This document shows, in pieces, positions 1 to 64,000 of a stretch of DNA of 64,000 nucleotides. The stretch covers positions 465,954-529,953 of the forward strand of contig NZ_NAIA01000003.1 of the NCBI RefSeq assembly GCF_002192535.1. The letters are read 5' to 3'. The notes beneath the pieces are model-generated. The model saw only the letters and a program-made list of their open reading frames with translations, did not search any database and was not told the origin of the DNA. The stretch comes from Polynucleobacter hirudinilacicola. Its GTDB lineage: Bacteria > Pseudomonadota > Gammaproteobacteria > Burkholderiales > Burkholderiaceae. Both the position numbers and the translations under genes were made by a program. How positions within the stretch are numbered: the first letter of the stretch is position 1; each line of letters opens with the position of its first letter.

Positions 1-1098
1 GTTTGGACGATTGGATACACCGGTCAAACTCCAGAGCGTCTCAAAGCTCACATGAGAATGGTTGCTACATTTGATCCGAAGACCCTTAAATCACGAGGTG
101 GTGTTGACCCAGTAACTGGTTACGACACTACTGGCGATTACTACGGTTTGCCTTGGCCTTGTTATGGAACAGCTGCAATCAAGCATCCAGGTTCACCAAA
201 TCTCTATGACACCAGTAAGAGTGTGATGGAGGGTGGTGGTAACTTCCGTGCCAACTTTGGTATTGAGAAAGATGGCAAGACCTTGCTGGCAGAAGATGGC
301 TCTTACTCAAAGGGTTCCGCAATCAAGACCGGCTATCCAGAGTTCGATCACGTATTCGTGAAGAAGCTCGGTTGGTGGAATCAGTTGACTGAAGATGAGC
401 AAAAAGCTGCCGAAGGTAAGAACTGGAAGACTGACTTGTCTGGCGGTATTCAGCGAGTTGTGATGAAGAATGGTTGTCATCCATTTGGTAATGCGAAAGC
501 TCGCGCAGTTGTTTGGAACTTCCCAGATGCAGTTCCAATTCACCGTGAAGCGCTCTACAGTACTAACGCTGCAATGATGCGCAAGTACCCAACGTCTGCA
601 GATAAGAAGAATTTCTGGCGCTTGCCAACTCTCTATAAGACTGTCCAAGATCAAAACTTGAACAACAAGCTTTATGAGAAGTTCCCAATTATTCTGACCT
701 CAGGTCGTTTGGTTGAGTACGAGGGCGGTGGAGATGAGACTCGTTCCAACCCATGGTTGGCTGAGTTACAACAAGAAAACTTCGTAGAGATTAATCCTAA
801 GGCAGCAGCAGATCGCGGCATTAAGAACTGGGATTATGTTTGGGTGAAGTCCCCAACTGGTGCCAAGATCAAAGTGCGCGCATTAGTCACTGAGCGCGTT
901 GACAAAGAAACTGCCTTTATCCCATTCCACTTTGCAGGATGGTGGCAAGGTAATGACTTGCGTAAGTATTATCCAGAGGGTGCTGCTCCAGTCGTTTTGG
1001 GTGAGGCGGTCAATACTGCAACTACCTATGGTTATGACCAGGTGACGATGATGCAGGAGACTAAAACCACTATGTGTCAAATCGAGAAATTTGCCTAA
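1..1098 (+). CDS. Formate dehydrogenase alpha (molybdopterin) subunit, C-terminal part, 5' truncated by window
   Basis: Frame is open from base 1 (VWTIGYTGQTPERLKAHM...). C-terminal molybdopterin-dinucleotide-binding style (FPIILTSGRLVEYEGGGDETRSNPWLAELQQENFVEINPKAAADRGI). Followed by Fe-S and cytochrome b subunits. Confidence 0.93.
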   Translation, partial: VWTIGYTGQTPERLKAHMRMVATFDPKTLKSRGGVDPVTGYDTTGDYYGLPWPCYGTAAIKHPGSPNLYDTSKSVMEGGGNFRANFGIEKDGKTLLAEDGSYSKGSAIKTGYPEFDHVFVKKLGWWNQLTEDEQKAAEGKNWKTDLSGGIQRVVMKNGCHPFGNAKARAVVWNFPDAVPIHREALYSTNAAMMRKYPTSADKKNFWRLPTLYKTVQDQNLNNKLYEKFPIILTSGRLVEYEGGGDETRSNPWLAELQQENFVEINPKAAADRGIKNWDYVWVKSPTGAKIKVRALVTERVDKETAFIPFHFAGWWQGNDLRKYYPEGAAPVVLGEAVNTATTYGYDQVTMMQETKTTMCQIEKFA

Positions 1099-1125
1099 GT
1101 CAAAAAATAAAGTCAGGAGAACACA

Positions 1126-1782
1126 ATGGCAAGAATGAAATTTATCTGCGACACAGAGCGATGCATCGAATGCAACGGCTGTGTGACTGCTTGTAAGAAC
1201 GATAACGAAGTACCTTGGGGCGTGAATCGTCGCCGTGTTGTTACGGTAAACGACGGCATCATCGGTCAAGAAAAGTCTATTTCAGTTGCTTGTATGCACT
1301 GTACCGATGCTCCTTGTATGGCTGTGTGCCCGGTAGATTGCTTCTACCGCACCGATGAAGGCGTTGTCCTTCATGACAAGGATATTTGCATTGGTTGTGG
1401 ATACTGCTCATTTGCATGCCCATTTGGTGCGCCACAGTTCCTTAGCAAGGGCGCCTTTGGCTCCCGCAGCAAGATGGACAAGTGCACATTCTGCAGCGGT
1501 GGCCCAGAAGAGAATGGCAGTGTTGCTGAGTTTGAGAAATATGGCCGTAATCGCCTTGCAGAAGGTAAGTTGCCTCTCTGTGCGGAGATGTGTTCTACCA
1601 AGGCATTGATTGGTGGTGACAGCGATATTATCTCGGGAATCTTCAATAACCGAGTTGCAACACGCGAGAAGAATGGCAAGTATGCGGGTTCTAAAGCGTT
1701 TGGTTGGACTACTGCTTATGGTGGGCCAGATACTCCGGCGCCAACTCCAACACCTGCTGCAAAAATTCCAGGAGCTAAATAA
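1126..1782 (+). CDS. Formate dehydrogenase iron-sulfur (beta) subunit, fdh3B-like
   Basis: Multiple 4Fe-4S Cys motifs (CIECNGCVTACK, CMHCTDAPCMAVCP, CIGCGYCSFACP); operon context. Confidence 0.93.
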   Translation: MARMKFICDTERCIECNGCVTACKNDNEVPWGVNRRRVVTVNDGIIGQEKSISVACMHCTDAPCMAVCPVDCFYRTDEGVVLHDKDICIGCGYCSFACPFGAPQFLSKGAFGSRSKMDKCTFCSGGPEENGSVAEFEKYGRNRLAEGKLPLCAEMCSTKALIGGDSDIISGIFNNRVATREKNGKYAGSKAFGWTTAYGGPDTPAPTPTPAAKIPGAK

Positions 1783-2018
1783 TGAAATTCAATTTCAAAA
1801 CTCTCGGCTTATGTTTTGCAGCAGCAACTCTGTTGGCCGCATGTTCTGAGCCACCAGAAATCGCAGCTAAGGTGGCAAAGCGTCCTGACGTTGCCCCATA
1901 CATGGGTGCTGATAATGGTTTCATGACTAAAAACTGGACCCCAAAGAATCAAACCAGTTGGACTGAATCCGTTGATAAGCGCACTCAGGGTCAAAACGAA
2001 TACAGTCGCGTTAAGTGA
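1782..2018 (+). CDS. Small lipoprotein in the formate dehydrogenase operon
   Basis: 78 aa, signal peptide with lipobox LLAAC at the N-terminus; ATG overlaps the stop of the Fe-S subunit gene. Confidence 0.8.
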   Translation: MKFNFKTLGLCFAAATLLAACSEPPEIAAKVAKRPDVAPYMGADNGFMTKNWTPKNQTSWTESVDKRTQGQNEYSRVK

Positions 2019-2065
2019 TCAACTAAACAACAATAAATAAAACGAAAACGTTTAAGGACATGTGT

Positions 2066-3121
2066 ATGAAACGATCATTTTCTAAAGTTCTACGCACTTT
2101 GGTAGTGGCTGCTGGTTTGTCGCTGACTCTGGCAAGCGGAATGACTTATGCAGAGCGTGCAGCAATGGCACCTTTGCCTTCTCCTAGCGGAGTTGATATT
2201 CCCCCTAAATCAGTCCCAGCCAATCCCAATAGCCTAGCTAATGGGACTCAAGCTCAGGCTCAGCCAGCCAATCCATCAATCTTTACATCTGCTAATAGCG
2301 ATCCATATAACTACGTTAGCATCCCAGACAAAGAGTCTAGCGTTCTGATTCAGCGTTCTGGTGAGCAGTGGCGTGTCATTCGTAACGGCGTAATTACCGT
2401 TTATGGTGGATGGCTGTTGGCACTGGCCTTTTTCGGCGTAGTTGCAATGTACATGGTTAAAGGTTCAATCAAATTGCATGAACCAATGTCAGGCGTCAAA
2501 ATTAAGCGCTTCAGTGCCTTTGATCGGTTTGTTCACTGGACTATGGCAGCGAGCTTTTTAGGTTTAGCGTTTACTGGTCTATTGATTTTGTATGGCAAAT
2601 ATTTTGCAATGCCGATCATGGGTGGAGTGGCATACGGTTCGTTCTTGGATGTTTGTAAAAATATCCATAACTTCTCCGGCCCTTTATTTACGATCTGTAT
2701 TGTGATTTTCTTCTTGCTCTTCGTAAGTAAGAATATTCCAGGCGAAGGCGATCTCAATTGGATATTAAACTTCGGCGGGCTTTTGAATGGTAAGCATATA
2801 CCAGCAGGGTTCTTTAACTTCGGTGAGAAATTCTGGTTCTGGTTCGGCATGACCTTCTTGGGCTTGGTGATTTCTGCATCTGGATTTGTGCTTGACATGA
2901 TCGTGCCATTCATGACTATTGAATACACCCGCGGAACCATGCAGATTGCGAACATCATTCACAGCAGTGCTGCAATCTTGATGAGTGCATTAGCAATGGG
3001 GCATATCTATATCGGCACCATTGGTATGCAAGGCTCTATTGATGGCATGAAGACTGGTTATGTTGATGCTACTTGGGCTAAAGAGCACCATGAGCTCTGG
3101 TACGACAAATTGAACAAATAA
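2066..3121 (+). CDS. Formate dehydrogenase gamma subunit, cytochrome b556 type
   Basis: MKRSFSKVLRTLV signal region, then several TM helices and His-containing segments (FDRFVHWTMAASFLGLAFTGLLILYGKYF, HNFSGPLF, IIHSSAAILMSALAMGHIYIGT). Start placed at the ATG at 2066. Confidence 0.9.
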   Translation: MKRSFSKVLRTLVVAAGLSLTLASGMTYAERAAMAPLPSPSGVDIPPKSVPANPNSLANGTQAQAQPANPSIFTSANSDPYNYVSIPDKESSVLIQRSGEQWRVIRNGVITVYGGWLLALAFFGVVAMYMVKGSIKLHEPMSGVKIKRFSAFDRFVHWTMAASFLGLAFTGLLILYGKYFAMPIMGGVAYGSFLDVCKNIHNFSGPLFTICIVIFFLLFVSKNIPGEGDLNWILNFGGLLNGKHIPAGFFNFGEKFWFWFGMTFLGLVISASGFVLDMIVPFMTIEYTRGTMQIANIIHSSAAILMSALAMGHIYIGTIGMQGSIDGMKTGYVDATWAKEHHELWYDKLNK

Positions 3122-3131
3122 GGACAAGGCC

Positions 3132-3416
3132 ATGAAAAAAATCATCGCTTTTACATTCTGTGCATTTACTGCGACCTCGGTTATGGCTGCATTACCTCCA
3201 TTAACTCCGGAGGCGAAAGAGGCCAAGGCGTTGGCTGATGCAAAGACTGCTTATGCGGGTCGGGTTGGTGCATATCAACTTTGCCAGGCAATTAACAAAG
3301 TGGCTGATCAATATAGAGTTCCGGGTACACCAGCGCCTGCCGCTTGCACTGCGCCACCACCATTTGTTGCTCCTGTAGCAGCAGCACCAGCACCAGCAGC
3401 ACCAGCAGCTAAGTAA
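3132..3416 (+). CDS. Small exported protein with Ala/Pro-rich C-terminus, FDH operon
   Basis: 94 aa, N-terminal signal peptide (MKKIIAFTFCAFTATSVMA), tail PVAAAPAPAAPAAK; 10 bp after the preceding gene. Confidence 0.7.
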   Translation: MKKIIAFTFCAFTATSVMAALPPLTPEAKEAKALADAKTAYAGRVGAYQLCQAINKVADQYRVPGTPAPAACTAPPPFVAPVAAAPAPAAPAAK

Positions 3417-4124
3417 TTAGTCTGCTAGAAGTTCTTGATGTAGGTAGCGTTTAGCTGCCTGTGTTTGGGGATTTAAAAAGAAGGGGCCTACGGGTCCCTT
3501 TTCTTTTATCTCGCCATGATCAATAAAGATGATGTATTGCGCAAGTCTTTGTACTTGAGCAAGTTGATGTGAAGAAAAAATCACGTCAGTGTCTTGCACA
3601 TCAAACTCACGAATCATTTCTTCAACTTGCTCGGTTGTGTTGGGATCTAGGTTAGCAGTGGGTTCATCTAGCAAGACTAAGTTTGGCTTTTGCAAAATTG
3701 CTCGGCCTAGGCATAGCTTTTGCCTCTCGCCAGCAGAGAGTTTATGAGCGGGTGTAGATGTTAGACTTTTCAACCCGACTCGCTCTAGCACTTGTTCAAT
3801 CTCTAAAGTGCTAATACTAGAGTCTGTATCCATAACCATGCTCATATTAGCTTTTGTAGAGGCTTTAATCATCGGAGTGTGATGCAAAACTAATGCAGTC
3901 TTATTGGAGAAGGAGTAGCTCACTGTTCCAGTATCAGGCTTGATAAGTCCATCCAATAGCTTTAATAAAGTAGTCTTACCTGCACCATTTGGGCCAATAC
4001 AAGCGGTGATACGATCAGCCGGAATAGTGGCATGAGGAATATTTAGTATGGTTCTGCCGTTGCTGATAACCGTAATATCTTTGAGTTCAATATACCTCTC
4101 AAATTGCTCAGTCATATTACCCAT
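3417..4124 (-). CDS. ABC transporter ATP-binding protein, tungstate/molybdate type (TupC-like)
   Basis: Walker A GPNGAGKTT, signature LSAGERQKLCLGRA, Walker B LVLLDEP. The ORF-track start (4181) overlaps the permease by 65 bp; ATGs at 4124 or 4115 are more likely. Confidence 0.88.
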   Translation of the reverse strand: MGNMTEQFERYIELKDITVISNGRTILNIPHATIPADRITACIGPNGAGKTTLLKLLDGLIKPDTGTVSYSFSNKTALVLHHTPMIKASTKANMSMVMDTDSSISTLEIEQVLERVGLKSLTSTPAHKLSAGERQKLCLGRAILQKPNLVLLDEPTANLDPNTTEQVEEMIREFDVQDTDVIFSSHQLAQVQRLAQYIIFIDHGEIKEKGPVGPFFLNPQTQAAKRYLHQELLAD

Positions 4125-4812
4125 AGCGACGCTCCGCAATTTGACGAACAGCAAATGTAAATAGATTTGCCAATAGAACAATTCCTAATAAGACAATGCC
4201 CAGTGCTAGCGCTAGTGGGAGATCACCTTTACTAGTTTCTAAGGCGATGGCTGTAGTCATCGTTCTAGTCGAGTGATCAATGTTGCCGCCCACAATCATG
4301 ACGGCACCAACCTCAGAAATTGCTCTGGCAAGACCGGCTAGGATAGCAATCGTGAGAGAGAAGCGGCAGTCCCAAATAAGCCATTTGAATCGTGAGAAGG
4401 ATGGCAATCTGAGGCTTAGGAAAGAGTCTCGATGAATTCTCCAGGAGTCCTCCAGAATTTGACGGCTTAGGGCTGCAATTAAAGGGGTTGTCAGTAGAAT
4501 TTGGGCAAGGATCATGCCCTTGGTAGTAAATAGCCAGCCCCAAGCTCCCAGGGGTCCTGAACGAGAGAGCATGAGATACACCAGTACCCCAACAATGACT
4601 GTAGGGACCCCCATCAAGGTATTTAAGACAACAATGATCCACTTCTTACCCTTAAATTCTTCTGTAGCGAGTAAGGCTCCAACGGGTAGGCCAATGAGCG
4701 TCCCAAAAAATAGGGCAGTTAAGCTGACCTGGAGAGAAACCAGGACGATTCCTAAAACTCCCCGATCTAGGTGGGCGAGCAGGGCAATAGCGTCTTGAAA
4801 AGCGGTCAACAT
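4117..4812 (-). CDS. ABC transporter permease, tungstate type (TupB-like)
   Basis: Hydrophobic permease with EAA-like loop (LARAISEVGAVMIVGGNIDHSTRTMTTAIALETSKGDLPLALALG), typical of TupB/WtpB-like permeases; paired with the ATPase. Confidence 0.87.
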   Translation of the reverse strand: MLTAFQDAIALLAHLDRGVLGIVLVSLQVSLTALFFGTLIGLPVGALLATEEFKGKKWIIVVLNTLMGVPTVIVGVLVYLMLSRSGPLGAWGWLFTTKGMILAQILLTTPLIAALSRQILEDSWRIHRDSFLSLRLPSFSRFKWLIWDCRFSLTIAILAGLARAISEVGAVMIVGGNIDHSTRTMTTAIALETSKGDLPLALALGIVLLGIVLLANLFTFAVRQIAERRYG

Positions 4813-4879
4813 GTACTTGATTCTATCAAGGCAATGGCAAAATGAGCTTAATGCAATTCATACCCCTAATTTCTGACTT

Positions 4880-5080
4880 ATGGCTGAAGTAGTTTGCCTC
4901 TGTAACGAGGTTCTTGATGAGGACCTGCGAGAGTACCTTGATACCCATCCTATCGACTCAATAGAGGAGTTGCGGGATCAGGCATCTATTTGTAATAAAT
5001 GCATGCAATGCCAAGAATTGGTTGAGGGCGAGATCTATTTAGCCCGGGTAAGACGTCAGCGTGCAGCAGGACAGTTTTAA
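4880..5080 (+). CDS. BFD-like (2Fe-2S)-binding protein
   Basis: CLCNEV...CNKCMQC cysteine pattern of bacterioferritin-associated ferredoxin-like domains; 66 aa. Confidence 0.8.
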   Translation: MAEVVCLCNEVLDEDLREYLDTHPIDSIEELRDQASICNKCMQCQELVEGEIYLARVRRQRAAGQF

Positions 5081-5832
5081 TGACTCAAGATAGAAGCGCT
5101 CGTTTCACGGTCATGAGTATGAACGTGCACAAAGGCGTTTCTCCTTTGCATCGGCACTCCACTATTTATCAGTTACGCCAAAGGATGCGAAGCCATCATC
5201 CCGACTTATTGTTTCTTCAAGAATTACAACAAGAGCACCGAGGCAGGATTAGGCGATTTGGGCAGTGGCCATTAACAGAGCTAACTCACTTTCTGTCCGA
5301 AGATTTTTGGCATGATTGGCATTATGGAAAAAATATGGAGTATCCGGATGGTCACCACGGTAATGCGATTTTATCGAAGCATCCTTTGCGCAAGGGTCTA
5401 AATTACGATATCTCTGCCTATCGGTTTGAAAGACGAGGTTTATTACATAGCGTCACTCAACTAGATGGAGTGAATCAGCCAGTTCACTGCTTCTGTGTGC
5501 ACTTAGCTCTATTTGAGCGCGGTAGAGAGCGCCAGCTAGAGCAAATCATTGGATATATTGCGGATTTGACGCAGAATGGTCCAACCATTGTCGCGGGAGA
5601 CTTTAATGATTGGCGTAATCGTTTAGGTGCACCCATGAAAGAAGCTGGCTTTGAGGAAGTATTTGAGACCCTCACTGGCTCACCCGCCAAAACCTTCCCG
5701 AGCATTAGACCGCTATTGGCAATGGATCGAATTTATGTACGCGGGATGAAGATTCATTCTGCAGAAATTTTGCATGATTGGATGAGCTTATCTGATCATT
5801 TGGGTATAGCGGCAGAACTGGAAATCAAATGA
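5080..5832 (+). CDS. Endonuclease/exonuclease/phosphatase family protein
   Basis: MSMNVHKG, LLFLQELQ, VAGDFNDWRN, SDHLGIAAEL motifs; overlaps the next gene (ATGA). Confidence 0.9.
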   Translation: MTQDRSARFTVMSMNVHKGVSPLHRHSTIYQLRQRMRSHHPDLLFLQELQQEHRGRIRRFGQWPLTELTHFLSEDFWHDWHYGKNMEYPDGHHGNAILSKHPLRKGLNYDISAYRFERRGLLHSVTQLDGVNQPVHCFCVHLALFERGRERQLEQIIGYIADLTQNGPTIVAGDFNDWRNRLGAPMKEAGFEEVFETLTGSPAKTFPSIRPLLAMDRIYVRGMKIHSAEILHDWMSLSDHLGIAAELEIK

Positions 5833-7307
5833 ACGACCTACTCAGTATTTTCTTGAAGCATATTTTCGAGCTCAACATCAATTGGCTCTTATATATTCAC
5901 TTCATATTAGTCACGTACTTTATCGGCGTCATTATTTCTGTTAGAAGGCCAGTAGGAGTAGCGTTTGCCTGGATTTTTATTGTGATGACTTTCCCAGTTT
6001 TAGGAATTAGTTTGTATGTTCTCATTGGCGAACGCCCAGTTGGCCGTAAGTTAACGAAAAAAATTACCCGCATGAATCGTGAGTACACAAGTATTACTGA
6101 GAAAGCATGTCAAGACTATGCCGAGGACAGGAAGCAGATACCTTTGGAGGGCAGGGCCTTAAGTCTTTTGGCGGAAGCTAAGAATGGATCTCCTGTGGTT
6201 GCCGGAAATAAGCTTGAGCTACACACCGATTCCTTAGAGATCTTACAGTGCTTCATTGATGAAATAAATCAAGCCAAGAAAAGCTTAAATCTAGAGTTTT
6301 ATATTTGGGCTTTAGGTGGATCTGCCGATGAGGTGGGGGAGGCAATGATAGCCGCTGCCAAAAGAGGCGTGGCATGTCGTGTACTTCTGGACTCATTGGG
6401 GAGTAAAGATTGGTTTAAATCGAAATGGCCGCGGCGTTTTCGTAATGCTGGCATTCAAGTCACTGAGGCGTTGCCAGTTCAGATTGGTCGATTTCAATTT
6501 AGGCGTGCAGATTTGCGCTTGCATCGAAAGATATTTGTGGTGGACGGCGCGATTGTGTGGACAGGCAGCATGAACTTAGTAGATCCACGTACATTCAAAC
6601 AAGACTCAGGAGTGGGTGAGTGGGTTGATGCAATGGTGCGTGTTGAGGGTCCAGTTGCCGCGCAGTTTGAGCTGACCTTTGCTTTTGATTGGAGTGTAGA
6701 TAATCCTAGCATTACTCACTTTAATGAGTGCATTCCTATCAAAGCGCCACATAAGGGTGCTGTTTTAGCTCAGAAGCTAGCGTCTGGACCTGTATATCGC
6801 GACGATATCTTGTATCAAGTTCTACTCTCCGCAATTCTTGATGCACAAGAAGAACTCACCATTACGACCCCTTACTTTGGACCGGATGATGGTTTGCTAC
6901 AAGCACTCATGGCAGCCGCCAGAAGGGGTGTGAATGTCACTTTGATTATTCCAAAGTTAAATGACTCAACATTAGTAGCTTGGAGTAGTAAGAGTTATTA
7001 CGGTGATTTGTTGCGGTCAGGAGTAAAGATTGCTGAGTTTCATGGTGGATTACTGCACACTAAGAGTCTATTGATTGATAAAAGAACCGCCATCTTTGGA
7101 TCGGTTAACTTTGATCAAAGAAGTTTGCGTTTGAACTTTGAAATCAGCCTCATTGTGTATAACGAAGACTTCTGCATCAAGCTCCAAAAGCTTATTAACT
7201 CTTATTTAGAGAAATCAGATTATGTGGAACTTGCTGATTGGATAAAGCGGCCACGCTGGCATCATTACCTTGAAAATGCTGCCCATCTCACATCTCCGCT
7301 GCTTTAA
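5829..7307 (+). CDS. Cardiolipin synthase / phospholipase D family protein
   Basis: Two HKD motifs (LHRKIFVVDGAIVWTGSMN; LHTKSLLIDKRTAIFGSVNFDQRS) and N-terminal TM segments. Confidence 0.92.
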   Translation: MNDLLSIFLKHIFELNINWLLYIHFILVTYFIGVIISVRRPVGVAFAWIFIVMTFPVLGISLYVLIGERPVGRKLTKKITRMNREYTSITEKACQDYAEDRKQIPLEGRALSLLAEAKNGSPVVAGNKLELHTDSLEILQCFIDEINQAKKSLNLEFYIWALGGSADEVGEAMIAAAKRGVACRVLLDSLGSKDWFKSKWPRRFRNAGIQVTEALPVQIGRFQFRRADLRLHRKIFVVDGAIVWTGSMNLVDPRTFKQDSGVGEWVDAMVRVEGPVAAQFELTFAFDWSVDNPSITHFNECIPIKAPHKGAVLAQKLASGPVYRDDILYQVLLSAILDAQEELTITTPYFGPDDGLLQALMAAARRGVNVTLIIPKLNDSTLVAWSSKSYYGDLLRSGVKIAEFHGGLLHTKSLLIDKRTAIFGSVNFDQRSLRLNFEISLIVYNEDFCIKLQKLINSYLEKSDYVELADWIKRPRWHHYLENAAHLTSPLL

Positions 7308-8488
7308 ATTGCGCCACTAGCGCGCATGCTGGCGATATCGGCCTCTGTTAAGCCTAACTCTTTCAAGATGAAGTCGGTATGTTCGCCTACAGCTGGAATA
7401 GGATCCATACGATAGTCGTAACTGTCATTGAGTCCCGGAGGTAGTAGCGCCGCAACGGGACCATTGGGTGTACCAACCTCTGTAAATCGATTGCGAGCTC
7501 TCAGCTGCTCATGCTTCCAAAGGCCCTTCATATCATTCAGATGGGCGTTGGCAATCTGAGCTTTTTCCAGTCTCGCAATCAGCTGTTCTGAACTCAGCTT
7601 GCTAAAGCAGGTATTGATAATCTCGAGTAATTCGACACGTTTTTCATTGCGTTTGAAATTTCGATCAAAGCGTTCATCTTTAGCAAGTAATGGGTTCTCT
7701 AAGACTATTTCGCAAAATTGCACCCATTCACGTTCATTCTGAAGGCCCAGCATGACAGTCTTACCGTCACCAGCTTTGAAAGGGCCATAGGGATAAATGG
7801 TTGCATGAGACGCACCGTTTCTTGCTGGTGGGTTCGCGCCTTTGTAGGCGTAGTACATCGGAAAACTCATCCACTCACCCAGGGCCTCTAACATGGAGAT
7901 ATCGATGACTGTACCCTTGCCAGTTTTTCCTCTTTGCAATAAGGCTGCCAAGATATTGGTATAGGCATACATACCTGCTGCAATATCGGCGATGGAGTTT
8001 CCAGCCTTGCTGGGTGTTTCGGGTGTTCCTGTAATAGAAAGAAAGCCCGCCTCACTTTGTATCAAGAGATCGTAGGCTTTTTTATCGCGATAGGGGCCGT
8101 CGTTGCCATAACCTGAAATAGCGCACAAGATGAGACCAGGATTTTCTTTTTGTAATGCTTCGGCAGTAAGCCCCATCCGAGCGGCCGCACCTGGAGCAAG
8201 ATTTTGAATAAAGACATCGGCAGTCTTTAGTAGGCGCTTGAGTATTACTAAAGCTGAATCTTGTTTCAGGTCGAGGGTTAAGCTTTCTTTTGACCGATTA
8301 ACCCATACAAAGTGTGATGAAAGTCCATCGACTTGAGTATCGTAGCCCCTTGCAAAATCGCCATCTCCAGGACGTTCAATTTTGATGATGCGTGCCCCCA
8401 GGTCTGCTAGCTGACGAGTGCAGAAGGGGGCAGCTATGACATGCTCTAGTGCAACAACAGTAATTCCATCAAGCGGGCGAATACTCAT
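7304..8488 (-). CDS. CaiB/BaiF family (class III) CoA-transferase
   Basis: DGITVVALEHVIAAPFCTRQLADLGARIIKIERPGDGDFAR; family-typical sequence over full length. Confidence 0.93.
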   Translation of the reverse strand: MSIRPLDGITVVALEHVIAAPFCTRQLADLGARIIKIERPGDGDFARGYDTQVDGLSSHFVWVNRSKESLTLDLKQDSALVILKRLLKTADVFIQNLAPGAAARMGLTAEALQKENPGLILCAISGYGNDGPYRDKKAYDLLIQSEAGFLSITGTPETPSKAGNSIADIAAGMYAYTNILAALLQRGKTGKGTVIDISMLEALGEWMSFPMYYAYKGANPPARNGASHATIYPYGPFKAGDGKTVMLGLQNEREWVQFCEIVLENPLLAKDERFDRNFKRNEKRVELLEIINTCFSKLSSEQLIARLEKAQIANAHLNDMKGLWKHEQLRARNRFTEVGTPNGPVAALLPPGLNDSYDYRMDPIPAVGEHTDFILKELGLTEADIASMRASGAI

Positions 8489-8497
8489 AATGGTCTA

Positions 8498-9667
8498 TTA
8501 GAAAGATCTTGGTAGACCAAGAACATGCTCGGCTATGTATGAATAGATCAAGTTTGTTGAGATTGGAGCTACTTGATAGAGGCGTGTTTCTCTAAATTTG
8601 CGTTCCACATCGTACTCATTGGCAAAGCCAAAGCCACCATGAGTTTGTAAACATACGTTAGCAGCCTCCCAGGATGCTTTGGCAGCCAAGTACTTCGCCA
8701 TATTTGCTTCGGGTCCGCAAGGCTCATGGTTGTCAAACAGCTCACAGGCTTTAAAGCGCATGAGATTAGCTGCCTCAGTTTCAATATAGCTATCTGCAAT
8801 CGGAAACTGAATGCCTTGATTTTTTCCAATCGGACGATCAAACACCACGCGATCGTTCGCGTAACGCCGGGCACGATCAATAAACCAATAAGCATCACCA
8901 ATACACTCAGCTGCAATCAACACACGCTCAGCATTAAGACCATCAAGAATGTATTTAAATCCTTGACCTTCTGTACCAATCAGGTTTTCTGCAGGTATCT
9001 CTAAGTTATCAAAGAACACTTCATTGGTTTCGTGATTCACCATATTGGCGATAGGCCTGACTTCCATGCCCTTGCCAATAGCATCTGCAAGGTTGACGAT
9101 GAAGATCGACATCCCTTCAGATTTACGCTGCACTTCGCTAATGGGGGTGGTACGAGCTAGCAAAATCATGAGATCGGAATGTTGAATACGAGAAATCCAA
9201 ACTTTTTGACCATTCACAACATATTTATCACCCTTTTTGACAGCAGTAGTTTTTAGTTTAGTTGTGTCGGTGCCGGTAGTCGGTTCGGTAACGGCCATAC
9301 TTTGTAGACGTAATTCACCACTAGCGATTTTTGGTAAGTACATTTTCTTCTGCGCATCAGACCCATGACGCAGCAAAGTGCCCATGTTGTACATCTGCCC
9401 ATGGCAAGAACCAGAGTTGCCGCCCGAGAAATTAATCTCTTCCATGATGACAGAGGCTTCTGCTAAACCTAATCCAGAACCGCCATACTCTTCTGGAATT
9501 AACGCGGCCAACCAGCCTGCTTCAGTCATTGCTTTTACAAAGGCTTCTGGGTAACCCCGCTCGTGGTCTACCTTTTGCCAGTAGGCTGAGTCGAACGTTC
9601 CGCAGAGGTCTCGTAAGGCCTCGCGCATATCCTGATATTGATCTGGTTTAGGAATAGGGTGATTCAT
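8498..9667 (-). CDS. Acyl-CoA dehydrogenase
   Basis: EEYGGSGLG, AVTEPTTGTDTTKLKT, GQKVWIS, QTHGGFGFANEYDVER motifs. Confidence 0.93.
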   Translation of the reverse strand: MNHPIPKPDQYQDMREALRDLCGTFDSAYWQKVDHERGYPEAFVKAMTEAGWLAALIPEEYGGSGLGLAEASVIMEEINFSGGNSGSCHGQMYNMGTLLRHGSDAQKKMYLPKIASGELRLQSMAVTEPTTGTDTTKLKTTAVKKGDKYVVNGQKVWISRIQHSDLMILLARTTPISEVQRKSEGMSIFIVNLADAIGKGMEVRPIANMVNHETNEVFFDNLEIPAENLIGTEGQGFKYILDGLNAERVLIAAECIGDAYWFIDRARRYANDRVVFDRPIGKNQGIQFPIADSYIETEAANLMRFKACELFDNHEPCGPEANMAKYLAAKASWEAANVCLQTHGGFGFANEYDVERKFRETRLYQVAPISTNLIYSYIAEHVLGLPRSF

Positions 9668-9807
9668 GGAGGACTCGTTTTATGGTTTATTTTGTGATTT
9701 AGGCACTAGTTTAAGCAAGATTTGAAAATCCTGGAGAATGATCAAAATCAGGCGAAAATAGCCTCATTCTGAACTAAATATTCTGTATAGATAGATAAAT
9801 AAGGGAC

Positions 9808-11025
9808 ATGAACTTTCAAATGCAAAAGAATCGCCAACAAATCCTTGCTGGAGTCAAAGTTTTAGAGTTGGGTCAACTCATTGCCGGACCCTTTGCCTCA
9901 AAGACGCTTGCTGATTTTGGAGCTGAGGTCATCAAGGTCGAGTCACCGGGCGTTGGCGACCCTTTACGTAAGTGGCGCATGCTTCATGAGGGCACCTCAG
10001 TTTGGTGGCAGGCGCAATCCCGTAACAAACAATCTATCTGCTTGGATCTACGCGTTAAAGAAGGCCAGGCAATTGCCAGAAAGTTAGCACTTGAGGCAGA
10101 CATTGTGATTGAAAATTTTCGCCCAGGTACGCTAGAGAAGTGGGGCTTAGGCTGGGAAGAATTGCATCAAGTAAATCCAAAGTTAATTATGTTACGCATC
10201 TCTGGTTACGGTCAGGATGGCCCAAGACGTGATGAGCCAGGTTTTGCTGCAATTGGAGAGGCGATGGCTGGTTTGCGTTATATCACTGGCCACCCAAATG
10301 AGGTGCCGGTGAGAGCGGGCGTATCTCTTGGCGATACGATCGCGGGTTTACATGGCGCACTTGGAGTATTGCTGGCTTTATACGAGCGAGATGCTCGCAG
10401 TGGCCAAGGTCAAATGATTGATGTCGCTTTGTATGAAGCGGTATTTAATTTGACTGAGAGCCTACTGCCGGAGTATTCAGCTTTCGGTGCCATACGTCAG
10501 CCTGCAGGCGGCGCTTTGCCAGGCATCGCACCCTCTAATGCTTATCGATGCGCTGATGGGCAGTATGTATTAATCGCCGGCAATGGAGACTCGATATACA
10601 AGCGTTTGATGGCTTTAATTGGTAGATCAGATTTGGGCGAGGATCCTGCATTGGCCTTTAATGATGGCCGCGCCAAAAGAGTGGTTGAGATTGATGCAGC
10701 GATTAATGCCTGGACCCAAACCTTAACTCTTGATGAAGTGCTTAAAGGCCTGCTTGAAGCAGAAGTACCTTCAGGCAAGATTTATACCGCTAAAGATATC
10801 GCTGAAGACTCTCACTATCAAGCAAGGGGGGTGATTGAGACAGTTCGGGCTGCTGATGGCCTAGAAGTTCAGGTTCCCGGAATTATTCCGAAGCTTTCTC
10901 AAAATCCTGGACTCATTCGTTATCGCGCTCCTACATTAGGAGAGCATACTGATGAAGTGCTTAAATCTGCTGGCCTCACTGAAGAACAAATTACGACTCT
11001 GAAAAAATCTGGGGTTCTCGCTTAA
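9808..11025 (+). CDS. CaiB/BaiF family (class III) CoA-transferase
   Basis: GVKVLELGQLIAGPFASKTLADFGAEVIKVESPGVGDPLRKWR; family-typical. Confidence 0.94.
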   Translation: MNFQMQKNRQQILAGVKVLELGQLIAGPFASKTLADFGAEVIKVESPGVGDPLRKWRMLHEGTSVWWQAQSRNKQSICLDLRVKEGQAIARKLALEADIVIENFRPGTLEKWGLGWEELHQVNPKLIMLRISGYGQDGPRRDEPGFAAIGEAMAGLRYITGHPNEVPVRAGVSLGDTIAGLHGALGVLLALYERDARSGQGQMIDVALYEAVFNLTESLLPEYSAFGAIRQPAGGALPGIAPSNAYRCADGQYVLIAGNGDSIYKRLMALIGRSDLGEDPALAFNDGRAKRVVEIDAAINAWTQTLTLDEVLKGLLEAEVPSGKIYTAKDIAEDSHYQARGVIETVRAADGLEVQVPGIIPKLSQNPGLIRYRAPTLGEHTDEVLKSAGLTEEQITTLKKSGVLA

Positions 11026-11528
11026 TGGATCAAGCACTCCAGTATTTTTTCGGATGGTTTGGTTTGCCATCCGTTGGATTGCCTGCCGTATTCATCAGCG
11101 CCTTTGTTTCAGCAACATTACTTCCCGTAGGTTCCGAGCCAATTCTTTTTGGATACACCACTCTTAATCCAGACTTGTACTGGGTTGCAATCTTTGTTGC
11201 AACCATTGGTAATACCTTGGGTGGAATGTTTGATTGGTGGCTTGGATTGATTTCTCGAAATAGCTTTGAATCCCTAAAAGGCCCTACCCATAGCAAAATG
11301 CAATCTTGGCTTGAAGAGCGGGGTCCTAAGATGCTTTTGCTTTCTTGGCTGCCCGGTTTTGGAGACCCTCTTTGTATTGCGGCTGGTTGGCTCCGCTTGG
11401 CTTGGTTTCCGTGCTTGATCTACATGTTCATTGGAAAACTACTGCGCTACCTCACTATGACGTGGCTACTCACCTTAGTTCCGGATAGCTATTGGCACCA
11501 ATTGGGGCATTGGTTGCATCTGATCTAA
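11025..11528 (+). CDS. YqaA/DedA-like small membrane protein
   Basis: FISAFVSATLLPVGSEPILFGY, GNTLGGMFDWWLG, WLPGFGDPLCIAAGWLRL: YqaA-family pattern. Confidence 0.82.
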   Translation: MDQALQYFFGWFGLPSVGLPAVFISAFVSATLLPVGSEPILFGYTTLNPDLYWVAIFVATIGNTLGGMFDWWLGLISRNSFESLKGPTHSKMQSWLEERGPKMLLLSWLPGFGDPLCIAAGWLRLAWFPCLIYMFIGKLLRYLTMTWLLTLVPDSYWHQLGHWLHLI

Positions 11529-11581
11529 ATCTATTCGTTGTATTCTACGTTTTTATTATTTCAATCGTTGAGAATATTGAT

Positions 11582-12358
11582 ATGTCTTCTTTAAAAGGTA
11601 AAACAGCCCTGGTAACAGGATCTACTAGCGGTATTGGCTTAGGTATGGCAATTGCATTGGCTAAGCAGGGCGCCAACATCATGGTGAATGGTTTTGGTGA
11701 GAAAGATGAAGCGATCGCCAAAATCAAAGCCTGTGGTGTAGAGGTGGATTACCACGGTGCAGATATGAGCAAGCCAGCCGAGATCGCGGATCTGATCCAG
11801 CAAACTGAAAAACGTTTTGGTTCGTTAGATATCTTGATCAATAACGCTGGCATTCAATACACATCTAATATTGAAGAGTTTCCAACAGATAAGTGGGATG
11901 CCATTATTGCGATCAACCTGAGCTCTGCATTTCATACAACCCATCATGCATTACCTGGTATGAAAAAACGAAACTGGGGCCGCATTATTAATATTGCCTC
12001 TGTACATGGCTTGGTAGCTTCTACGCAAAAATCTGCTTATGTTGCAGCTAAGCATGGAATTATTGGTTTGACCAAAGTCACCGCTCTTGAGAATGCGCGA
12101 ACTGGCATTACCTGTAATGCAATTTGTCCAGGCTGGGTATTGACCCCCTTGGTTCAAAAGCAGGTAGATGCAAGAGCGGAGCGAGAAGGCATCTCCAACG
12201 ATGCAGCGAAGACTGCTTTAGTCTCTGAGAAGCAACCATCTGGAGAGTTTGTGACTCCAGAGCAATTGGCTGCTTTGGCAATATTCCTCTGCGGTTCAGA
12301 TGCATCTGAAGTGCGTGGGGTAGCTTGGAATATGGATGGTGGCTGGGCTGCGCAATAA
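11582..12358 (+). CDS. 3-hydroxybutyrate dehydrogenase-like SDR
   Basis: MSSLKGKTALVTGSTSGIGLGMA, NNAGIQYTSNIEEFP, YVAAKHGIIGLTK. Start moved to the ATG at 11582 from the track's 11492. Confidence 0.9.
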   Translation: MSSLKGKTALVTGSTSGIGLGMAIALAKQGANIMVNGFGEKDEAIAKIKACGVEVDYHGADMSKPAEIADLIQQTEKRFGSLDILINNAGIQYTSNIEEFPTDKWDAIIAINLSSAFHTTHHALPGMKKRNWGRIINIASVHGLVASTQKSAYVAAKHGIIGLTKVTALENARTGITCNAICPGWVLTPLVQKQVDARAEREGISNDAAKTALVSEKQPSGEFVTPEQLAALAIFLCGSDASEVRGVAWNMDGGWAAQ

Positions 12359-12382
12359 GCCTAGTAAGAAGCCTCACCTACG

Positions 12383-12417
12383 AATGCCAGCAGGTCATCT
12401 TGCTGGCATTTTGTTTT
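12383..12417 (+). terminator. Intrinsic terminator after the SDR gene
   Basis: AATGCCAGCA-N8-TGCTGGCATT perfect 10-bp stem followed by TTGTTTT. Confidence 0.8.
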
Positions 12418-12423
12418 GAAACT

Positions 12424-13368
12424 TCAGCTTTGGCAGGGCGCCTCATAAACGCGATCTACTTTACCTGCCATTAATAGTTGACTTGGTAATGTGCGGCCGA
12501 ACAATAATTGCAAATCTTTTGAACACGCTAACAATGTATCGATCTGCATATTGGTCTTAAAGCCCATGAGATCTAACATGTGCACCAACTCTTCAGTACA
12601 GATGTTGCCGGTGGCTCCTGGTGCGTAAGGGCAGCCTCCTAAGCCACCTAGTGAAGAGTCAAAGCGATCAATGCCGCTATTGACAGCAGCGAGAGCATTA
12701 GCGAGCCCCATCCCACGGGTATTATGGAAATGAAGTGTCCATTGCAGCTTTGGATATTTGATTTGTACTGCTTCACAAACGGCTTGTACCTGAGCAGGAT
12801 TGGCCATGCCTGTAGTGTCACAGACGGTAATGCCGCGTACACCAGCATCAGCAAAACGATCCACCCAGTGCATTAATTCTGATAAAGAAGTGATGCCTGC
12901 CATGGGGCAACCAAAACTAGTAGATAGAGAAATGTTTGCAGCAGTATTGTTCGCATGGGCTAAATCAATCACAGAAGCGAGCCCTTTGAACGAGTCTTCA
13001 CGACTCATTTTGAGGTTAGATTGGTTATGCGCTTCGCTAACTGACATGACTAAATTAAATTCATCTACGCCAACGCTCAATGCACGCTCGGCACCCTTGA
13101 GGTTCGGAATAAGAACGGTGTATTCAACACCGGGTACTCGATCAATGCCGCGCATGACTGCTTCAGCATCAGCAAGCATCGGAATGGCTCTAGGGCTAGT
13201 GAAGGAGGTCACTTCAATTTTGGCGTATCCAGCACGACTTAAGCGATTAATCAGGTCAATCTTTTCCTCGGTAGGGACAAACTGACTCTCCGCCTGAAAT
13301 CCATCCCGAGTGACTACCTCTTGAATGTAGATTCGTTTTGGGTTTTGGGAGGATAGGGCGCTAGTCAT
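12424..13368 (-). CDS. Hydroxymethylglutaryl-CoA lyase-like (HMGL family)
   Basis: EVVTRDGFQ, EVTSFTSPRAIPMLADA, GITVCDTTGMANP, LHFHNTRGMGLANALAA, GGLGGCPYAPGATGN. Confidence 0.9.
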   Translation of the reverse strand: MTSALSSQNPKRIYIQEVVTRDGFQAESQFVPTEEKIDLINRLSRAGYAKIEVTSFTSPRAIPMLADAEAVMRGIDRVPGVEYTVLIPNLKGAERALSVGVDEFNLVMSVSEAHNQSNLKMSREDSFKGLASVIDLAHANNTAANISLSTSFGCPMAGITSLSELMHWVDRFADAGVRGITVCDTTGMANPAQVQAVCEAVQIKYPKLQWTLHFHNTRGMGLANALAAVNSGIDRFDSSLGGLGGCPYAPGATGNICTEELVHMLDLMGFKTNMQIDTLLACSKDLQLLFGRTLPSQLLMAGKVDRVYEAPCQS

Positions 13369-13522
13369 ATTGAAGTACAGATTTGATGCCCAAACTGGGC
13401 TGAGCCTCTATTTTAAGTATGATTTCTGAAAATTTGCCTGGCCAAACAAAAAAGTCAGAATAGTCTATAGTTACCCCAAAATACCGCATTTTTATTGGTT
13501 AATTTAATTAGAAGGAACGCAA

Positions 13523-14101
13523 ATGGAACACACCCTACCGCAGTTGCCGTACGCTCTTGATGCTTTGGCACCCTATATTTCTAAGGAAACCCTGGAGTAT
13601 CACTATGGGAAGCATCATCAGACCTATGTAACTAATTTAAATAATTTGATTAAGGGGACTGAGTTTGAAGCTGCAACCCTTGAGGAAATTGTAAAGAAAT
13701 CAGCGGGTGGCGTATTTAATAATGCCGCTCAAGTTTGGAATCATACGTTTTACTGGATGGGTATGAAGCCAAATGGAGGGGGTGCGCCTTCTGGCGCATT
13801 GGCCGACGCAATCAATGCTAAGTGGGGCTCATTCGATAAATTTAAGGAAGAGTTTACAAAGTGCGCCGTTGGTACCTTTGGGTCTGGTTGGGCTTGGCTA
13901 GTTAAGAAGTCAGACGGAAGTCTCGATCTTGTTTCAACAAGCAACGCTGCTACACCTTTAACAACCGATTCAAAGCCTTTATTGACTTGTGATGTCTGGG
14001 AGCATGCTTACTACATCGATACCCGCAATGCTCGTCCAAAATATTTGGAAAACTTTTGGAACTTGGTTAACTGGGATTTTGCTAGCAAAAATTTTGCTTA
14101 A
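13523..14101 (+). CDS. sodB: Fe/Mn superoxide dismutase (SodB-like)
   Basis: [58 protein letters not shown]. Confidence 0.96.
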
Positions 14102-14127
14102 TTCATGAGATCTATAGAGAAAATCAT

Positions 14128-14721
14128 ATGACTTCAATCTTGACCTCTTTGGGACGTACTGTTTTAGCTGGTTTCGTACTTCTCATTCTCATCGTCCTTG
14201 CTTTGGGCGGCAACTTTAGCTCTGCCGAATTACCATTCATCTTCCGTTGGTTGCATGTGATGTTTGGTGTGATGTGGATTGGATTGCTCTGGTACTTTAA
14301 CTTTGTGCAAATTCCTTCAATGCCCAAAATTCCTGACGAGCAAAAGCCAGCAATTGGTAAAGTTATTGCTCCAACTGCATTGTTTTGGTTCCGTTGGGCG
14401 GCGCTCCTTACTGTGCTCACTGGTTTAATCGTGGCAATCGTCAATGGCTATGCACATCAAGCCTTCACATTGCAAGCTCCATTCCGCGCAATTGGTTTGG
14501 GCATGTGGATCGCTTTAGTGATGGCATTCAATGTTTGGTTCATCATTTGGCCAAATCAGAAACGCGCCCTTGGAATCGTTGCTGTTGAACCAGATGTGAA
14601 GGCAAAATCTGCTCGTGTTGCAATGCTGACTTCCCGTTTGAATACAGTACTCTCAGTACCAATGTTGTTCTTGATGGTTGCTCAGTCACACAACACAACT
14701 TGGTTTGTGATCGTTTCTTAA
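14128..14721 (+). CDS. Membrane protein resembling the N-terminal urate hydroxylase PuuD domain / CopD-like
   Basis: RWLHVMFGVMWIGLLWYFNFVQIPSMP and four hydrophobic segments, typical of PuuD membrane domains. Confidence 0.7.
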   Translation: MTSILTSLGRTVLAGFVLLILIVLALGGNFSSAELPFIFRWLHVMFGVMWIGLLWYFNFVQIPSMPKIPDEQKPAIGKVIAPTALFWFRWAALLTVLTGLIVAIVNGYAHQAFTLQAPFRAIGLGMWIALVMAFNVWFIIWPNQKRALGIVAVEPDVKAKSARVAMLTSRLNTVLSVPMLFLMVAQSHNTTWFVIVS

Positions 14722-14740
14722 TCACCTCGTTGTGATAAAT

Positions 14741-14770
14741 AAAAAGGCCCGCATTGCGGGCCTTTTTATT
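14741..14770 (+). terminator. Intrinsic (bidirectional) terminator
   Basis: AAAAAGGCCCGCATTGCGGGCCTTTTTATT, perfect inverted repeat with A and T tracts. Confidence 0.9.
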
Positions 14771-14799
14771 TCATCAGCTTCAAAAGTAAGTTCATCAAA

Positions 14800-15966
14800 C
14801 TACTGGAGTATTGGCGGTAACTCTTTTGTTAGGCTTGCTCGTTGCGAGGTGGCCGTACCCATTAAGGCAAAGCCTAGTAGCTTGCCGTCAGCAGCTTCAA
14901 AGCGGGCTTCGATACCACCTTCTATTGCGGTAGTCTTCCACTGACCCTGGGCGCCTTTAGCCGGTGGTGAAACTATAGTTGGTAGGGCGGGGGTTTTTAC
15001 CATGACGGGCATTGCTGGGTAGCTAAGCGCCGTCACTTGTCCAAGTAGTGTTGGCGCCAGCGCTCTTGCAGATTGCATGATGGGCATGACATATGGGAGC
15101 ACTAAACCTTCAACCTCTGCGCAATCACCAAGTGAGTAAATATTTTTGTGGCTAGTTTCTAGCTCACGATTCACTTGAATACCTAGGCCTGTCTTAATGC
15201 CGGCTGCTTTGGCTAAGTCAATCCGTGGTTTTAGGCCAACCGCAGACAGTACAACATCACATGAGATAGAGTTGCCATTAGCAAGACTAATTTCAATAAC
15301 ATTTCCATTGCGATTGATGGCTTGAGCAGTGGTGGAGAAGTGCCAGCGTACTCCCGCAGTACTGAGTTTATTTTGTAATTCTTTTGCTGCGGCTTCAGGC
15401 AATAAGCGGCCTAGTACTTGGGATGCCAAATCAATTACATCAACCTCATAGCCGCCCAATACCAAGTCATTGGCAAACTCGCAGCCGATTAAGCCAGCCC
15501 CAAGAATTGCTACCTTCTTTTTATTTGCAATGGCGCCTCTGAATTTAGCGTAATCCTCTAAGTCATTCACAGTGAGAACTTCATTGGCAGCGCTACCTTC
15601 CAACGGCAGCTGAATTTGATCAGCACCTAAGGCCAACACTAGCTTGTCATAAGAGAGGACGCCTTTGCTTGTTTGCAATGTTTGAGTTGCGACATCAATT
15701 GCGGTGACATCAGTCTCAGCAAGAATATTAACTTCTAATTGCGTTGCCATGCCTTCGGACGGCGTAGAGATGAGTTGAGCAGCTTCTTTATTGCTTGCAA
15801 GAGCAGTGGAGAGCATTGGTTTGGAGTAAAAATAACCAGGCTCTCGGGTAATTAAGGTGATGGGTGCTGTTTTGTCTAGTTTGCGAATTTCACGAATCAG
15901 GGTGTATCCAGCCAAGCCACTGCCAATAATGACAATGCTGGAAGATTGAGATGTATTTTGGGTCAA
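14800..15966 (-). CDS. FAD-dependent oxidoreductase, rubredoxin reductase-like
   Basis: IVIIGSGLAGYTLIREIRKLD, VAILGAGLIGCEFANDL, NIYSLGDCAEV; immediately downstream of rubredoxin. Confidence 0.9.
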   Translation of the reverse strand: MTQNTSQSSSIVIIGSGLAGYTLIREIRKLDKTAPITLITREPGYFYSKPMLSTALASNKEAAQLISTPSEGMATQLEVNILAETDVTAIDVATQTLQTSKGVLSYDKLVLALGADQIQLPLEGSAANEVLTVNDLEDYAKFRGAIANKKKVAILGAGLIGCEFANDLVLGGYEVDVIDLASQVLGRLLPEAAAKELQNKLSTAGVRWHFSTTAQAINRNGNVIEISLANGNSISCDVVLSAVGLKPRIDLAKAAGIKTGLGIQVNRELETSHKNIYSLGDCAEVEGLVLPYVMPIMQSARALAPTLLGQVTALSYPAMPVMVKTPALPTIVSPPAKGAQGQWKTTAIEGGIEARFEAADGKLLGFALMGTATSQRASLTKELPPILQ

Positions 15967-16019
15967 AGCTAAGCTCCAGGCGGATAAAGGATGAGTCAGA
16001 AGTGCAGTATCAACTGATC

Positions 16020-16187
16020 TTAGCCTACTTGAACCATCTCAAAGTCAGACTTTGATACGCCGCAATCTGGACACTCCCAGCTATCAGGGACGTCAGCCCA
16101 AGCGGTGCCGGGCGCAATACCCTCGCTTGGTAAGCCTTGAGCCTCATCATAAATAAAGCCACACACGATACATTGCCAAGTTTTCAT
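16020..16187 (-). CDS. Rubredoxin
   Basis: [55 protein letters not shown] with two CxxC motifs. Start corrected from 16271. Confidence 0.95.
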
Positions 16188-16328
16188 ATTGATTTCCTTA
16201 ATATCAGGCCTCAATTTTAAATTTAATCTGAATTTTTTTCTTGAGATGGTTGATTTAGCCAAATTCAGCAAAAATCATCAATTCTTGTTAGAGTGACCGA
16301 TCTCATACTTATTCGCAAAAGGATTCAG

Positions 16329-17429
16329 ATGTCAGGTAAAGAAATCATGTTCACCCCGATTGCTCTTGGTGCAATTCAGTTAAAAAATCGTCTCGTAATG
16401 GCACCATTAACGCGGATGCGCGCAGTCGCTGGCGATGTTCCAAATCCTTTGGCAAAGACCTATTACGCCCAACGTGCGAGTGCTGGCTTAATTATTACCG
16501 AGGCAACGCAAATTTCTCAGCTAGGCATGGGATATCCAGCAACACCGGGTATTTATTCTCCAGCGCAAACTGCTGCCTGGAAAGAGATCGTTGAAGCGGT
16601 TCATGCTAAGGGTGGGGTGATTGTTGCGCAACTATGGCATGTGGGTCGTATTTCTCATTCTTCATTACACCCAGAGCAAGGTGTTCCGGAAGCACCTTCT
16701 GCGATTGCTGCTGCAGGACAAACTTATGGCGCTGATTGGAAGCTACATGACTATGAGACTCCCAAGGCAATGAGTCATGAGGATATTGCTCGCTTGCTCA
16801 AAGAGTTTGAGGCTGCTGCACAAAATGCTAAAGCAGCCGGTTTTGATGGTATTGAAATCCACTCTGCTAACGGTTATTTATTAGATCAATTCTTGCAAGA
16901 CAAGACTAACCAACGTACTGATCAATATGGCGGCTCCGTAGAAAATCGCCTGCGCCTTTTGGGCGAGGTGATAGAGACTGTCAGCAAGGTATTCTCGAGC
17001 GATCGCGTAGGTGTTCGTCTCTCCCCTTACGGCAGCTTTAATGATATTGCTGATAGTGATCCGATTGCCCTGTTTACTGCGGCAATCAAAAAATTAAATA
17101 GCTACAACTTGGCTTATGTACATATGATCGAGCCAAGAGCAACTGGAGCTGGCGGTGGAGATAAGATGAATGATGAGGCACCAGTCACATCAGAGCTCTT
17201 CCGCGCAATTTATGAAGGTAAATTTATTACTGCGGGCGGTTACGATCAGGCTCTTGGTGAAAAAGTGCTTGAGGAGGGCTTGGCTGATGCGGTTGCCTAT
17301 GGCCGGATTTATATCGCTAATCCTGATTTAGTAGAGCGCTTCAAATTGAATGCTCCCCTGAATCCATATAACCGCGCAACTTTCTATGGCGGTCAAGAAG
17401 CTGGGTATACCGATTACCCAGCGCTTTAA
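16329..17429 (+). CDS. Alkene reductase / NADH:flavin oxidoreductase (old yellow enzyme family)
   Basis: FTPIALGAIQLKNRLVMAPLTRMRA, AQLWHVGRISH, GFDGIEIHSANGYLLDQFLQDKTNQRTDQYGGSVENR. Start could also be 16347. Confidence 0.94.
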   Translation: MSGKEIMFTPIALGAIQLKNRLVMAPLTRMRAVAGDVPNPLAKTYYAQRASAGLIITEATQISQLGMGYPATPGIYSPAQTAAWKEIVEAVHAKGGVIVAQLWHVGRISHSSLHPEQGVPEAPSAIAAAGQTYGADWKLHDYETPKAMSHEDIARLLKEFEAAAQNAKAAGFDGIEIHSANGYLLDQFLQDKTNQRTDQYGGSVENRLRLLGEVIETVSKVFSSDRVGVRLSPYGSFNDIADSDPIALFTAAIKKLNSYNLAYVHMIEPRATGAGGGDKMNDEAPVTSELFRAIYEGKFITAGGYDQALGEKVLEEGLADAVAYGRIYIANPDLVERFKLNAPLNPYNRATFYGGQEAGYTDYPAL

Positions 17430-17450
17430 GTCAATTCGATTTGACGCAAT

Positions 17451-17476
17451 AAACCCTGCTTTTAGTAGCGGGGTTT
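17451..17476 (+). terminator. Intrinsic terminator after the OYE gene
   Basis: AAACCCTGCT-TTTAGT-AGCGGGGTTT then T-rich; overlaps the 3' end of the small minus-strand gene. Confidence 0.7.
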
Positions 17477-17651
17477 ATTTTTTGTCTTCAGGATCTTTTA
17501 GCAGATCATAGTGATTGGCAACTAGCAATAAAGCAATGGATGCGCAGCCCATGGCAAAGAACTGCCATTGATGCAGCATTGCTGTGCCTATAACAGTCAT
17601 TAAAATTGTCCAGCCGACGGCCATCTTCGCTTTTTTTGAGAGCGGCTTCAT
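17475..17651 (-). CDS. Hypothetical 58-aa two-TM membrane protein (absent from ORF track)
   Basis: Hand translation: MKPLSKKAKMAVGWTILMTVIGTAMLHQWQFFAMGCASIALLLVANHYDLLKDPEDKK*. Stop TAA at 17475-17477. Confidence 0.65.
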   Translation of the reverse strand: MKPLSKKAKMAVGWTILMTVIGTAMLHQWQFFAMGCASIALLLVANHYDLLKDPEDKK

Positions 17652-17807
17652 ATTCTATTAACCCTTAAGTATTCGCTTTAACTTTCTTTAACATACAAGG
17701 AAGTGAATCGTTCTTGAAGATGTAATGTTGCCATAAAGTCGTCAAGCTATTTATGGCAGCTAAAAAGTCTGTGGTTTTAAGTAGGTTTAATGTGGAGCAG
17801 CTCGCCA

Positions 17808-17996
17808 CTAATTTAGCCTAACTTTAGCGCTGAGTTCGTTGGCAGCACCTCTTTTATCGACCTGAGATAGTCTGAGAGCTTCAGTTTCAAAGTCGAGCTG
17901 GCCGGGATGAAATTGATCATCGTTTTGTAAGTCGATCACATAGGTCCAGACAAGCTCACGACCACGGTTCTTAAAGACATCAACTACACGTTTCAT
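17808..17996 (-). CDS. Small hypothetical protein (62 aa)
   Basis: MKRVVDVFKNRGRELVWTYVIDLQNDDQFHPGQLDFETEALRLSQVDKRG...; coding-like composition and fits the intergenic space. Confidence 0.55.
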   Translation of the reverse strand: MKRVVDVFKNRGRELVWTYVIDLQNDDQFHPGQLDFETEALRLSQVDKRGAANELSAKVRLN

Positions 17997-18019
17997 ATGT
18001 ACCGCCTTTGTGGTGATGC

Positions 18020-18820
18020 TTAATTGCTGGCTGGGGAGGGGGTTTCAGTCTTAGTCTGCATGCTTAATGCCTTCTTCAGTGTAATCAAGTTTCGTGGCTC
18101 AATCCGAATAACGCCACCTCGAGGACTATCAATGTCTGCAATCAAGAAAAACGAGACAGCAACAACAAAAGGGAAAATCATAAAGAGGGCAATATTCTTC
18201 TGAAAGTTACGCGCTCCAAATCCAACCAATAAGTTGGCACAGACGGCGATGGCCGCCATGAGTATCCAGGCGGTACTAGGAATGCGATTCCACCACGCAG
18301 CTTGCACATATCCTTGTGAATTGAGAACATCATTCATGCCCGAGACCACCAGTGCAATCGTTGCAGTTTGGTTGCTGCGAGCAGTCGGTAAAATCTCATT
18401 CCATAGATCATTCTGTAGTTGATCCGTCTTTAGACGGATGACCTTGATTTTTTCGCGCTCTTGTTTTGAATAGAACAGAATACGTTGATCTAAGTATTGC
18501 ATGAGTAAATCTTTAGTAACCTGGCTTGCTTTAGGGGGAAGTAGGTCTGCCCGCAAATATTCTGTGCCAATCGCATTTGCTTCACCTTCCTCCAGAGTCT
18601 CCCGTAGGTCATGACGATCAATTGCCATGGAAAAGGTAAAGCCAATCAAAAGTGCCAACAAAGTTAATGTGGCTGTTTGGATGATGCCCAGATCTTCAGA
18701 GGTTTCAGTATCTTTGGTCCGATAGCGACTGAGGACTACGTTGCCAAACCAAACGCAAAATGCAAATACTAGGAATGCAATTCCGAAAACAAGTAGAGGG
18801 TTATTGAGTATGGAGCTAAT
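18020..18820 (-). CDS. DUF4239-like membrane protein; reading frame extends to an apparent ATT start at 18820
   Basis: Track gives 18020..18661 from a TTG. The frame is open for 53 more codons encoding an N-terminal hydrophobic helix (ISSILNNPLLVFGIAFLVFAFCVWFGNVVLSRYRTKDTETSEDLGIIQTATLT). The preceding in-frame codon is the lldD stop TAA, with AGGA about 9 nt upstream. Confidence 0.7.
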   Translation of the reverse strand: MSSILNNPLLVFGIAFLVFAFCVWFGNVVLSRYRTKDTETSEDLGIIQTATLTLLALLIGFTFSMAIDRHDLRETLEEGEANAIGTEYLRADLLPPKASQVTKDLLMQYLDQRILFYSKQEREKIKVIRLKTDQLQNDLWNEILPTARSNQTATIALVVSGMNDVLNSQGYVQAAWWNRIPSTAWILMAAIAVCANLLVGFGARNFQKNIALFMIFPFVVAVSFFLIADIDSPRGGVIRIEPRNLITLKKALSMQTKTETPSPASN

Positions 18821-19966
18821 TTAAAAAGTTCCTGGATACAAAATATCTTTAGTGACATTCTGGATATCACGATGGCCGGTAAATGCCATAGTGATATCTA
18901 ATTCATTCTTAATAATTTCAAGGCACTTGGTAACGCCAGCTTCACCCATGGCGCCTAAGCCATACAAAAATGGGCGACCAATCATAGTGCCGCGAGCACC
19001 TAAAGCCCATGCCTTTAGAACATCTTGGCCAGATCGAATACCGCCATCCATCCATACTTCAATATCTTTACCAACAGCTTCCACTATTCCCGGAAGAGCT
19101 TGAATACTAGAGACAGCGCCATCCAATTGACGGCCACCGTGATTGGAAACAATTAGGGCATCAGCCCCAGAGTTTGCAGCCATGCGCGCATCGTCCTCAT
19201 CCAAGATACCCTTGATAATGAGTTTTCCGCCCCATAGTTTTTTAATCCACTCCACATCACTCCAGCTTAATCCTGGATCAAATTGTTCTGCAGTCCAGGA
19301 AGAAAGGGAGGACATATTTCCTACGCCGGTTGCGTGCCCCACAATGTTGCGGAAAGTTCTACGTGGTGTCATCGCCATTCCAAGACACCAGCGTGGTTTA
19401 GTGGCCATATTGATCATATTGGTGATCGTAAGCTTAGGAGGGGCCGAGAGGCCGTTCTTGAGATCTTTATGACGCTGACCCAAAATTTGGAGGTCGAGAG
19501 TCAGAACTAGGGCTGAGCACTTCGCAGCTTTTGCACGCTCAATTAAGCGCTCAATAAAACCGCGATCTTTCATTACATAGAGCTGAAACCAAAATGGTTT
19601 AGTTGTACGTTCTGCCACATCTTCAATAGAGCAGATGCTCATCGTGGATAAACAAAAAGGAACGCCAAATTTTTCTGCAGCTTTAGCGGCCAAAATTTCA
19701 CCATCAGCATGCTGCATCCCCGTAAGTCCAGTTGGCGCAAGCGCTACTGGCATCGTGACTTCTTGACCGACCATGGTTGTTTTGGTTGTGCGGTTAGTCA
19801 TATCAACGGCAACGCGCTGACGCAACTTGATCTTCTGAAAATCAGATTCATTGGCACGATAGGTAGATTCCGTCCAAGATCCTGAATCTGCATAGTCATA
19901 GAACATCTTGGGGGTGCGTTTTTTGTGGAGTATCCGCAAGTCTTCGATATTGGTAATGATTGCCAC
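18821..19966 (-). CDS. Alpha-hydroxy-acid oxidizing protein / L-lactate dehydrogenase (FMN), LldD-like
   Basis: DYADSGSWTESTYRANESDF, PVALAPTGLTGMQHADGE, VSNHGGRQLDGA, MDGGIRSGQDVLKA. Confidence 0.94.
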   Translation of the reverse strand: MAIITNIEDLRILHKKRTPKMFYDYADSGSWTESTYRANESDFQKIKLRQRVAVDMTNRTTKTTMVGQEVTMPVALAPTGLTGMQHADGEILAAKAAEKFGVPFCLSTMSICSIEDVAERTTKPFWFQLYVMKDRGFIERLIERAKAAKCSALVLTLDLQILGQRHKDLKNGLSAPPKLTITNMINMATKPRWCLGMAMTPRRTFRNIVGHATGVGNMSSLSSWTAEQFDPGLSWSDVEWIKKLWGGKLIIKGILDEDDARMAANSGADALIVSNHGGRQLDGAVSSIQALPGIVEAVGKDIEVWMDGGIRSGQDVLKAWALGARGTMIGRPFLYGLGAMGEAGVTKCLEIIKNELDITMAFTGHRDIQNVTKDILYPGTF

Positions 19967-20105
19967 AATGTATCCTTCGGTTGAATGCCTTTTATATGAG
20001 ACATTTATCTAATTAAGCTCTATCTTAGCAATACCAAGGATTTGTTTCTACAATGCTATGGTATCCCTCGATTGGGACCCTAAATCCCTAACCACCACCT
20101 CCTTC

Positions 20106-21017
20106 ATGCCTCAACTGAATCTCGCAACCATCTCTTATTTACTGATTGCCACTGCTTTATGGGCTGGTAATGCGATCGCTGGGCGTGTTTTGGTAGCTAG
20201 TGCCGCTGTTTCACCTATTACCCTCAGCTTAGTGCGTTGGGGTTTAGCGGCATTACTGTTGCTGCCATTGGGCTGGAGAGTGTTTTCACCTAGTAGTGCT
20301 TTATGGCAAAACAAGAAGCGCTTTGTCTTGTTGGGCTTATTTGGTGTTGGAAGTTACAACGTGCTTTTATATCTAGCGCTAAAAACTTCAACAGCCATCA
20401 ATGTCACCTTAATTGGCGCCAGCATGCCCATCTGGATGTTGCTGATTGGCGCCTTTTTTTATCAAACCAAACCTGGACTATTACAGTTAGTTGGTGCAGT
20501 TGTCTCGCTATTTGGTGTGGCAATTGTATTAACGAGAGGTGATTTGTCGACTTTGCTTTCAATGGAGATGGTGCTTGGCGACTTATTAATCATGTTGGCG
20601 ACGATTACCTGGGCTTTTTATAGTTGGATGTTAAGTCGACCTGGTGTGAGCACTGAGCGCCAATGGCCTTGGGCTGAATTTTTAATGGCGCAGGTTTTTG
20701 TGGGCTTATTGTGGACTGGATTCTTTGACGTTTTTGAGATTGCCGCTGGTCAGGCATATTTAGAGCTCAATCTTTGGACAGCATCATTGATTCTCTTTGT
20801 CGCAGTTGGCCCTTCACTGATTGCTTATCGTTGTTGGGGATTGGGTGTGAATGGGGCAGGGCCTACGGTTGCCGCTTTCTTTGCCAACTTCATTCCTTTA
20901 TTCACGGCAATCCTATCTACCGCTATGCTGGGTGAACCACCGAGGCTCTCTCATGGTCTGGCATTTGCCTTGATCGTGATTGGGATTGTCATTTCTTCGA
21001 GAAAAAAGCAGCAGTAA
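20106..21017 (+). CDS. EamA/DMT family transporter
   Basis: Ten hydrophobic segments; ATALWAGNAIAGRVL and EPPRLSHGLAFALIVIGIVISS. Start chosen at MPQLNLATI. Confidence 0.88.
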   Translation: MPQLNLATISYLLIATALWAGNAIAGRVLVASAAVSPITLSLVRWGLAALLLLPLGWRVFSPSSALWQNKKRFVLLGLFGVGSYNVLLYLALKTSTAINVTLIGASMPIWMLLIGAFFYQTKPGLLQLVGAVVSLFGVAIVLTRGDLSTLLSMEMVLGDLLIMLATITWAFYSWMLSRPGVSTERQWPWAEFLMAQVFVGLLWTGFFDVFEIAAGQAYLELNLWTASLILFVAVGPSLIAYRCWGLGVNGAGPTVAAFFANFIPLFTAILSTAMLGEPPRLSHGLAFALIVIGIVISSRKKQQ

Positions 21018-21131
21018 AAAGCGGCAAATGCTCAAAAAAGGCCTTCCTAATGCGGTTTTTTGAGGATTGCCCAAAAAGGCCTCTAAATCAGTATCATTTA
21101 GGGCTAATTACACAATTCCTAGGAAATTACT

Positions 21132-22280
21132 ATGCCAGGTTTACTCCCCAACGTTGATCCAGATGGTTTATTAGAGTTCTCAGTCGTTTATACCGACCGC
21201 TCCTTAAATCACATGTCTGAAGAGTTCAAGCGGGTGATGGTTGATATTTCAGGCGTGCTCAAAGATGCTTATAACGCGAGCTCTGCTGTAATCGTTCCTG
21301 GTAGCGGTACATTTGGCATGGAGGCTGTAGCCCGTCAATTTGCCAACAACCAAAAGTGTTTGGTTCTACGTAATGGCTGGTTTAGCTACCGTTGGACACA
21401 AATTTTTGACCTAGCCAATATTACGAATGACGTTACCGTTATCAAAGGTCGTCAGTTGGAAGCATCTACTCAGGGTGTATTTGCACCAGCACCGATTGAA
21501 GAGGTAGTGGCTTTCATTAAGAAAGAAAAACCAGCAGTAGTTTTTGCGCCTCACGTAGAAACCTCAGCAGGCATCATCCTGCCGGATGACTATCTCAAGG
21601 CAGTTGGTGAAGCCGTTCGCTCTGTAAATGGCTTGTTTGTATTAGATTGCATCGCTTCAGGTGCAATGTGGGTAGATATGAAGGCCTGTAATGTAGATGT
21701 GGTGATTACAGCACCGCAAAAAGGCTGGAGCAGCTCCCCATGCTGCGCACTGATCGCACTTGGTGATAGAGCGCGCGAGCGTATTGATGCTACTCAAAGC
21801 ACTAGCTTCTCGATGGATCTCAAAAAGTGGATGCAGATTATGGAAGCCTATGAAAAGGGTGGCCATGTGTATCACACGACAATGCCTACCGATGCGCTCA
21901 AGATCTTACGCAATGTCATGAAAGAAACTCAGTCACTAGGCTTTGCAGCCTTAAAGGCAAAGCAAGTAGAGTTGGGCACTAAAGTGCGAGATTTATTGGT
22001 ATCTAAAGGCTATCACTCTGTTTCTGCTAAAGGATTTCAAGCTCCTGGCGTAGTGGTGAGCTATACCAAGGACCCAGATATTCAATCTGGTAAGAAATTT
22101 ATTGCATTGGGTTTACAAACTGCTGCAGGCGTTCCTTTGCAGTGCGACGAAAGACCAGACTTCCGTACATTCCGTATCGGCTTATTTGGCTTGGAGAAGT
22201 TAGCCCACGTAGATCGTACGCTTGGCCATCTCTCAGCAGCCTTGGAGAAGATTACCGAGGCAGAAGCTCAGCCTGCGTAG
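21132..22280 (+). CDS. Class V PLP-dependent aminotransferase (alanine/serine-glyoxylate type)
   Basis: VPGSGTFGMEAVARQFA, LDCIASGAMWVDM, DVVITAPQKGWSSSP (PLP Lys context). Confidence 0.9.
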   Translation: MPGLLPNVDPDGLLEFSVVYTDRSLNHMSEEFKRVMVDISGVLKDAYNASSAVIVPGSGTFGMEAVARQFANNQKCLVLRNGWFSYRWTQIFDLANITNDVTVIKGRQLEASTQGVFAPAPIEEVVAFIKKEKPAVVFAPHVETSAGIILPDDYLKAVGEAVRSVNGLFVLDCIASGAMWVDMKACNVDVVITAPQKGWSSSPCCALIALGDRARERIDATQSTSFSMDLKKWMQIMEAYEKGGHVYHTTMPTDALKILRNVMKETQSLGFAALKAKQVELGTKVRDLLVSKGYHSVSAKGFQAPGVVVSYTKDPDIQSGKKFIALGLQTAAGVPLQCDERPDFRTFRIGLFGLEKLAHVDRTLGHLSAALEKITEAEAQPA

Positions 22281-22299
22281 TAGCTTTCCGCGTTCAATT

Positions 22300-22330
22300 A
22301 AGGCCATCTGATGATGGCCTTTTTCTTTTT
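22300..22330 (+). terminator. Intrinsic terminator between convergent genes
   Basis: AAGGCCATC-TGAT-GATGGCCTT then TTTCTTTTT. Confidence 0.85.
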
Positions 22331-22973
22331 ACCTTGCCAGTGGATTGGGAGTGGCTTCGCCAATCTTATAAAGTGTGTTCTTATCAATGTGATGGAACAG
22401 TTTTTCTTGATCTTTGATTTTTAAGACTGTGTCTTGCTCATACGACCAAGTCCCATCCGCATTAATTTTTACTTGAATATGAAACTCTACTGTTTTAAAA
22501 GCGTAGTCTAAAAAGGGGCTAGAAGAAATTCCCGCACATGGGTCACCTTCTTTGGCATGTAGCTCAAATTGTTTATCGCTAGACCTTGCCTTGCCGCAAG
22601 CCATTGTTGTCATACCCCGAGGAATCGTGAGCGTATGAATGATGCTGTCGGTTGCTGGCTCCCAGAGCCAATAGCCGACCTGGTCATGGTAGGTTTTGAC
22701 TTGATCGGGCTTTGTGATGTGAGTGTGATATCGCAAACCATAAAATAATTGTGGACCATTGGTTTGGGGGTCAATGGGCTGGAGTTCAATATGCTCAACG
22801 TAAGCTTGTTCTTTTGGACCACCTGCTTTGGGTTTGAGGTCCGTTCCTCGCACACCTTCCCATATGCCTGCCATACCAGTAAAGGGTCCCAGGTTTTCTA
22901 GGGTATTGATGGAGTATCCCTGTGGTTCGGTGAAGATATCCTTTGGAAAATCATGCATTACAGACCCTTTCAA
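22329..22973 (-). CDS. Heme-binding beta-barrel (FABP/nitrobindin-like) domain protein
   Basis: LGPFTGMAGIWEGVRGTDLKP, QLFYGLRYHTHITKPDQVKTYHDQVGYWLWEPATDSIIHTLTIPRGMTTMACG. Confidence 0.7.
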   Translation of the reverse strand: MKGSVMHDFPKDIFTEPQGYSINTLENLGPFTGMAGIWEGVRGTDLKPKAGGPKEQAYVEHIELQPIDPQTNGPQLFYGLRYHTHITKPDQVKTYHDQVGYWLWEPATDSIIHTLTIPRGMTTMACGKARSSDKQFELHAKEGDPCAGISSSPFLDYAFKTVEFHIQVKINADGTWSYEQDTVLKIKDQEKLFHHIDKNTLYKIGEATPNPLAR

Positions 22974-23039
22974 AATGAAGCATTTAGAGTAAATTTTTGA
23001 GTATTATCAAATTATCCATAAACCATCTTGGAGAATTCC

Positions 23040-23291
23040 ATGATTGCTCGTATTGTCCGCTTGTGTCTGGCCACTCTTATTTCTGTAGCTATTAGCATTT
23101 CTCCGATTTCGGTGATGGCTGCTGATCCAGCCCCTGGAGCGACACCCGCAACTGCTCCAACAGAAGCTCCGGCAAATAAGGCTACCGAGAAAAAAGCTCA
23201 GAAAAAAGCCAAGAAAGAAAAGAAAGCCGAGAAAAAACCAAAGAAGAAGTCAAAGAAGAAATCGAAGTCTGCTACAGACACAGCCACTTAG
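23040..23291 (+). CDS. Small exported Lys-rich protein
   Basis: Signal peptide MIARIVRLCLATLISVAISISPISVMAA, then KKAQKKAKKEKKAEKKPKKKSKKKSK; GGAG upstream of the ATG at 23040. Confidence 0.65.
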   Translation: MIARIVRLCLATLISVAISISPISVMAADPAPGATPATAPTEAPANKATEKKAQKKAKKEKKAEKKPKKKSKKKSKSATDTAT

Positions 23292-23309
23292 CAATCATTT
23301 ACCCCTTCA

Positions 23310-24287
23310 TCAATTTAGGGGCTCTGTTTTATCAAGGTCATCGAGTTCACTAGAGTTCGGTGACTTTTTTCTTGGACTATCTTTGCGAACCAACAACCAC
23401 ATTGCCGCAATTACTAAAGTCATTCCGCTAATCTGAATCCAGGTGATGGGTTCTGACAAAATAAAATAACCCATAAAGATAGTTGATACTGGACCTAATA
23501 TTCCGGCTTGCGCTACTAGCGGTGAGCCAATACGGTTTATAGCCACCATAATCAGTAACATCGGGATCACAGTACACAGACCGGCATTGAACAGGCTTAA
23601 CCAATAAATTTCTTGGGTTTGCTCGAAAATCGCGCTTGGGTTGTAAAACGATGACTGTATTAAGCTAAAAAATGCAGAAGCGGTACTCGCATAGACTACT
23701 AAGCGCACGCTGCCAATACGCTGAACCATTTCACCTGAGCCAATCATATAGGTTGCATAGGAGCAGGCGCTCCCGAATACTAAGATCATGCCGAGCCATG
23801 CGCTCATGCCGGTAGAACTTGCATCCTGAATAAAGACAATGAACACACCAAGGTAACCTACTACTAGCGCATACCACTGCAATCGAGAGATCGTTTTATG
23901 CAAGACAAAATACGATATGAGAAGCACGATCGTTGGTGTGAGGTACAGCACAATTCTCTCAAGACCAACAGAGATATATTGCAGTCCAAGAAAGTCTAAG
24001 TAACTCGACAGAAAGTAACCTAAAAAGCCTAAGAAAACTAACTTCAATCGATCGAGCCATATCAGGGGGCTCATTACTTTTCTGCGAGACTCCCACCAAT
24101 AGATTATCCAGAACATGGGGAGTGCCATCAGCATTCGTAAGGCTAAAAGCGTTTCTGAATTAGCGCCATAGCCAAAAGCAAGTTTGATGAGAACAGCTTT
24201 TCCAGAGAAGAGCATTGAGCCAACTCCAGCCATCAAGATGCCATAGAGGTAGCGACGATGGTGATATGCTGCGCTTGCTGATTGCAT
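23310..24287 (-). CDS. EamA/DMT family transporter
   Basis: GVGSMLFSGKAVLIKLAFGYG and paired EamA domains. Confidence 0.88.
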   Translation of the reverse strand: MQSASAAYHHRRYLYGILMAGVGSMLFSGKAVLIKLAFGYGANSETLLALRMLMALPMFWIIYWWESRRKVMSPLIWLDRLKLVFLGFLGYFLSSYLDFLGLQYISVGLERIVLYLTPTIVLLISYFVLHKTISRLQWYALVVGYLGVFIVFIQDASSTGMSAWLGMILVFGSACSYATYMIGSGEMVQRIGSVRLVVYASTASAFFSLIQSSFYNPSAIFEQTQEIYWLSLFNAGLCTVIPMLLIMVAINRIGSPLVAQAGILGPVSTIFMGYFILSEPITWIQISGMTLVIAAMWLLVRKDSPRKKSPNSSELDDLDKTEPLN

Positions 24288-24293
24288 AAGACT

Positions 24294-25178
24294 TTATAGC
24301 AGCTTATTTAATAAGCTTCTCATCTCCAAGATGGTTTCTGAGGGGGTTAAACCAATTGGGCCAACACCTTGACGAACTAGACTGTCAGCTGCTGTTGCAT
24401 GCAGTTGTATGGCAATACCCGTAGATTCCCATAAGTTGAGTTGGTGGCGAACCCCCTGGGCTGCGATCGCGGCAATACTTCCCGTGAGAACGTCTCCCAT
24501 ACCTCCAGTGCCCATGCCTGGATTGCCTTCTTGGCACTGGAGGGCAGGGTGTTTGGGCGAGCCAAATAAAGTGTGCTGACCCTTGAGGACAACAATACAC
24601 TGCGTCAGTGTAATTAACTTTTCTAAAGTGGCTAAGCGATCAGATTGAACATTCTCTGTGGCAATACCGAGTAGTTTAGCTGCTTCGCCTGGATGCGGCG
24701 TCAGCACAACTTGATCGGGAAATTGTTGATTACGATTTTGTAATGCCGATAAAAGATCTTTTGATTCTGAAATCAGATTGAGTGCATCTGCATCAATTAC
24801 TAAAGGGATACTTGGGTATTGAAGTACTCCCATGAGTAATATAGAGGCAAGAGCAGACTTACCAAGTCCTGGGCCAATGGCGATGACATCAGGCTTAGTA
24901 ATTTCTAAGACCTCATCAATCTGTGCACTTGCTAATCGAATCATTAGTTCAGGAGACTCTGGGCACGCTTTTGCGGATGCAGGATCTAACATTTCTAGAA
25001 TCGTCCAGCCCGCACCTAGATACAGGCAGGCATTGCCAGCAAGTAAAAGGGCACCTGCCATCCCTGGAGCACCGCCTATTAAAAGAGCTTTACCTGCATT
25101 GCCTTTATGTTCACTAGTACCGCGTTTTAAGAGCTTGGCTAATGCAAAAGTGTCCAGTTTTGAGGGTGGTGAGGTCAT
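24294..25178 (-). CDS. nnrD: ADP/ATP-dependent (S)-NAD(P)H-hydrate dehydratase (C-terminal Nnr domain)
   Basis: GKALLIGGAPGMAGALLLAGNACLYLGAG, VIDADALNLI, LTPHPGEAAKLLG, GNPGMGTGGMGDVLTGSIAA. Confidence 0.92.
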   Translation of the reverse strand: MTSPPSKLDTFALAKLLKRGTSEHKGNAGKALLIGGAPGMAGALLLAGNACLYLGAGWTILEMLDPASAKACPESPELMIRLASAQIDEVLEITKPDVIAIGPGLGKSALASILLMGVLQYPSIPLVIDADALNLISESKDLLSALQNRNQQFPDQVVLTPHPGEAAKLLGIATENVQSDRLATLEKLITLTQCIVVLKGQHTLFGSPKHPALQCQEGNPGMGTGGMGDVLTGSIAAIAAQGVRHQLNLWESTGIAIQLHATAADSLVRQGVGPIGLTPSETILEMRSLLNKLL

Positions 25179-25240
25179 ATTAGTAGTGTCGCCCTGATTG
25201 GGGTGTTTGAACTCATTGTAAGAGAGAGTATGCTGAAAGT

Positions 25241-26656
25241 ATGAAGATCCAATTTCTTGGTGCTGCTGGTGAGGTTACTGGTTCACGTCATTCTGTAGAG
25301 ATCACTCTTGCCAAAAGGCAGAGGCGCTTTATGGTTGACTATGGAATGTTTCAAGGTGGGCGAGAGGCTACGAATAAAAATATAGAGCCCTTACCATTCT
25401 CACCCAAAGATCTTGATTTTATAGTGCTGACGCATGCACACATTGATCACAGTGGCTTATTGCCCCGTTTGTGCGCCCAGGGATTTAGCGGCCCTATTTA
25501 TTGCACTACCGCCACTTTTGAGTTGTTAAAAATTTTGCTACCGGATAGCGCGTATTTACAGCGTGCTGATGTTGAGAGAGCAGAGCGCAAGCAGAAGGCT
25601 GGAAAGTGGCGCGGGGAAATGCCCATAGCCTTATATTCTCGTGAAGAGGTAGATCTCGCTTTATCGCAATTTACAGTTTTGGAATATGGGCAAGTAGTTG
25701 AGGCAATCCCAGGTATTCAATTAGAGTTTCGCAATGCAGGGCATATTCTGGGGTCAGCAATAGCCATCATAGATATCGCTGAAGATCATGCCCAGAAAAA
25801 ACGCTGTGTTTTTTCGGGAGACATTGGTATGAAGGGCAAAGTTCTGATGCCTGACCCCGACGTTATTACAAATGCTGATGTGCTACTTGTTGAGTCAACT
25901 TATGGGGATCGACAGCACCGTAGCTTGCAAGATACTGAAGATGAATTAGTGCAGGTCATTTCATCCACAATGACTGCACACGGCAATATTGTAATGCCTG
26001 CCTTCGCGGTTGGCCGTACACAAGAAATTTTATTCCTCTTGATTGATCTTGTGAGAAGAGGGCTCCTGCCACATTTAAGTATTTGGGTAGATTCACCTAT
26101 GGCAACTGCTGCCACTCATTTGACTCAGCATTTCTTTTCACAGTTAGATAGTCAGTCTCAGGCAACATTTGAATGGTTCAAGGCCAATCCAGAATCTGTC
26201 GATTTACGATTTATCGCTGATGTTGAGGAATCTAAGGCGCTTAATAAAATCAAAGGCGGCGCTATCATTATCTCGGCAAGTGGCATGTGCGATGCTGGAC
26301 GCATTGTTCATCATTTGGCTAGTAATCTACCGCGCGAGCAAAACGCCATCATCATTACGGGATTTCAAGCGTATGGAAGTCTAGGTAGACGCCTGGTGGA
26401 TAAAGCTAAGAAGGTACGCTTATTTGGTGAGGAGGTGCTCGTGAAGGCATCTATCCACACCATCGGAGGATTATCTGCCCATGCGGATCAGGCTGGCTTG
26501 CTAGATTGGCTGAAGGGATTTGAGGTTCCGCCTAAATCAGTCTTTGTAGTTCATGGTGAGCCCGAGTCTTCCTCGGTATTTGCTGAATGTATCCGAGATG
26601 AATTGGGCTGGAAAAACGTCATCATCCCCGAACGCCTACATACCTACTCTTGTTAG
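25241..26656 (+). CDS. MBL-fold, beta-CASP RNA exonuclease/endonuclease-like protein
   Basis: GAAGEVTGSRH, LTHAHIDHSGLLPRL, ESTYGDRQH, IIISASGMCDAGRIVHHL, IGGLSAHADQAGLL. Confidence 0.93.
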   Translation: MKIQFLGAAGEVTGSRHSVEITLAKRQRRFMVDYGMFQGGREATNKNIEPLPFSPKDLDFIVLTHAHIDHSGLLPRLCAQGFSGPIYCTTATFELLKILLPDSAYLQRADVERAERKQKAGKWRGEMPIALYSREEVDLALSQFTVLEYGQVVEAIPGIQLEFRNAGHILGSAIAIIDIAEDHAQKKRCVFSGDIGMKGKVLMPDPDVITNADVLLVESTYGDRQHRSLQDTEDELVQVISSTMTAHGNIVMPAFAVGRTQEILFLLIDLVRRGLLPHLSIWVDSPMATAATHLTQHFFSQLDSQSQATFEWFKANPESVDLRFIADVEESKALNKIKGGAIIISASGMCDAGRIVHHLASNLPREQNAIIITGFQAYGSLGRRLVDKAKKVRLFGEEVLVKASIHTIGGLSAHADQAGLLDWLKGFEVPPKSVFVVHGEPESSSVFAECIRDELGWKNVIIPERLHTYSC

Positions 26657-26695
26657 GCTAATGATCAGATCCTGCTTATATTGATTGGCATAAAA

Positions 26696-26717
26696 AAACC
26701 GCGGCGGACCGCGGTTT
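26696..26717 (-). terminator. Terminator-like hairpin between convergent genes
   Basis: AAACCGCGG-CGGA-CCGCGGTTT perfect 9-bp stem, A-rich on the left. Confidence 0.75.
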
Positions 26718-26736
26718 GATTTGGCTGAAGAAAAAA

Positions 26737-26961
26737 TTACTTCTTAGCATCTGCTGCTGGAGCTGCTGGAGCGGCTGCTGGAGCTGCTGGAGCGGCTGCT
26801 GGAGCTGCTGGAGCGGCTGCTTTCTTAGCGTCCTCCATGTGAGCTGCTTCTGCGCCATGCTTTTCGCCGCCCATATCAATGTCGCCGTCGCCTTTGATGA
26901 GTAAATAGGCTGTGGCACTAATTAATACCAGTACCATGATGATGATTGCACGGTTGCTCAT
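26737..26961 (-). CDS. Small membrane-anchored protein with PAAPAAA repeats
   Basis: MSNRAIIIMVLVLISATAYLLIKGDGDIDMGGEKHG... then APAAPAAAPAAPAAAPAAPAADAKK. Confidence 0.65.
   Translation of the reverse strand: MSNRAIIIMVLVLISATAYLLIKGDGDIDMGGEKHGAEAAHMEDAKKAAAPAAPAAAPAAPAAAPAAPAADAKK
26754..26816 (-). repeat. 21-bp direct tandem repeat, 3 perfect copies
   Basis: CTGCTGGAGCTGCTGGAGCGG x3, in frame, encoding 7-aa Ala/Pro units. Confidence 0.95.
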
Positions 26962-27158
26962 TGCTTTTCCTTCAGTTTGGTTGAAATTAGCCCAATATTA
27001 ACCCTTGTTGAAGCCGGGGTAAATCCCAACTAGCCCTAAGAGCCTCTTCAGCGGGCTTTATTAGGTATTAATACTAAGTTTTGGGCAGGGTGATTGGGTC
27101 TTATTGCCATAAATGTAAGGGGTAAGATGGGCATGACACTGATACCTAAGGTAAGCAT

Positions 27159-28016
27159 ATGAGTTCAAAGCTCCCCATTAATAACGCCCAGACCATTACG
27201 GATTTTTTAAGTCTAGAGCCACATCAAATCTCGGAAGAGAGTTCGGAAGAGTCTTATAAGTTTGCATTTGATGACGAAGCATTTTTAGCGCGCAGAGAAA
27301 CGATTGGAATTCGTTTTGAATTGGAGTTATTGAAGCCAGAAATTTTACTCAGCGAGCACGGCATTGATCACACCATCACAGTCTTTGGCTCAACGCGTTT
27401 TGTTAGCCATGAAAAAGCCTTGGAAATGGAAAAGAGCGCTCAGACTGCTGATGAGAAAGCTAAAGCAAATAAAGCCTTACTGCATTCTCGCTATTATGAA
27501 TCTGCTCGTGAGTTTGGTGCCATGGTTGCCCAGTACAACAACGTCCAGACTGAGGACTCTAATAAATTACATATTTGTACTGGTGGCGGACCCGGAATTA
27601 TGGAGGCTGCTAATCGCGGCGCATTTGAGGCAGGGGATAAAACCATTGGCTTTAACATTAGCTTGCCACGAGAGCAGCACCCTAATCCATATATCAGTCC
27701 AGGTTTAAGTTTTCGTTTCCACTATTTTGCTTTGCGTAAGATGCACTTCATGCTGCGGGCAAGAGCAATCGTTGCATTCCCAGGCGGATTTGGCTCCTTT
27801 GATGAGCTCTTTGAGGTACTCACCTTAATGCAGACTAAAAAGGTAACGCGCTTTCCAGTCATTCTGATAGGTAAAGAGTTTTGGAGTCAGATGGTCCATT
27901 TTAAAGAGATGATTGAGTTTGGCGTAATTGATGAGGGCGACATGAAAGTGATCCACTTTGCTGAGACGGCAGAAGAGGCCTGGGCAATTATCAGAAATCA
28001 CTATCAATTAAGTTGA
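27159..28016 (+). CDS. LOG family protein (TIGR00730-like)
   Basis: VFGSTRFV, CTGGGPGIMEAANRGA, PGGFGSFDELFEVLTLMQTKK. Confidence 0.9.
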   Translation: MSSKLPINNAQTITDFLSLEPHQISEESSEESYKFAFDDEAFLARRETIGIRFELELLKPEILLSEHGIDHTITVFGSTRFVSHEKALEMEKSAQTADEKAKANKALLHSRYYESAREFGAMVAQYNNVQTEDSNKLHICTGGGPGIMEAANRGAFEAGDKTIGFNISLPREQHPNPYISPGLSFRFHYFALRKMHFMLRARAIVAFPGGFGSFDELFEVLTLMQTKKVTRFPVILIGKEFWSQMVHFKEMIEFGVIDEGDMKVIHFAETAEEAWAIIRNHYQLS

Positions 28017-28068
28017 TAGAGCCTAACCAGTCAATCACTTCGCCTGTAAAATACGCTAAAGCCTAATC

Positions 28069-28581
28069 ATGACTCCACAAGACGCCAGCATCGCCTCCTC
28101 TCTAGATTTACCCAGCTACTTACTAGGTGCTGTCATGCTATTGCTGGTGATGATTTTTCATGGCCTTGTACTGCTGCAAATTGCCAAACGATACGAAGTC
28201 AAATCTTTTTTGTATTTGGCTGAAAAGAAGTATTCAGAAGTTAGTCTTAGTTTCTACATCAGCATTTTTTGTTTATTCTTAACGCATATCGCTGAAATTA
28301 TTATTTGGGGTATTGCTCTGTATGCTTTCAAACTAGTCCCGGCCTTAGGTCAAAGTATTTTATTTAGCGGCAGCACTTATACCGCTATGGGGTTCATGGA
28401 AGATATCCTGCCTGAAGGCTGGAAAATGTTGGCTGTCATTATTGCCTTCTCTGGTATGTTTGCTTTTGCCTGGACTGCCTCGGTCATGATCTCCATGACA
28501 AAAAACTTTCGGCAAGCCTATACCAAGCATCACATGGAAAAACTCAATATTTCTTCTGAAATCATTGATCGTTTTAAATAG
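28069..28581 (+). CDS. Ion-channel-like membrane protein (two-pore-helix type)
   Basis: TM helices flanking a pore-loop-like segment FSGSTYTAMGFMEDILP; 170 aa. Confidence 0.6.
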   Translation: MTPQDASIASSLDLPSYLLGAVMLLLVMIFHGLVLLQIAKRYEVKSFLYLAEKKYSEVSLSFYISIFCLFLTHIAEIIIWGIALYAFKLVPALGQSILFSGSTYTAMGFMEDILPEGWKMLAVIIAFSGMFAFAWTASVMISMTKNFRQAYTKHHMEKLNISSEIIDRFK

Positions 28582-28584
28582 AGC

Positions 28585-29802
28585 ATGACTAAGACATGGG
28601 ATGCCGTCATCATTGGCGGAGGAGCAGCCGGCTTGTTTTGTGCCGGGGTAGCAGGTCAACTAGGAAAAAAAGTATTAGTTCTTGATCATGCTCCAGTATT
28701 GGGTGAGAAGATCCGCATTAGTGGCGGTGGTCGCTGTAACTTTACTAATGTACACAGTAGTCCGGCAAATTTTCTTTCTTTAAATCCCCATTTTGTCAAA
28801 AGTGCGCTTGCTAAATATTCATCAACAGAATTTATCAAGCTAGTGAGCACCTACGGCATTGCTTATCACGAAAAGCATCAGGGGCAACTCTTTTGTGATG
28901 ACTCTGCCAAGCAAATTATTGAGATGCTGATGTCAGAGTGCGCTAAGGGTAAGGTCAGTATCCGTAATCCCGTTTCGGTTGAGTCTATTGCCCAAGATGC
29001 AACTGGCTGGAATGTCCATACCAATGCGGGAATTGAAAAAACTAAGGCAGTGGTGATGGCTACAGGTGGTTTGCCGGTTCCAGCAATTGGCGCTACTGCT
29101 TACTCATTGGACATCGCAAAACAATTTGGGCTTGAGGTAGTAGACCCAAGACCTGCATTGGTGCCGCTATCCTTTACTGCAGATACCTTCGGCAATCTGA
29201 ATGATCTAGCTGGCCTAAGCGTTCCCGTCAGAATTGCCTCGGGCTCAAAAGGCCATCGTTATGGCGCCTGCCGATTTAATGAAGACTTGCTCTTGACCCA
29301 TAAGGGCTTATCGGGTCCAGCGGTTTTGCAGGCAAGTAGCTATTGGGTTGAGGGTGAACCGATTCATATTGATTGGCTCGGTGCCATTGAGGTGGAGGGT
29401 GGATTTAATTGTGATGCGTTATTTAATGATGATGACAATCGTTTAAAACTTGCTGAGACCATACTGTCTTCTGTTTTGCCGCAGCGCTTAGCCAAAGCCT
29501 TTGCTGAGCAAAGAAATCTCGGTGGTCGCAAATGGGCTGAGGTATCCAAGAAAGATCGTCAAGCCCTGAAGGAGTTACTCACCAATTGGTCCGTGAAGCC
29601 TGCTGGGACTTTGGGCTGGAAAAAGGCCGAGGTCATGTTAGGTGGTGTAGATACTAAAGATCTGGATGGTCAGACCATGATGTCACGTGCACATCCGGGG
29701 CTATTTTTTATCGGTGAGTGTGTTGATGTTACTGGCCACTTGGGTGGGCATAACTTTCAATGGGCTTGGGCCAGTGGTTTTGTCTGTGCCCAAGCGCTAT
29801 AA
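28585..29802 (+). CDS. HI0933/BaiN-family NAD(P)/FAD-dependent oxidoreductase
   Basis: AVIIGGGAAGLFCAGVAGQLGKKVLVLDHAPVLGEKIRISGGGRCNFTN; VDVTGHLGGHNFQWAWASG. Confidence 0.93.
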   Translation: MTKTWDAVIIGGGAAGLFCAGVAGQLGKKVLVLDHAPVLGEKIRISGGGRCNFTNVHSSPANFLSLNPHFVKSALAKYSSTEFIKLVSTYGIAYHEKHQGQLFCDDSAKQIIEMLMSECAKGKVSIRNPVSVESIAQDATGWNVHTNAGIEKTKAVVMATGGLPVPAIGATAYSLDIAKQFGLEVVDPRPALVPLSFTADTFGNLNDLAGLSVPVRIASGSKGHRYGACRFNEDLLLTHKGLSGPAVLQASSYWVEGEPIHIDWLGAIEVEGGFNCDALFNDDDNRLKLAETILSSVLPQRLAKAFAEQRNLGGRKWAEVSKKDRQALKELLTNWSVKPAGTLGWKKAEVMLGGVDTKDLDGQTMMSRAHPGLFFIGECVDVTGHLGGHNFQWAWASGFVCAQAL

Positions 29803-29865
29803 GTTGCTATTTCTTTAGTAGGCCTAATGTAAAGTGTATCTAAGAAAATTTAATATCTGAACTCT

Positions 29866-30840
29866 ATGCTTAAGCCTGTAAAAATGATCCAGACACTGCT
29901 GCTCAGCGTTATGCTGGCAATGACCTTTCATGCGCAGGCTGCCTATCCTGATAAACCCATCAAAATTATTATTGGCTTCCCAGCGGGTGGTCCATTAGAC
30001 GCTCATCTTCGTCTTTTAGTTGAGCGCTTGCAATCTGCTTTAGGGCAAACCGTCATTGTGGATTACAAGGCTGGGGCTGGTGGTACGGTCGGCGCACAAT
30101 TTGTAGCGCAGTCTCCACCAGATGGGTACACACTTCTGTTGGCCAATACTGGAACAATGGTGATTAATCCAGCCATCTATACTAAGGCGCCATACGACAC
30201 TCTCAGAGATTTTCAGCCGATTGCCAGAACTGCGCAACAGCCTTTGGCTTTGATTGTGAATAAAGATGTGACTGCCAATTCTTTAAAAGAATTTGTTGCT
30301 TACGCTAAAGCCAATCCTGGAAAACTCAACTACGGTTCGGCTGGTAATGGCGGGATCTCTCATCTTGTTCCCGAGATGCTAAAAAGTGAAACTGGTATTT
30401 TCATGGTGCATATCCCATTCAAGGGAAGCGCGCCAGCATTCACAGACTTAATTGCTGGGCATGTTCAATTTATGGCAGAGTCAGTTCCTCAAGCTGCAAA
30501 CTATGCCAAACAAGGCAAGGTAAAGGCGCTGGCGGTTACTAGTGCCAAACGCAATCCTGCATTACCAAATACTCCAACCGTGATTGAAACAGGTGTCGCT
30601 AATTTAGAGGTGGTTGGGTTTTATGGAATTTTGGCGCCCAAAGGCACGCCAGCAGATGTCACAATGAAATTAAGTCAAGCTTTTAAAGAGACGCTAGAGT
30701 CTCCCGATATACAAAAGAAAATGATTGAGCAGGGAGCTGATCCAGCCTATCTCAACGCAGATCAGTTTACGAAATTTCTAACTGCAGAAATGCCACGCTG
30801 GGCAAAAGTAGTGAAGCAGGCTGGCGCTAAATTAGATTAA
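29866..30840 (+). CDS. Tripartite tricarboxylate transporter substrate-binding protein (Bug family)
   Basis: YPDKPIKIIIGFPAGGPLDAHLRLL, GAGGTVGAQFVAQSPPDGYTLL. Confidence 0.92.
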   Translation: MLKPVKMIQTLLLSVMLAMTFHAQAAYPDKPIKIIIGFPAGGPLDAHLRLLVERLQSALGQTVIVDYKAGAGGTVGAQFVAQSPPDGYTLLLANTGTMVINPAIYTKAPYDTLRDFQPIARTAQQPLALIVNKDVTANSLKEFVAYAKANPGKLNYGSAGNGGISHLVPEMLKSETGIFMVHIPFKGSAPAFTDLIAGHVQFMAESVPQAANYAKQGKVKALAVTSAKRNPALPNTPTVIETGVANLEVVGFYGILAPKGTPADVTMKLSQAFKETLESPDIQKKMIEQGADPAYLNADQFTKFLTAEMPRWAKVVKQAGAKLD

Positions 30841-31230
30841 CTAATTAGCCTGATTTCTCATCCAGTCAGCAGTATTAAAGAGCGACTCTTCTAACTGCTT
30901 AGCGACATTACCCTCAATGCCACATTCTTGAAGTGCTTGATACATACAAGCTAGCCACTGATTTCGTTCATTTAAGCCGATCTTAAAGGGGAGATGTCTG
31001 GCTCTCAGCATGGGGTGGCCATATTTGGGTGAATAAACATCTGGGCCACCCATCCAACCGGTTAGGAAGAGCTTCAGCTTTTCTCGAGAGCTGGAAAGAT
31101 CTTTAGGGTGCATAGCCCTCAAATCAGAAAAATCAGGCTCTAGAGCCATTAAATCGTAGAAGCGGTCGACGATCTCATCGACTCGATCGATGCCACCGAT
31201 TGCCTCATAAATTGTCTGTCTTTCTGTCAT
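30841..31230 (-). CDS. Group II truncated hemoglobin
   Basis: TIYEAIGGIDRVDEIVDRFYDLM, LTGWMGGPDVYSPKYGHPMLRARHLPFKI, WLACMYQAL. Confidence 0.92.
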   Translation of the reverse strand: MTERQTIYEAIGGIDRVDEIVDRFYDLMALEPDFSDLRAMHPKDLSSSREKLKLFLTGWMGGPDVYSPKYGHPMLRARHLPFKIGLNERNQWLACMYQALQECGIEGNVAKQLEESLFNTADWMRNQAN

Positions 31231-31336
31231 ATTGTCATTTTAATGCCTTAAATTAGGGGGAAATTGGCAGTTTGCTAATTTCGGTATAGAGTTGAAGTGA
31301 AGACTTTCAAAAACCCTTATTGATAGGAGCTCAAAA

Positions 31337-31864
31337 ATGGATGCAAAAGAATTGCAAAAATGGCAACGTGAAAAAGCTAAAGAAATGTTTGATTACTCGC
31401 ATACGCTATTAGAGGCTGCGAAGAAGCTCAGCGAGCATCATCTTGCAGAGATGGAGTGGGGCATGAAAAATGCCTTGGAGAGCGCTAAGTCAGCTGCTAA
31501 GAATGATTTGGCAAAGCTAAAAGACTTGCAGGAAGAGGCTGCTAAAGAGGCTGCTAAACGCGCAGCCACTTATCAGAAGAAAGTGAAATCTGTTTTAAAG
31601 GATCTCGGTGATAGCGCTGCAGATGAGACAGAAAAGCATCTAGAGAAAGTTCGCGCTTCTTTAGTAACCTGGCTTGAAGACGCTGAAAACAAAATGCCTG
31701 CACAGGCAGATAAGTTATCAAAAGTGGTTCATGAGATGTCCACCACTGGACAGAAGATGTTCAAAGAAGGTCGTCGTATCGTAAATGAAGTTGCAGATGC
31801 TGCTGAAAAGAATATTGACGATATGGTTAAGAAATCTTCGGGTTCAAAGAAAAAGTCTGACTAA
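31337..31864 (+). CDS. Phasin-like helical protein
   Basis: Lys/Ala/Glu-rich amphipathic helices throughout, no TM; phasin-like character. Confidence 0.55.
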   Translation: MDAKELQKWQREKAKEMFDYSHTLLEAAKKLSEHHLAEMEWGMKNALESAKSAAKNDLAKLKDLQEEAAKEAAKRAATYQKKVKSVLKDLGDSAADETEKHLEKVRASLVTWLEDAENKMPAQADKLSKVVHEMSTTGQKMFKEGRRIVNEVADAAEKNIDDMVKKSSGSKKKSD

Positions 31865-31893
31865 TGAGCTAACGCAGTACTTTATCAACAGTC

Positions 31894-31924
31894 AAAACCG
31901 CCTCAAATATTGGGGCGGTTTTTT
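31894..31924 (+). terminator. Intrinsic terminator
   Basis: AAAACCGCC...GGCGGTTTTTT between convergent genes. Confidence 0.8.
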
Positions 31925-32162
31925 ATTGCCAGCCCTGTATCCATAGCTCGCTATTAGTGAGGTCGCGCCAGGCAATTAGCGAAACCTGCTTTGTATAGAC
32001 CGCCTCAATTTCAACAAACTCAATTTTTTCGTTTGGTGGCTCTGGAAGGATAACTTTGCTGACCAAAAAATGCTTCTGTTTAGCAATGGGTTTAACCGCT
32101 GTCCATTTTGTCAGCAATAGCTTCTTGGGGCTCAGTGGATTCATCGCTGTTTTAGAGTGCAT
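31923..32162 (-). CDS. Small Trp-containing conserved protein (TIGR02450-like)
   Basis: NPLSPKKLLLTKWTAVKPIAKQKHFLVSKVI...VEIEAVYTKQVSLIAWRDLTNSELWIQGWQ. Start likely MHSKTAMNPL (32162). Confidence 0.7.
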   Translation of the reverse strand: MHSKTAMNPLSPKKLLLTKWTAVKPIAKQKHFLVSKVILPEPPNEKIEFVEIEAVYTKQVSLIAWRDLTNSELWIQGWQ

Positions 32163-32457
32163 TGCATTGGTAGCCCCCTTCTCTGGTAATGAGTTCACCA
32201 GAGGAAGGAGTAAAAATATGACTTGAATTTTGGATCACTGGCGGACATTTTTCATCAAAGTAGCTTTGATTACCCAGGCTGCCGCAATAGTCCAGACGAA
32301 GATCTTTAAATTCCATCTGCGCTTTTCTAAGCACCATAGAAATTTTCATCTCCGTAGCTGAGTTGCAACTCCAGCTCGTATAAGTTTCACGCTCGCAGGC
32401 TATTAAGCCCAGAAGAGCGAGAGTCAGGATGCTAAGTCGAATCAGTTGTTGATACAT
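32152..32457 (-). CDS. Putative lipoprotein
   Basis: MYQQLIRLSILTLALLGLIACERE signal/lipobox; several Cys. Confidence 0.65.
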   Translation of the reverse strand: MYQQLIRLSILTLALLGLIACERETYTSWSCNSATEMKISMVLRKAQMEFKDLRLDYCGSLGNQSYFDEKCPPVIQNSSHIFTPSSGELITREGGYQCNAL

Positions 32458-32535
32458 GTACCTAGCATAGCCAATATTGTAAATCTGCGCCCGACATGCA
32501 AAATTTCTGAAAACTATCGCAGCCTACGCGAATGA

Positions 32536-34122
32536 CTACAAAACCCAGAAATGATGGGTTCCATCCTTGCCCAGTTGCTCGACTAAGCCAAACTCCCAAT
32601 CTAGGTAAGCCTGCATTGCTGCAGGATCAACGCTAGTGCCCTCATAAGGCCTCTTATAGCGGTCTAGTGGTGGGGAGGCTAAGTGACTAGGGCCTTTCTC
32701 GAGGACAAGACCGGCAGCAGTCCAGGCGGCATTGCCACCTTCCAATACCAATACTTCAGCCTTGGTAAGAGATTGAAACTCTTGCGCAACAAAAATGCTT
32801 AATTCAGTTGGAGTGCTAGTGAGTACATAGCGATCTACTTGCGGAATCTGTTTGATTGCATCAGCTAATTGTGAGCGCAATGCATACCAGCTACCTGGAA
32901 TATGACCCTTCACATAATTAGCGTGGGTACTGAAATCCACGGCAATCGTATTGCTATCAGACTTTAGCCACTGAGAGACAGTGGCAGCATCCACAAATTG
33001 CACCTGGGGAAGTGAAGGCAATGGAGTTTTCCAGATTCCTTTCTCGGTAAGATCAGAACTCTGAATGCCATCAACTACATAAACATCCCATGCCATCTGT
33101 GCCAACCAAGAAGCTGGCATATTGGCTCTGACGCTACTACTCGGGTCTGCTAAGACAATGCGTGCACCACGCACTGGTGCGACCATCTCCGTTTCTTGCA
33201 CAAGCTGACCGCCAGGCACAGAACGAAAGCCGGGAAGATGTCCAGCTTCATACTCTTCAGGTGTCCGTGTGTCAAAGAAATACGTAGTGCGCTCTGTTTG
33301 AGATTTCCATTTTTCGATTTCAGCAAGACTAGCGCGTTTCACGTTTGCTCTATCGGCAACACTACGAGCACGATCTGATGCTTCGCTTGCCGTGCTCTCG
33401 CTCACTTCTTTAAATTTACGGCTCTGGCCCTTGTCCAATTCTTGTCCGGCAAGAGTCCAACCAATCGTGCCATTCCGTAGCGCATTGACTTCATTCGGAA
33501 TGCCGGCATTAATTAATGACTGGGTGCCAATAATACTTCGAGTTCTACCGGCGCAGTTCACAATGATCTTGGTTTTTGGATTAGGTGCTAGCTCGGGAAC
33601 ACGCAATACCAACTCTGCACCTGGAACACTAATGCCACTTGGGATACTCATCGTGTTGTATTCATCAAAGCGACGTACATCTACCACTACAACATCCTCT
33701 TGATCATCTAAGAGTTTTTTAACCTCTTGGGCTGATAGAGATGGGGTGTGACGCTTAGATTCCACTAGCTCTCCAAAAGACTTGCTAGGTACGTTGACAT
33801 CTCGGAATAATTCTCCACCAGCAACTTTCCAGCCCTGAACTCCACCTTCGAACACAGATACATCGGTATAGCCAAGCGCAATTAATCGCTGTGCTGCAAG
33901 GGTGGCATCACCTTCGCCATCATCGAGGGTAACGATAGGAACATTCTTTCTAGGTAGCTTGGCATAAGCATCAATCTCAATGCGGGAGAGAGGAACATTA
34001 GCGGCAAACAAAGGATGTTCTTGTGCATGAGGGTCTTCCTCACGCACATCTAAAAAAGCAATCTCTTCTTCATTGAGGAGCTTGTTGCGGATAAACGCAT
34101 AGTGTTTAGTTGGAATGCTCAT
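32536..34122 (-). CDS. Tandem rhodanese-domain protein
   Basis: Four rhodanese-like units; the second carries VNCAGRTRS. Confidence 0.9.
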   Translation of the reverse strand: MSIPTKHYAFIRNKLLNEEEIAFLDVREEDPHAQEHPLFAANVPLSRIEIDAYAKLPRKNVPIVTLDDGEGDATLAAQRLIALGYTDVSVFEGGVQGWKVAGGELFRDVNVPSKSFGELVESKRHTPSLSAQEVKKLLDDQEDVVVVDVRRFDEYNTMSIPSGISVPGAELVLRVPELAPNPKTKIIVNCAGRTRSIIGTQSLINAGIPNEVNALRNGTIGWTLAGQELDKGQSRKFKEVSESTASEASDRARSVADRANVKRASLAEIEKWKSQTERTTYFFDTRTPEEYEAGHLPGFRSVPGGQLVQETEMVAPVRGARIVLADPSSSVRANMPASWLAQMAWDVYVVDGIQSSDLTEKGIWKTPLPSLPQVQFVDAATVSQWLKSDSNTIAVDFSTHANYVKGHIPGSWYALRSQLADAIKQIPQVDRYVLTSTPTELSIFVAQEFQSLTKAEVLVLEGGNAAWTAAGLVLEKGPSHLASPPLDRYKRPYEGTSVDPAAMQAYLDWEFGLVEQLGKDGTHHFWVL

Positions 34123-34134
34123 ATCTTTTCTTGG

Positions 34135-35109
34135 TTAATCCAGTTTTGCACCAGATTTTTTAACAACCTCACTCCAGCGTACGATTTCTTGATTGATATA
34201 AGCCGTTAGCTCAGGACGAGTCATTTTCGGAACGCTTGCTCCCATTCCTGCCCAGCGCTCTTTGATTTCGGGCGAAGCTAGGGCGATCTGAACTTCATTG
34301 CTCATTTTTTCAACGATGTCTTTAGGTGTTCCTTTGATTGCCCACATCGCATACCAGCTAGAAACGATGAAGCCGGAGATGCCTAACTCCTGAGCAGTTG
34401 GTACATTCGGGAAGGCTTCGCTACGTTTATTGCTAGCTACCGCAACGGCAATGAGTTGACCGCTTTTGATGAAAGGCGCCGCACCTGCCAAAGTATCAAA
34501 CATCATATCGACTTGGCCCGCTACTAAGTCTTGTAATGCAGGACCAGTACCGCGATAGGGAATGTGGGTGATAAATAATTTGTTCTGCATCTTGAACAGC
34601 TCGCCTGCTAAATGCTGTGAGGTGCCATTACCAGTAGAAGCGTAGTTATATTTACCTGGATTTTTACGAATTTCTTCCATGATTGATTTCAAATCATTCT
34701 TCGGAAACTTTGTTGGGTTTACAACGATGACGTGGGGAACGCTACCAATGATGGCGATCGGTTCAAAATCTTTGGTGATGTCATAAGGCAAGTTGACATA
34801 CATGCTCGGGGCAATAGAGTGATGCACCGCACCAAGAAGCCAGGTGTAGCCATCGGGTGCCATTTTTGCTGCAGCTGCAGCGCCAACGGTGCCACCAGCG
34901 CCGCCGCGGTTATCGACCACGATGGAGTCATTTAATTGGGTTGAGAGCTGCTTGGCCAAGGGGCGCCCAAAAGCATCTACAGCCCCGCCTGGAGGGAAGG
35001 GGTTTATGAAGGTAATTGGTTTGCTAGGAGACGGCCAGGAGGTGGTCTGGGCGCTTGCCGCTAGTGATAGGGCGCTAGTAATCAGCAAAAGCAGGACTTT
35101 TTTGAGCAT
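34135..35109 (-). CDS. Tripartite tricarboxylate transporter substrate-binding protein (Bug family)
   Basis: MLKKVLLLLITSALSLAASA signal; PITFINPFPPGGAVDAFGRPLAKQL; GGAGGTVGAAAAAKMAPDGYTWL. Start corrected from 35148. Confidence 0.9.
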   Translation of the reverse strand: MLKKVLLLLITSALSLAASAQTTSWPSPSKPITFINPFPPGGAVDAFGRPLAKQLSTQLNDSIVVDNRGGAGGTVGAAAAAKMAPDGYTWLLGAVHHSIAPSMYVNLPYDITKDFEPIAIIGSVPHVIVVNPTKFPKNDLKSIMEEIRKNPGKYNYASTGNGTSQHLAGELFKMQNKLFITHIPYRGTGPALQDLVAGQVDMMFDTLAGAAPFIKSGQLIAVAVASNKRSEAFPNVPTAQELGISGFIVSSWYAMWAIKGTPKDIVEKMSNEVQIALASPEIKERWAGMGASVPKMTRPELTAYINQEIVRWSEVVKKSGAKLD

Positions 35110-35269
35110 TTTGAATATCTCCGTGATGTATTTTTGTAATTGAATCATTTTGGCCTAAGTGCCGTTTCTAAGCGTTATCCCTGATAAAAAAGGCCATTTC
35201 CCGCTGTTTTTATGGGGATATACTGACTCCGTTGTAGGTAGGAATATTTATTTGATAACGGGAGACAAG

Positions 35270-35458
35270 ATGTCACAACACGATACATTGTTGGCTGCTT
35301 TTGAAACATACAAAGCTGAAAACGAAAAATTCATTGAAAAAGGTATTAAGGCATCTGCAGCACGTGCTCGTAAGGCCTTACAAGAAATCGCCGGCGCATG
35401 CAAAGAGCGTCGCAAAGAAATTACCGCTACAAAAGAGGCAATGGAAGCTAAGAAGTAA
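35270..35458 (+). CDS. Small Lys/Ala/Glu-rich helical protein (62 aa)
   Basis: MSQHDTLLAAFETYKAENEKFIEKGIKASAARARKALQEIAGACKERRKEITATKEAMEAKK; followed by a terminator. Confidence 0.7.
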   Translation: MSQHDTLLAAFETYKAENEKFIEKGIKASAARARKALQEIAGACKERRKEITATKEAMEAKK

Positions 35459-35479
35459 TTCTCAAGCACATTCATCCGC

Positions 35480-35509
35480 AAGCCTAGCCTTCATCAGCTA
35501 GGCTTTTTT
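35480..35509 (+). terminator. Intrinsic terminator
   Basis: AAGCCTAGC-N-GCTAGGCTTTTTT. Confidence 0.88.
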
Positions 35510-35519
35510 CTTATTAGCT

Positions 35520-35834
35520 TCAAATGGCTACCGCAAAGAGCGTCAACTTCATTGCATTATTGCGTATCGCAACCAAAGCTTGATACTCAGGACTATGAGC
35601 CCAAGCTTTTGCAGCTTCTTGGTTTGGAAAAGTAAGCTCTACGAACGCATCAAATCTAGTGCAATTTAATTCATTCCAAAATACCTCGGTAACAGTACCA
35701 CGGTTTTGAATACTGCCCTTATAAAGCTCAACCGTTTGACCAACTTTGCTGCGATATAGTTCAAAGGCTTTTTGATCTGTCAATTCCATTAGCCCAATTA
35801 CTTTTGCTGTCATATATTCTCTTTTAGTGATCAA
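35520..35834 (-). CDS. DUF1330 family protein
   Basis: LMELTDQKAFELYRSKVGQTVELYKGSI...FDAFVELTFPNQEAAKAWAHSPEYQALVAIR. Confidence 0.8.
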   Translation of the reverse strand: MITKREYMTAKVIGLMELTDQKAFELYRSKVGQTVELYKGSIQNRGTVTEVFWNELNCTRFDAFVELTFPNQEAAKAWAHSPEYQALVAIRNNAMKLTLFAVAI

Positions 35835-35868
35835 TAAGAGAAGTGTATATCTAAGATATAGTTGTGGA

Positions 35869-36138
35869 ATGAACAGGGCAGAGTTTATTCAGATCTTGCA
35901 GCAGGAGGGCTATCCCGATCCTGTTGAAGTCAAGCAAATTCCCAATGGCTCACTAGGTGAGCACACTCATCCATTCGCGGTTAAAGCTTTAGTGATTGAT
36001 GGAAGTATCGAGATTGCAATCCAAGGTAATCGCAAAACATACTCCGTTGGAGATGTCTTTGAGCTTGAGTTTGAAGAGCCTCATTCAGAGAGCTACGGGC
36101 CTACTGGAGTGACCTATTTAGCCTCAAGAAACTACTAA
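35869..36138 (+). CDS. Small cupin protein
   Basis: PNGSLGEHTHPFAVKALVIDGSIEIAIQG...YSVGDVFELEFEEPHSE; start at the ATG at 35869. Confidence 0.8.
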   Translation: MNRAEFIQILQQEGYPDPVEVKQIPNGSLGEHTHPFAVKALVIDGSIEIAIQGNRKTYSVGDVFELEFEEPHSESYGPTGVTYLASRNY

Positions 36139-37185
36139 AGGTTTATCTTGTCTTTTGCTCATCTGACCAATGACACGTGCACCCAAGAAGTGATGTTGAT
36201 TAAAGATATCAAGAACTTCTTGAACACATTCAGGGGCGCAAGAAACGAGGAGACCACCACTCGTTTGTGGATCAGTTAATAAGGCCAGCTGCGCTGGTGT
36301 GAAGTTTGCCGGAATGCCAACATCAGATCCATAGCTTTGCCAATTGCGATCTGATGCGCCAGTAATAACACCATCATCCGCTAGTGTCTGAACATTAGAT
36401 AGCAGGGGAACTTGGCTCCAGTCAATATGGGCAGTGCAGTTTGATCCTCTGGCGAGCTCCAGAGTATGACCCGCCAATCCAAATCCAGTGACATCTGTTA
36501 ATGCATGAACGCCAGCAAGCTTTGCTAAGTCTGGACCTGCAGCATTGAGCTTAGTAGTGTTAGAAATCATTTCGCGATAACCATCTGGACCCAGGACATC
36601 TTTTTTCAGGGCGGCAGAAAGAATGCCTACGCCAAGTGGCTTACCTAGTATCAACACGTCACCAGGCTTTGCGCTCGCGTTACTCTTAACGCGCTTCGGG
36701 TCCACCAAGCCAATAGCAACTAAACCATAAATCGGTTCAACAGAATCAATCGTGTGGCCTCCCGCAATCGGAATTCCCGCGCTACGGCAGGCTTCAGCAC
36801 CACCCTCCAAAATGCGAGCGATTGTTTTATTGGATAAAACCTTAATGGGCATTCCAACTAAGGCCAGGGCAAACAAAGGTGTACCACCCATTGCATAAAT
36901 ATCACTAATTGCGTTAGTCGCAGCAATCTTGCCGAAGTCAAACGGGTCATCCACAATCGGCATGAAGAAATCGGTTGTTGCGACGATCGCTTGAGACTCA
37001 TTGATTTGATAAACAGCCGCATCATCAGAAGTCTCAATTCCGATAAGTAATTCTTTAGGGAGTGGTAGTTGCGGAACGTTCTTGAGAATTTCAGAAAGAA
37101 CGCCAGGCGCAATCTTGCAGCCACAGCCACCACCATGAGAGAGGGATGTGAGACGCGGCTCAGTAGTTTGAATATCTTGAGTCAT
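36124..37185 (-). CDS. selD: Selenide, water dikinase
   Basis: LTSLSHGGGCGCKIAPGVL (Cys at the Sec/Cys site), VATTDFFMPIVDDPFDFGKIAATNAISDIYAMGG. Confidence 0.96.
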   Translation of the reverse strand: MTQDIQTTEPRLTSLSHGGGCGCKIAPGVLSEILKNVPQLPLPKELLIGIETSDDAAVYQINESQAIVATTDFFMPIVDDPFDFGKIAATNAISDIYAMGGTPLFALALVGMPIKVLSNKTIARILEGGAEACRSAGIPIAGGHTIDSVEPIYGLVAIGLVDPKRVKSNASAKPGDVLILGKPLGVGILSAALKKDVLGPDGYREMISNTTKLNAAGPDLAKLAGVHALTDVTGFGLAGHTLELARGSNCTAHIDWSQVPLLSNVQTLADDGVITGASDRNWQSYGSDVGIPANFTPAQLALLTDPQTSGGLLVSCAPECVQEVLDIFNQHHFLGARVIGQMSKRQDKPLVVS

Positions 37186-37209
37186 GAAAATATTTTATCC
37201 GAAGGAGTT

Positions 37210-38505
37210 CTACCGATTGAAGCTTCTCTTGGGTGGGCTAGAGCGCTTTGCTGGAGCTTTCTTGGCTGGCGCTCGACCTGCTCCACCAGTAGCAGCTTTA
37301 GGCTTTCTGGATTGCTGGTGCTGTTGACTGCGCAGCTGAATAGGTTGAGCGACTGCATTGGGATCAGGTTCAAACCCTGCGATAACCTCTTGCGGTAATT
37401 TTTGCTTAATCAACTTTTCGATATCTCTGAGCATTTGATACTCATCAATACAGACTAAAGACACAGCAACACCATTCGATCCTGCACGCCCAGTCCTTCC
37501 AATACGATGGACATAATCTTCAGATACGTTTGGCAAGTCATAGTTCACTACATGGGGCAGCTGATCAATATCAATACCACGTGCTGCAATATCGGTTGCT
37601 ACTAATGCGGTTAACTTACCCGCCTTGAAATCAGCTAATGCTTTTGTTCGCGCTGTTTGACTCTTATTTCCATGAATGGCCATACTAGTGATGCCATCTT
37701 TTTCCAATTGAGTTACCAGCTTGTTGGCGCCATGCTTGGTGCGAGTGAAAACTAACACTTGTTTCCAGTCATTCGATTGAATCAAATGGGCTAATAGCGG
37801 GTGCTTTTTAGTCCGATCTACCGGATGAATCAGCTGAGCAATCGCTTCGTTAGCACTATTGCTGCGGGCTACCTCAATCAGTGCCGGTGAATTTAAGAGA
37901 CCATCTGCGAGTGCTTTAATCTCAGTTGAGAAGGTGGCTGAAAACAGGAGGTTCTGACGTTGCTTAGGTAAGGCAGCCAAAATCTTTTTGATGTCTCGTA
38001 AGAAGCCCATATCGAGCATGCGATCAGCTTCATCTAAAACGAGAATTTCAATATCGTTGAGTGAGACGCATTTTTGTGACATCAAATCAAGCAAGCGTCC
38101 TGGCGTAGCAACCAAAATATCGAGACCACCAGCGATGGCTTTAATTTGTGGATTGGCACCAACACCACCAAAAATGACGGTGGACTTCAGGCCTGTGTAT
38201 TTGCCATAGGTGACAACTGACTCTTGAACTTGGGCTGCTAGTTCACGAGTAGGAGTCAGAATGAGTACACGTAAGAGGCGTTTGCCTGAGCTTGGTTTTG
38301 TAGTGCTAAGGCGCTGCAAAATGGGGAGGGTAAATCCGGCAGTTTTGCCAGTGCCGGTTTGTGCTGCGGCGAGAAGATCTCCGCCTTTCAGCACTGCAGG
38401 AATCGATTTCGCCTGAATTGGGGTGGGGCTGGTATAGCCTTCCTCAGCAATAGCACGAAGAATAGGTTCGGATAATCCGAGGTCTGTAAATAACATAGGG
38501 GCCAA
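37210..38505 (-). CDS. DEAD-box RNA helicase (RhlE-like)
   Basis: [43 protein letters not shown]; basic C-terminus. Confidence 0.94.
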
Positions 38506-38607
38506 TAAAGTATTGACCCGTATTCAATTAAACGACTATCCCGGTCAATGGGGTGAGCTGCCACGCTAGAGCGTTTGCAGTAAGAACCCTATTTTAAGTC
38601 ATCTAGG

Positions 38608-39036
38608 CTAATTGGCTAAAAAGAGCCAATCTGGTAAGGCCTTGGGCTTCAGGGTAGTGGTGTCAACACAAACAATATGTAGTGTGGCACTGGCGATTAC
38701 TTGCATTTCTTGCTCATCGCCATTCTGAATTTTTCTCTGCGCATTTTGTTTGACTACTACCTGCGTGCGACCCCGATGCTCAATGACTTGATCAATGTAT
38801 AAAAGATCATCTAAACGTCCAGGCTTATAAAAGTGCATTGATAGCTCTCTCACTGGCAGCAAGATGCCAAAGTCATTGATGAGCTTACTGGGGCTGAGAT
38901 CACGCTGCGCCAACCATTCTGCGCGACTGCGTTCAAAGATTTCGAGGTAGCGGCCATGGTAAACAAAGCCAGCGGCATCAGTATCGGAGTAGCACACACG
39001 ATGAACGTATGGAAATGCAGAGTGGCTTGTAGTCAT
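38608..39036 (-). CDS. Acyl-CoA thioesterase, YbgC-like hotdog
   Basis: HRVCYSDTDAAGFVYHGRYLEIFERSRAEWL. Confidence 0.93.
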   Translation of the reverse strand: MTTSHSAFPYVHRVCYSDTDAAGFVYHGRYLEIFERSRAEWLAQRDLSPSKLINDFGILLPVRELSMHFYKPGRLDDLLYIDQVIEHRGRTQVVVKQNAQRKIQNGDEQEMQVIASATLHIVCVDTTTLKPKALPDWLFLAN

Positions 39037-39052
39037 AAGAGGTGGGTGATAG

Positions 39053-39511
39053 TTAAATGGTTTTTTCTAATAAGAGAATCATATTACGATGGGCAATTCC
39101 TGCTTCGTCGTAGATGGGCCCCTCGGCTATAAAGCCGAACTTTGCATAAAAGGGCGCTGCAGAGATTTGGGAGTGCAGCACCAGGGTTAAGACTCCTTCT
39201 GCTTTAGCCAGAGTAATTAAGCTGCCCAAAATCGCTGCGCCAATATGTTGATTGCGATAAGCACTTAAGACTGCCATGCGCCCAATTTGTGCATGATGAT
39301 TGTCTAAGCTCACCAATCGCCCTGTACCTACACAGAGACCATCTTGGTAGGCCAAAGCATGCCTTGCTAAAGAGTCATGCTCGTCTAGCTCCATATTCTC
39401 AGGGACACCCTGTTCTTGGATAAATACCTTCTCTCGAATGAGGTAGGCCTCTTGGGAGGCTACCTGCCAGGGTTTGATCAGAATTTCTAGGGTATTCAAA
39501 GGGTTTGGCAA
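39053..39511 (-). CDS. GNAT family N-acetyltransferase
   Basis: IREKVFIQEQGVPENMELDEHD, IGRMAVLSAYRNQHIGAAIL, FYAKFGFIAEG. Confidence 0.92.
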   Translation of the reverse strand: MPNPLNTLEILIKPWQVASQEAYLIREKVFIQEQGVPENMELDEHDSLARHALAYQDGLCVGTGRLVSLDNHHAQIGRMAVLSAYRNQHIGAAILGSLITLAKAEGVLTLVLHSQISAAPFYAKFGFIAEGPIYDEAGIAHRNMILLLEKTI

Positions 39512-39645
39512 TTAATAGTCAGTTTTAGTAGGGGTATAGGTTTAATTTACCAAATATGCACAGGAAACTACATAGGTCATGGTTACAATGATTTGTGGTC
39601 CAAATTAGGGCTCAATCCAACCTACTTACTTGTTTAGGAGTTATC

Positions 39646-40227
39646 TTGAAAAAATCGTTACTTGCTGGTTTATTCGCTGCAGCGGGCTTAGCTTTTGCAG
39701 CTTCTGCTTTTGCTCAGGCGCCTGCAAAAATGTTGCCATTGGCAGCCGAAGTTGTTGTACTGACTGCAACTGTTGATTCTGTTGATGTGAAAAAGCGCAT
39801 CGTTGTATTAAAAGATGCAAACGGTAATACAGCGCAAATGAATGTCGCTAAATCAGTCAATGATCTAGATAAAGTAAAGAAGGGCGATATTTTTGTGGTT
39901 GAGCATGCGCAAGCGATTGCCGTTGGTTTAACAGCTGCTGCTAAAGATGCTAAGCCTGGTGTTTCTGGTGTGCGTTCTGTAACAGTAGCAGGCAAAGGTT
40001 CTGCTAAGCCATTTGAAGAAATAACTGACACTATCTATGCAACTGTGAAGATTTCAACTATCGATACAAAAACACGTATCGTTACTTTCACAATGCCAAG
40101 TGGTGAGAAGCAAAAGGTTAAAGTTGATCCAGCAGTTCTCGGTCTTGAGAAATTCAAAGCTGGTGATGACGTAATCGTTGAGTTTGTGGACGATACAGCC
40201 ATTGGCTTTGTAACACCTAAGAAGTAA
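39646..40227 (+). CDS. Exported protein with two related beta-rich modules
   Basis: TTG start preceded by TTAGGAGTTATC; signal peptide KKSLLAGLFAAAGLAFAASAFA. Track start 39595 lacks this SD context. Confidence 0.75.
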   Translation: MKKSLLAGLFAAAGLAFAASAFAQAPAKMLPLAAEVVVLTATVDSVDVKKRIVVLKDANGNTAQMNVAKSVNDLDKVKKGDIFVVEHAQAIAVGLTAAAKDAKPGVSGVRSVTVAGKGSAKPFEEITDTIYATVKISTIDTKTRIVTFTMPSGEKQKVKVDPAVLGLEKFKAGDDVIVEFVDDTAIGFVTPKK

Positions 40228-40261
40228 TACAGCATCTCTGGCACAGCGCCAGAAGCTAGTA

Positions 40262-40290
40262 AAAAAGCCCGCAGATGCGGGCTTTTTCTT
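40262..40290 (+). terminator. Intrinsic terminator (bidirectional)
   Basis: AAAAAGCCCGC-AGAT-GCGGGCTTTTTCTT perfect stem. Confidence 0.92.
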
Positions 40291-40308
40291 ATCGTAAATC
40301 TTGACTAC

Positions 40309-40533
40309 TTAAGCGCTTTTAGCAACCATGACATCGGATGCCTTAATGACTGCCCAGGCTTGATCACCAACTTTGAGATTTAATTCATCCACAGCTTCAT
40401 TGGTAATGGAAGCGGTAACAATATGGCCGCCACCAATATCCAACTTAACGTGTGAAGTGGTTTGACCCATCTTGAGTTCAACAACTTTCCCGCTCAGGGT
40501 ATTGCGTGCGCTAAGTTTGACTTTAAGTTCCAT
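40309..40533 (-). CDS. Molybdenum-pterin binding (Mop/TOBE) protein
   Basis: KLSARNTLSGKVVELKMGQTTSHVKLDIGGGHIVTASITNEAVDELNLKVGDQAWAVIKASDVMVAK. Confidence 0.93.
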   Translation of the reverse strand: MELKVKLSARNTLSGKVVELKMGQTTSHVKLDIGGGHIVTASITNEAVDELNLKVGDQAWAVIKASDVMVAKSA

Positions 40534-40541
40534 GATTTCTC

Positions 40542-41414
40542 CTAATAAACGTACTGCTTGGCATATGCCGCATCATTATAAAGAGACTCTTTGTGCTGAG
40601 ACTTTCCGTAGTTGCGAATAATGGCCTGGCCCTCATCTGAGGCGACAAATTGAATGAATTTGACTGCAATATCTCGATCTGAAGTTTTACCAGCAGGGGC
40701 CGCAAGCGCATCATAGGTATTCACTAGAAACTTATCGCCCCTATAAAGAATCTGCAAATTAGGCGCCACATCTTTTTCTGCCACCCACGTACTGCTGTCA
40801 GACATGAAATAAGCATTCTCCGCATTCGCTCTCTTGAGAGAGGCAGTCATGAAGTCATTGGTAATGATGTACCAATTACCCTCAGGTGTAATGCCTGCCT
40901 TCTTCCAGATATCCATTTCTTTTTGGTGGGTGCCTGATTTGTCACCCCTAGAAATAAACTTAGCCTGAGCTTTAGCTATCTTAGAGTAGGAATCTGCTCC
41001 ACTCGTGGCACTCTTGATATTAGCCGGATCATTTTTAGGGCCGACGATATAAAACTCGTTGGAGCCAATTAATGTGCGATCGGTGGCCCAACCCTCGGCA
41101 ATTGCTTTATTCACTGCCTCAGGAGCGTGCACCATGATCATATCGACTTGTTGGGTCTTTAGGAGATTCAGTGACGCTCCGCTACCAGCCTTAATCCAAA
41201 TAAGACGAGCACCTTCTTTTTTATCAAAGGCTTCGCCGAGTGCTTGCAAGAGGCCAAGCTCACCTGGGCTACCTGTAGCTAGCTTGAAACTTTTATTTCC
41301 TTGCCCATAAATAGCTTCGGATTTGAGTGGGTTGGTTTGTGCCATTGTGGTTTGCATCGCTACGCTAGCAATAATGCTAGTTAGCAGATATTTCCATAAT
41401 CGTGAAGAGATCAT
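40542..41414 (-). CDS. Tungstate-type ABC substrate-binding protein paralog (TupA-like)
   Basis: ATGSPGELGLLQALGEAF, FISRGDKSGTHQKEMDIWKKAGI; shares layout with the neighbouring TupA. Confidence 0.82.
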   Translation of the reverse strand: MISSRLWKYLLTSIIASVAMQTTMAQTNPLKSEAIYGQGNKSFKLATGSPGELGLLQALGEAFDKKEGARLIWIKAGSGASLNLLKTQQVDMIMVHAPEAVNKAIAEGWATDRTLIGSNEFYIVGPKNDPANIKSATSGADSYSKIAKAQAKFISRGDKSGTHQKEMDIWKKAGITPEGNWYIITNDFMTASLKRANAENAYFMSDSSTWVAEKDVAPNLQILYRGDKFLVNTYDALAAPAGKTSDRDIAVKFIQFVASDEGQAIIRNYGKSQHKESLYNDAAYAKQYVY

Positions 41415-41431
41415 TTTATTTAGCTATCCAA

Positions 41432-42265
41432 TTATTTCTTAGCATTTGGGAAGAAGAGTTGTTCGCCATCAATCTTGTAGCTGGCAATTACTTCTTGACC
41501 ATTTTTAGAGATCAACCAGTCAATAAACTCTTGTCCTTGAGCTTTCTTCACGCTAGGAAACTTAGCTGGGTTGACCAGCATCACACCATATTGATTAAAC
41601 AGCTTAGGGTCGCCTTGCACTAGGATCATTAAATCGCCACGGTTCTTAAAGCTAATCCAAGTTCCACGATCGGCCAAGATATAGCCATTCATAGCAGAAG
41701 CAGTGTTGAGGGCAGGGCCCATACCTGAACCTGTTTCTTTGTACCAAGCAGTGCCAGGAGCGATAGCGATGCCAGCGCCTTTCCAGTAACGCAGTTCAGC
41801 AGCATGTGTGCCACTCTTATCGCCACGCGATACGAATGGTGCTTGAGCGGCGGCAATCTTTTGAAGTGCTACTTGAATATCTTTGCCGCCACCTACTTTT
41901 GCAGGATCTGTTTTAGGTCCGATGAGGACAAAATCGTTGTACATCACTTCATAGCGTTTTGTGGAGAATCCGTCCTCAACAAACTTTTCTTCAGCAGCCT
42001 TGTCATGAACAAACACAACATCGGCATCGCCACGACGTCCAATATCGAGAGCCTGACCAGTGCCTACTGCAACGACTTTGGCATCAATCCCCGTTTTCAT
42101 CTTAAAAATAGGCAGGATGAAGTTAAAGAGGCCGCTCTGTTCAGTGGAGGTGGTGGAGGACACCACAATAGTTTTTTCTTGGGCATACACCTGAGAACTG
42201 CCCATCAAGACTGTTACCAAGGTGCCAAAAAATAGATTTGAGATTAGCTTTTTCATAGGATTCAA
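41432..42265 (-). CDS. tupA: Tungstate ABC transporter substrate-binding protein (TupA)
   Basis: VVSSTTSTEQSGLFNFILPIF, VAVGTGQALDIGRRGDADVVFVHD, FVSRGDKSGTHAAELRYWK. Confidence 0.9.
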   Translation of the reverse strand: MNPMKKLISNLFFGTLVTVLMGSSQVYAQEKTIVVSSTTSTEQSGLFNFILPIFKMKTGIDAKVVAVGTGQALDIGRRGDADVVFVHDKAAEEKFVEDGFSTKRYEVMYNDFVLIGPKTDPAKVGGGKDIQVALQKIAAAQAPFVSRGDKSGTHAAELRYWKGAGIAIAPGTAWYKETGSGMGPALNTASAMNGYILADRGTWISFKNRGDLMILVQGDPKLFNQYGVMLVNPAKFPSVKKAQGQEFIDWLISKNGQEVIASYKIDGEQLFFPNAKK

Positions 42266-42331
42266 AAAGTAGTTGATTAAAACGACATGATCGCATACAT
42301 TAATACTTATTGAATATGCAAAAAATTACAT

Positions 42332-43354
42332 ATGCAAATTGAGATCCGTCCTACGCTAGTTGTTCAATCCCGGGCTGAGGGTAGGGGCTCTATAGACTTG
42401 ATTTGGCTTGCGCGCCTCCTTAAGGACATAGGGCGTGGCAGCTCTTTAGTAGTTGCCAGTAAAAAATCTGGCATCTCTTATAGAGGCGCCTGGGGGAAAT
42501 TAAATCAAGTTGAAGCCAGCTTGGGCATGCCGCTGATTGTCAGGACTAAGGGGCACGGATCAATCCTGACTGAATTTGGAACTTTCTTCATTCAGTTTAT
42601 TGATGAGATGCAAGCCAATCATCATGAGAGCGGCAATGCTTATCAGGATGCATTGTTAAAAGAAATTAAAAAAATTGAAAAATCAGAAAGCGCTCGATGG
42701 AAATTTTTATCGAGTAGCGATTCGATCATTCAAAGAGCAGTGACAGAAGTTAAAGGTTTTGATTTAAAAATTGCTGGGTCAGGAGAATCTCTAGAAAAGC
42801 TATTGAACAATGAAGCGCATATTGCTGGCTACCATGTCTCAGATGAAAAAAGTTCACAAGCTATTCATCGTCGATTATCGAAAAGTGAAATACAAATCTA
42901 TCCTGTGATGAAGCGCACGCAGGGGCTGATTGTTAAAAAAGGCAACCCTCTAAGGATACGTTCAATAGATGATTTGGTGGACCGAAAGGTGCGCTTTATT
43001 AATCGACAAATTGGTTCTGGCACTAGACTGCTCTTGGATACGCTGCTCATGGAGGAGGGAATCGAGCCTTCTGACATTAATGGTTATTTACATGAGGAGT
43101 TCACTCACTCTGCAGTAGCGAATGCCATCTTGGCAAGTAAAGCAGATGTAGGGGTCGGAGTTAAAAATGTCGCCATGGAGAATGGCTTGGGATTTGTGCC
43201 TTTGAAGGATGAAATTTTCTTTATCGCCATGCATAGGGATATGGTTTCTCAGTCCGATGCTTCAAAATTGATTCGGAAGATTCGGAGTTACTCTGGTGAG
43301 ACGCCGGGCTATAAAGCAGTTAGTCTCAACCGCCAGATTGAAGGCTGGCTATAA
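42332..43354 (+). CDS. ModE/LysR-type HTH fused to a periplasmic-binding-like domain (transcriptional regulator)
   Basis: N-terminal IDLIWLARLLKDIGRGSSLVVASKKSGISYRGAWGKLNQVEASLG (ModE HTH style); C-terminal PBP-like IAGYHVSDEKSS...VKKGNPLRIRSIDDLVDRKVRFINRQIGSGTRLLLD. Confidence 0.85.
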   Translation: MQIEIRPTLVVQSRAEGRGSIDLIWLARLLKDIGRGSSLVVASKKSGISYRGAWGKLNQVEASLGMPLIVRTKGHGSILTEFGTFFIQFIDEMQANHHESGNAYQDALLKEIKKIEKSESARWKFLSSSDSIIQRAVTEVKGFDLKIAGSGESLEKLLNNEAHIAGYHVSDEKSSQAIHRRLSKSEIQIYPVMKRTQGLIVKKGNPLRIRSIDDLVDRKVRFINRQIGSGTRLLLDTLLMEEGIEPSDINGYLHEEFTHSAVANAILASKADVGVGVKNVAMENGLGFVPLKDEIFFIAMHRDMVSQSDASKLIRKIRSYSGETPGYKAVSLNRQIEGWL

Positions 43355-43383
43355 ATTCATAGCAGGGCTAGAATAGTTTTGCT

Positions 43384-44139
43384 ATGAAATTCCGTCTCCA
43401 GTATTTACTTGCCCCTTTATTTTTCTGTGCAAATCTTGCATGGGCACAAACGACAACCGTGGCGGTTGCAGCCAATATGAAGGATGCGTTTAGCGAAATC
43501 AGTCTAGCCTACAAGGCCGCAGGTAATTCTGAACCTAGGATTGTGTATGGCTCATCAGGCAATTTTTCAGCGCAGATTATGAATGGCGCCCCATTCAAGT
43601 TATTCGTATCTGCTGATGAATATTTTCCGCTTGAGCTTTATAAACAGGGTAAGACAATCGATGATGGTCTTGTATACGCTATTGGTAAGTTGGCGATCAT
43701 CTCCAAAAACTCTACTGGAATCCGATTATTGGATAGCAAGGCTGATCTGATCAAGGCAATTAATAAAGCCAATAAGATTGCCATCGCTAAGCCTGAGCTA
43801 GCACCGTATGGAAGGGCTGCTGTGGAGTATCTAAAGGCAGAAGGGCTATGGAATATTGCTAAAGATAAATTGATCTATGCAGATAATGTTGGTATTGCAA
43901 CGATGTACGTAGTAACAGGTGCGGCTGATTTGGGCTTTACCGCGCTATCCTTAGCAAGGTCTGCAGAAATAGCCAAAGAGACAAGCTATATTCTTCCTGA
44001 CGGTAATTTATATGAGCCCATTAAGCAGAGAATGGTTTTAATCAAGGGCGCTCCTCGAGAGGCGGTAAGCCTTTATCAGTTTATGCAAAGCCCTCAAGCA
44101 AAATTGATTCTGCAGAAGTACGGTTACAGCACCCCGTAA
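43384..44139 (+). CDS. modA: Molybdate ABC transporter substrate-binding protein (ModA-like)
   Basis: TTVAVAANMKDAFSEISLAYKAAG, YGSSGNFSAQIMNGAPFKLFVSADEYFPLELYKQG. Confidence 0.9.
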   Translation: MKFRLQYLLAPLFFCANLAWAQTTTVAVAANMKDAFSEISLAYKAAGNSEPRIVYGSSGNFSAQIMNGAPFKLFVSADEYFPLELYKQGKTIDDGLVYAIGKLAIISKNSTGIRLLDSKADLIKAINKANKIAIAKPELAPYGRAAVEYLKAEGLWNIAKDKLIYADNVGIATMYVVTGAADLGFTALSLARSAEIAKETSYILPDGNLYEPIKQRMVLIKGAPREAVSLYQFMQSPQAKLILQKYGYSTP

Positions 44140-44212
44140 TTTTTCCTTTTGAGCCCTTTTTCTCAATTTAGGCTACAGTCTTATGTATTCAATTGTTTAA
44201 GAGGGCCTCTAC

Positions 44213-44608
44213 ATGAAACTAAAGTCCACTGTATTTCTGCTATCTAGCTTCTTGGGTATTTTTCTTGTTGGATCTGCCCATGCCCAGTCTGGCGAAAATA
44301 CGTACAAGCAAGTTTGTGCAAGCTGCCATGGGGCTGGCGTTCTGAATGCACCTAAGCTTGGAGATAAAGCAAAGTGGGCGCCACTTATTGCTGAGGGGCA
44401 AGTAATACTGACGGCACATGGTTATGTTGGGGTGCGATCTATGCCTGCTAAAGGCGGTAATCCTAATTTAAGTATCGAAGGATTTGCTGATGCTTTAGTT
44501 TATATGGTGAATAACTCAGGTGGTAACTGGAAGTCACCGAATGCGCAAACCATTGCAGCTATCAATAAAGAAGTTGAGGCTCGCAAAGCAGGATTAAATA
44601 AGAAGTAA
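44213..44608 (+). CDS. Cytochrome c5-family c-type cytochrome
   Basis: Signal peptide, CASCHG heme motif, distal MPAKGGNP. Confidence 0.92.
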   Translation: MKLKSTVFLLSSFLGIFLVGSAHAQSGENTYKQVCASCHGAGVLNAPKLGDKAKWAPLIAEGQVILTAHGYVGVRSMPAKGGNPNLSIEGFADALVYMVNNSGGNWKSPNAQTIAAINKEVEARKAGLNKK

Positions 44609-44628
44609 GACAGCAGAGCGATCAGTGC

Positions 44629-44661
44629 ATTCAGCGCTAAGAAGTGCTCCTAGCGCTGAAT
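44629..44661. repeat. Inverted repeat/hairpin between convergent genes
   Basis: ATTCAGCGCTA-N11-TAGCGCTGAAT, perfect 11-bp stem, no T-tract. Confidence 0.8.
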
Positions 44662-44671
44662 ATTCAATGGC

Positions 44672-45670
44672 TTAGTCTGCTTTAATGCCAGCATCCTTAA
44701 TTACTTTAGCCCACATATTCAATTCCCTTTGAATTCGCTTTGCTGAATCAGCTGGGGTAAGGTAGTTCACATATACGCCAGCAGCTAACATGCGCTCTTG
44801 TACATCGGGGCGCTGCAAAATCACTTTGATATCGTTATTGAGTTTGTCAATAATCGGTTTTGGAGTGCCTGCGGGAGCGAGGATTCCAAACATACTCACA
44901 ACATCAAAGTTGGGTAAGCCAGTAGCTTCGGTAATAGTTGGCACATCAGGTAACTGACTAATACGTTTAGCAGTGGTTACTGCTAATGCTCTTAGTTGGC
45001 CAGCTTGAATAAATTGCAGTGCCGCCGGAACAGTCTCGGACATCGTTAGCACCTGACCGCCTACCAGGTCTGTCATAGCAGGGCCACTACCTTTATAGGG
45101 CACATGCAAGAGATCCAAGCCTAATTGCGCGCGGAACATTTCCATTGCTAGGCGTTGTGGTGCGCCTGCGCCCGAAGATGCAAAGGTGAGTTTGCCTGGA
45201 TTGGCTTTGGCATAAGCAATAAATTCCTTCATATTCTTCACGGGAACAGAAGGGTTCACTACAAACACTAGCGGCACAACACCAACGACACCTACAGGCG
45301 TGAAATCTTTTTCTAAGTTGTATTTAATGCCATCTTTGTTAAGGTTGGTATTAATCGCATGTGATGTGAGGGCACCCATTAATAAGGTGTAACCATCTGC
45401 AGGTGACTTAGCCACCATATCCGCGCCAATATTGCCGCTATCTCCTGAGCGGTTATCGGGTAGTACTTGCTGACCTAGTGACTTGGACAACTCTTGCGCC
45501 ATGATGCGACCAATCACATCAGTTGCGCCTCCCGGAGGAAAGGGAATCACCAGTCGAACTTGCTTGTCCGGGTAGTTCTTGCTTGCTGCATCTGTTTGTG
45601 CTGAGGCATTGCCTAAAATGGCAGTGGTGCAAAGTGCAATAAAAAGGGATTTTTGAATTAGTTGTCTCAT
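44672..45670 (-). CDS. Tripartite tricarboxylate transporter substrate-binding protein (Bug family)
   Basis: YPDKQVRLVIPFPPGGATDVIGRIMAQEL; SGDSGNIGADMVAKSPADGYTLL. Confidence 0.93.
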   Translation of the reverse strand: MRQLIQKSLFIALCTTAILGNASAQTDAASKNYPDKQVRLVIPFPPGGATDVIGRIMAQELSKSLGQQVLPDNRSGDSGNIGADMVAKSPADGYTLLMGALTSHAINTNLNKDGIKYNLEKDFTPVGVVGVVPLVFVVNPSVPVKNMKEFIAYAKANPGKLTFASSGAGAPQRLAMEMFRAQLGLDLLHVPYKGSGPAMTDLVGGQVLTMSETVPAALQFIQAGQLRALAVTTAKRISQLPDVPTITEATGLPNFDVVSMFGILAPAGTPKPIIDKLNNDIKVILQRPDVQERMLAAGVYVNYLTPADSAKRIQRELNMWAKVIKDAGIKAD

Positions 45671-45774
45671 ATCTTTTTTAATTTAGGTTTGGAATACGAG
45701 TTTGTATTATGACCAAAATTAGGCTTCCTGTGCTAGATCAAGGAATGATAGATTTGACTAATTACAATAAGCCC

Positions 45775-46056
45775 ATGAACCTTGAGCCCCACCAGATTGA
45801 AGTCATTGGTTATTGCGCCGCATTCTTGACCACGATCGCTTTTTTGCCCCAGGCAATACAGTCTTGGCGCACCCGGGATTTATCGGGGGTGTCATTGGGT
45901 ATGTACTCCTTATTTGCTGCTGGGGTGGGGCTTTGGCTGATTTATGGTCTCATTATTGAGAAGTGGCCCCTCATATTGGCGAATGCTTTGACCTTTGCTT
46001 TGGCTCTGAGCATCTTGTTGCTGAAATTGCGTCATACTTCTAAACATCGGAAATAA
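45775..46056 (+). CDS. SemiSWEET-like sugar transporter (PQ-loop)
   Basis: IGYCAAFLTTIAFLPQAIQSWRTRDLSGVSLGMYSLFAAGVGLWLIYG; start corrected to the ATG at 45775. Confidence 0.88.
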   Translation: MNLEPHQIEVIGYCAAFLTTIAFLPQAIQSWRTRDLSGVSLGMYSLFAAGVGLWLIYGLIIEKWPLILANALTFALALSILLLKLRHTSKHRK

Positions 46057-46090
46057 ACGCTAATCCACGGCATCCCATAGAAAGGGTTTT

Positions 46091-46783
46091 ATGAGTTCAG
46101 CATTTGTGATTGACCCACCACCAGTAGTGTCCCTACCTGTGACTGGCGATACCCGTCGTTTTGCAGTAAATCGTATCTATTGTGTTGGTCGCAACTATGC
46201 AGACCATGCACGTGAGATGGGTCATGATCCTGATCGAGAGCCACCATTCTTTTTTATGAAGCCAGCTAACTCTATCGTGACTGACGGCAAAGATATGGCT
46301 TATCCTAATTTATCCAAAGATGTGCACCACGAAATCGAAATGGTAGTTGCTATTGGTAAAGGTGGCGCCAATATTTCTGCTGATAAAGCCCTCGATCATG
46401 TTTATGGTTATGGCGTTGGTTTGGATATGACAAGGCGTGATTTACAAGGGGAAGCTAAAAAGATGGGGCGCCCTTGGGATACAGGTAAGGCATTTGACCA
46501 GGCAGCTCCTTGTGGAGAAATTACTCCGGTCACAAAGTGTGGTCATCCAGCAAAAGGCGCTGTCAAACTTTTAGTAAATGGCGAAGTCCGTCAAGAGGGT
46601 GACTTAAACCAGTTGATATGGAATGTGCCCGATACCATTGCCTACCTTTCTACTTTATTTACATTAGAGCCAGGCGACTTAATCTACTCAGGCACTCCTG
46701 CAGGAGTTGGTCCGGTGAAGAAGGGCGATGTACTGATTGGAAGTGTTGAAGGTTTAGTCAATTTGAATACTAAGGTTATTTAG
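46091..46783 (+). CDS. Fumarylacetoacetate hydrolase family protein
   Basis: IYCVGRNYADHAREMG, FFFMKPANSIV, IEMVVAIGKGG, PGDLIYSGTPAGVGPVKKGD. Confidence 0.94.
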   Translation: MSSAFVIDPPPVVSLPVTGDTRRFAVNRIYCVGRNYADHAREMGHDPDREPPFFFMKPANSIVTDGKDMAYPNLSKDVHHEIEMVVAIGKGGANISADKALDHVYGYGVGLDMTRRDLQGEAKKMGRPWDTGKAFDQAAPCGEITPVTKCGHPAKGAVKLLVNGEVRQEGDLNQLIWNVPDTIAYLSTLFTLEPGDLIYSGTPAGVGPVKKGDVLIGSVEGLVNLNTKVI

Positions 46784-46840
46784 TATTTAATACGCCGTCA
46801 AATTTGATGTCTAGGCGGCGGCCTGCGCTAGAATTCACCT

Positions 46841-46999
46841 ATGTATATGTTCCTGCCTTTCCTGACAGCGTTGATCGGACTTATTTTGGTCTGGTTTGAA
46901 AAGCGTCTAGCTGGCTTGGTCGTATTGGCGATTACCGTTGGAATCTTGCTTGTCTGGTTCCGCTCTCATGCAACCACCCATCTTCATCTCAGCCTGTGA
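46841..46999 (+). CDS. Small membrane protein, DUF5993-like (absent from ORF track)
   Basis: Hand translation: MYMFLPFLTALIGLILVWFEKRLAGLVVLAITVGILLVWFRSHATTHLHLSL*; overlaps the GTG start of the DsbB-like gene (GTGA). Confidence 0.75.
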   Translation: MYMFLPFLTALIGLILVWFEKRLAGLVVLAITVGILLVWFRSHATTHLHLSL

Positions 47000-47559
47000 G
47001 TAAGACTTCTTTCCCGTCTTTGGCTGCACTTGGCAATCAACTGGCTCTGATTTCAATTATTGGAGTTCTGTCTTACGCCTTTGTTGATCAGCTTTATTTT
47101 GGTGAGTTGCCTTGCCCGCTCTGTCTAATGCAACGTATTGGGTTTGTCATTATTGGCATTGCCTTAGTTCTCAATATCCGCTGTGGTGCGCACGCAGCAC
47201 ATTATGGTTGGGGCATTATTGGCGGCCTTGTAGGGATGATGGTTTCTTTGCGTCAGGTACTTTTGCATATCTTGCCTGGAGATAAAGGATATGGCGCTAC
47301 CTTTTTAGAGTTGCATTTTTATACCTGGGCCTTTGTAGCCTATATCGGCTTGCTATTGGGATTTGCAATTTTGCTTATGTTACCTAATCGCGATGTGCGA
47401 TCTCGCTCCATATTTGCAAATACCTTGGTCATTATTTTTATTCTATTAGTCGCAGGTAATTTGATCTCTACCTTATTGGAGTGTGGTGTCGGCCCCTGTG
47501 CTGATGATCCTGTGAAGTATGAGGGCTGGCTCTGGTTGCGTAACCGCTTTGGTTTTTAA
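46996..47559 (+). CDS. Disulfide bond formation protein B (DsbB-like)
   Basis: GELPCPLCLMQRIGFVIIG (CxxC in loop), four TM segments, later Cys pair LLECGVGPC. Confidence 0.9.
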   Translation: MSKTSFPSLAALGNQLALISIIGVLSYAFVDQLYFGELPCPLCLMQRIGFVIIGIALVLNIRCGAHAAHYGWGIIGGLVGMMVSLRQVLLHILPGDKGYGATFLELHFYTWAFVAYIGLLLGFAILLMLPNRDVRSRSIFANTLVIIFILLVAGNLISTLLECGVGPCADDPVKYEGWLWLRNRFGF

Positions 47560-48560
47560 TGATGGCAATAACGCAGTTTTCTAGGCTAATGAAGAGCCTC
47601 TTTCTTCTTGCCTTCATTTGCTTGGGTATATCAAACGCCCACTCACAAGTAAAGACAGTCTGGCCTAAGCAGGCTATCAAGATCATTGTTACTTTTACCC
47701 CTGGTGGGGCGCCCGATGTCTTGGCGCGGATCTTGGCTGAAAATTGGCAGCAAAGTTTGGGCGTACCAGTGCTCGTAGAAAATCGTCCTGGCTATGGTGG
47801 CAATATTGGCGCAGAGTTAGTTGCCAAGAGTGATCCCGATGGCTACATATTGCTGATTGGCACTGTAGGCATTCATGCGATCAACGGGGCTCTTTATGAC
47901 AAGATGTCTTTTGATCCTGTAAAAGATTTCACGCCGATTAGTTTCTTGGCAAGCACTCCCAATGTTTTGATCGTCAATAAACAACTGGGCGTGAGTAATG
48001 TGAACGAGCTCATTGCACTTGCAAAAGCAAAGCCGAATCAACTGACTTTTGGATCTTCTGGCGTTGGTACCTCTTTGCATATGTCTGGTGAGTTGTTTAA
48101 AGAAATGGCAGGAATTGATATTCGCCATATTCCTTACAAGGGGCGTGCACAATCATTGCCAGATTTAGTGAGCGGACGCATCTCGATGCTATTTGATAAC
48201 TTATCTTCATCACTACCTTTGATTAAGGCGGGGGAGGTACAGGCTCTAGGGGTGACAACCTTAAAGCGTTCGCCTGCTGCCCCAGAGATTCCGACGTTAG
48301 CTGAGCAGGGATTGCCTGGATTTGAGGCGATTTCATGGTTCTCTTTGATGGCTCCAGCAAATTTGCCTCCATCTATTCAAAAGCGCCTTAACCAGTTAAC
48401 TAGACAAGCTCTGCAAAATCCAGATGTCAAAAATAGACTCTTGTCGGGCGGCTTGGATCCTGCTCCTGGCAGTCCTGAGGATCTCTCCAAATTGATTGCA
48501 GCAGAGTCGCGAAAGTGGAGTAGAGTGGTTCAGCAGTCTGGCGCCAAAGTGGAGCCCTAA
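47559..48560 (+). CDS. Tripartite tricarboxylate transporter substrate-binding protein (Bug family)
   Basis: WPKQAIKIIVTFTPGGAPDVLARIL; RPGYGGNIGAELVAKSDPDGYILL. Confidence 0.92.
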   Translation: MMAITQFSRLMKSLFLLAFICLGISNAHSQVKTVWPKQAIKIIVTFTPGGAPDVLARILAENWQQSLGVPVLVENRPGYGGNIGAELVAKSDPDGYILLIGTVGIHAINGALYDKMSFDPVKDFTPISFLASTPNVLIVNKQLGVSNVNELIALAKAKPNQLTFGSSGVGTSLHMSGELFKEMAGIDIRHIPYKGRAQSLPDLVSGRISMLFDNLSSSLPLIKAGEVQALGVTTLKRSPAAPEIPTLAEQGLPGFEAISWFSLMAPANLPPSIQKRLNQLTRQALQNPDVKNRLLSGGLDPAPGSPEDLSKLIAAESRKWSRVVQQSGAKVEP

Positions 48561-48686
48561 AATCCTCTTTTCTTGTCAGCTTATATCTGTTTAGAGCGTT
48601 ATATAGGTAGGACAAAGATCAGGCGCTACAAATTCAAGATATTCGATTGAAAACTTATTCATCAGACCCTTTCTAATCGACCCAAT

Positions 48687-50474
48687 TTGCCTAAATTTTC
48701 AGCATTAGACTTTTCTAAATTCGGAGCAGCAGCATCCATGATTGGCGCTTGCCTATTGACTGGATGTGCAACCCAGACTCAGCAACTCAAGATGAATGAG
48801 TCAAGAGATCAGTTTAAGAATGGCGACATGCAAAGTGCTGCTGCCACTATTCAAAGCGTCTTTAAGGATAAAAATACCCTGTATTACCTAGAGTTAGGTG
48901 GGGTGCAAAGACTACAGGGCGCAAAGCAAATTCCCAATAGCACGCAGAACCTATTAGTAGCAGATCAATTGGTTGAGCAATGGGAGATTGCAACTAGCGA
49001 CAAGCTCAAGCGCTCTTTTACAAATATGAGCTCATACATCTTATCCGAGGGTTTGAGTAGTAATTACGACCCCAAGCCATATGAGGTGAGTTTATTGAGT
49101 CAGACGATTGCACTCAATCATTTGTCACAGGGTCGCTGGAATGATGCCATGGTTGAGGCTAAAAAAATGGCGCAACGAGAAAAGGTGATCGAGGAACTGA
49201 TTCAAAGTAAGGTCACAGCAGTATCTAAAGTAGAGCAACAACAACAAAATAATCAGAATACTAAGGGCGCCACTAGTCGCATTCAGGACATTGGTGGGTA
49301 TCCCATCAATCTTTTGGATGATGAGGAGACGCGTAGCCTGAAGAATGCTTATCAAAGTCCTGCAGCCTATTATTTATCTGGCTTTATCCATGAATCTCAG
49401 GGTGAGGCTAGCTTAGCCGCCCCCGGCTATCGCCTAGCAATTGAGTTGCGACCCTCAGTCAACTTTTTCAAGACCAGTATTGCTAAGTTGGATTCCAATA
49501 TTGCCAATCAAGCTAAAAAAAGTTTTGCAGATACCCTGATCATGATTGATACAGGGTATATGCCTAAAATTAGTCCCCATCAGATTAGCCAGTCAGTTGC
49601 TTTTGGTGGAAATTCAAAATTAGTGACCCTTACTTTTCCTGTAATCGAAAAATCAAGTGATCGTTTTGCGCCAAACTATATTCAACTTGGTGATCGAATA
49701 GCCAATCCAGAGTTGGTGGCCAATATCGATGCTATGGCTAGGAAAAATCTTCAAGATGAGATGCCGGCTTACGTTCTGAGAGCTACCTCGCGCGCCCTTG
49801 TATCCTTGGCAGCTCAATATGCGGCAGACCAAGCTGCGCAACAGGCAGCTAGAAAAAATAATCAAAATAATCAGAATAATAATGCGGCAATTATTGGCGC
49901 TATAGCAGGGATGCTTACTGGTTATGGCTTACAGGCAATTAATGTGACAGACGTACGCCATTGGTCAACATTGCCAGCGCAAACTTATATGGCCAGAATG
50001 GGATTGCCGATTGGAACAACCGTTCTTAAATTTGCTTTGCCATCGGGGGTAATCCAAAGTCAAACAGTAAACCTTGTCGGTGGCTATAACGTGATTTATA
50101 TCCGTATGTTTAGAAACAAGGCAACTGTTCTCACGTCAAATGATCCAGCAGCGCTTCCTCTTCCACCACAAGTCGTTGCACCACAAACAATTACCAATCC
50201 TATTTCAACAGTCCCAAGGGCAGCTTCAGACGAGGTTAAGCCCAAAGAGGGCACCTTAGATGGATTTAAGAAGTTATTCAGTGGTTTCATGGGTCCAAAA
50301 CCAGAGGAGGCAACTCTGAGTGCCCCTGTACTTGCACCGCCTGTGGAGCTTGAATCTGCTGCCGCAGCCCCAGCCGTAAACCCCACACCCAAGCCTGCAA
50401 GCGTTAATATGGATGGGTTGAAGCCCTATGAGCCACCCAATTTACTCAACAGCCTTCAGCAGCTTTTTAATTAA
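48687..50474 (+). CDS. COG3014-like lipoprotein
   Basis: TTG start; lipobox LLTGCATQ; TPR-like N-terminal region; AAIIGAIAGMLTGYGLQAINVTDVRHWSTLPAQTYMARM. Confidence 0.75.
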   Translation: MPKFSALDFSKFGAAASMIGACLLTGCATQTQQLKMNESRDQFKNGDMQSAAATIQSVFKDKNTLYYLELGGVQRLQGAKQIPNSTQNLLVADQLVEQWEIATSDKLKRSFTNMSSYILSEGLSSNYDPKPYEVSLLSQTIALNHLSQGRWNDAMVEAKKMAQREKVIEELIQSKVTAVSKVEQQQQNNQNTKGATSRIQDIGGYPINLLDDEETRSLKNAYQSPAAYYLSGFIHESQGEASLAAPGYRLAIELRPSVNFFKTSIAKLDSNIANQAKKSFADTLIMIDTGYMPKISPHQISQSVAFGGNSKLVTLTFPVIEKSSDRFAPNYIQLGDRIANPELVANIDAMARKNLQDEMPAYVLRATSRALVSLAAQYAADQAAQQAARKNNQNNQNNNAAIIGAIAGMLTGYGLQAINVTDVRHWSTLPAQTYMARMGLPIGTTVLKFALPSGVIQSQTVNLVGGYNVIYIRMFRNKATVLTSNDPAALPLPPQVVAPQTITNPISTVPRAASDEVKPKEGTLDGFKKLFSGFMGPKPEEATLSAPVLAPPVELESAAAAPAVNPTPKPASVNMDGLKPYEPPNLLNSLQQLFN

Positions 50475-50486
50475 GAAAGACCGAGA

Positions 50487-50843
50487 ATGAAAAAATACCT
50501 TTTGATTCTATTGGCAGCTATTGCATTAGCTGCCTGCAGCTCAACCCCTTCGATGAAGGATATGACAGTTCGCATGGGTGACACTGACAGTATTCAGATT
50601 ACGGATATGCGTAGCTTAATGCGCAATGGTGTTTTAACAGCGCAGGTAACTATTCAGAATGATAGTAAGTCAAACTTGGTTGCGTATCGTTTTAAATGGC
50701 TTGGCAAGAATGGTATGGCTGTAAGCGATGAAGAAGCCTGGAAGCCAGTAACCATTGGTAAAGGTCAGTCGACTATTATTACGGGGATCGCGCCGACACC
50801 AGATGCTACCGATTTTCGTTTTGAGTTAAATCAGTACAAATAA
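50487..50843 (+). CDS. YcfL-like (DUF1425) lipoprotein
   Basis: Lipobox ALAACSS; SKSNLVAYRFKWLGKNGMAVSDEEAWKPVTIGKGQSTIITGIAPTPDATDFRFEL. Confidence 0.85.
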   Translation: MKKYLLILLAAIALAACSSTPSMKDMTVRMGDTDSIQITDMRSLMRNGVLTAQVTIQNDSKSNLVAYRFKWLGKNGMAVSDEEAWKPVTIGKGQSTIITGIAPTPDATDFRFELNQYK

Positions 50844-50873
50844 ACTTTAGAGTAAACCTCTTTAATTGAAAAA

Positions 50874-51470
50874 ATGATCATGAAAATCTACACTAAAACT
50901 ATCCATTTATCTGCATTGGCACTCTCAGCTGTTTTGTTGGCAGCGTGCTCAGGCCCACAAGTTCGTTATGGCGATGCTAAAGCGGTTGAGACTGTCAACG
51001 CTAATTACGGTTCAACCGACTTACAAATCATTGCTGAAGCGATGACGAGATCACTTTTGCAATCAAAAGCGATTTCTGGAAGTAAGGATGCGCCGATTGT
51101 GACTTTAGCAGACGTCAAGAACAAGACCTCTGAATATATTGATACGCGTGTGATTACCGATAAGATCCGTACGCAGCTCATGAAGAGTGGTCAAGTCCGT
51201 TTTGCCGTAAGCGTTACCGAAATGCAAAACCAAACCGATGAGTTAAAGCGCCAAAATCAATCAGGCCTCTATAAGAACAGTACGATTGCTAAAACTGGCA
51301 ATATGCAGGGCGCCCAGTACCGCATTGAAGGTTCAATTGCCTCTATTGTGAAGAACACCAAAGATGTGAAAGATGTCTACTACGTCTTTAACTTAAATCT
51401 CATCAATAACGAATCAGGCTTGCTCGAGTGGGCTGATGAAAAAGAGATTCGCAAGACTGCCACCCGCTAA
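50874..51470 (+). CDS. LpoB-like penicillin-binding protein activator lipoprotein
   Basis: Lipobox LLAACSG; YGSTDLQIIAEAMTRSLL, VTLADVKNKTSEYIDTRVITDKIRTQLMKSGQVRFA, YRIEGSIASI. Confidence 0.87.
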   Translation: MIMKIYTKTIHLSALALSAVLLAACSGPQVRYGDAKAVETVNANYGSTDLQIIAEAMTRSLLQSKAISGSKDAPIVTLADVKNKTSEYIDTRVITDKIRTQLMKSGQVRFAVSVTEMQNQTDELKRQNQSGLYKNSTIAKTGNMQGAQYRIEGSIASIVKNTKDVKDVYYVFNLNLINNESGLLEWADEKEIRKTATR

Positions 51471-51486
51471 TCAAGGAATTTAATTA

Positions 51487-52524
51487 ATGCTATTGCTTAA
51501 AAAATCGTTTCTAGTTTGTACGGGAGTGGGTCTAGTTTTATTGACTGGCTGTGCCTCTAAGCCTCCTGCGGCCCTACCAGAGCAGGCCATTGTTGGAAGG
51601 ATGGCAGCGGACCCTCCTAAGAACCCAGTGATTAATGCGCAGGCTCTGAAGGCCGACTCTAAGTCAATTGCAGTAACCGATATCTACTTCAAGAAAGAAG
51701 GTAAGAACTTAGTTTTCATTGAAGAGACCCGTCAAAAAACCAATAACAACGTTAGCTCAATCATTACGCCTAGAACAATTGAGATAGACGCCGATAAGGC
51801 GGATGCTTCTGCTCTGACTGGCGGTCCCAACTCATCTGCATTTCCAGTCAAGTTCACCGATTTATCGGATCCGAAGTCCACTGCTCCAGTGATCACTCCT
51901 ATAGACCCTCAGTCGTCGGGTAATAGTTCTAATGCCGAAACGCAGAGTTCCAAGAAGTCAGGTTATGAGAGCAAGATGGAGTATGGCGAGTTACGCTACT
52001 TAGCCAACCCTATTCGTGGCTTATTGATTCAATCGGGTTACAAGGTTGTACAAGCTAAATCAACAGTAGCCATGCCTAACCAGGGCGATGAGTATTTTGA
52101 TATCGTCAAGCGTATTAAAGCGGGTGATTTTGGTGACGCTGATTATGTTCTGTATGGTGTTTTAGCTGAAGTCTCCAATACAGATAATGTGGCAGACATT
52201 CCTGGAACTAAATCGACTTCTCATCAGATGACGCTTGAGGTAACAGTAGACTTTAATATTGTTGACACTAAGACATCCCAAATTGTTGCCTCATTCATCG
52301 CTTCTGGTGAAGGCAAGGATGTCCAAATTGATGGCAAAAATACTGGCTATAAACCAAGTGCGGCAAAGTTGATGAAGCTTGCCTCTTTAGATTTGGCAGA
52401 AGATGTCCGCAAGAACTTAGCAGCTCAGAATTTTATTACTAATAACCCAGGATCTGCTGGGTATGAGCGCAATCTTAAGCGCCGTCTGGATGATGATGCT
52501 TCTACTTTAAAGGTTTATAAGTAA
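51487..52524 (+). CDS. CsgG/LpoB-like lipoprotein of unknown function
   Basis: Lipobox LLTGCASKPP; DADYVLYGVLAEV...FNIVDTKTSQIVASFIASGEGK resembles CsgG-type folds. Confidence 0.7.
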   Translation: MLLLKKSFLVCTGVGLVLLTGCASKPPAALPEQAIVGRMAADPPKNPVINAQALKADSKSIAVTDIYFKKEGKNLVFIEETRQKTNNNVSSIITPRTIEIDADKADASALTGGPNSSAFPVKFTDLSDPKSTAPVITPIDPQSSGNSSNAETQSSKKSGYESKMEYGELRYLANPIRGLLIQSGYKVVQAKSTVAMPNQGDEYFDIVKRIKAGDFGDADYVLYGVLAEVSNTDNVADIPGTKSTSHQMTLEVTVDFNIVDTKTSQIVASFIASGEGKDVQIDGKNTGYKPSAAKLMKLASLDLAEDVRKNLAAQNFITNNPGSAGYERNLKRRLDDDASTLKVYK

Positions 52525-52535
52525 GCAGGAGGCCG

Positions 52536-53927
52536 CTACACCTGAAGCGGCGGATGCGTTCTTTCATAGCGCTCCGCTGTTCTTCTAAACAAATAGAGTA
52601 AGAAGCAGGCAGCTAATCCAAGACTCAAGCTATTACCAGCCCAGAAGCCATTGGCTCCTTGTAAGAAGGTGGGTACGTTTCCAAAAATATTAAAGCCCAT
52701 GAGGTAGCCGCCGCCAAGGCCGACGCCCCAAAGTGATCCTGCATAAATGACCATGGGCCAGAACGCGATTCGATACGCGCGCAGAATAAATGCAGCAGTG
52801 ACTTGCAGGGCATCAAATACTTGATACAAAGCAATAAATAAAAAGAGGGGGATAGAAAACATCTTCACTTCTTCTGGCGGATCATAGAGATCTAATAGCT
52901 GCATTCTGAAAAGCCAGACGGCTATACCAATCGTGATACAAGTAGCAGTTGTAAAGAAGACTGAAGACCAGCCGATCTCCTCAGCACGTTCTGGTTTATT
53001 TGCACCAATCGATTGCGATACCAATGTCATAGTTGCAATGGAGAGTGAGAGTGGCACCATATAAATGACGGTGCCCATATTGGCCACAATCTGATGCCCA
53101 GCTAATGCGGTTGTTCCTAAGCGTGCAATAAACAAGGACATGAAGGTAAAGGAAGTAACTTCAATCAAATAGCTAAAGCCAATAGGAGCCCCTAGTTTTA
53201 GCAATACCCAAATACGATGCCAGTCAGGAGGGCTAAAGCGCGCAAAGATCATAAAGGGTCTATAGAAACGATCCAATAGAACAAAGCCTAGGGTTAATAA
53301 CATCCAGGTCCAGTTGATGATCACAGTAGCGACTGCGCAGCCAGGCCCACCCATACCTTCAATACCGAAGCCGCCGTAGATAAAGAGCAAGTTCAGGGGT
53401 AGTTTCAGCCCAAGACCAATGAGTTGAATGACGGTAATGACGGCAGGGCGAGAAACGGCATTGTGTAAGGCCATCAAGACACGCATCACCATACTGGCGG
53501 GTAATCCAATCGCCAGAATATTGAGATACAACTTGGCTTTGTCTTCTATATCTGGGCTCAGATGAGAAATCTCAAGTACATGATCTGCATTGGTCAAAAT
53601 CAAACAACCAAGAATAGTCAGTCCTAGTGCAAGCCAGGTAGCTTGTCTGACTTCTTCGCCGATTTCGGAATATCGTTTAGCGCCAAAGAGCTGTCCAGCG
53701 ATTGGTGCAAGAGCAGACACTACACCAGTAAGGCCCACATAAACGCTAATAAAGATCGCTGAAGCCATTGCTAAGGCAGCCAAGTCTTCGGCAGAGTAGC
53801 GAGCAGTCATGGCAGTATCGAGTACGCCAAAGGCTATCACTGCTAATTGGCCTATCAAAAGAGGGCCGGCGAGTTTGAGTAAAGCAGGAACGTCCTCGCG
53901 AAGTCGCGATAGTTTAAAGTGCAGCAC
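52536..53927 (-). CDS. MATE family efflux transporter
   Basis: LLKLAGPLLIGQLAVIAFGVLDTAMTARYSAEDLAALAMASAI; 12 TM; second-half repeat. Confidence 0.94.
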   Translation of the reverse strand: MLHFKLSRLREDVPALLKLAGPLLIGQLAVIAFGVLDTAMTARYSAEDLAALAMASAIFISVYVGLTGVVSALAPIAGQLFGAKRYSEIGEEVRQATWLALGLTILGCLILTNADHVLEISHLSPDIEDKAKLYLNILAIGLPASMVMRVLMALHNAVSRPAVITVIQLIGLGLKLPLNLLFIYGGFGIEGMGGPGCAVATVIINWTWMLLTLGFVLLDRFYRPFMIFARFSPPDWHRIWVLLKLGAPIGFSYLIEVTSFTFMSLFIARLGTTALAGHQIVANMGTVIYMVPLSLSIATMTLVSQSIGANKPERAEEIGWSSVFFTTATCITIGIAVWLFRMQLLDLYDPPEEVKMFSIPLFLFIALYQVFDALQVTAAFILRAYRIAFWPMVIYAGSLWGVGLGGGYLMGFNIFGNVPTFLQGANGFWAGNSLSLGLAACFLLYLFRRTAERYERTHPPLQV

Positions 53928-53930
53928 TAT

Positions 53931-55649
53931 TTATTCCGGGATCACTTCGTAAAGACGTAATCGTTCATCGCGGTCGGCGGCACGACGGTCTTCCCAAAGT
54001 AAATGTAGCTTCTTCTTATTCAGCTTTGCGAAGGCTTTAGCTTCAGATTGATTATGGGTGAGCATCCAAGGGCAATTGGAGTCATCACGCAGAGGAAGTT
54101 TCGTGAAATAACTAAAAGAGGCGAGCTGAGAATCACCGATATTACTGGTGTTAACGCAACCAGCACCAACTGGAACTACCTGCGCTAAACGAGCAGATAC
54201 TTGACGATAGGTCTTGGCGTAGTTAATGGTTGGTAACCAGAGCGTCATCAAGAGCACCCACATCAAGGTAGTGCCAGATGCAGAAATAATCAGGCAGCGC
54301 CAGATTTCTTTGGGGGCGCGAGAAGTTCTCCAACGCACTACTGCAAGCCATACTCCAGTAATAGCAATGGCAACTACAAAGCCAAGCAGATTAAATTGAC
54401 TTTCAAAGCCGGGAAGTAATCTATTAACATTGGAGGCAGTCGATTCTGGGAAGCCGGTGACTTTTGCTAACCAAATAATCCAAATAGCAATCGCAATGAG
54501 GGTAAAGCTAAACATCGCGAACCAATCGATAAAGCTAATTAAGCCTCGCTTGAGAACTGGCAGACTAAAGGCAGCAATGATGGATAGACTTGGAATCAAA
54601 ATCATCAGGTCATGTTCATTGGCCTCTAGGCGGAACAGAACATAAATGAAGCTACCAATAAATAAGCTCAGTGGAATGCAAAGATGGGGGGCACGCCATG
54701 CGCCAGCCTCTTTGACTCGACCCCAGTGCGCTAATGAAATGATTGCGAGCGGCCACACAGGCCAAGCATAGGCCCAGAAGTTCACACTCAGGAACCCTAG
54801 GGATTCCATAGATGGGGTCGCTCTCATTTCTGGAACATTGCGCCAACCTTCTTCAGCAATGTGACGCAAATGAACTGGAAGATCCGCTAAATACCAAATG
54901 ATTGGCCAAATAGCGAAACCAATTAAGCCCAAAACAGTGCTCGTTAATGTCCAGCGAAAACGCAGCTTAGCGTTGCTAGCGAGAACGGCAATGATCGTTG
55001 AGCTAACTACCATGAGACTTAAGGCGAGATTACTAGAGAGAGCAACAATCGCGATACCAAGACCAGTCCAAAGACCGCCTTGCCATGGCTTATCTAAGCC
55101 ACGCACTGTTCCGTACAGCACGATGCTAATGCCCATGAGTTGCGCCATCATTGGCGTGGTTTCATGAGCGCGTTGCGCTAGACCGACGCAAGCTAAGAAG
55201 ATGAGCAGTGCGCCATCCGCCAGAGTCATGCCATAACTCTTTAGGTCCGGTTGGCCACCAACAGCAAGTGCCATTGGCTGCACTTCACGACGACGACCTA
55301 AAAGATAGGTGGCATACCAAATTGCTAAGGCAGCAGAGAAGAAGCAAACAGCAGAGTAAAGACGTGCCGCATTGGCAGCACCAATCAACCAGCCAAATAA
55401 GTCAATGAAGGTCGCGCCAATCCAATAGGGAAGTGGCGCACCAAGAGAAGCATCGCGACCCGCGATATGCGGTACGATCCAATCTACAGAATTGCCGCGG
55501 AATAAAGTCCACATGCCGCCAAAGCCGATGGCATCTTCATTCTTCCAGGGATCCCGAAAGAAGAGGCCAGCAAAACCATAAACCAATGTCAGCGCAAAAA
55601 TAATGATGCGCGGTATCGATTTAGTAGCGGCGGCGGTAAGTTTGACCAT
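53931..55649 (-). CDS. Glycosyltransferase family 39 / ArnT-like membrane protein
   Basis: FFRDPWKNEDAIGFGGMWTLFRG, GAPLPYWIGATFIDLFGW; multi-TM. Confidence 0.82.
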   Translation of the reverse strand: MVKLTAAATKSIPRIIIFALTLVYGFAGLFFRDPWKNEDAIGFGGMWTLFRGNSVDWIVPHIAGRDASLGAPLPYWIGATFIDLFGWLIGAANAARLYSAVCFFSAALAIWYATYLLGRRREVQPMALAVGGQPDLKSYGMTLADGALLIFLACVGLAQRAHETTPMMAQLMGISIVLYGTVRGLDKPWQGGLWTGLGIAIVALSSNLALSLMVVSSTIIAVLASNAKLRFRWTLTSTVLGLIGFAIWPIIWYLADLPVHLRHIAEEGWRNVPEMRATPSMESLGFLSVNFWAYAWPVWPLAIISLAHWGRVKEAGAWRAPHLCIPLSLFIGSFIYVLFRLEANEHDLMILIPSLSIIAAFSLPVLKRGLISFIDWFAMFSFTLIAIAIWIIWLAKVTGFPESTASNVNRLLPGFESQFNLLGFVVAIAITGVWLAVVRWRTSRAPKEIWRCLIISASGTTLMWVLLMTLWLPTINYAKTYRQVSARLAQVVPVGAGCVNTSNIGDSQLASFSYFTKLPLRDDSNCPWMLTHNQSEAKAFAKLNKKKLHLLWEDRRAADRDERLRLYEVIPE

Positions 55650-55670
55650 GAGCTCTATTTAAGCAAAAAC

Positions 55671-55701
55671 AAAAAATAAAAAAGGCAGCAAACGCTGCCT
55701 T
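55671..55701 (-). terminator. Intrinsic terminator of rpmE2 (minus strand)
   Basis: Minus-strand reading: AAGGCAGC-loop-GCTGCCTT followed by T-rich tract (plus-strand AAAAAATAAA). Confidence 0.85.
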
Positions 55702-55709
55702 AATTATCT

Positions 55710-55738
55710 CGCAGGGTAGGTATTTCACATACCCTGCG
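55710..55738 (-). repeat. Second inverted repeat in front of the rpmE2 terminator
   Basis: CGCAGGGTA-N11-TACCCTGCG perfect 9-bp stem. Confidence 0.85.
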
Positions 55739-55750
55739 AATTGAAGTGAT

Positions 55751-56098
55751 TTAAGCCTTCTTCTTAGCTGGCTTTTCAGCAGCTTTAGCTTCTGCAGCAG
55801 CAGCTTTTTTCTCAGCTGTTTTAGCAGCGCCATCACCAGTAGCTTTAGCAACAGCTTTAGTACCGAATTTCTGACGGAATTTCTCAACACGACCAGCGGT
55901 ATCCATGATTTTTTGGGTGCCAGTGTAGAAAGGGTGTGATTCAGATGAAGTCTCGATCTTGGCTAAAGGATATTCCTTGCCATCTTCCCACTTGATTGTC
56001 TCTTTAGTAGACATAGTGGAGCGAGTCTTGAAGCTGAAGTTATTGGAAACGTCTACAAAGACGATTTCACGATATTCGGGGTGAATGCCAGGTTTCAT
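55751..56098 (-). CDS. rpmE2: Ribosomal protein bL31 type B with Ala/Lys-rich C-terminal extension
   Basis: [63 protein letters not shown]; tail [26 protein letters not shown]. Confidence 0.95.
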
Positions 56099-56223
56099 TT
56101 TGAGTCCTATGAGCGGGTAGCCGTTTAAGTTAATTAACCTAAATACTTTCCCAAGTTAAAAGCAATAAAGGGTGCAACAAAGGCGAAATTATGCCATGAA
56201 ATCAATAACAAAGCGCACTTTCG

Positions 56224-56258
56224 GGGTCTAAAAGGGGCTAAAACAGCCCCTAGGACCC
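56224..56258 (-). terminator. Hairpin downstream of rho
   Basis: Nested stem GGGTCTA..GGGGCT-AAAAC-AGCCCC..TAGGACCC just after the rho stop. Confidence 0.6.
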
Positions 56259-56262
56259 TAAA

Positions 56263-57525
56263 TTAGCCTCCGCGACGCATCAGGTCGAAGAATTCGCCGT
56301 TGTTTTTGGTTGATTTGAGCTTATCTACTATGAAGTTCATTGCCTCGATATCGTCCATATCCGCCAGCAATTTACGCAATACCCAGATCTTCTGGAGGTT
56401 CTCAGCTTTCACCAAGAGCTCCTCACGACGGGTGCCAGACTTATTGAGGTTAATCGATGGGTAAACGCGACGCTCAGCCAGGCGTCGCTCAAGGTGAACT
56501 TCCATATTGCCCGTACCCTTGAATTCTTCATAAATGAGGTCATCCATACGGCTACCGGTTTCAATCAGGGCAGTAGCAATAATGGTTAATGAGCCGCCTT
56601 CTTCAATGTTACGGGCTGCACCGAAGAAACGTTTTGGACGTTGCAATGCGTTTGCATCCACACCACCAGAGAGTACTTTGCCTGATGAAGGAACAACGGT
56701 GTTGTATGCGCGAGCAAGACGGGTAATCGAGTCAAGCAAGATGATCACATCTTTGCCCATCTCCACTAAACGTTTTGCTTTTTCAATCACCATCTCGGCT
56801 ACTTGCACGTGACGAACAGCTGGCTCATCAAAAGTAGAGGCAACGACTTCACCGCGCACGGAGCGTTGCATCTCAGTAACTTCTTCTGGGCGCTCGTCAA
56901 CGAGCAAGACAATCAAAATCGCTTCAGGATTATTGGCGGCAATTGCGTGAGCAATGTGCTGCATCATCACGGTCTTACCAGACTTTGGTGATGCCACGAT
57001 CAAACCACGTTGGCCGTAACCAATCGGGGAGATCATGTCGATGATGCGACCAGTCAGATTTTCTTCTGCCTTGATGTCGCGTTCCAAGCTAATCACACGG
57101 TTCGGGTGCAATGGCGTTAAGTTCTCGAACATGATGCGGTTCTTGAGGGCTTCTGGTGCCAAGCCATTGATCTTGTCTACCTTAACCAAGGCAAAGTAAC
57201 GCTCGCCATCTTTAGGGGTGCGTACTTCACCTTCAACGCTATCACCAGTGTGCAAATTAAAGCGACGGATCTGCGCAGGAGAGATATAAATATCGTCAGG
57301 GGAGGCCATATAAGAGGCTTCAGGGGAGCGCAAGAAACCAAAACCATCAGGTAATACTTCTAAAGTACCGTCACCGAATACTGTTTCACCAGCCTTCGCA
57401 CGTTTCTTCAGAATGGCAAACATCAATTCTTGTTTGCGCATCCGTTGCGTATTTTCAATCTCCAGACTAGCTGCCATTTCGAGCAGAGCGGATACGTGGA
57501 GGACTTTGAGTTCAGTTAATTGCAT
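56263..57525 (-). CDS. rho: Transcription termination factor Rho
   Basis: [60 protein letters not shown]-type P-loop ([15 protein letters not shown]), [11 protein letters not shown]. Confidence 0.98.
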
Positions 57526-57750
57526 GTGGTTCTCGGGTGTTGATAAAGATGATTAGATCAATTGGTTTTGGGGTATCGCTGTGCTGAAGGAGATCAGACA
57601 GATGTGGAAAAACAGAATTTTGGGAATTTGCTTAAGAAAAAAAGGGGGGAGAGGTAAATTGCTGAAAATGGGCGCTCTATTGAAGGCGCTGTACTACTGT
57701 TAAACGCAATACTACACTAAAAAACCGGTCTTACAAGTAAGTAAAGCGGG

Positions 57751-57782
57751 AAAAACCACAGGCTCAACGGGTGAACCTGTGG
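57751..57782 (-). terminator. Intrinsic terminator of trxA
   Basis: CCACAGG-N13-CCTGTGG with T-tract on the minus strand (plus AAAAA). Confidence 0.8.
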
Positions 57783-57793
57783 TCTGAGACTAT

Positions 57794-58120
57794 TTACAGA
57801 TGACTATCAATAAAGGCAGACAACTGGGATTTGGCCAAAGCGCCTACTTTTTGAGCAGCCACAGTGCCGTTTTTGAAGAGGATCAGCGTTGGAATGCCGC
57901 GGATATTGAATTGGGCTGGAACGCCTTGGTTCTCATCCACATTCATTTTTGCGATTTGCAACTTATCGCCATATTCGCCAGCGAGTTCTTCCAGGATGGG
58001 CCCGATCATTTTGCAAGGACCACACCACTCGGCCCAGAAGTCGAGCAGAACAGGTTTATCGGACTTGAGGACGTCTTGTTCGAAAGAGGCGTCAGTTACA
58101 TATTTAATGCCGGCACTCAT
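57794..58120 (-). CDS. trxA: Thioredoxin
   Basis: [26 protein letters not shown]; full-length 108 aa. Confidence 0.97.
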
Positions 58121-58230
58121 GAAAATTCCTTATTTAGACTTATTTAGCGAGTTATTTAATTATGGCGTTACAACGCTTATATTAGCAATAAGCGGAACGT
58201 TCTGCTCAAAATACAAAAATTACTGAATTA

Positions 58231-61221
58231 ATGCCTCAACCTTTTCCCACCATTTCTGATCAAAGGCAGCCACAGGCCTGGGCAATAACGCCCAATGGCC
58301 ATGCGCTTACCCAATTAGCAGAAGGGATTTGGGGTTGCGCAATGCAAGCCAAGCAACGCCCCTTGGTGGTGCTCAGTACAGCTGGGCCGCTGATTGGGGT
58401 GAGGGCGGCTCTAGAGCAAAACCGACCAAAAGATCTACCAAGCAATATTGCCTTCTTACCGCAAGTCATGAGTTTTGCAGATTGGTTAGAAGCAGCGCCA
58501 GGTGCATGGCAGTTTCCAAAGAAACAAACCGATTTAGAAAGATGGTTATCGGTCTATATCAATCTGCGCAAACATCCCAAACTCAAAGCTTGGTTTAAAG
58601 CAGAGAGTGATTCGGGCGCGTGGGGTTTGGCAAAGTCTGTGATTGATGCCTGCGATATTTTGTCTGAAGCCATCATTCCGCAATTGTATGAAGAGTTAAA
58701 TCAATTAACTAATACCAGCACGCTTGATGCAGAAGCGTGGACCAAGAAATTAGAAGCCCTATTAGAGAAAACAATCGCACTAGCGTATCCAGATCTTTCA
58801 CGAAAAGTGGTTGATCAAGAGTCTGAAGTGTTGTTAACTTTCTGGCGCTACCTCAGCGGTGCTGGAGATGCCGTTTTTCGAAAGCAGTTTGCGATGGCAG
58901 CCCACTTAGATTTAGCAAAATCCAATCAAGAGCAGGCTCGCCCATTTATTTGGGTTCAGACTGCAGACCCCAAGCCGATTGACCAAGAGGTGATGGGCAA
59001 GTACTTGGCTAGCTATGCGCAATATGCTCCAGTGATCCAGGTTGCATTAGATTGGCAGCCGGTTGCCTTATGGTCTGAAGCGCTTGCTGGAGAGAGCCCA
59101 GCTGGTGAGCTAGTTGAATTAAATGCAGAGCAAGAGCAGCAACTCAATAGCAATATTAAAACAGCACCTTACCAAGATTGGCATTTGATCTCAGCCAGAC
59201 GCTTTGAAGAGCTAGCCTGGACCGCCACCAAAACGATTGAGTCACATTTAATTGCTGGTAAAACGAATATTGCTTTAGTAGCGCAGGATCGCCTGGCGGC
59301 AAGACGGGTGAGAGCATTGTTAGCGCGTTTAGGCCCAGCCTTAAATATTCGTGATGAAACAGGTTGGAAGATTGATACCACTAGAGCAGCAGCGGCAATC
59401 AATAGTTGGCTAGAGTTGATTCGTGCGCCTAAGGAAGGGCCAACTGCTAGTGCCTTGCTCGAGTTTTTACAAAATCCTTATTTAGATATAGCGGCTTGTA
59501 TAGAAAAATCTCCTGAGGTTTGTATTGGCCTAATTGCGCAACTCGAAGACATCTTGATTGCGAGTCAGGCAAAGTCTGGCTGGGAAACCTTTTATATGGC
59601 GATTGAGCGGGCCAATGCCTATGCGGCCACGCATGATGCTGCGCCCAATGAAGCCTTATTAAAGCTGCTCCAGTTTGTGCGGGAGCGGCACTATGCCTGG
59701 CAAGAGCTCAATCTCAATTGCTCCAATGCGTATGCGCTCTTGCAAAATAACTTGCAAGATACTGGTATGAGCAAGGCTTTGGAGCAAGATGCTGCAGGTA
59801 AGCAATTATTAGAGGTGATGAAATCCTTTGATTTGCGCTCAAGTGATTATCAAAGCATTGCTATGCGCTTGCCAGAGTGGATTAGTCTTATTAAATCTGT
59901 TCTAGAAGACGCTTCTTATGAGGAGACTGGCAAAGAGGCAAAAGCAAACTTAAGTATCTTGCCATTAAGCTCAACGCGATTACGTCAATTTGATGCGGTG
60001 GTAGTAGTGGGTTGTGATGAACAGCAATTGCCTGCGTTCTCAGAGCCACCATTGTTTTTCTCAGACGCATTAAATCGACTGCTCAAAACATCTACTATTA
60101 ATGCGCAGTTCATTCAGCAAGCACGCGACTTATCGCAACTCCTGGTTTCTTGTCCAAGCGTTGATTTGCTCTGGCAAAGTAAAAGTAAAAATGGTGAGCC
60201 GCTCAGACCATCAGCCTGGATACAGCGTTTGCAGACGCAATTGCCGTATTGGAAGTCGGTGGTTGCAAAGCCCGATTCCTATAGTGGAAAAGCAAAACCC
60301 CTACAAAAGGCAGTTGCCACAATCGATCCGGATTTGCCTTTGCCACTCTCGATGAGTCCCAGCGCCTATAAGGCCTTAAGAGATTGTCCTTATAAATACT
60401 ATGTGCGTAGCTTATTGGGCTTACGAGAAGCAAAAGAGTTTGAAGATGGATTTGATGCTTCATTAGCAGGGCAGTCACTGCATGCGTTACTACGCAATTT
60501 TTATCAAGCGCTCAAGACTGAAGAGCAAAAAGCAGATTCTCAAATCATCAACAATGCGCAGGCACGTCGTATGTGGATGGAGCGTGAGTTATCAGCAATT
60601 TCTGAAAAAGAATTTAAACGACTGATTGCAGGCGATAGCAGGGTACTTGGCACCTTGCGAGATTGGCAAAAACAAATCCCTAGTTTTATAGCTTGGCAAC
60701 TCCAAAGAGAAGCTAGCGGATGGCGTTATCACAATGCTGAACATAAGGTCGGCTTTGACTTACATTTTGCTGATCTTGATGGTGAGCATCGCATCATTCG
60801 AATTGAAGGACGCGCTGATCGCTTTGATGTCAATATTCAAAACATAGGGCAGTCTGAGGTGATTGATTACAAAAATCAGTCAATGACCAAGATTAAAAAG
60901 CGCGCTGAGCATGTATTAGATGACCCTCAGCTACTCATTTACGCTCGTGCTGCAAATGAAGATCCTGCCAGCGCTCATCTCCAAGGCCAGCAAGTCGATC
61001 ATGCCCAGTGGGTTTCGCTCAAGCTGGACATCAAGAGAGATAAAAAACTCATGAGGTCTTTAGAGGTGGTGGGTGTTCCAGAGTTAATGCCCGTTTTTAA
61101 TCAGCAAATCACCGAAGATATGCAAAATCTCTGGTCTAGAAAAGAGATGACTGCTTTTGCACCGGATGGTGTCTGCAAATACTGTGAGGCAAGAGGGATC
61201 TGCAGAAAGGGGATGTGGTGA
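58231..61221 (+). CDS. AddB-like PD-(D/E)XK nuclease subunit of a helicase-nuclease
   Basis: C-terminal nuclease motifs (RIEGRADRFDV, SEVIDYKNQS), Cys pattern RDCPYKYY...CKYCEARGICRKGMW; directly followed by a UvrD/AddA-like helicase. Confidence 0.88.
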   Translation: MPQPFPTISDQRQPQAWAITPNGHALTQLAEGIWGCAMQAKQRPLVVLSTAGPLIGVRAALEQNRPKDLPSNIAFLPQVMSFADWLEAAPGAWQFPKKQTDLERWLSVYINLRKHPKLKAWFKAESDSGAWGLAKSVIDACDILSEAIIPQLYEELNQLTNTSTLDAEAWTKKLEALLEKTIALAYPDLSRKVVDQESEVLLTFWRYLSGAGDAVFRKQFAMAAHLDLAKSNQEQARPFIWVQTADPKPIDQEVMGKYLASYAQYAPVIQVALDWQPVALWSEALAGESPAGELVELNAEQEQQLNSNIKTAPYQDWHLISARRFEELAWTATKTIESHLIAGKTNIALVAQDRLAARRVRALLARLGPALNIRDETGWKIDTTRAAAAINSWLELIRAPKEGPTASALLEFLQNPYLDIAACIEKSPEVCIGLIAQLEDILIASQAKSGWETFYMAIERANAYAATHDAAPNEALLKLLQFVRERHYAWQELNLNCSNAYALLQNNLQDTGMSKALEQDAAGKQLLEVMKSFDLRSSDYQSIAMRLPEWISLIKSVLEDASYEETGKEAKANLSILPLSSTRLRQFDAVVVVGCDEQQLPAFSEPPLFFSDALNRLLKTSTINAQFIQQARDLSQLLVSCPSVDLLWQSKSKNGEPLRPSAWIQRLQTQLPYWKSVVAKPDSYSGKAKPLQKAVATIDPDLPLPLSMSPSAYKALRDCPYKYYVRSLLGLREAKEFEDGFDASLAGQSLHALLRNFYQALKTEEQKADSQIINNAQARRMWMERELSAISEKEFKRLIAGDSRVLGTLRDWQKQIPSFIAWQLQREASGWRYHNAEHKVGFDLHFADLDGEHRIIRIEGRADRFDVNIQNIGQSEVIDYKNQSMTKIKKRAEHVLDDPQLLIYARAANEDPASAHLQGQQVDHAQWVSLKLDIKRDKKLMRSLEVVGVPELMPVFNQQITEDMQNLWSRKEMTAFAPDGVCKYCEARGICRKGMW

Positions 61222-64000
61222 AAAAGTTCGATAACGCCATCGCCTGTGATCCTAGTAAGTCAGTCATTGTTTCTGCCTGCGCGGGTAGCGGTAAAACCTG
61301 GCTGCTCGTTGCCCGTATGATTCGACTCTTACTGGCTGGCGCTAAGCCATCAGAAATTCTCGCTTTAACCTTTACGCGTAAAGCTGCGCAAGAGATGCGA
61401 GATCGCCTCTACAGTTTGCTTGAGCAATTCTCAACCATGAGTGACGAAGCGCTGTTAGACGAATTAACTAAACGAGGTTTAGGTGATAGCGAGGCAAAAG
61501 CCTCGCTGCCTCAGGCTAAGACGCTTTATAACAAGGTACTCGCTAGCCCTCAGTCAATTGTGATTGATACCTTCCACGGTTGGTTTGGCAGGTTATTAAA
61601 TGCTGCCCCGATCTCTGCAGCAGTACAGCCTGGCTTTAGTTTGCGCGAGGATGGCAAAAGACTATTAGACGAATGCTTAGATGATTGGTGGGGAGATCTG
61701 CCAGCAGATCTCAGGGCGCACTATGACGTTCTTCTGAAACACTTAGGTGCAAGCAATACTGAAAAGTTCTTGATGGGCAATTACGGCCTCATGAAACAGC
61801 GTGGCGCCTGGACTTTCTTTGTGGAGGCCTGCAAGCAAAAAGGCATTACTCCGATTGAACACTTCAAGCAATTTTTACCAAGACTCCATCTTGATAATCC
61901 TTTGCTACAGATGTGGAATGCACCAACAGCAAGGGCAGACCTTGAGTTTCTGGTGCGTTGCTTTGCGCATAGCAGTACTCAAGAGACTGAATTTTTACCA
62001 CGCTTAGTCTCTACTCTAGAGTGTATGCAACGAGGCGGTGATGTCATGGAGGTTGCAAGCAATCTGCAGCTGGTATTTTTAAATGGAGATGGTGCATCCC
62101 GCTCTAATAACAATAAAGCGCTTGGAGCCGTTAAAACTTATCTTCAAAACGAAGGCTTAAGTCATCTCGAGTCAGGCCACATTGCCTACAAGCAAGCTTG
62201 GGCTCAAGCGTTTATGGAGTATTTGGATTGGCAAGCCGAAAAGGATGTTTATGAATTAAACCTTGCTTGGTTTGCAATGAGTGAGCGCATGATGGATCAT
62301 GCTGCTGAAGCCAAAGAAGCGATGCGTGTACGTGATTTTGATGATTTAGAAATCGGTGTGAGTCAGTTAATGGCAGATTACGCTAACGCTGCTTACCTCC
62401 AAGCACGCTTAGATGCTAAATACAAACATATTTTGGTTGATGAGTTTCAGGATACCAATCCATTGCAGTGGCAGATTCTGCGCTCCTGGTTCGAGGCTTA
62501 TGGTCAAACTCAGGATCGGCCTAGCGTCTTTATTGTGGGCGATCCCAAGCAGTCAATCTATCGTTTCCGCAGAGCCGACCCGCGTTTATTCGCAAGCGCA
62601 AAAGCATTCCTGGAAGCGGAGATGGGTGCGGTAGCGCTAGATCAAGATACAACGCGTCGCAATGCTCCCAAAATTAATGCGGCTGTGAACGATACTTTTG
62701 CGCGCTCGCAATTGCCACCTAGCTATGACTTTCATGAGCAAGATACTTTGTGGGAGCCATTGGTAGAGGGCTTACCGAATGAGGTCTATTCAAAAGAGGG
62801 TGAGGCTGCACTATTACCGCTCATTCCATACGTCAAAGAAGAGTTAGCCCCTCGAGAGGGCAATGCATTTGATGCGCCGATTACTGATGTGAACCAAACC
62901 GTTGCAGCTACTCAGCGCTATGTAGAGGGCCAAGAGATCGGTAAGCTGATTCATGAGGTCATAGCCACACGCCAAGTGATGGATGAAGAAGATGGCCGCA
63001 AGTTTTGGCGTCCCGCTAGAGAAAGTGATTTCCTATTGCTCGTCAAACGCCGTAAATATTTACCGCAGTTTGAAAGAGCCTTGCGTGAAGCCGATTTAGC
63101 TTATGACAGCTCCAGACTTGGGGGGCTGCTCAATACACTTGAGATTGATGATTTGGTAGCCTTACTCACGGTATTGCTATCACCGCGTCATGATTTACCT
63201 CTAGCGCAAGTATTAAGAAGTCCGATCTTTGGCTTTTCTGATCAACAAATGCAGTATCTGAGTATTGCCAAAGCCCATCAGCAATATCGCTCTTGGTGGG
63301 ATGCCTTGCAAGATAGTCAAGATGCATCAGCCCAAAGAGCAGCTCGCTTTTTAGAGCATTGGCGTGTATTAGCAGAACATTTACCAGTTCATGACTTATT
63401 GGATCAAATTTATCAAGAGAGTAATTTGCGTTTTGAGTACGCAGTTAGTGCACAGCCTTTAGCTCGTGCACAGGTGGTTGCCAACCTAGATGCCTTTTTA
63501 GAGCTTTCTCTCAATCAGGATGGGGGTCGTTATCCAAGTCTAGGTCGCTTTATTGACGAGATCAACGCAATGCGTCGCAGTGATGACGATGAAACGCCAG
63601 ATGAAGGTGATGTTGAGCTTGAATCTGATACCGAGCTAGTAGAAGTGGATGAAGATAGCGAGATGTCAGAGGAAGATCAGCATAAGCGCGTACGCCTCAT
63701 GACAATCCATGGCGCCAAAGGTCTGGAATCTCCCTTTGTGATTATTTTGGATGCGAATCATACGGTTGGCGCATCGGATCATTCTGGCGTTTTATTAGAG
63801 TGGTCGCCTAATGATAGAAGTCCATCGCATCTCTCGATGTATACCAAGGCAGGCTTAACTTCACCACGCACTCAAATTCGGGAAGATGAGGAACTGATTA
63901 GCCTGAATGAAAACTGGAACTTACTATACGTGGCAATGACACGTGCCAAACAAGGCCTTTGGATTAGCGGAGTAGCAAAAGAGCCTACTACAAACAATTC
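61218..64000 (+). CDS. UvrD/AddA-like DNA helicase, 3' truncated by window (not in ORF track)
   Basis: GTG start overlapping the AddB stop (GTGA); Walker A SACAGSGKTWLL, TFTRKAAQEMRDRL, VDEFQDTNPLQWQIL, VGDPKQSIYRFRRADP, IHGAKGLE, YVAMTRAKQGLW. Frame open to window end. Confidence 0.94.
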   Translation, partial: MKKFDNAIACDPSKSVIVSACAGSGKTWLLVARMIRLLLAGAKPSEILALTFTRKAAQEMRDRLYSLLEQFSTMSDEALLDELTKRGLGDSEAKASLPQAKTLYNKVLASPQSIVIDTFHGWFGRLLNAAPISAAVQPGFSLREDGKRLLDECLDDWWGDLPADLRAHYDVLLKHLGASNTEKFLMGNYGLMKQRGAWTFFVEACKQKGITPIEHFKQFLPRLHLDNPLLQMWNAPTARADLEFLVRCFAHSSTQETEFLPRLVSTLECMQRGGDVMEVASNLQLVFLNGDGASRSNNNKALGAVKTYLQNEGLSHLESGHIAYKQAWAQAFMEYLDWQAEKDVYELNLAWFAMSERMMDHAAEAKEAMRVRDFDDLEIGVSQLMADYANAAYLQARLDAKYKHILVDEFQDTNPLQWQILRSWFEAYGQTQDRPSVFIVGDPKQSIYRFRRADPRLFASAKAFLEAEMGAVALDQDTTRRNAPKINAAVNDTFARSQLPPSYDFHEQDTLWEPLVEGLPNEVYSKEGEAALLPLIPYVKEELAPREGNAFDAPITDVNQTVAATQRYVEGQEIGKLIHEVIATRQVMDEEDGRKFWRPARESDFLLLVKRRKYLPQFERALREADLAYDSSRLGGLLNTLEIDDLVALLTVLLSPRHDLPLAQVLRSPIFGFSDQQMQYLSIAKAHQQYRSWWDALQDSQDASAQRAARFLEHWRVLAEHLPVHDLLDQIYQESNLRFEYAVSAQPLARAQVVANLDAFLELSLNQDGGRYPSLGRFIDEINAMRRSDDDETPDEGDVELESDTELVEVDEDSEMSEEDQHKRVRLMTIHGAKGLESPFVIILDANHTVGASDHSGVLLEWSPNDRSPSHLSMYTKAGLTSPRTQIREDEELISLNENWNLLYVAMTRAKQGLWISGVAKEPTTNN

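Follow-up and report, generated by a model that had tools for sequence, protein, structure and literature searches.

Comparison of orthologous sequences showed that the gene for a bestrophin-like membrane protein in Polynucleobacter starts at an AUU codon immediately behind lldD. The start codon was canonical before, switched to ATT once and has since been held by selection. Three lines of evidence carry these statements, namely the codon counts in orthologs, the canonical starts in relatives and the gene tree. To our knowledge, AUU starts have been firmly established for only a small number of bacterial genes. The comparative evidence for this one is unusually complete and describes a genus-wide case of more than 100 species, in which those retaining ATG or TTG provide a natural control. 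Why a weak start is selected can be tested directly, as these are culturable free-living freshwater bacteria. Gene callers limited to ATG, GTG and TTG cut the first membrane helix off this protein. The comparison itself (a conserved N-terminus free of the usual starts, an invariant near-cognate codon and a selected upstream Shine-Dalgarno codon) can be applied to any genus in search of more such starts.

Layout of the junction and the encoded protein

The window is the whole 64,000-nucleotide stretch of Polynucleobacter hirudinilacicola DNA that was analysed, and all features of the junction lie on its minus strand. The upstream member of the pair, lldD (18821..19966), encodes an FMN-dependent L-lactate dehydrogenase of 381 aa with a GTG start and a TAA stop (18823-18821). 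It was identified by PF01070 (E 7e-138) and by NF008398 above its cut-off, and 185 of the 186 genomes of the genus had a match. The 3' end of lldD reads ...TAT CCA GGA ACT TTT TAA, and ATT (18820-18818) is the next codon. From this ATT the bestrophin-like frame extends over 266 codons down to 18020 (gene 18020..18820; 266 aa counted from AUU). The 53 codons from ATT up to the internal TTG at codon 54 (18659..18661), where the mechanical ORF caller placed the start, contain no ATG, GTG or TTG. The initial annotation had described this open stretch 5' of TTG 18661 and the position of ATT directly after the lldD stop, and re-reading gave the same result and coordinates. It had also taken an AGGA about 9 nt before ATT for a ribosome site. 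This motif lies at 18830..18833, 9 nt 5' of ATT, within the Pro-Gly-Thr-Phe tail of lldD, and part of it is the GGA codon of Gly379 (18832-18830), for which selection is described below.

The product had been called DUF4239-like, in agreement with its match to PF14023 (formerly DUF4239), which Pfam names 'Bestrophin-like domain'. The match reached E 4.7e-17 and 62.8 bits against the Pfam cut-off of 32, covering residues 16-244 and profile positions 4-231 of 232. A PDB sequence search with the protein gave no match. The AlphaFold2 model had a pLDDT of 75.9 and a pTM of 0.62, and its best Foldseek matches were the entries of KpBest, the bestrophin homolog of Klebsiella pneumoniae (4wd7, 5x87), aligned over nearly the full length with E 9e-5. 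However, the identity to KpBest was only 12-15%, the TM value was ~0.57 and the model was of moderate quality, so that the channel nature of the product is a prediction from the model. With this qualification, the product is likely a bestrophin-type ion channel. The first predicted helix comprises residues 8-28 (18737..18799), according to the secondary structure of the model, and includes the conserved P8, F12, W24 and G26. It is part of the product only when initiation occurs at the AUU or very close to it. Among the papers searched, no title of those mentioning DUF4239 was concerned with the function of the domain, and of those on Polynucleobacter and start codons none concerned this gene by title or abstract.

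Conservation and history of the AUU codon

The bestrophin-like gene had matches in 129 of the 186 Polynucleobacter genomes, and 109 intact, distinct, lldD-adjacent genes formed the set for comparison. Codon 1 was ATT in 105 of these, ATC in one, ATG in two and TTG in one, while codons 2-5 varied freely. A single codon made up 96.3% of this column, the only one above 96% apart from Met and Trp, and no other column reached 97% except Trp or Met codons and gap columns. At the other conserved Ile columns ATT, ATC and ATA were mixed, with ATT accounting for only 33-83%. The odd start codon (ATT, with the one ATC) is thus held by selection across species. Because ATT occurs in 105 genomes, a base error creating it, which the initial annotation had considered, is rejected. 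The alignment of orthologs for length and start codon that had been proposed as a check also returned a conserved N-terminal helix. None of the alternatives that had been suggested (ATA, CTG, the internal TTG) was conserved in the 109 orthologs; with the 53 codons clear as well, no canonical start is available in place of ATT.

The 20 relatives sampled from other genera of the family were 39-53% identical and carried the gene away from lldD. Their corresponding codon was ATG in 16 and GTG in two; in the remaining two an ATG lies upstream of this position, at a distance of one or three codons. In the gene tree, built with FastTree without codon 1 and containing many weak inner branches, all ATT genes and one ATC gene fell into a single group (107 rows with the metagenomic locus L068; local support 81). 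The lldD-adjacent genes with ATG or TTG adjoined this group, and the ATG genes lay outside it. Within the ATT clade, the 106 sequences require a single change of codon 1, to ATC. By contrast, ten conserved Ile columns underwent 12-33 changes each, and 3 changes were counted for the slowest column among 101 conserved ones other than Met/Trp. This contrast is independent of the fine detail of the tree. The two ATG species and the one TTG species still have zero spacing behind lldD; therefore, the adjacency to lldD is older than the AUU.

The 53 codons ahead of the TTG are conserved as protein, so the open upstream stretch did not arise by chance. The pN/pS values were 0.45 for codons 2-25, 0.15 for codons 26-53, 0.07 for codons 54-64 and 0.22 from codon 65 onward. 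Six residues (P8, G26, L44, G45, T51 and L52) were invariant in the orthologs under free synonymous change; P8 and G26 were kept in 109 of 109 with varying synonymous codons. The hydrophobic N-terminal helix that had been noticed in the extension is accordingly conserved among the orthologs.

These data bear on three other explanations of the ATT. An internal start of translation, either TTG 18661 (codon 54) or the conserved ATG 18628 (codon 65), with the upstream part left untranslated, is very improbable. The mechanical ORF list does begin at the TTG, and ATG occupies codon 65 in 108 of the 109 orthologs, but codons 26-64 are the most strongly conserved at the protein level, and the six residues named above are invariant. 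At codon 54, TTG occurs in 42 of 109 orthologs and other Leu codons in the rest, a start there would remove the conserved first helix, and the relatives begin at codon 1 with ATG. Both internal starts were rejected on this basis, and the expectation that orthologs might start at the TTG and lack the helix failed; Met65 may still give an additional shorter product. There is similarly little chance that ATT is kept for some other reason, for instance as an element of RNA processing or regulation, with the real start at another nearby codon. In favour of this, TTTTTAAATT around the codon is rich in A/T and well conserved, yet no start-like codon is conserved among codons 2-8, all replacements at codon 1 are start-capable, the adjoining spacer base changes freely, and ATG or GTG occupies the same position elsewhere in the family. 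Finally, in P. hirudinilacicola and its clade only one TAA interrupts a frame common to lldD and the bestrophin-like gene, so readthrough of the stop codon, producing an LldD-channel fusion in which ATT is merely an Ile codon, had to be tested. It can be discounted almost entirely. One base (T, A or G) separates TAA from ATT in ~45 species and two bases (AA) in one species, and ATT is kept in all of them; the extra bases shift the frames relative to each other, which excludes readthrough fusion as a general mode. The ATG or GTG at codon 1 of relatives away from lldD and the mixture of ATT, ATC and ATA at other conserved Ile codons also speak against it.

Initiation at the lldD stop codon

The Shine-Dalgarno motif of the bestrophin-like gene is AGGA or AGGG, with a one-base variant in a few species, and is located at a proper distance, 9-11 nt 5' of ATT, inside the Gly379 codon of lldD. 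This codon was GGA or GGG in all 109 genomes with the downstream gene, while the 34 other well-covered glycines of LldD used GGA or GGG in 1-60%. Among the 14 genomes of the genus with neither the gene nor a visible remnant after lldD, only five had GGA or GGG at Gly379. The difference between 112/113 and 5/14 gave a Fisher p of ~1e-9 with ancestry ignored, and the only GGC exception was L152, in which the gene begins at an ATG beyond the lldD stop. At the level of codon usage, these counts showed that the Shine-Dalgarno in the last lldD codons is itself under selection, which provides independent evidence for initiation at the junction. In folds of the isolated strand, the Shine-Dalgarno was less open than average and the start codon was open (0.34 vs 0.76 unpaired); this result is weak because of the coding constraint on lldD.

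Taken together, the bestrophin-like gene is translated from the AUU after the lldD stop, with the selected Shine-Dalgarno inside lldD, most likely through inefficient reinitiation by ribosomes that end lldD. All lldD-adjacent orthologs using the codon 1 start have only 0-2 nt between the stop and the start, as for a translationally coupled pair. Reinitiation in native gene pairs needs such short distances, and it falls steeply with distance in E. coli (PMC10666635). In E. coli, according to the same paper, which cites Hecht 2017, AUU supports ~0.3% of the activity obtained with AUG. In S. aureus grown in poor medium, three non-canonical starts, among them the cvfC1 AUU, reached ~10% of the AUG level (PMC13009471). 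Initiation factor IF3 acts against non-canonical start codons (PMC5472188), and extra IF3 also lowers reinitiation when a Shine-Dalgarno is absent (PMC2268962).

In the proposed mechanism, ribosomes finishing lldD would be placed on the AUU, and some of them would reinitiate with fMet-tRNA. Synthesis of the channel-like protein would then depend mainly on translation of lldD, the AUU would hold its yield to a small fraction of that of lldD, and by analogy with infC the output would be sensitive to IF3. Given the short distance, the infC-like design, the weakness of AUU and the action of IF3, a small share of lldD ribosomes would be expected to restart, which would give a low ratio of the channel-like protein to LldD. 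We infer the low yield, the coupling to lldD and the IF3 dependence from these features. The idea of reinitiation or a regulated start, raised in the initial annotation, would fit the geometry of the junction, the invariance of the AUU and the selection on the Shine-Dalgarno codon. The keeping of an odd start by ~100 species suggests that evolution holds the channel output low and tied to its neighbour.

The AUU could also be the start and yet fix a low protein level simply by weak de novo initiation, with lldD coupling and IF3 sensing playing no regulatory part. We regard this as possible but on the whole unlikely. Selection on the Shine-Dalgarno codon suits independent initiation, the AUU is kept in L068 without lldD, and for pcnB the AUU start has been described as what limits translation (Binns and Masters 2002, as cited in PMC13009471 and PMC9410913). 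However, the 0-2 nt distance in all lldD-adjacent orthologs with the codon 1 start is what coupling requires, and the partly paired Shine-Dalgarno beside an open start codon weakly favours help from lldD ribosomes. Coupled reinitiation at the AUU remains the preferred explanation. A wider proposal, which we put forward as rather doubtful, is that a small IF3-tied set of genes uses near-cognate starts, with AUC or AUA in infC, AUU in the bestrophin-like gene and perhaps CUG in hflX, the AUU serving as both sensor and brake. If this were true, channel synthesis would follow the initiation-factor state of the cell in addition to lldD translation.

Known systems, gene loss and other near-cognate starts

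In E. coli, AUU starts have been documented for infC and pcnB (PMC9410913), and in staphylococci for cvfC1 (PMC13009471). The Polynucleobacter junction resembles that of E. coli thrS-infC, where the final codons of the upstream gene likewise contain the Shine-Dalgarno and are followed by a stop and an AUU start. The E. coli junction reads GGAGGAA TAA GGT ATT, with the Shine-Dalgarno inside thrS and 3 nt from stop to AUU, whereas the spacing in Polynucleobacter is 0-2 nt. Moreover, the product here is a bestrophin-like membrane protein, and autoregulation by the product as in infC is therefore not possible. E. coli pcnB, whose product is likewise no initiation factor, carries an AUU described as expression-limiting (PMC9410913, PMC13009471), but the gene and the lineage are different. 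Streptomyces sigR likewise has a non-canonical start, GTC, conserved throughout the genus; it is repressed by IF3 and sets the ratio of two neighbouring products (PMC5472188). In sigR, however, the GUC is on the first gene of the pair, and here the AUU is on the second. The AUU of cvfC1 and the AUA of ccpN in S. aureus are also conserved non-canonical starts with a conserved Shine-Dalgarno (PMC13009471), but theirs are extended motifs, in contrast to the modest AGGA or AGGG in the stop-start junction here. Judged by comparative sequence evidence, the bestrophin-like gene is a new and unusually well conserved addition to this small class of non-canonical starts.

The gene has been truncated, split or deleted in several species, and this repeated loss or breakage indicates that it is dispensable. 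In L190, L191, L192, L195 and L196, the ATT and the first codons persist after the lldD stop, with either a short leftover or the next gene coming after them; these remnants are marks of repeated internal deletions. An intact copy on a Neisseriaceae metagenome contig (L068) was nested among Polynucleobacter sequences on the tree. It lies ~220 nt behind a BAX-inhibitor-like gene instead of lldD, with its ATT behind AAAGGA, and a GTG at codon 10 is a possible alternative start. Horizontal transfer is the likely origin of this copy, or else a chimeric assembly. Given the ~220-nt intergenic gap, coupling to lldD is not obligatory there, with the caveats of a chimera and of the GTG; the retained ATT hints that a weak start can be kept without coupling. 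Downstream of the bestrophin-like gene, at a distance of 23 nt on the same strand, a 62-aa ORF (MKRVVDVFKNRGRELVWTYVIDLQ...) occupies 17808-17996. As L191 and L192 have a similar beginning behind the junction (ATGAAGCGCATTGTTGACGTA), this ORF is probably a real small gene.

To assess how rare such starts are, a 400-kb part of this genome was scanned against an 800-kb part of a single relative, which gave 343 conserved ORFs; the first unfiltered pass was dominated by antisense shadow ORFs. Among the 343 ORFs, the bestrophin-like gene had the longest stretch without usual starts that showed a synonymous excess (53 codons; 23 synonymous and 9 non-synonymous changes). As expected, infC also surfaced. 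Its start in Polynucleobacter (G000:C3:689180-689737; L228-L256) appears to be ATC or ATA instead of ATT, preceded by AAAGGA or AGG. In a reading of about half of the loci, the main clade had ATC and a second group ATA. The next gene with a clear synonymous excess was hflX (G000:C3:568475-569725, outside the window; L317-L346). It overlaps the end of hfq, and its first 30 conserved codons contain no ATG, GTG or TTG. The sequence CTG TAT AAA overlapping the hfq stop was identical in all 27 loci read, making a conserved CTG start of hflX possible.
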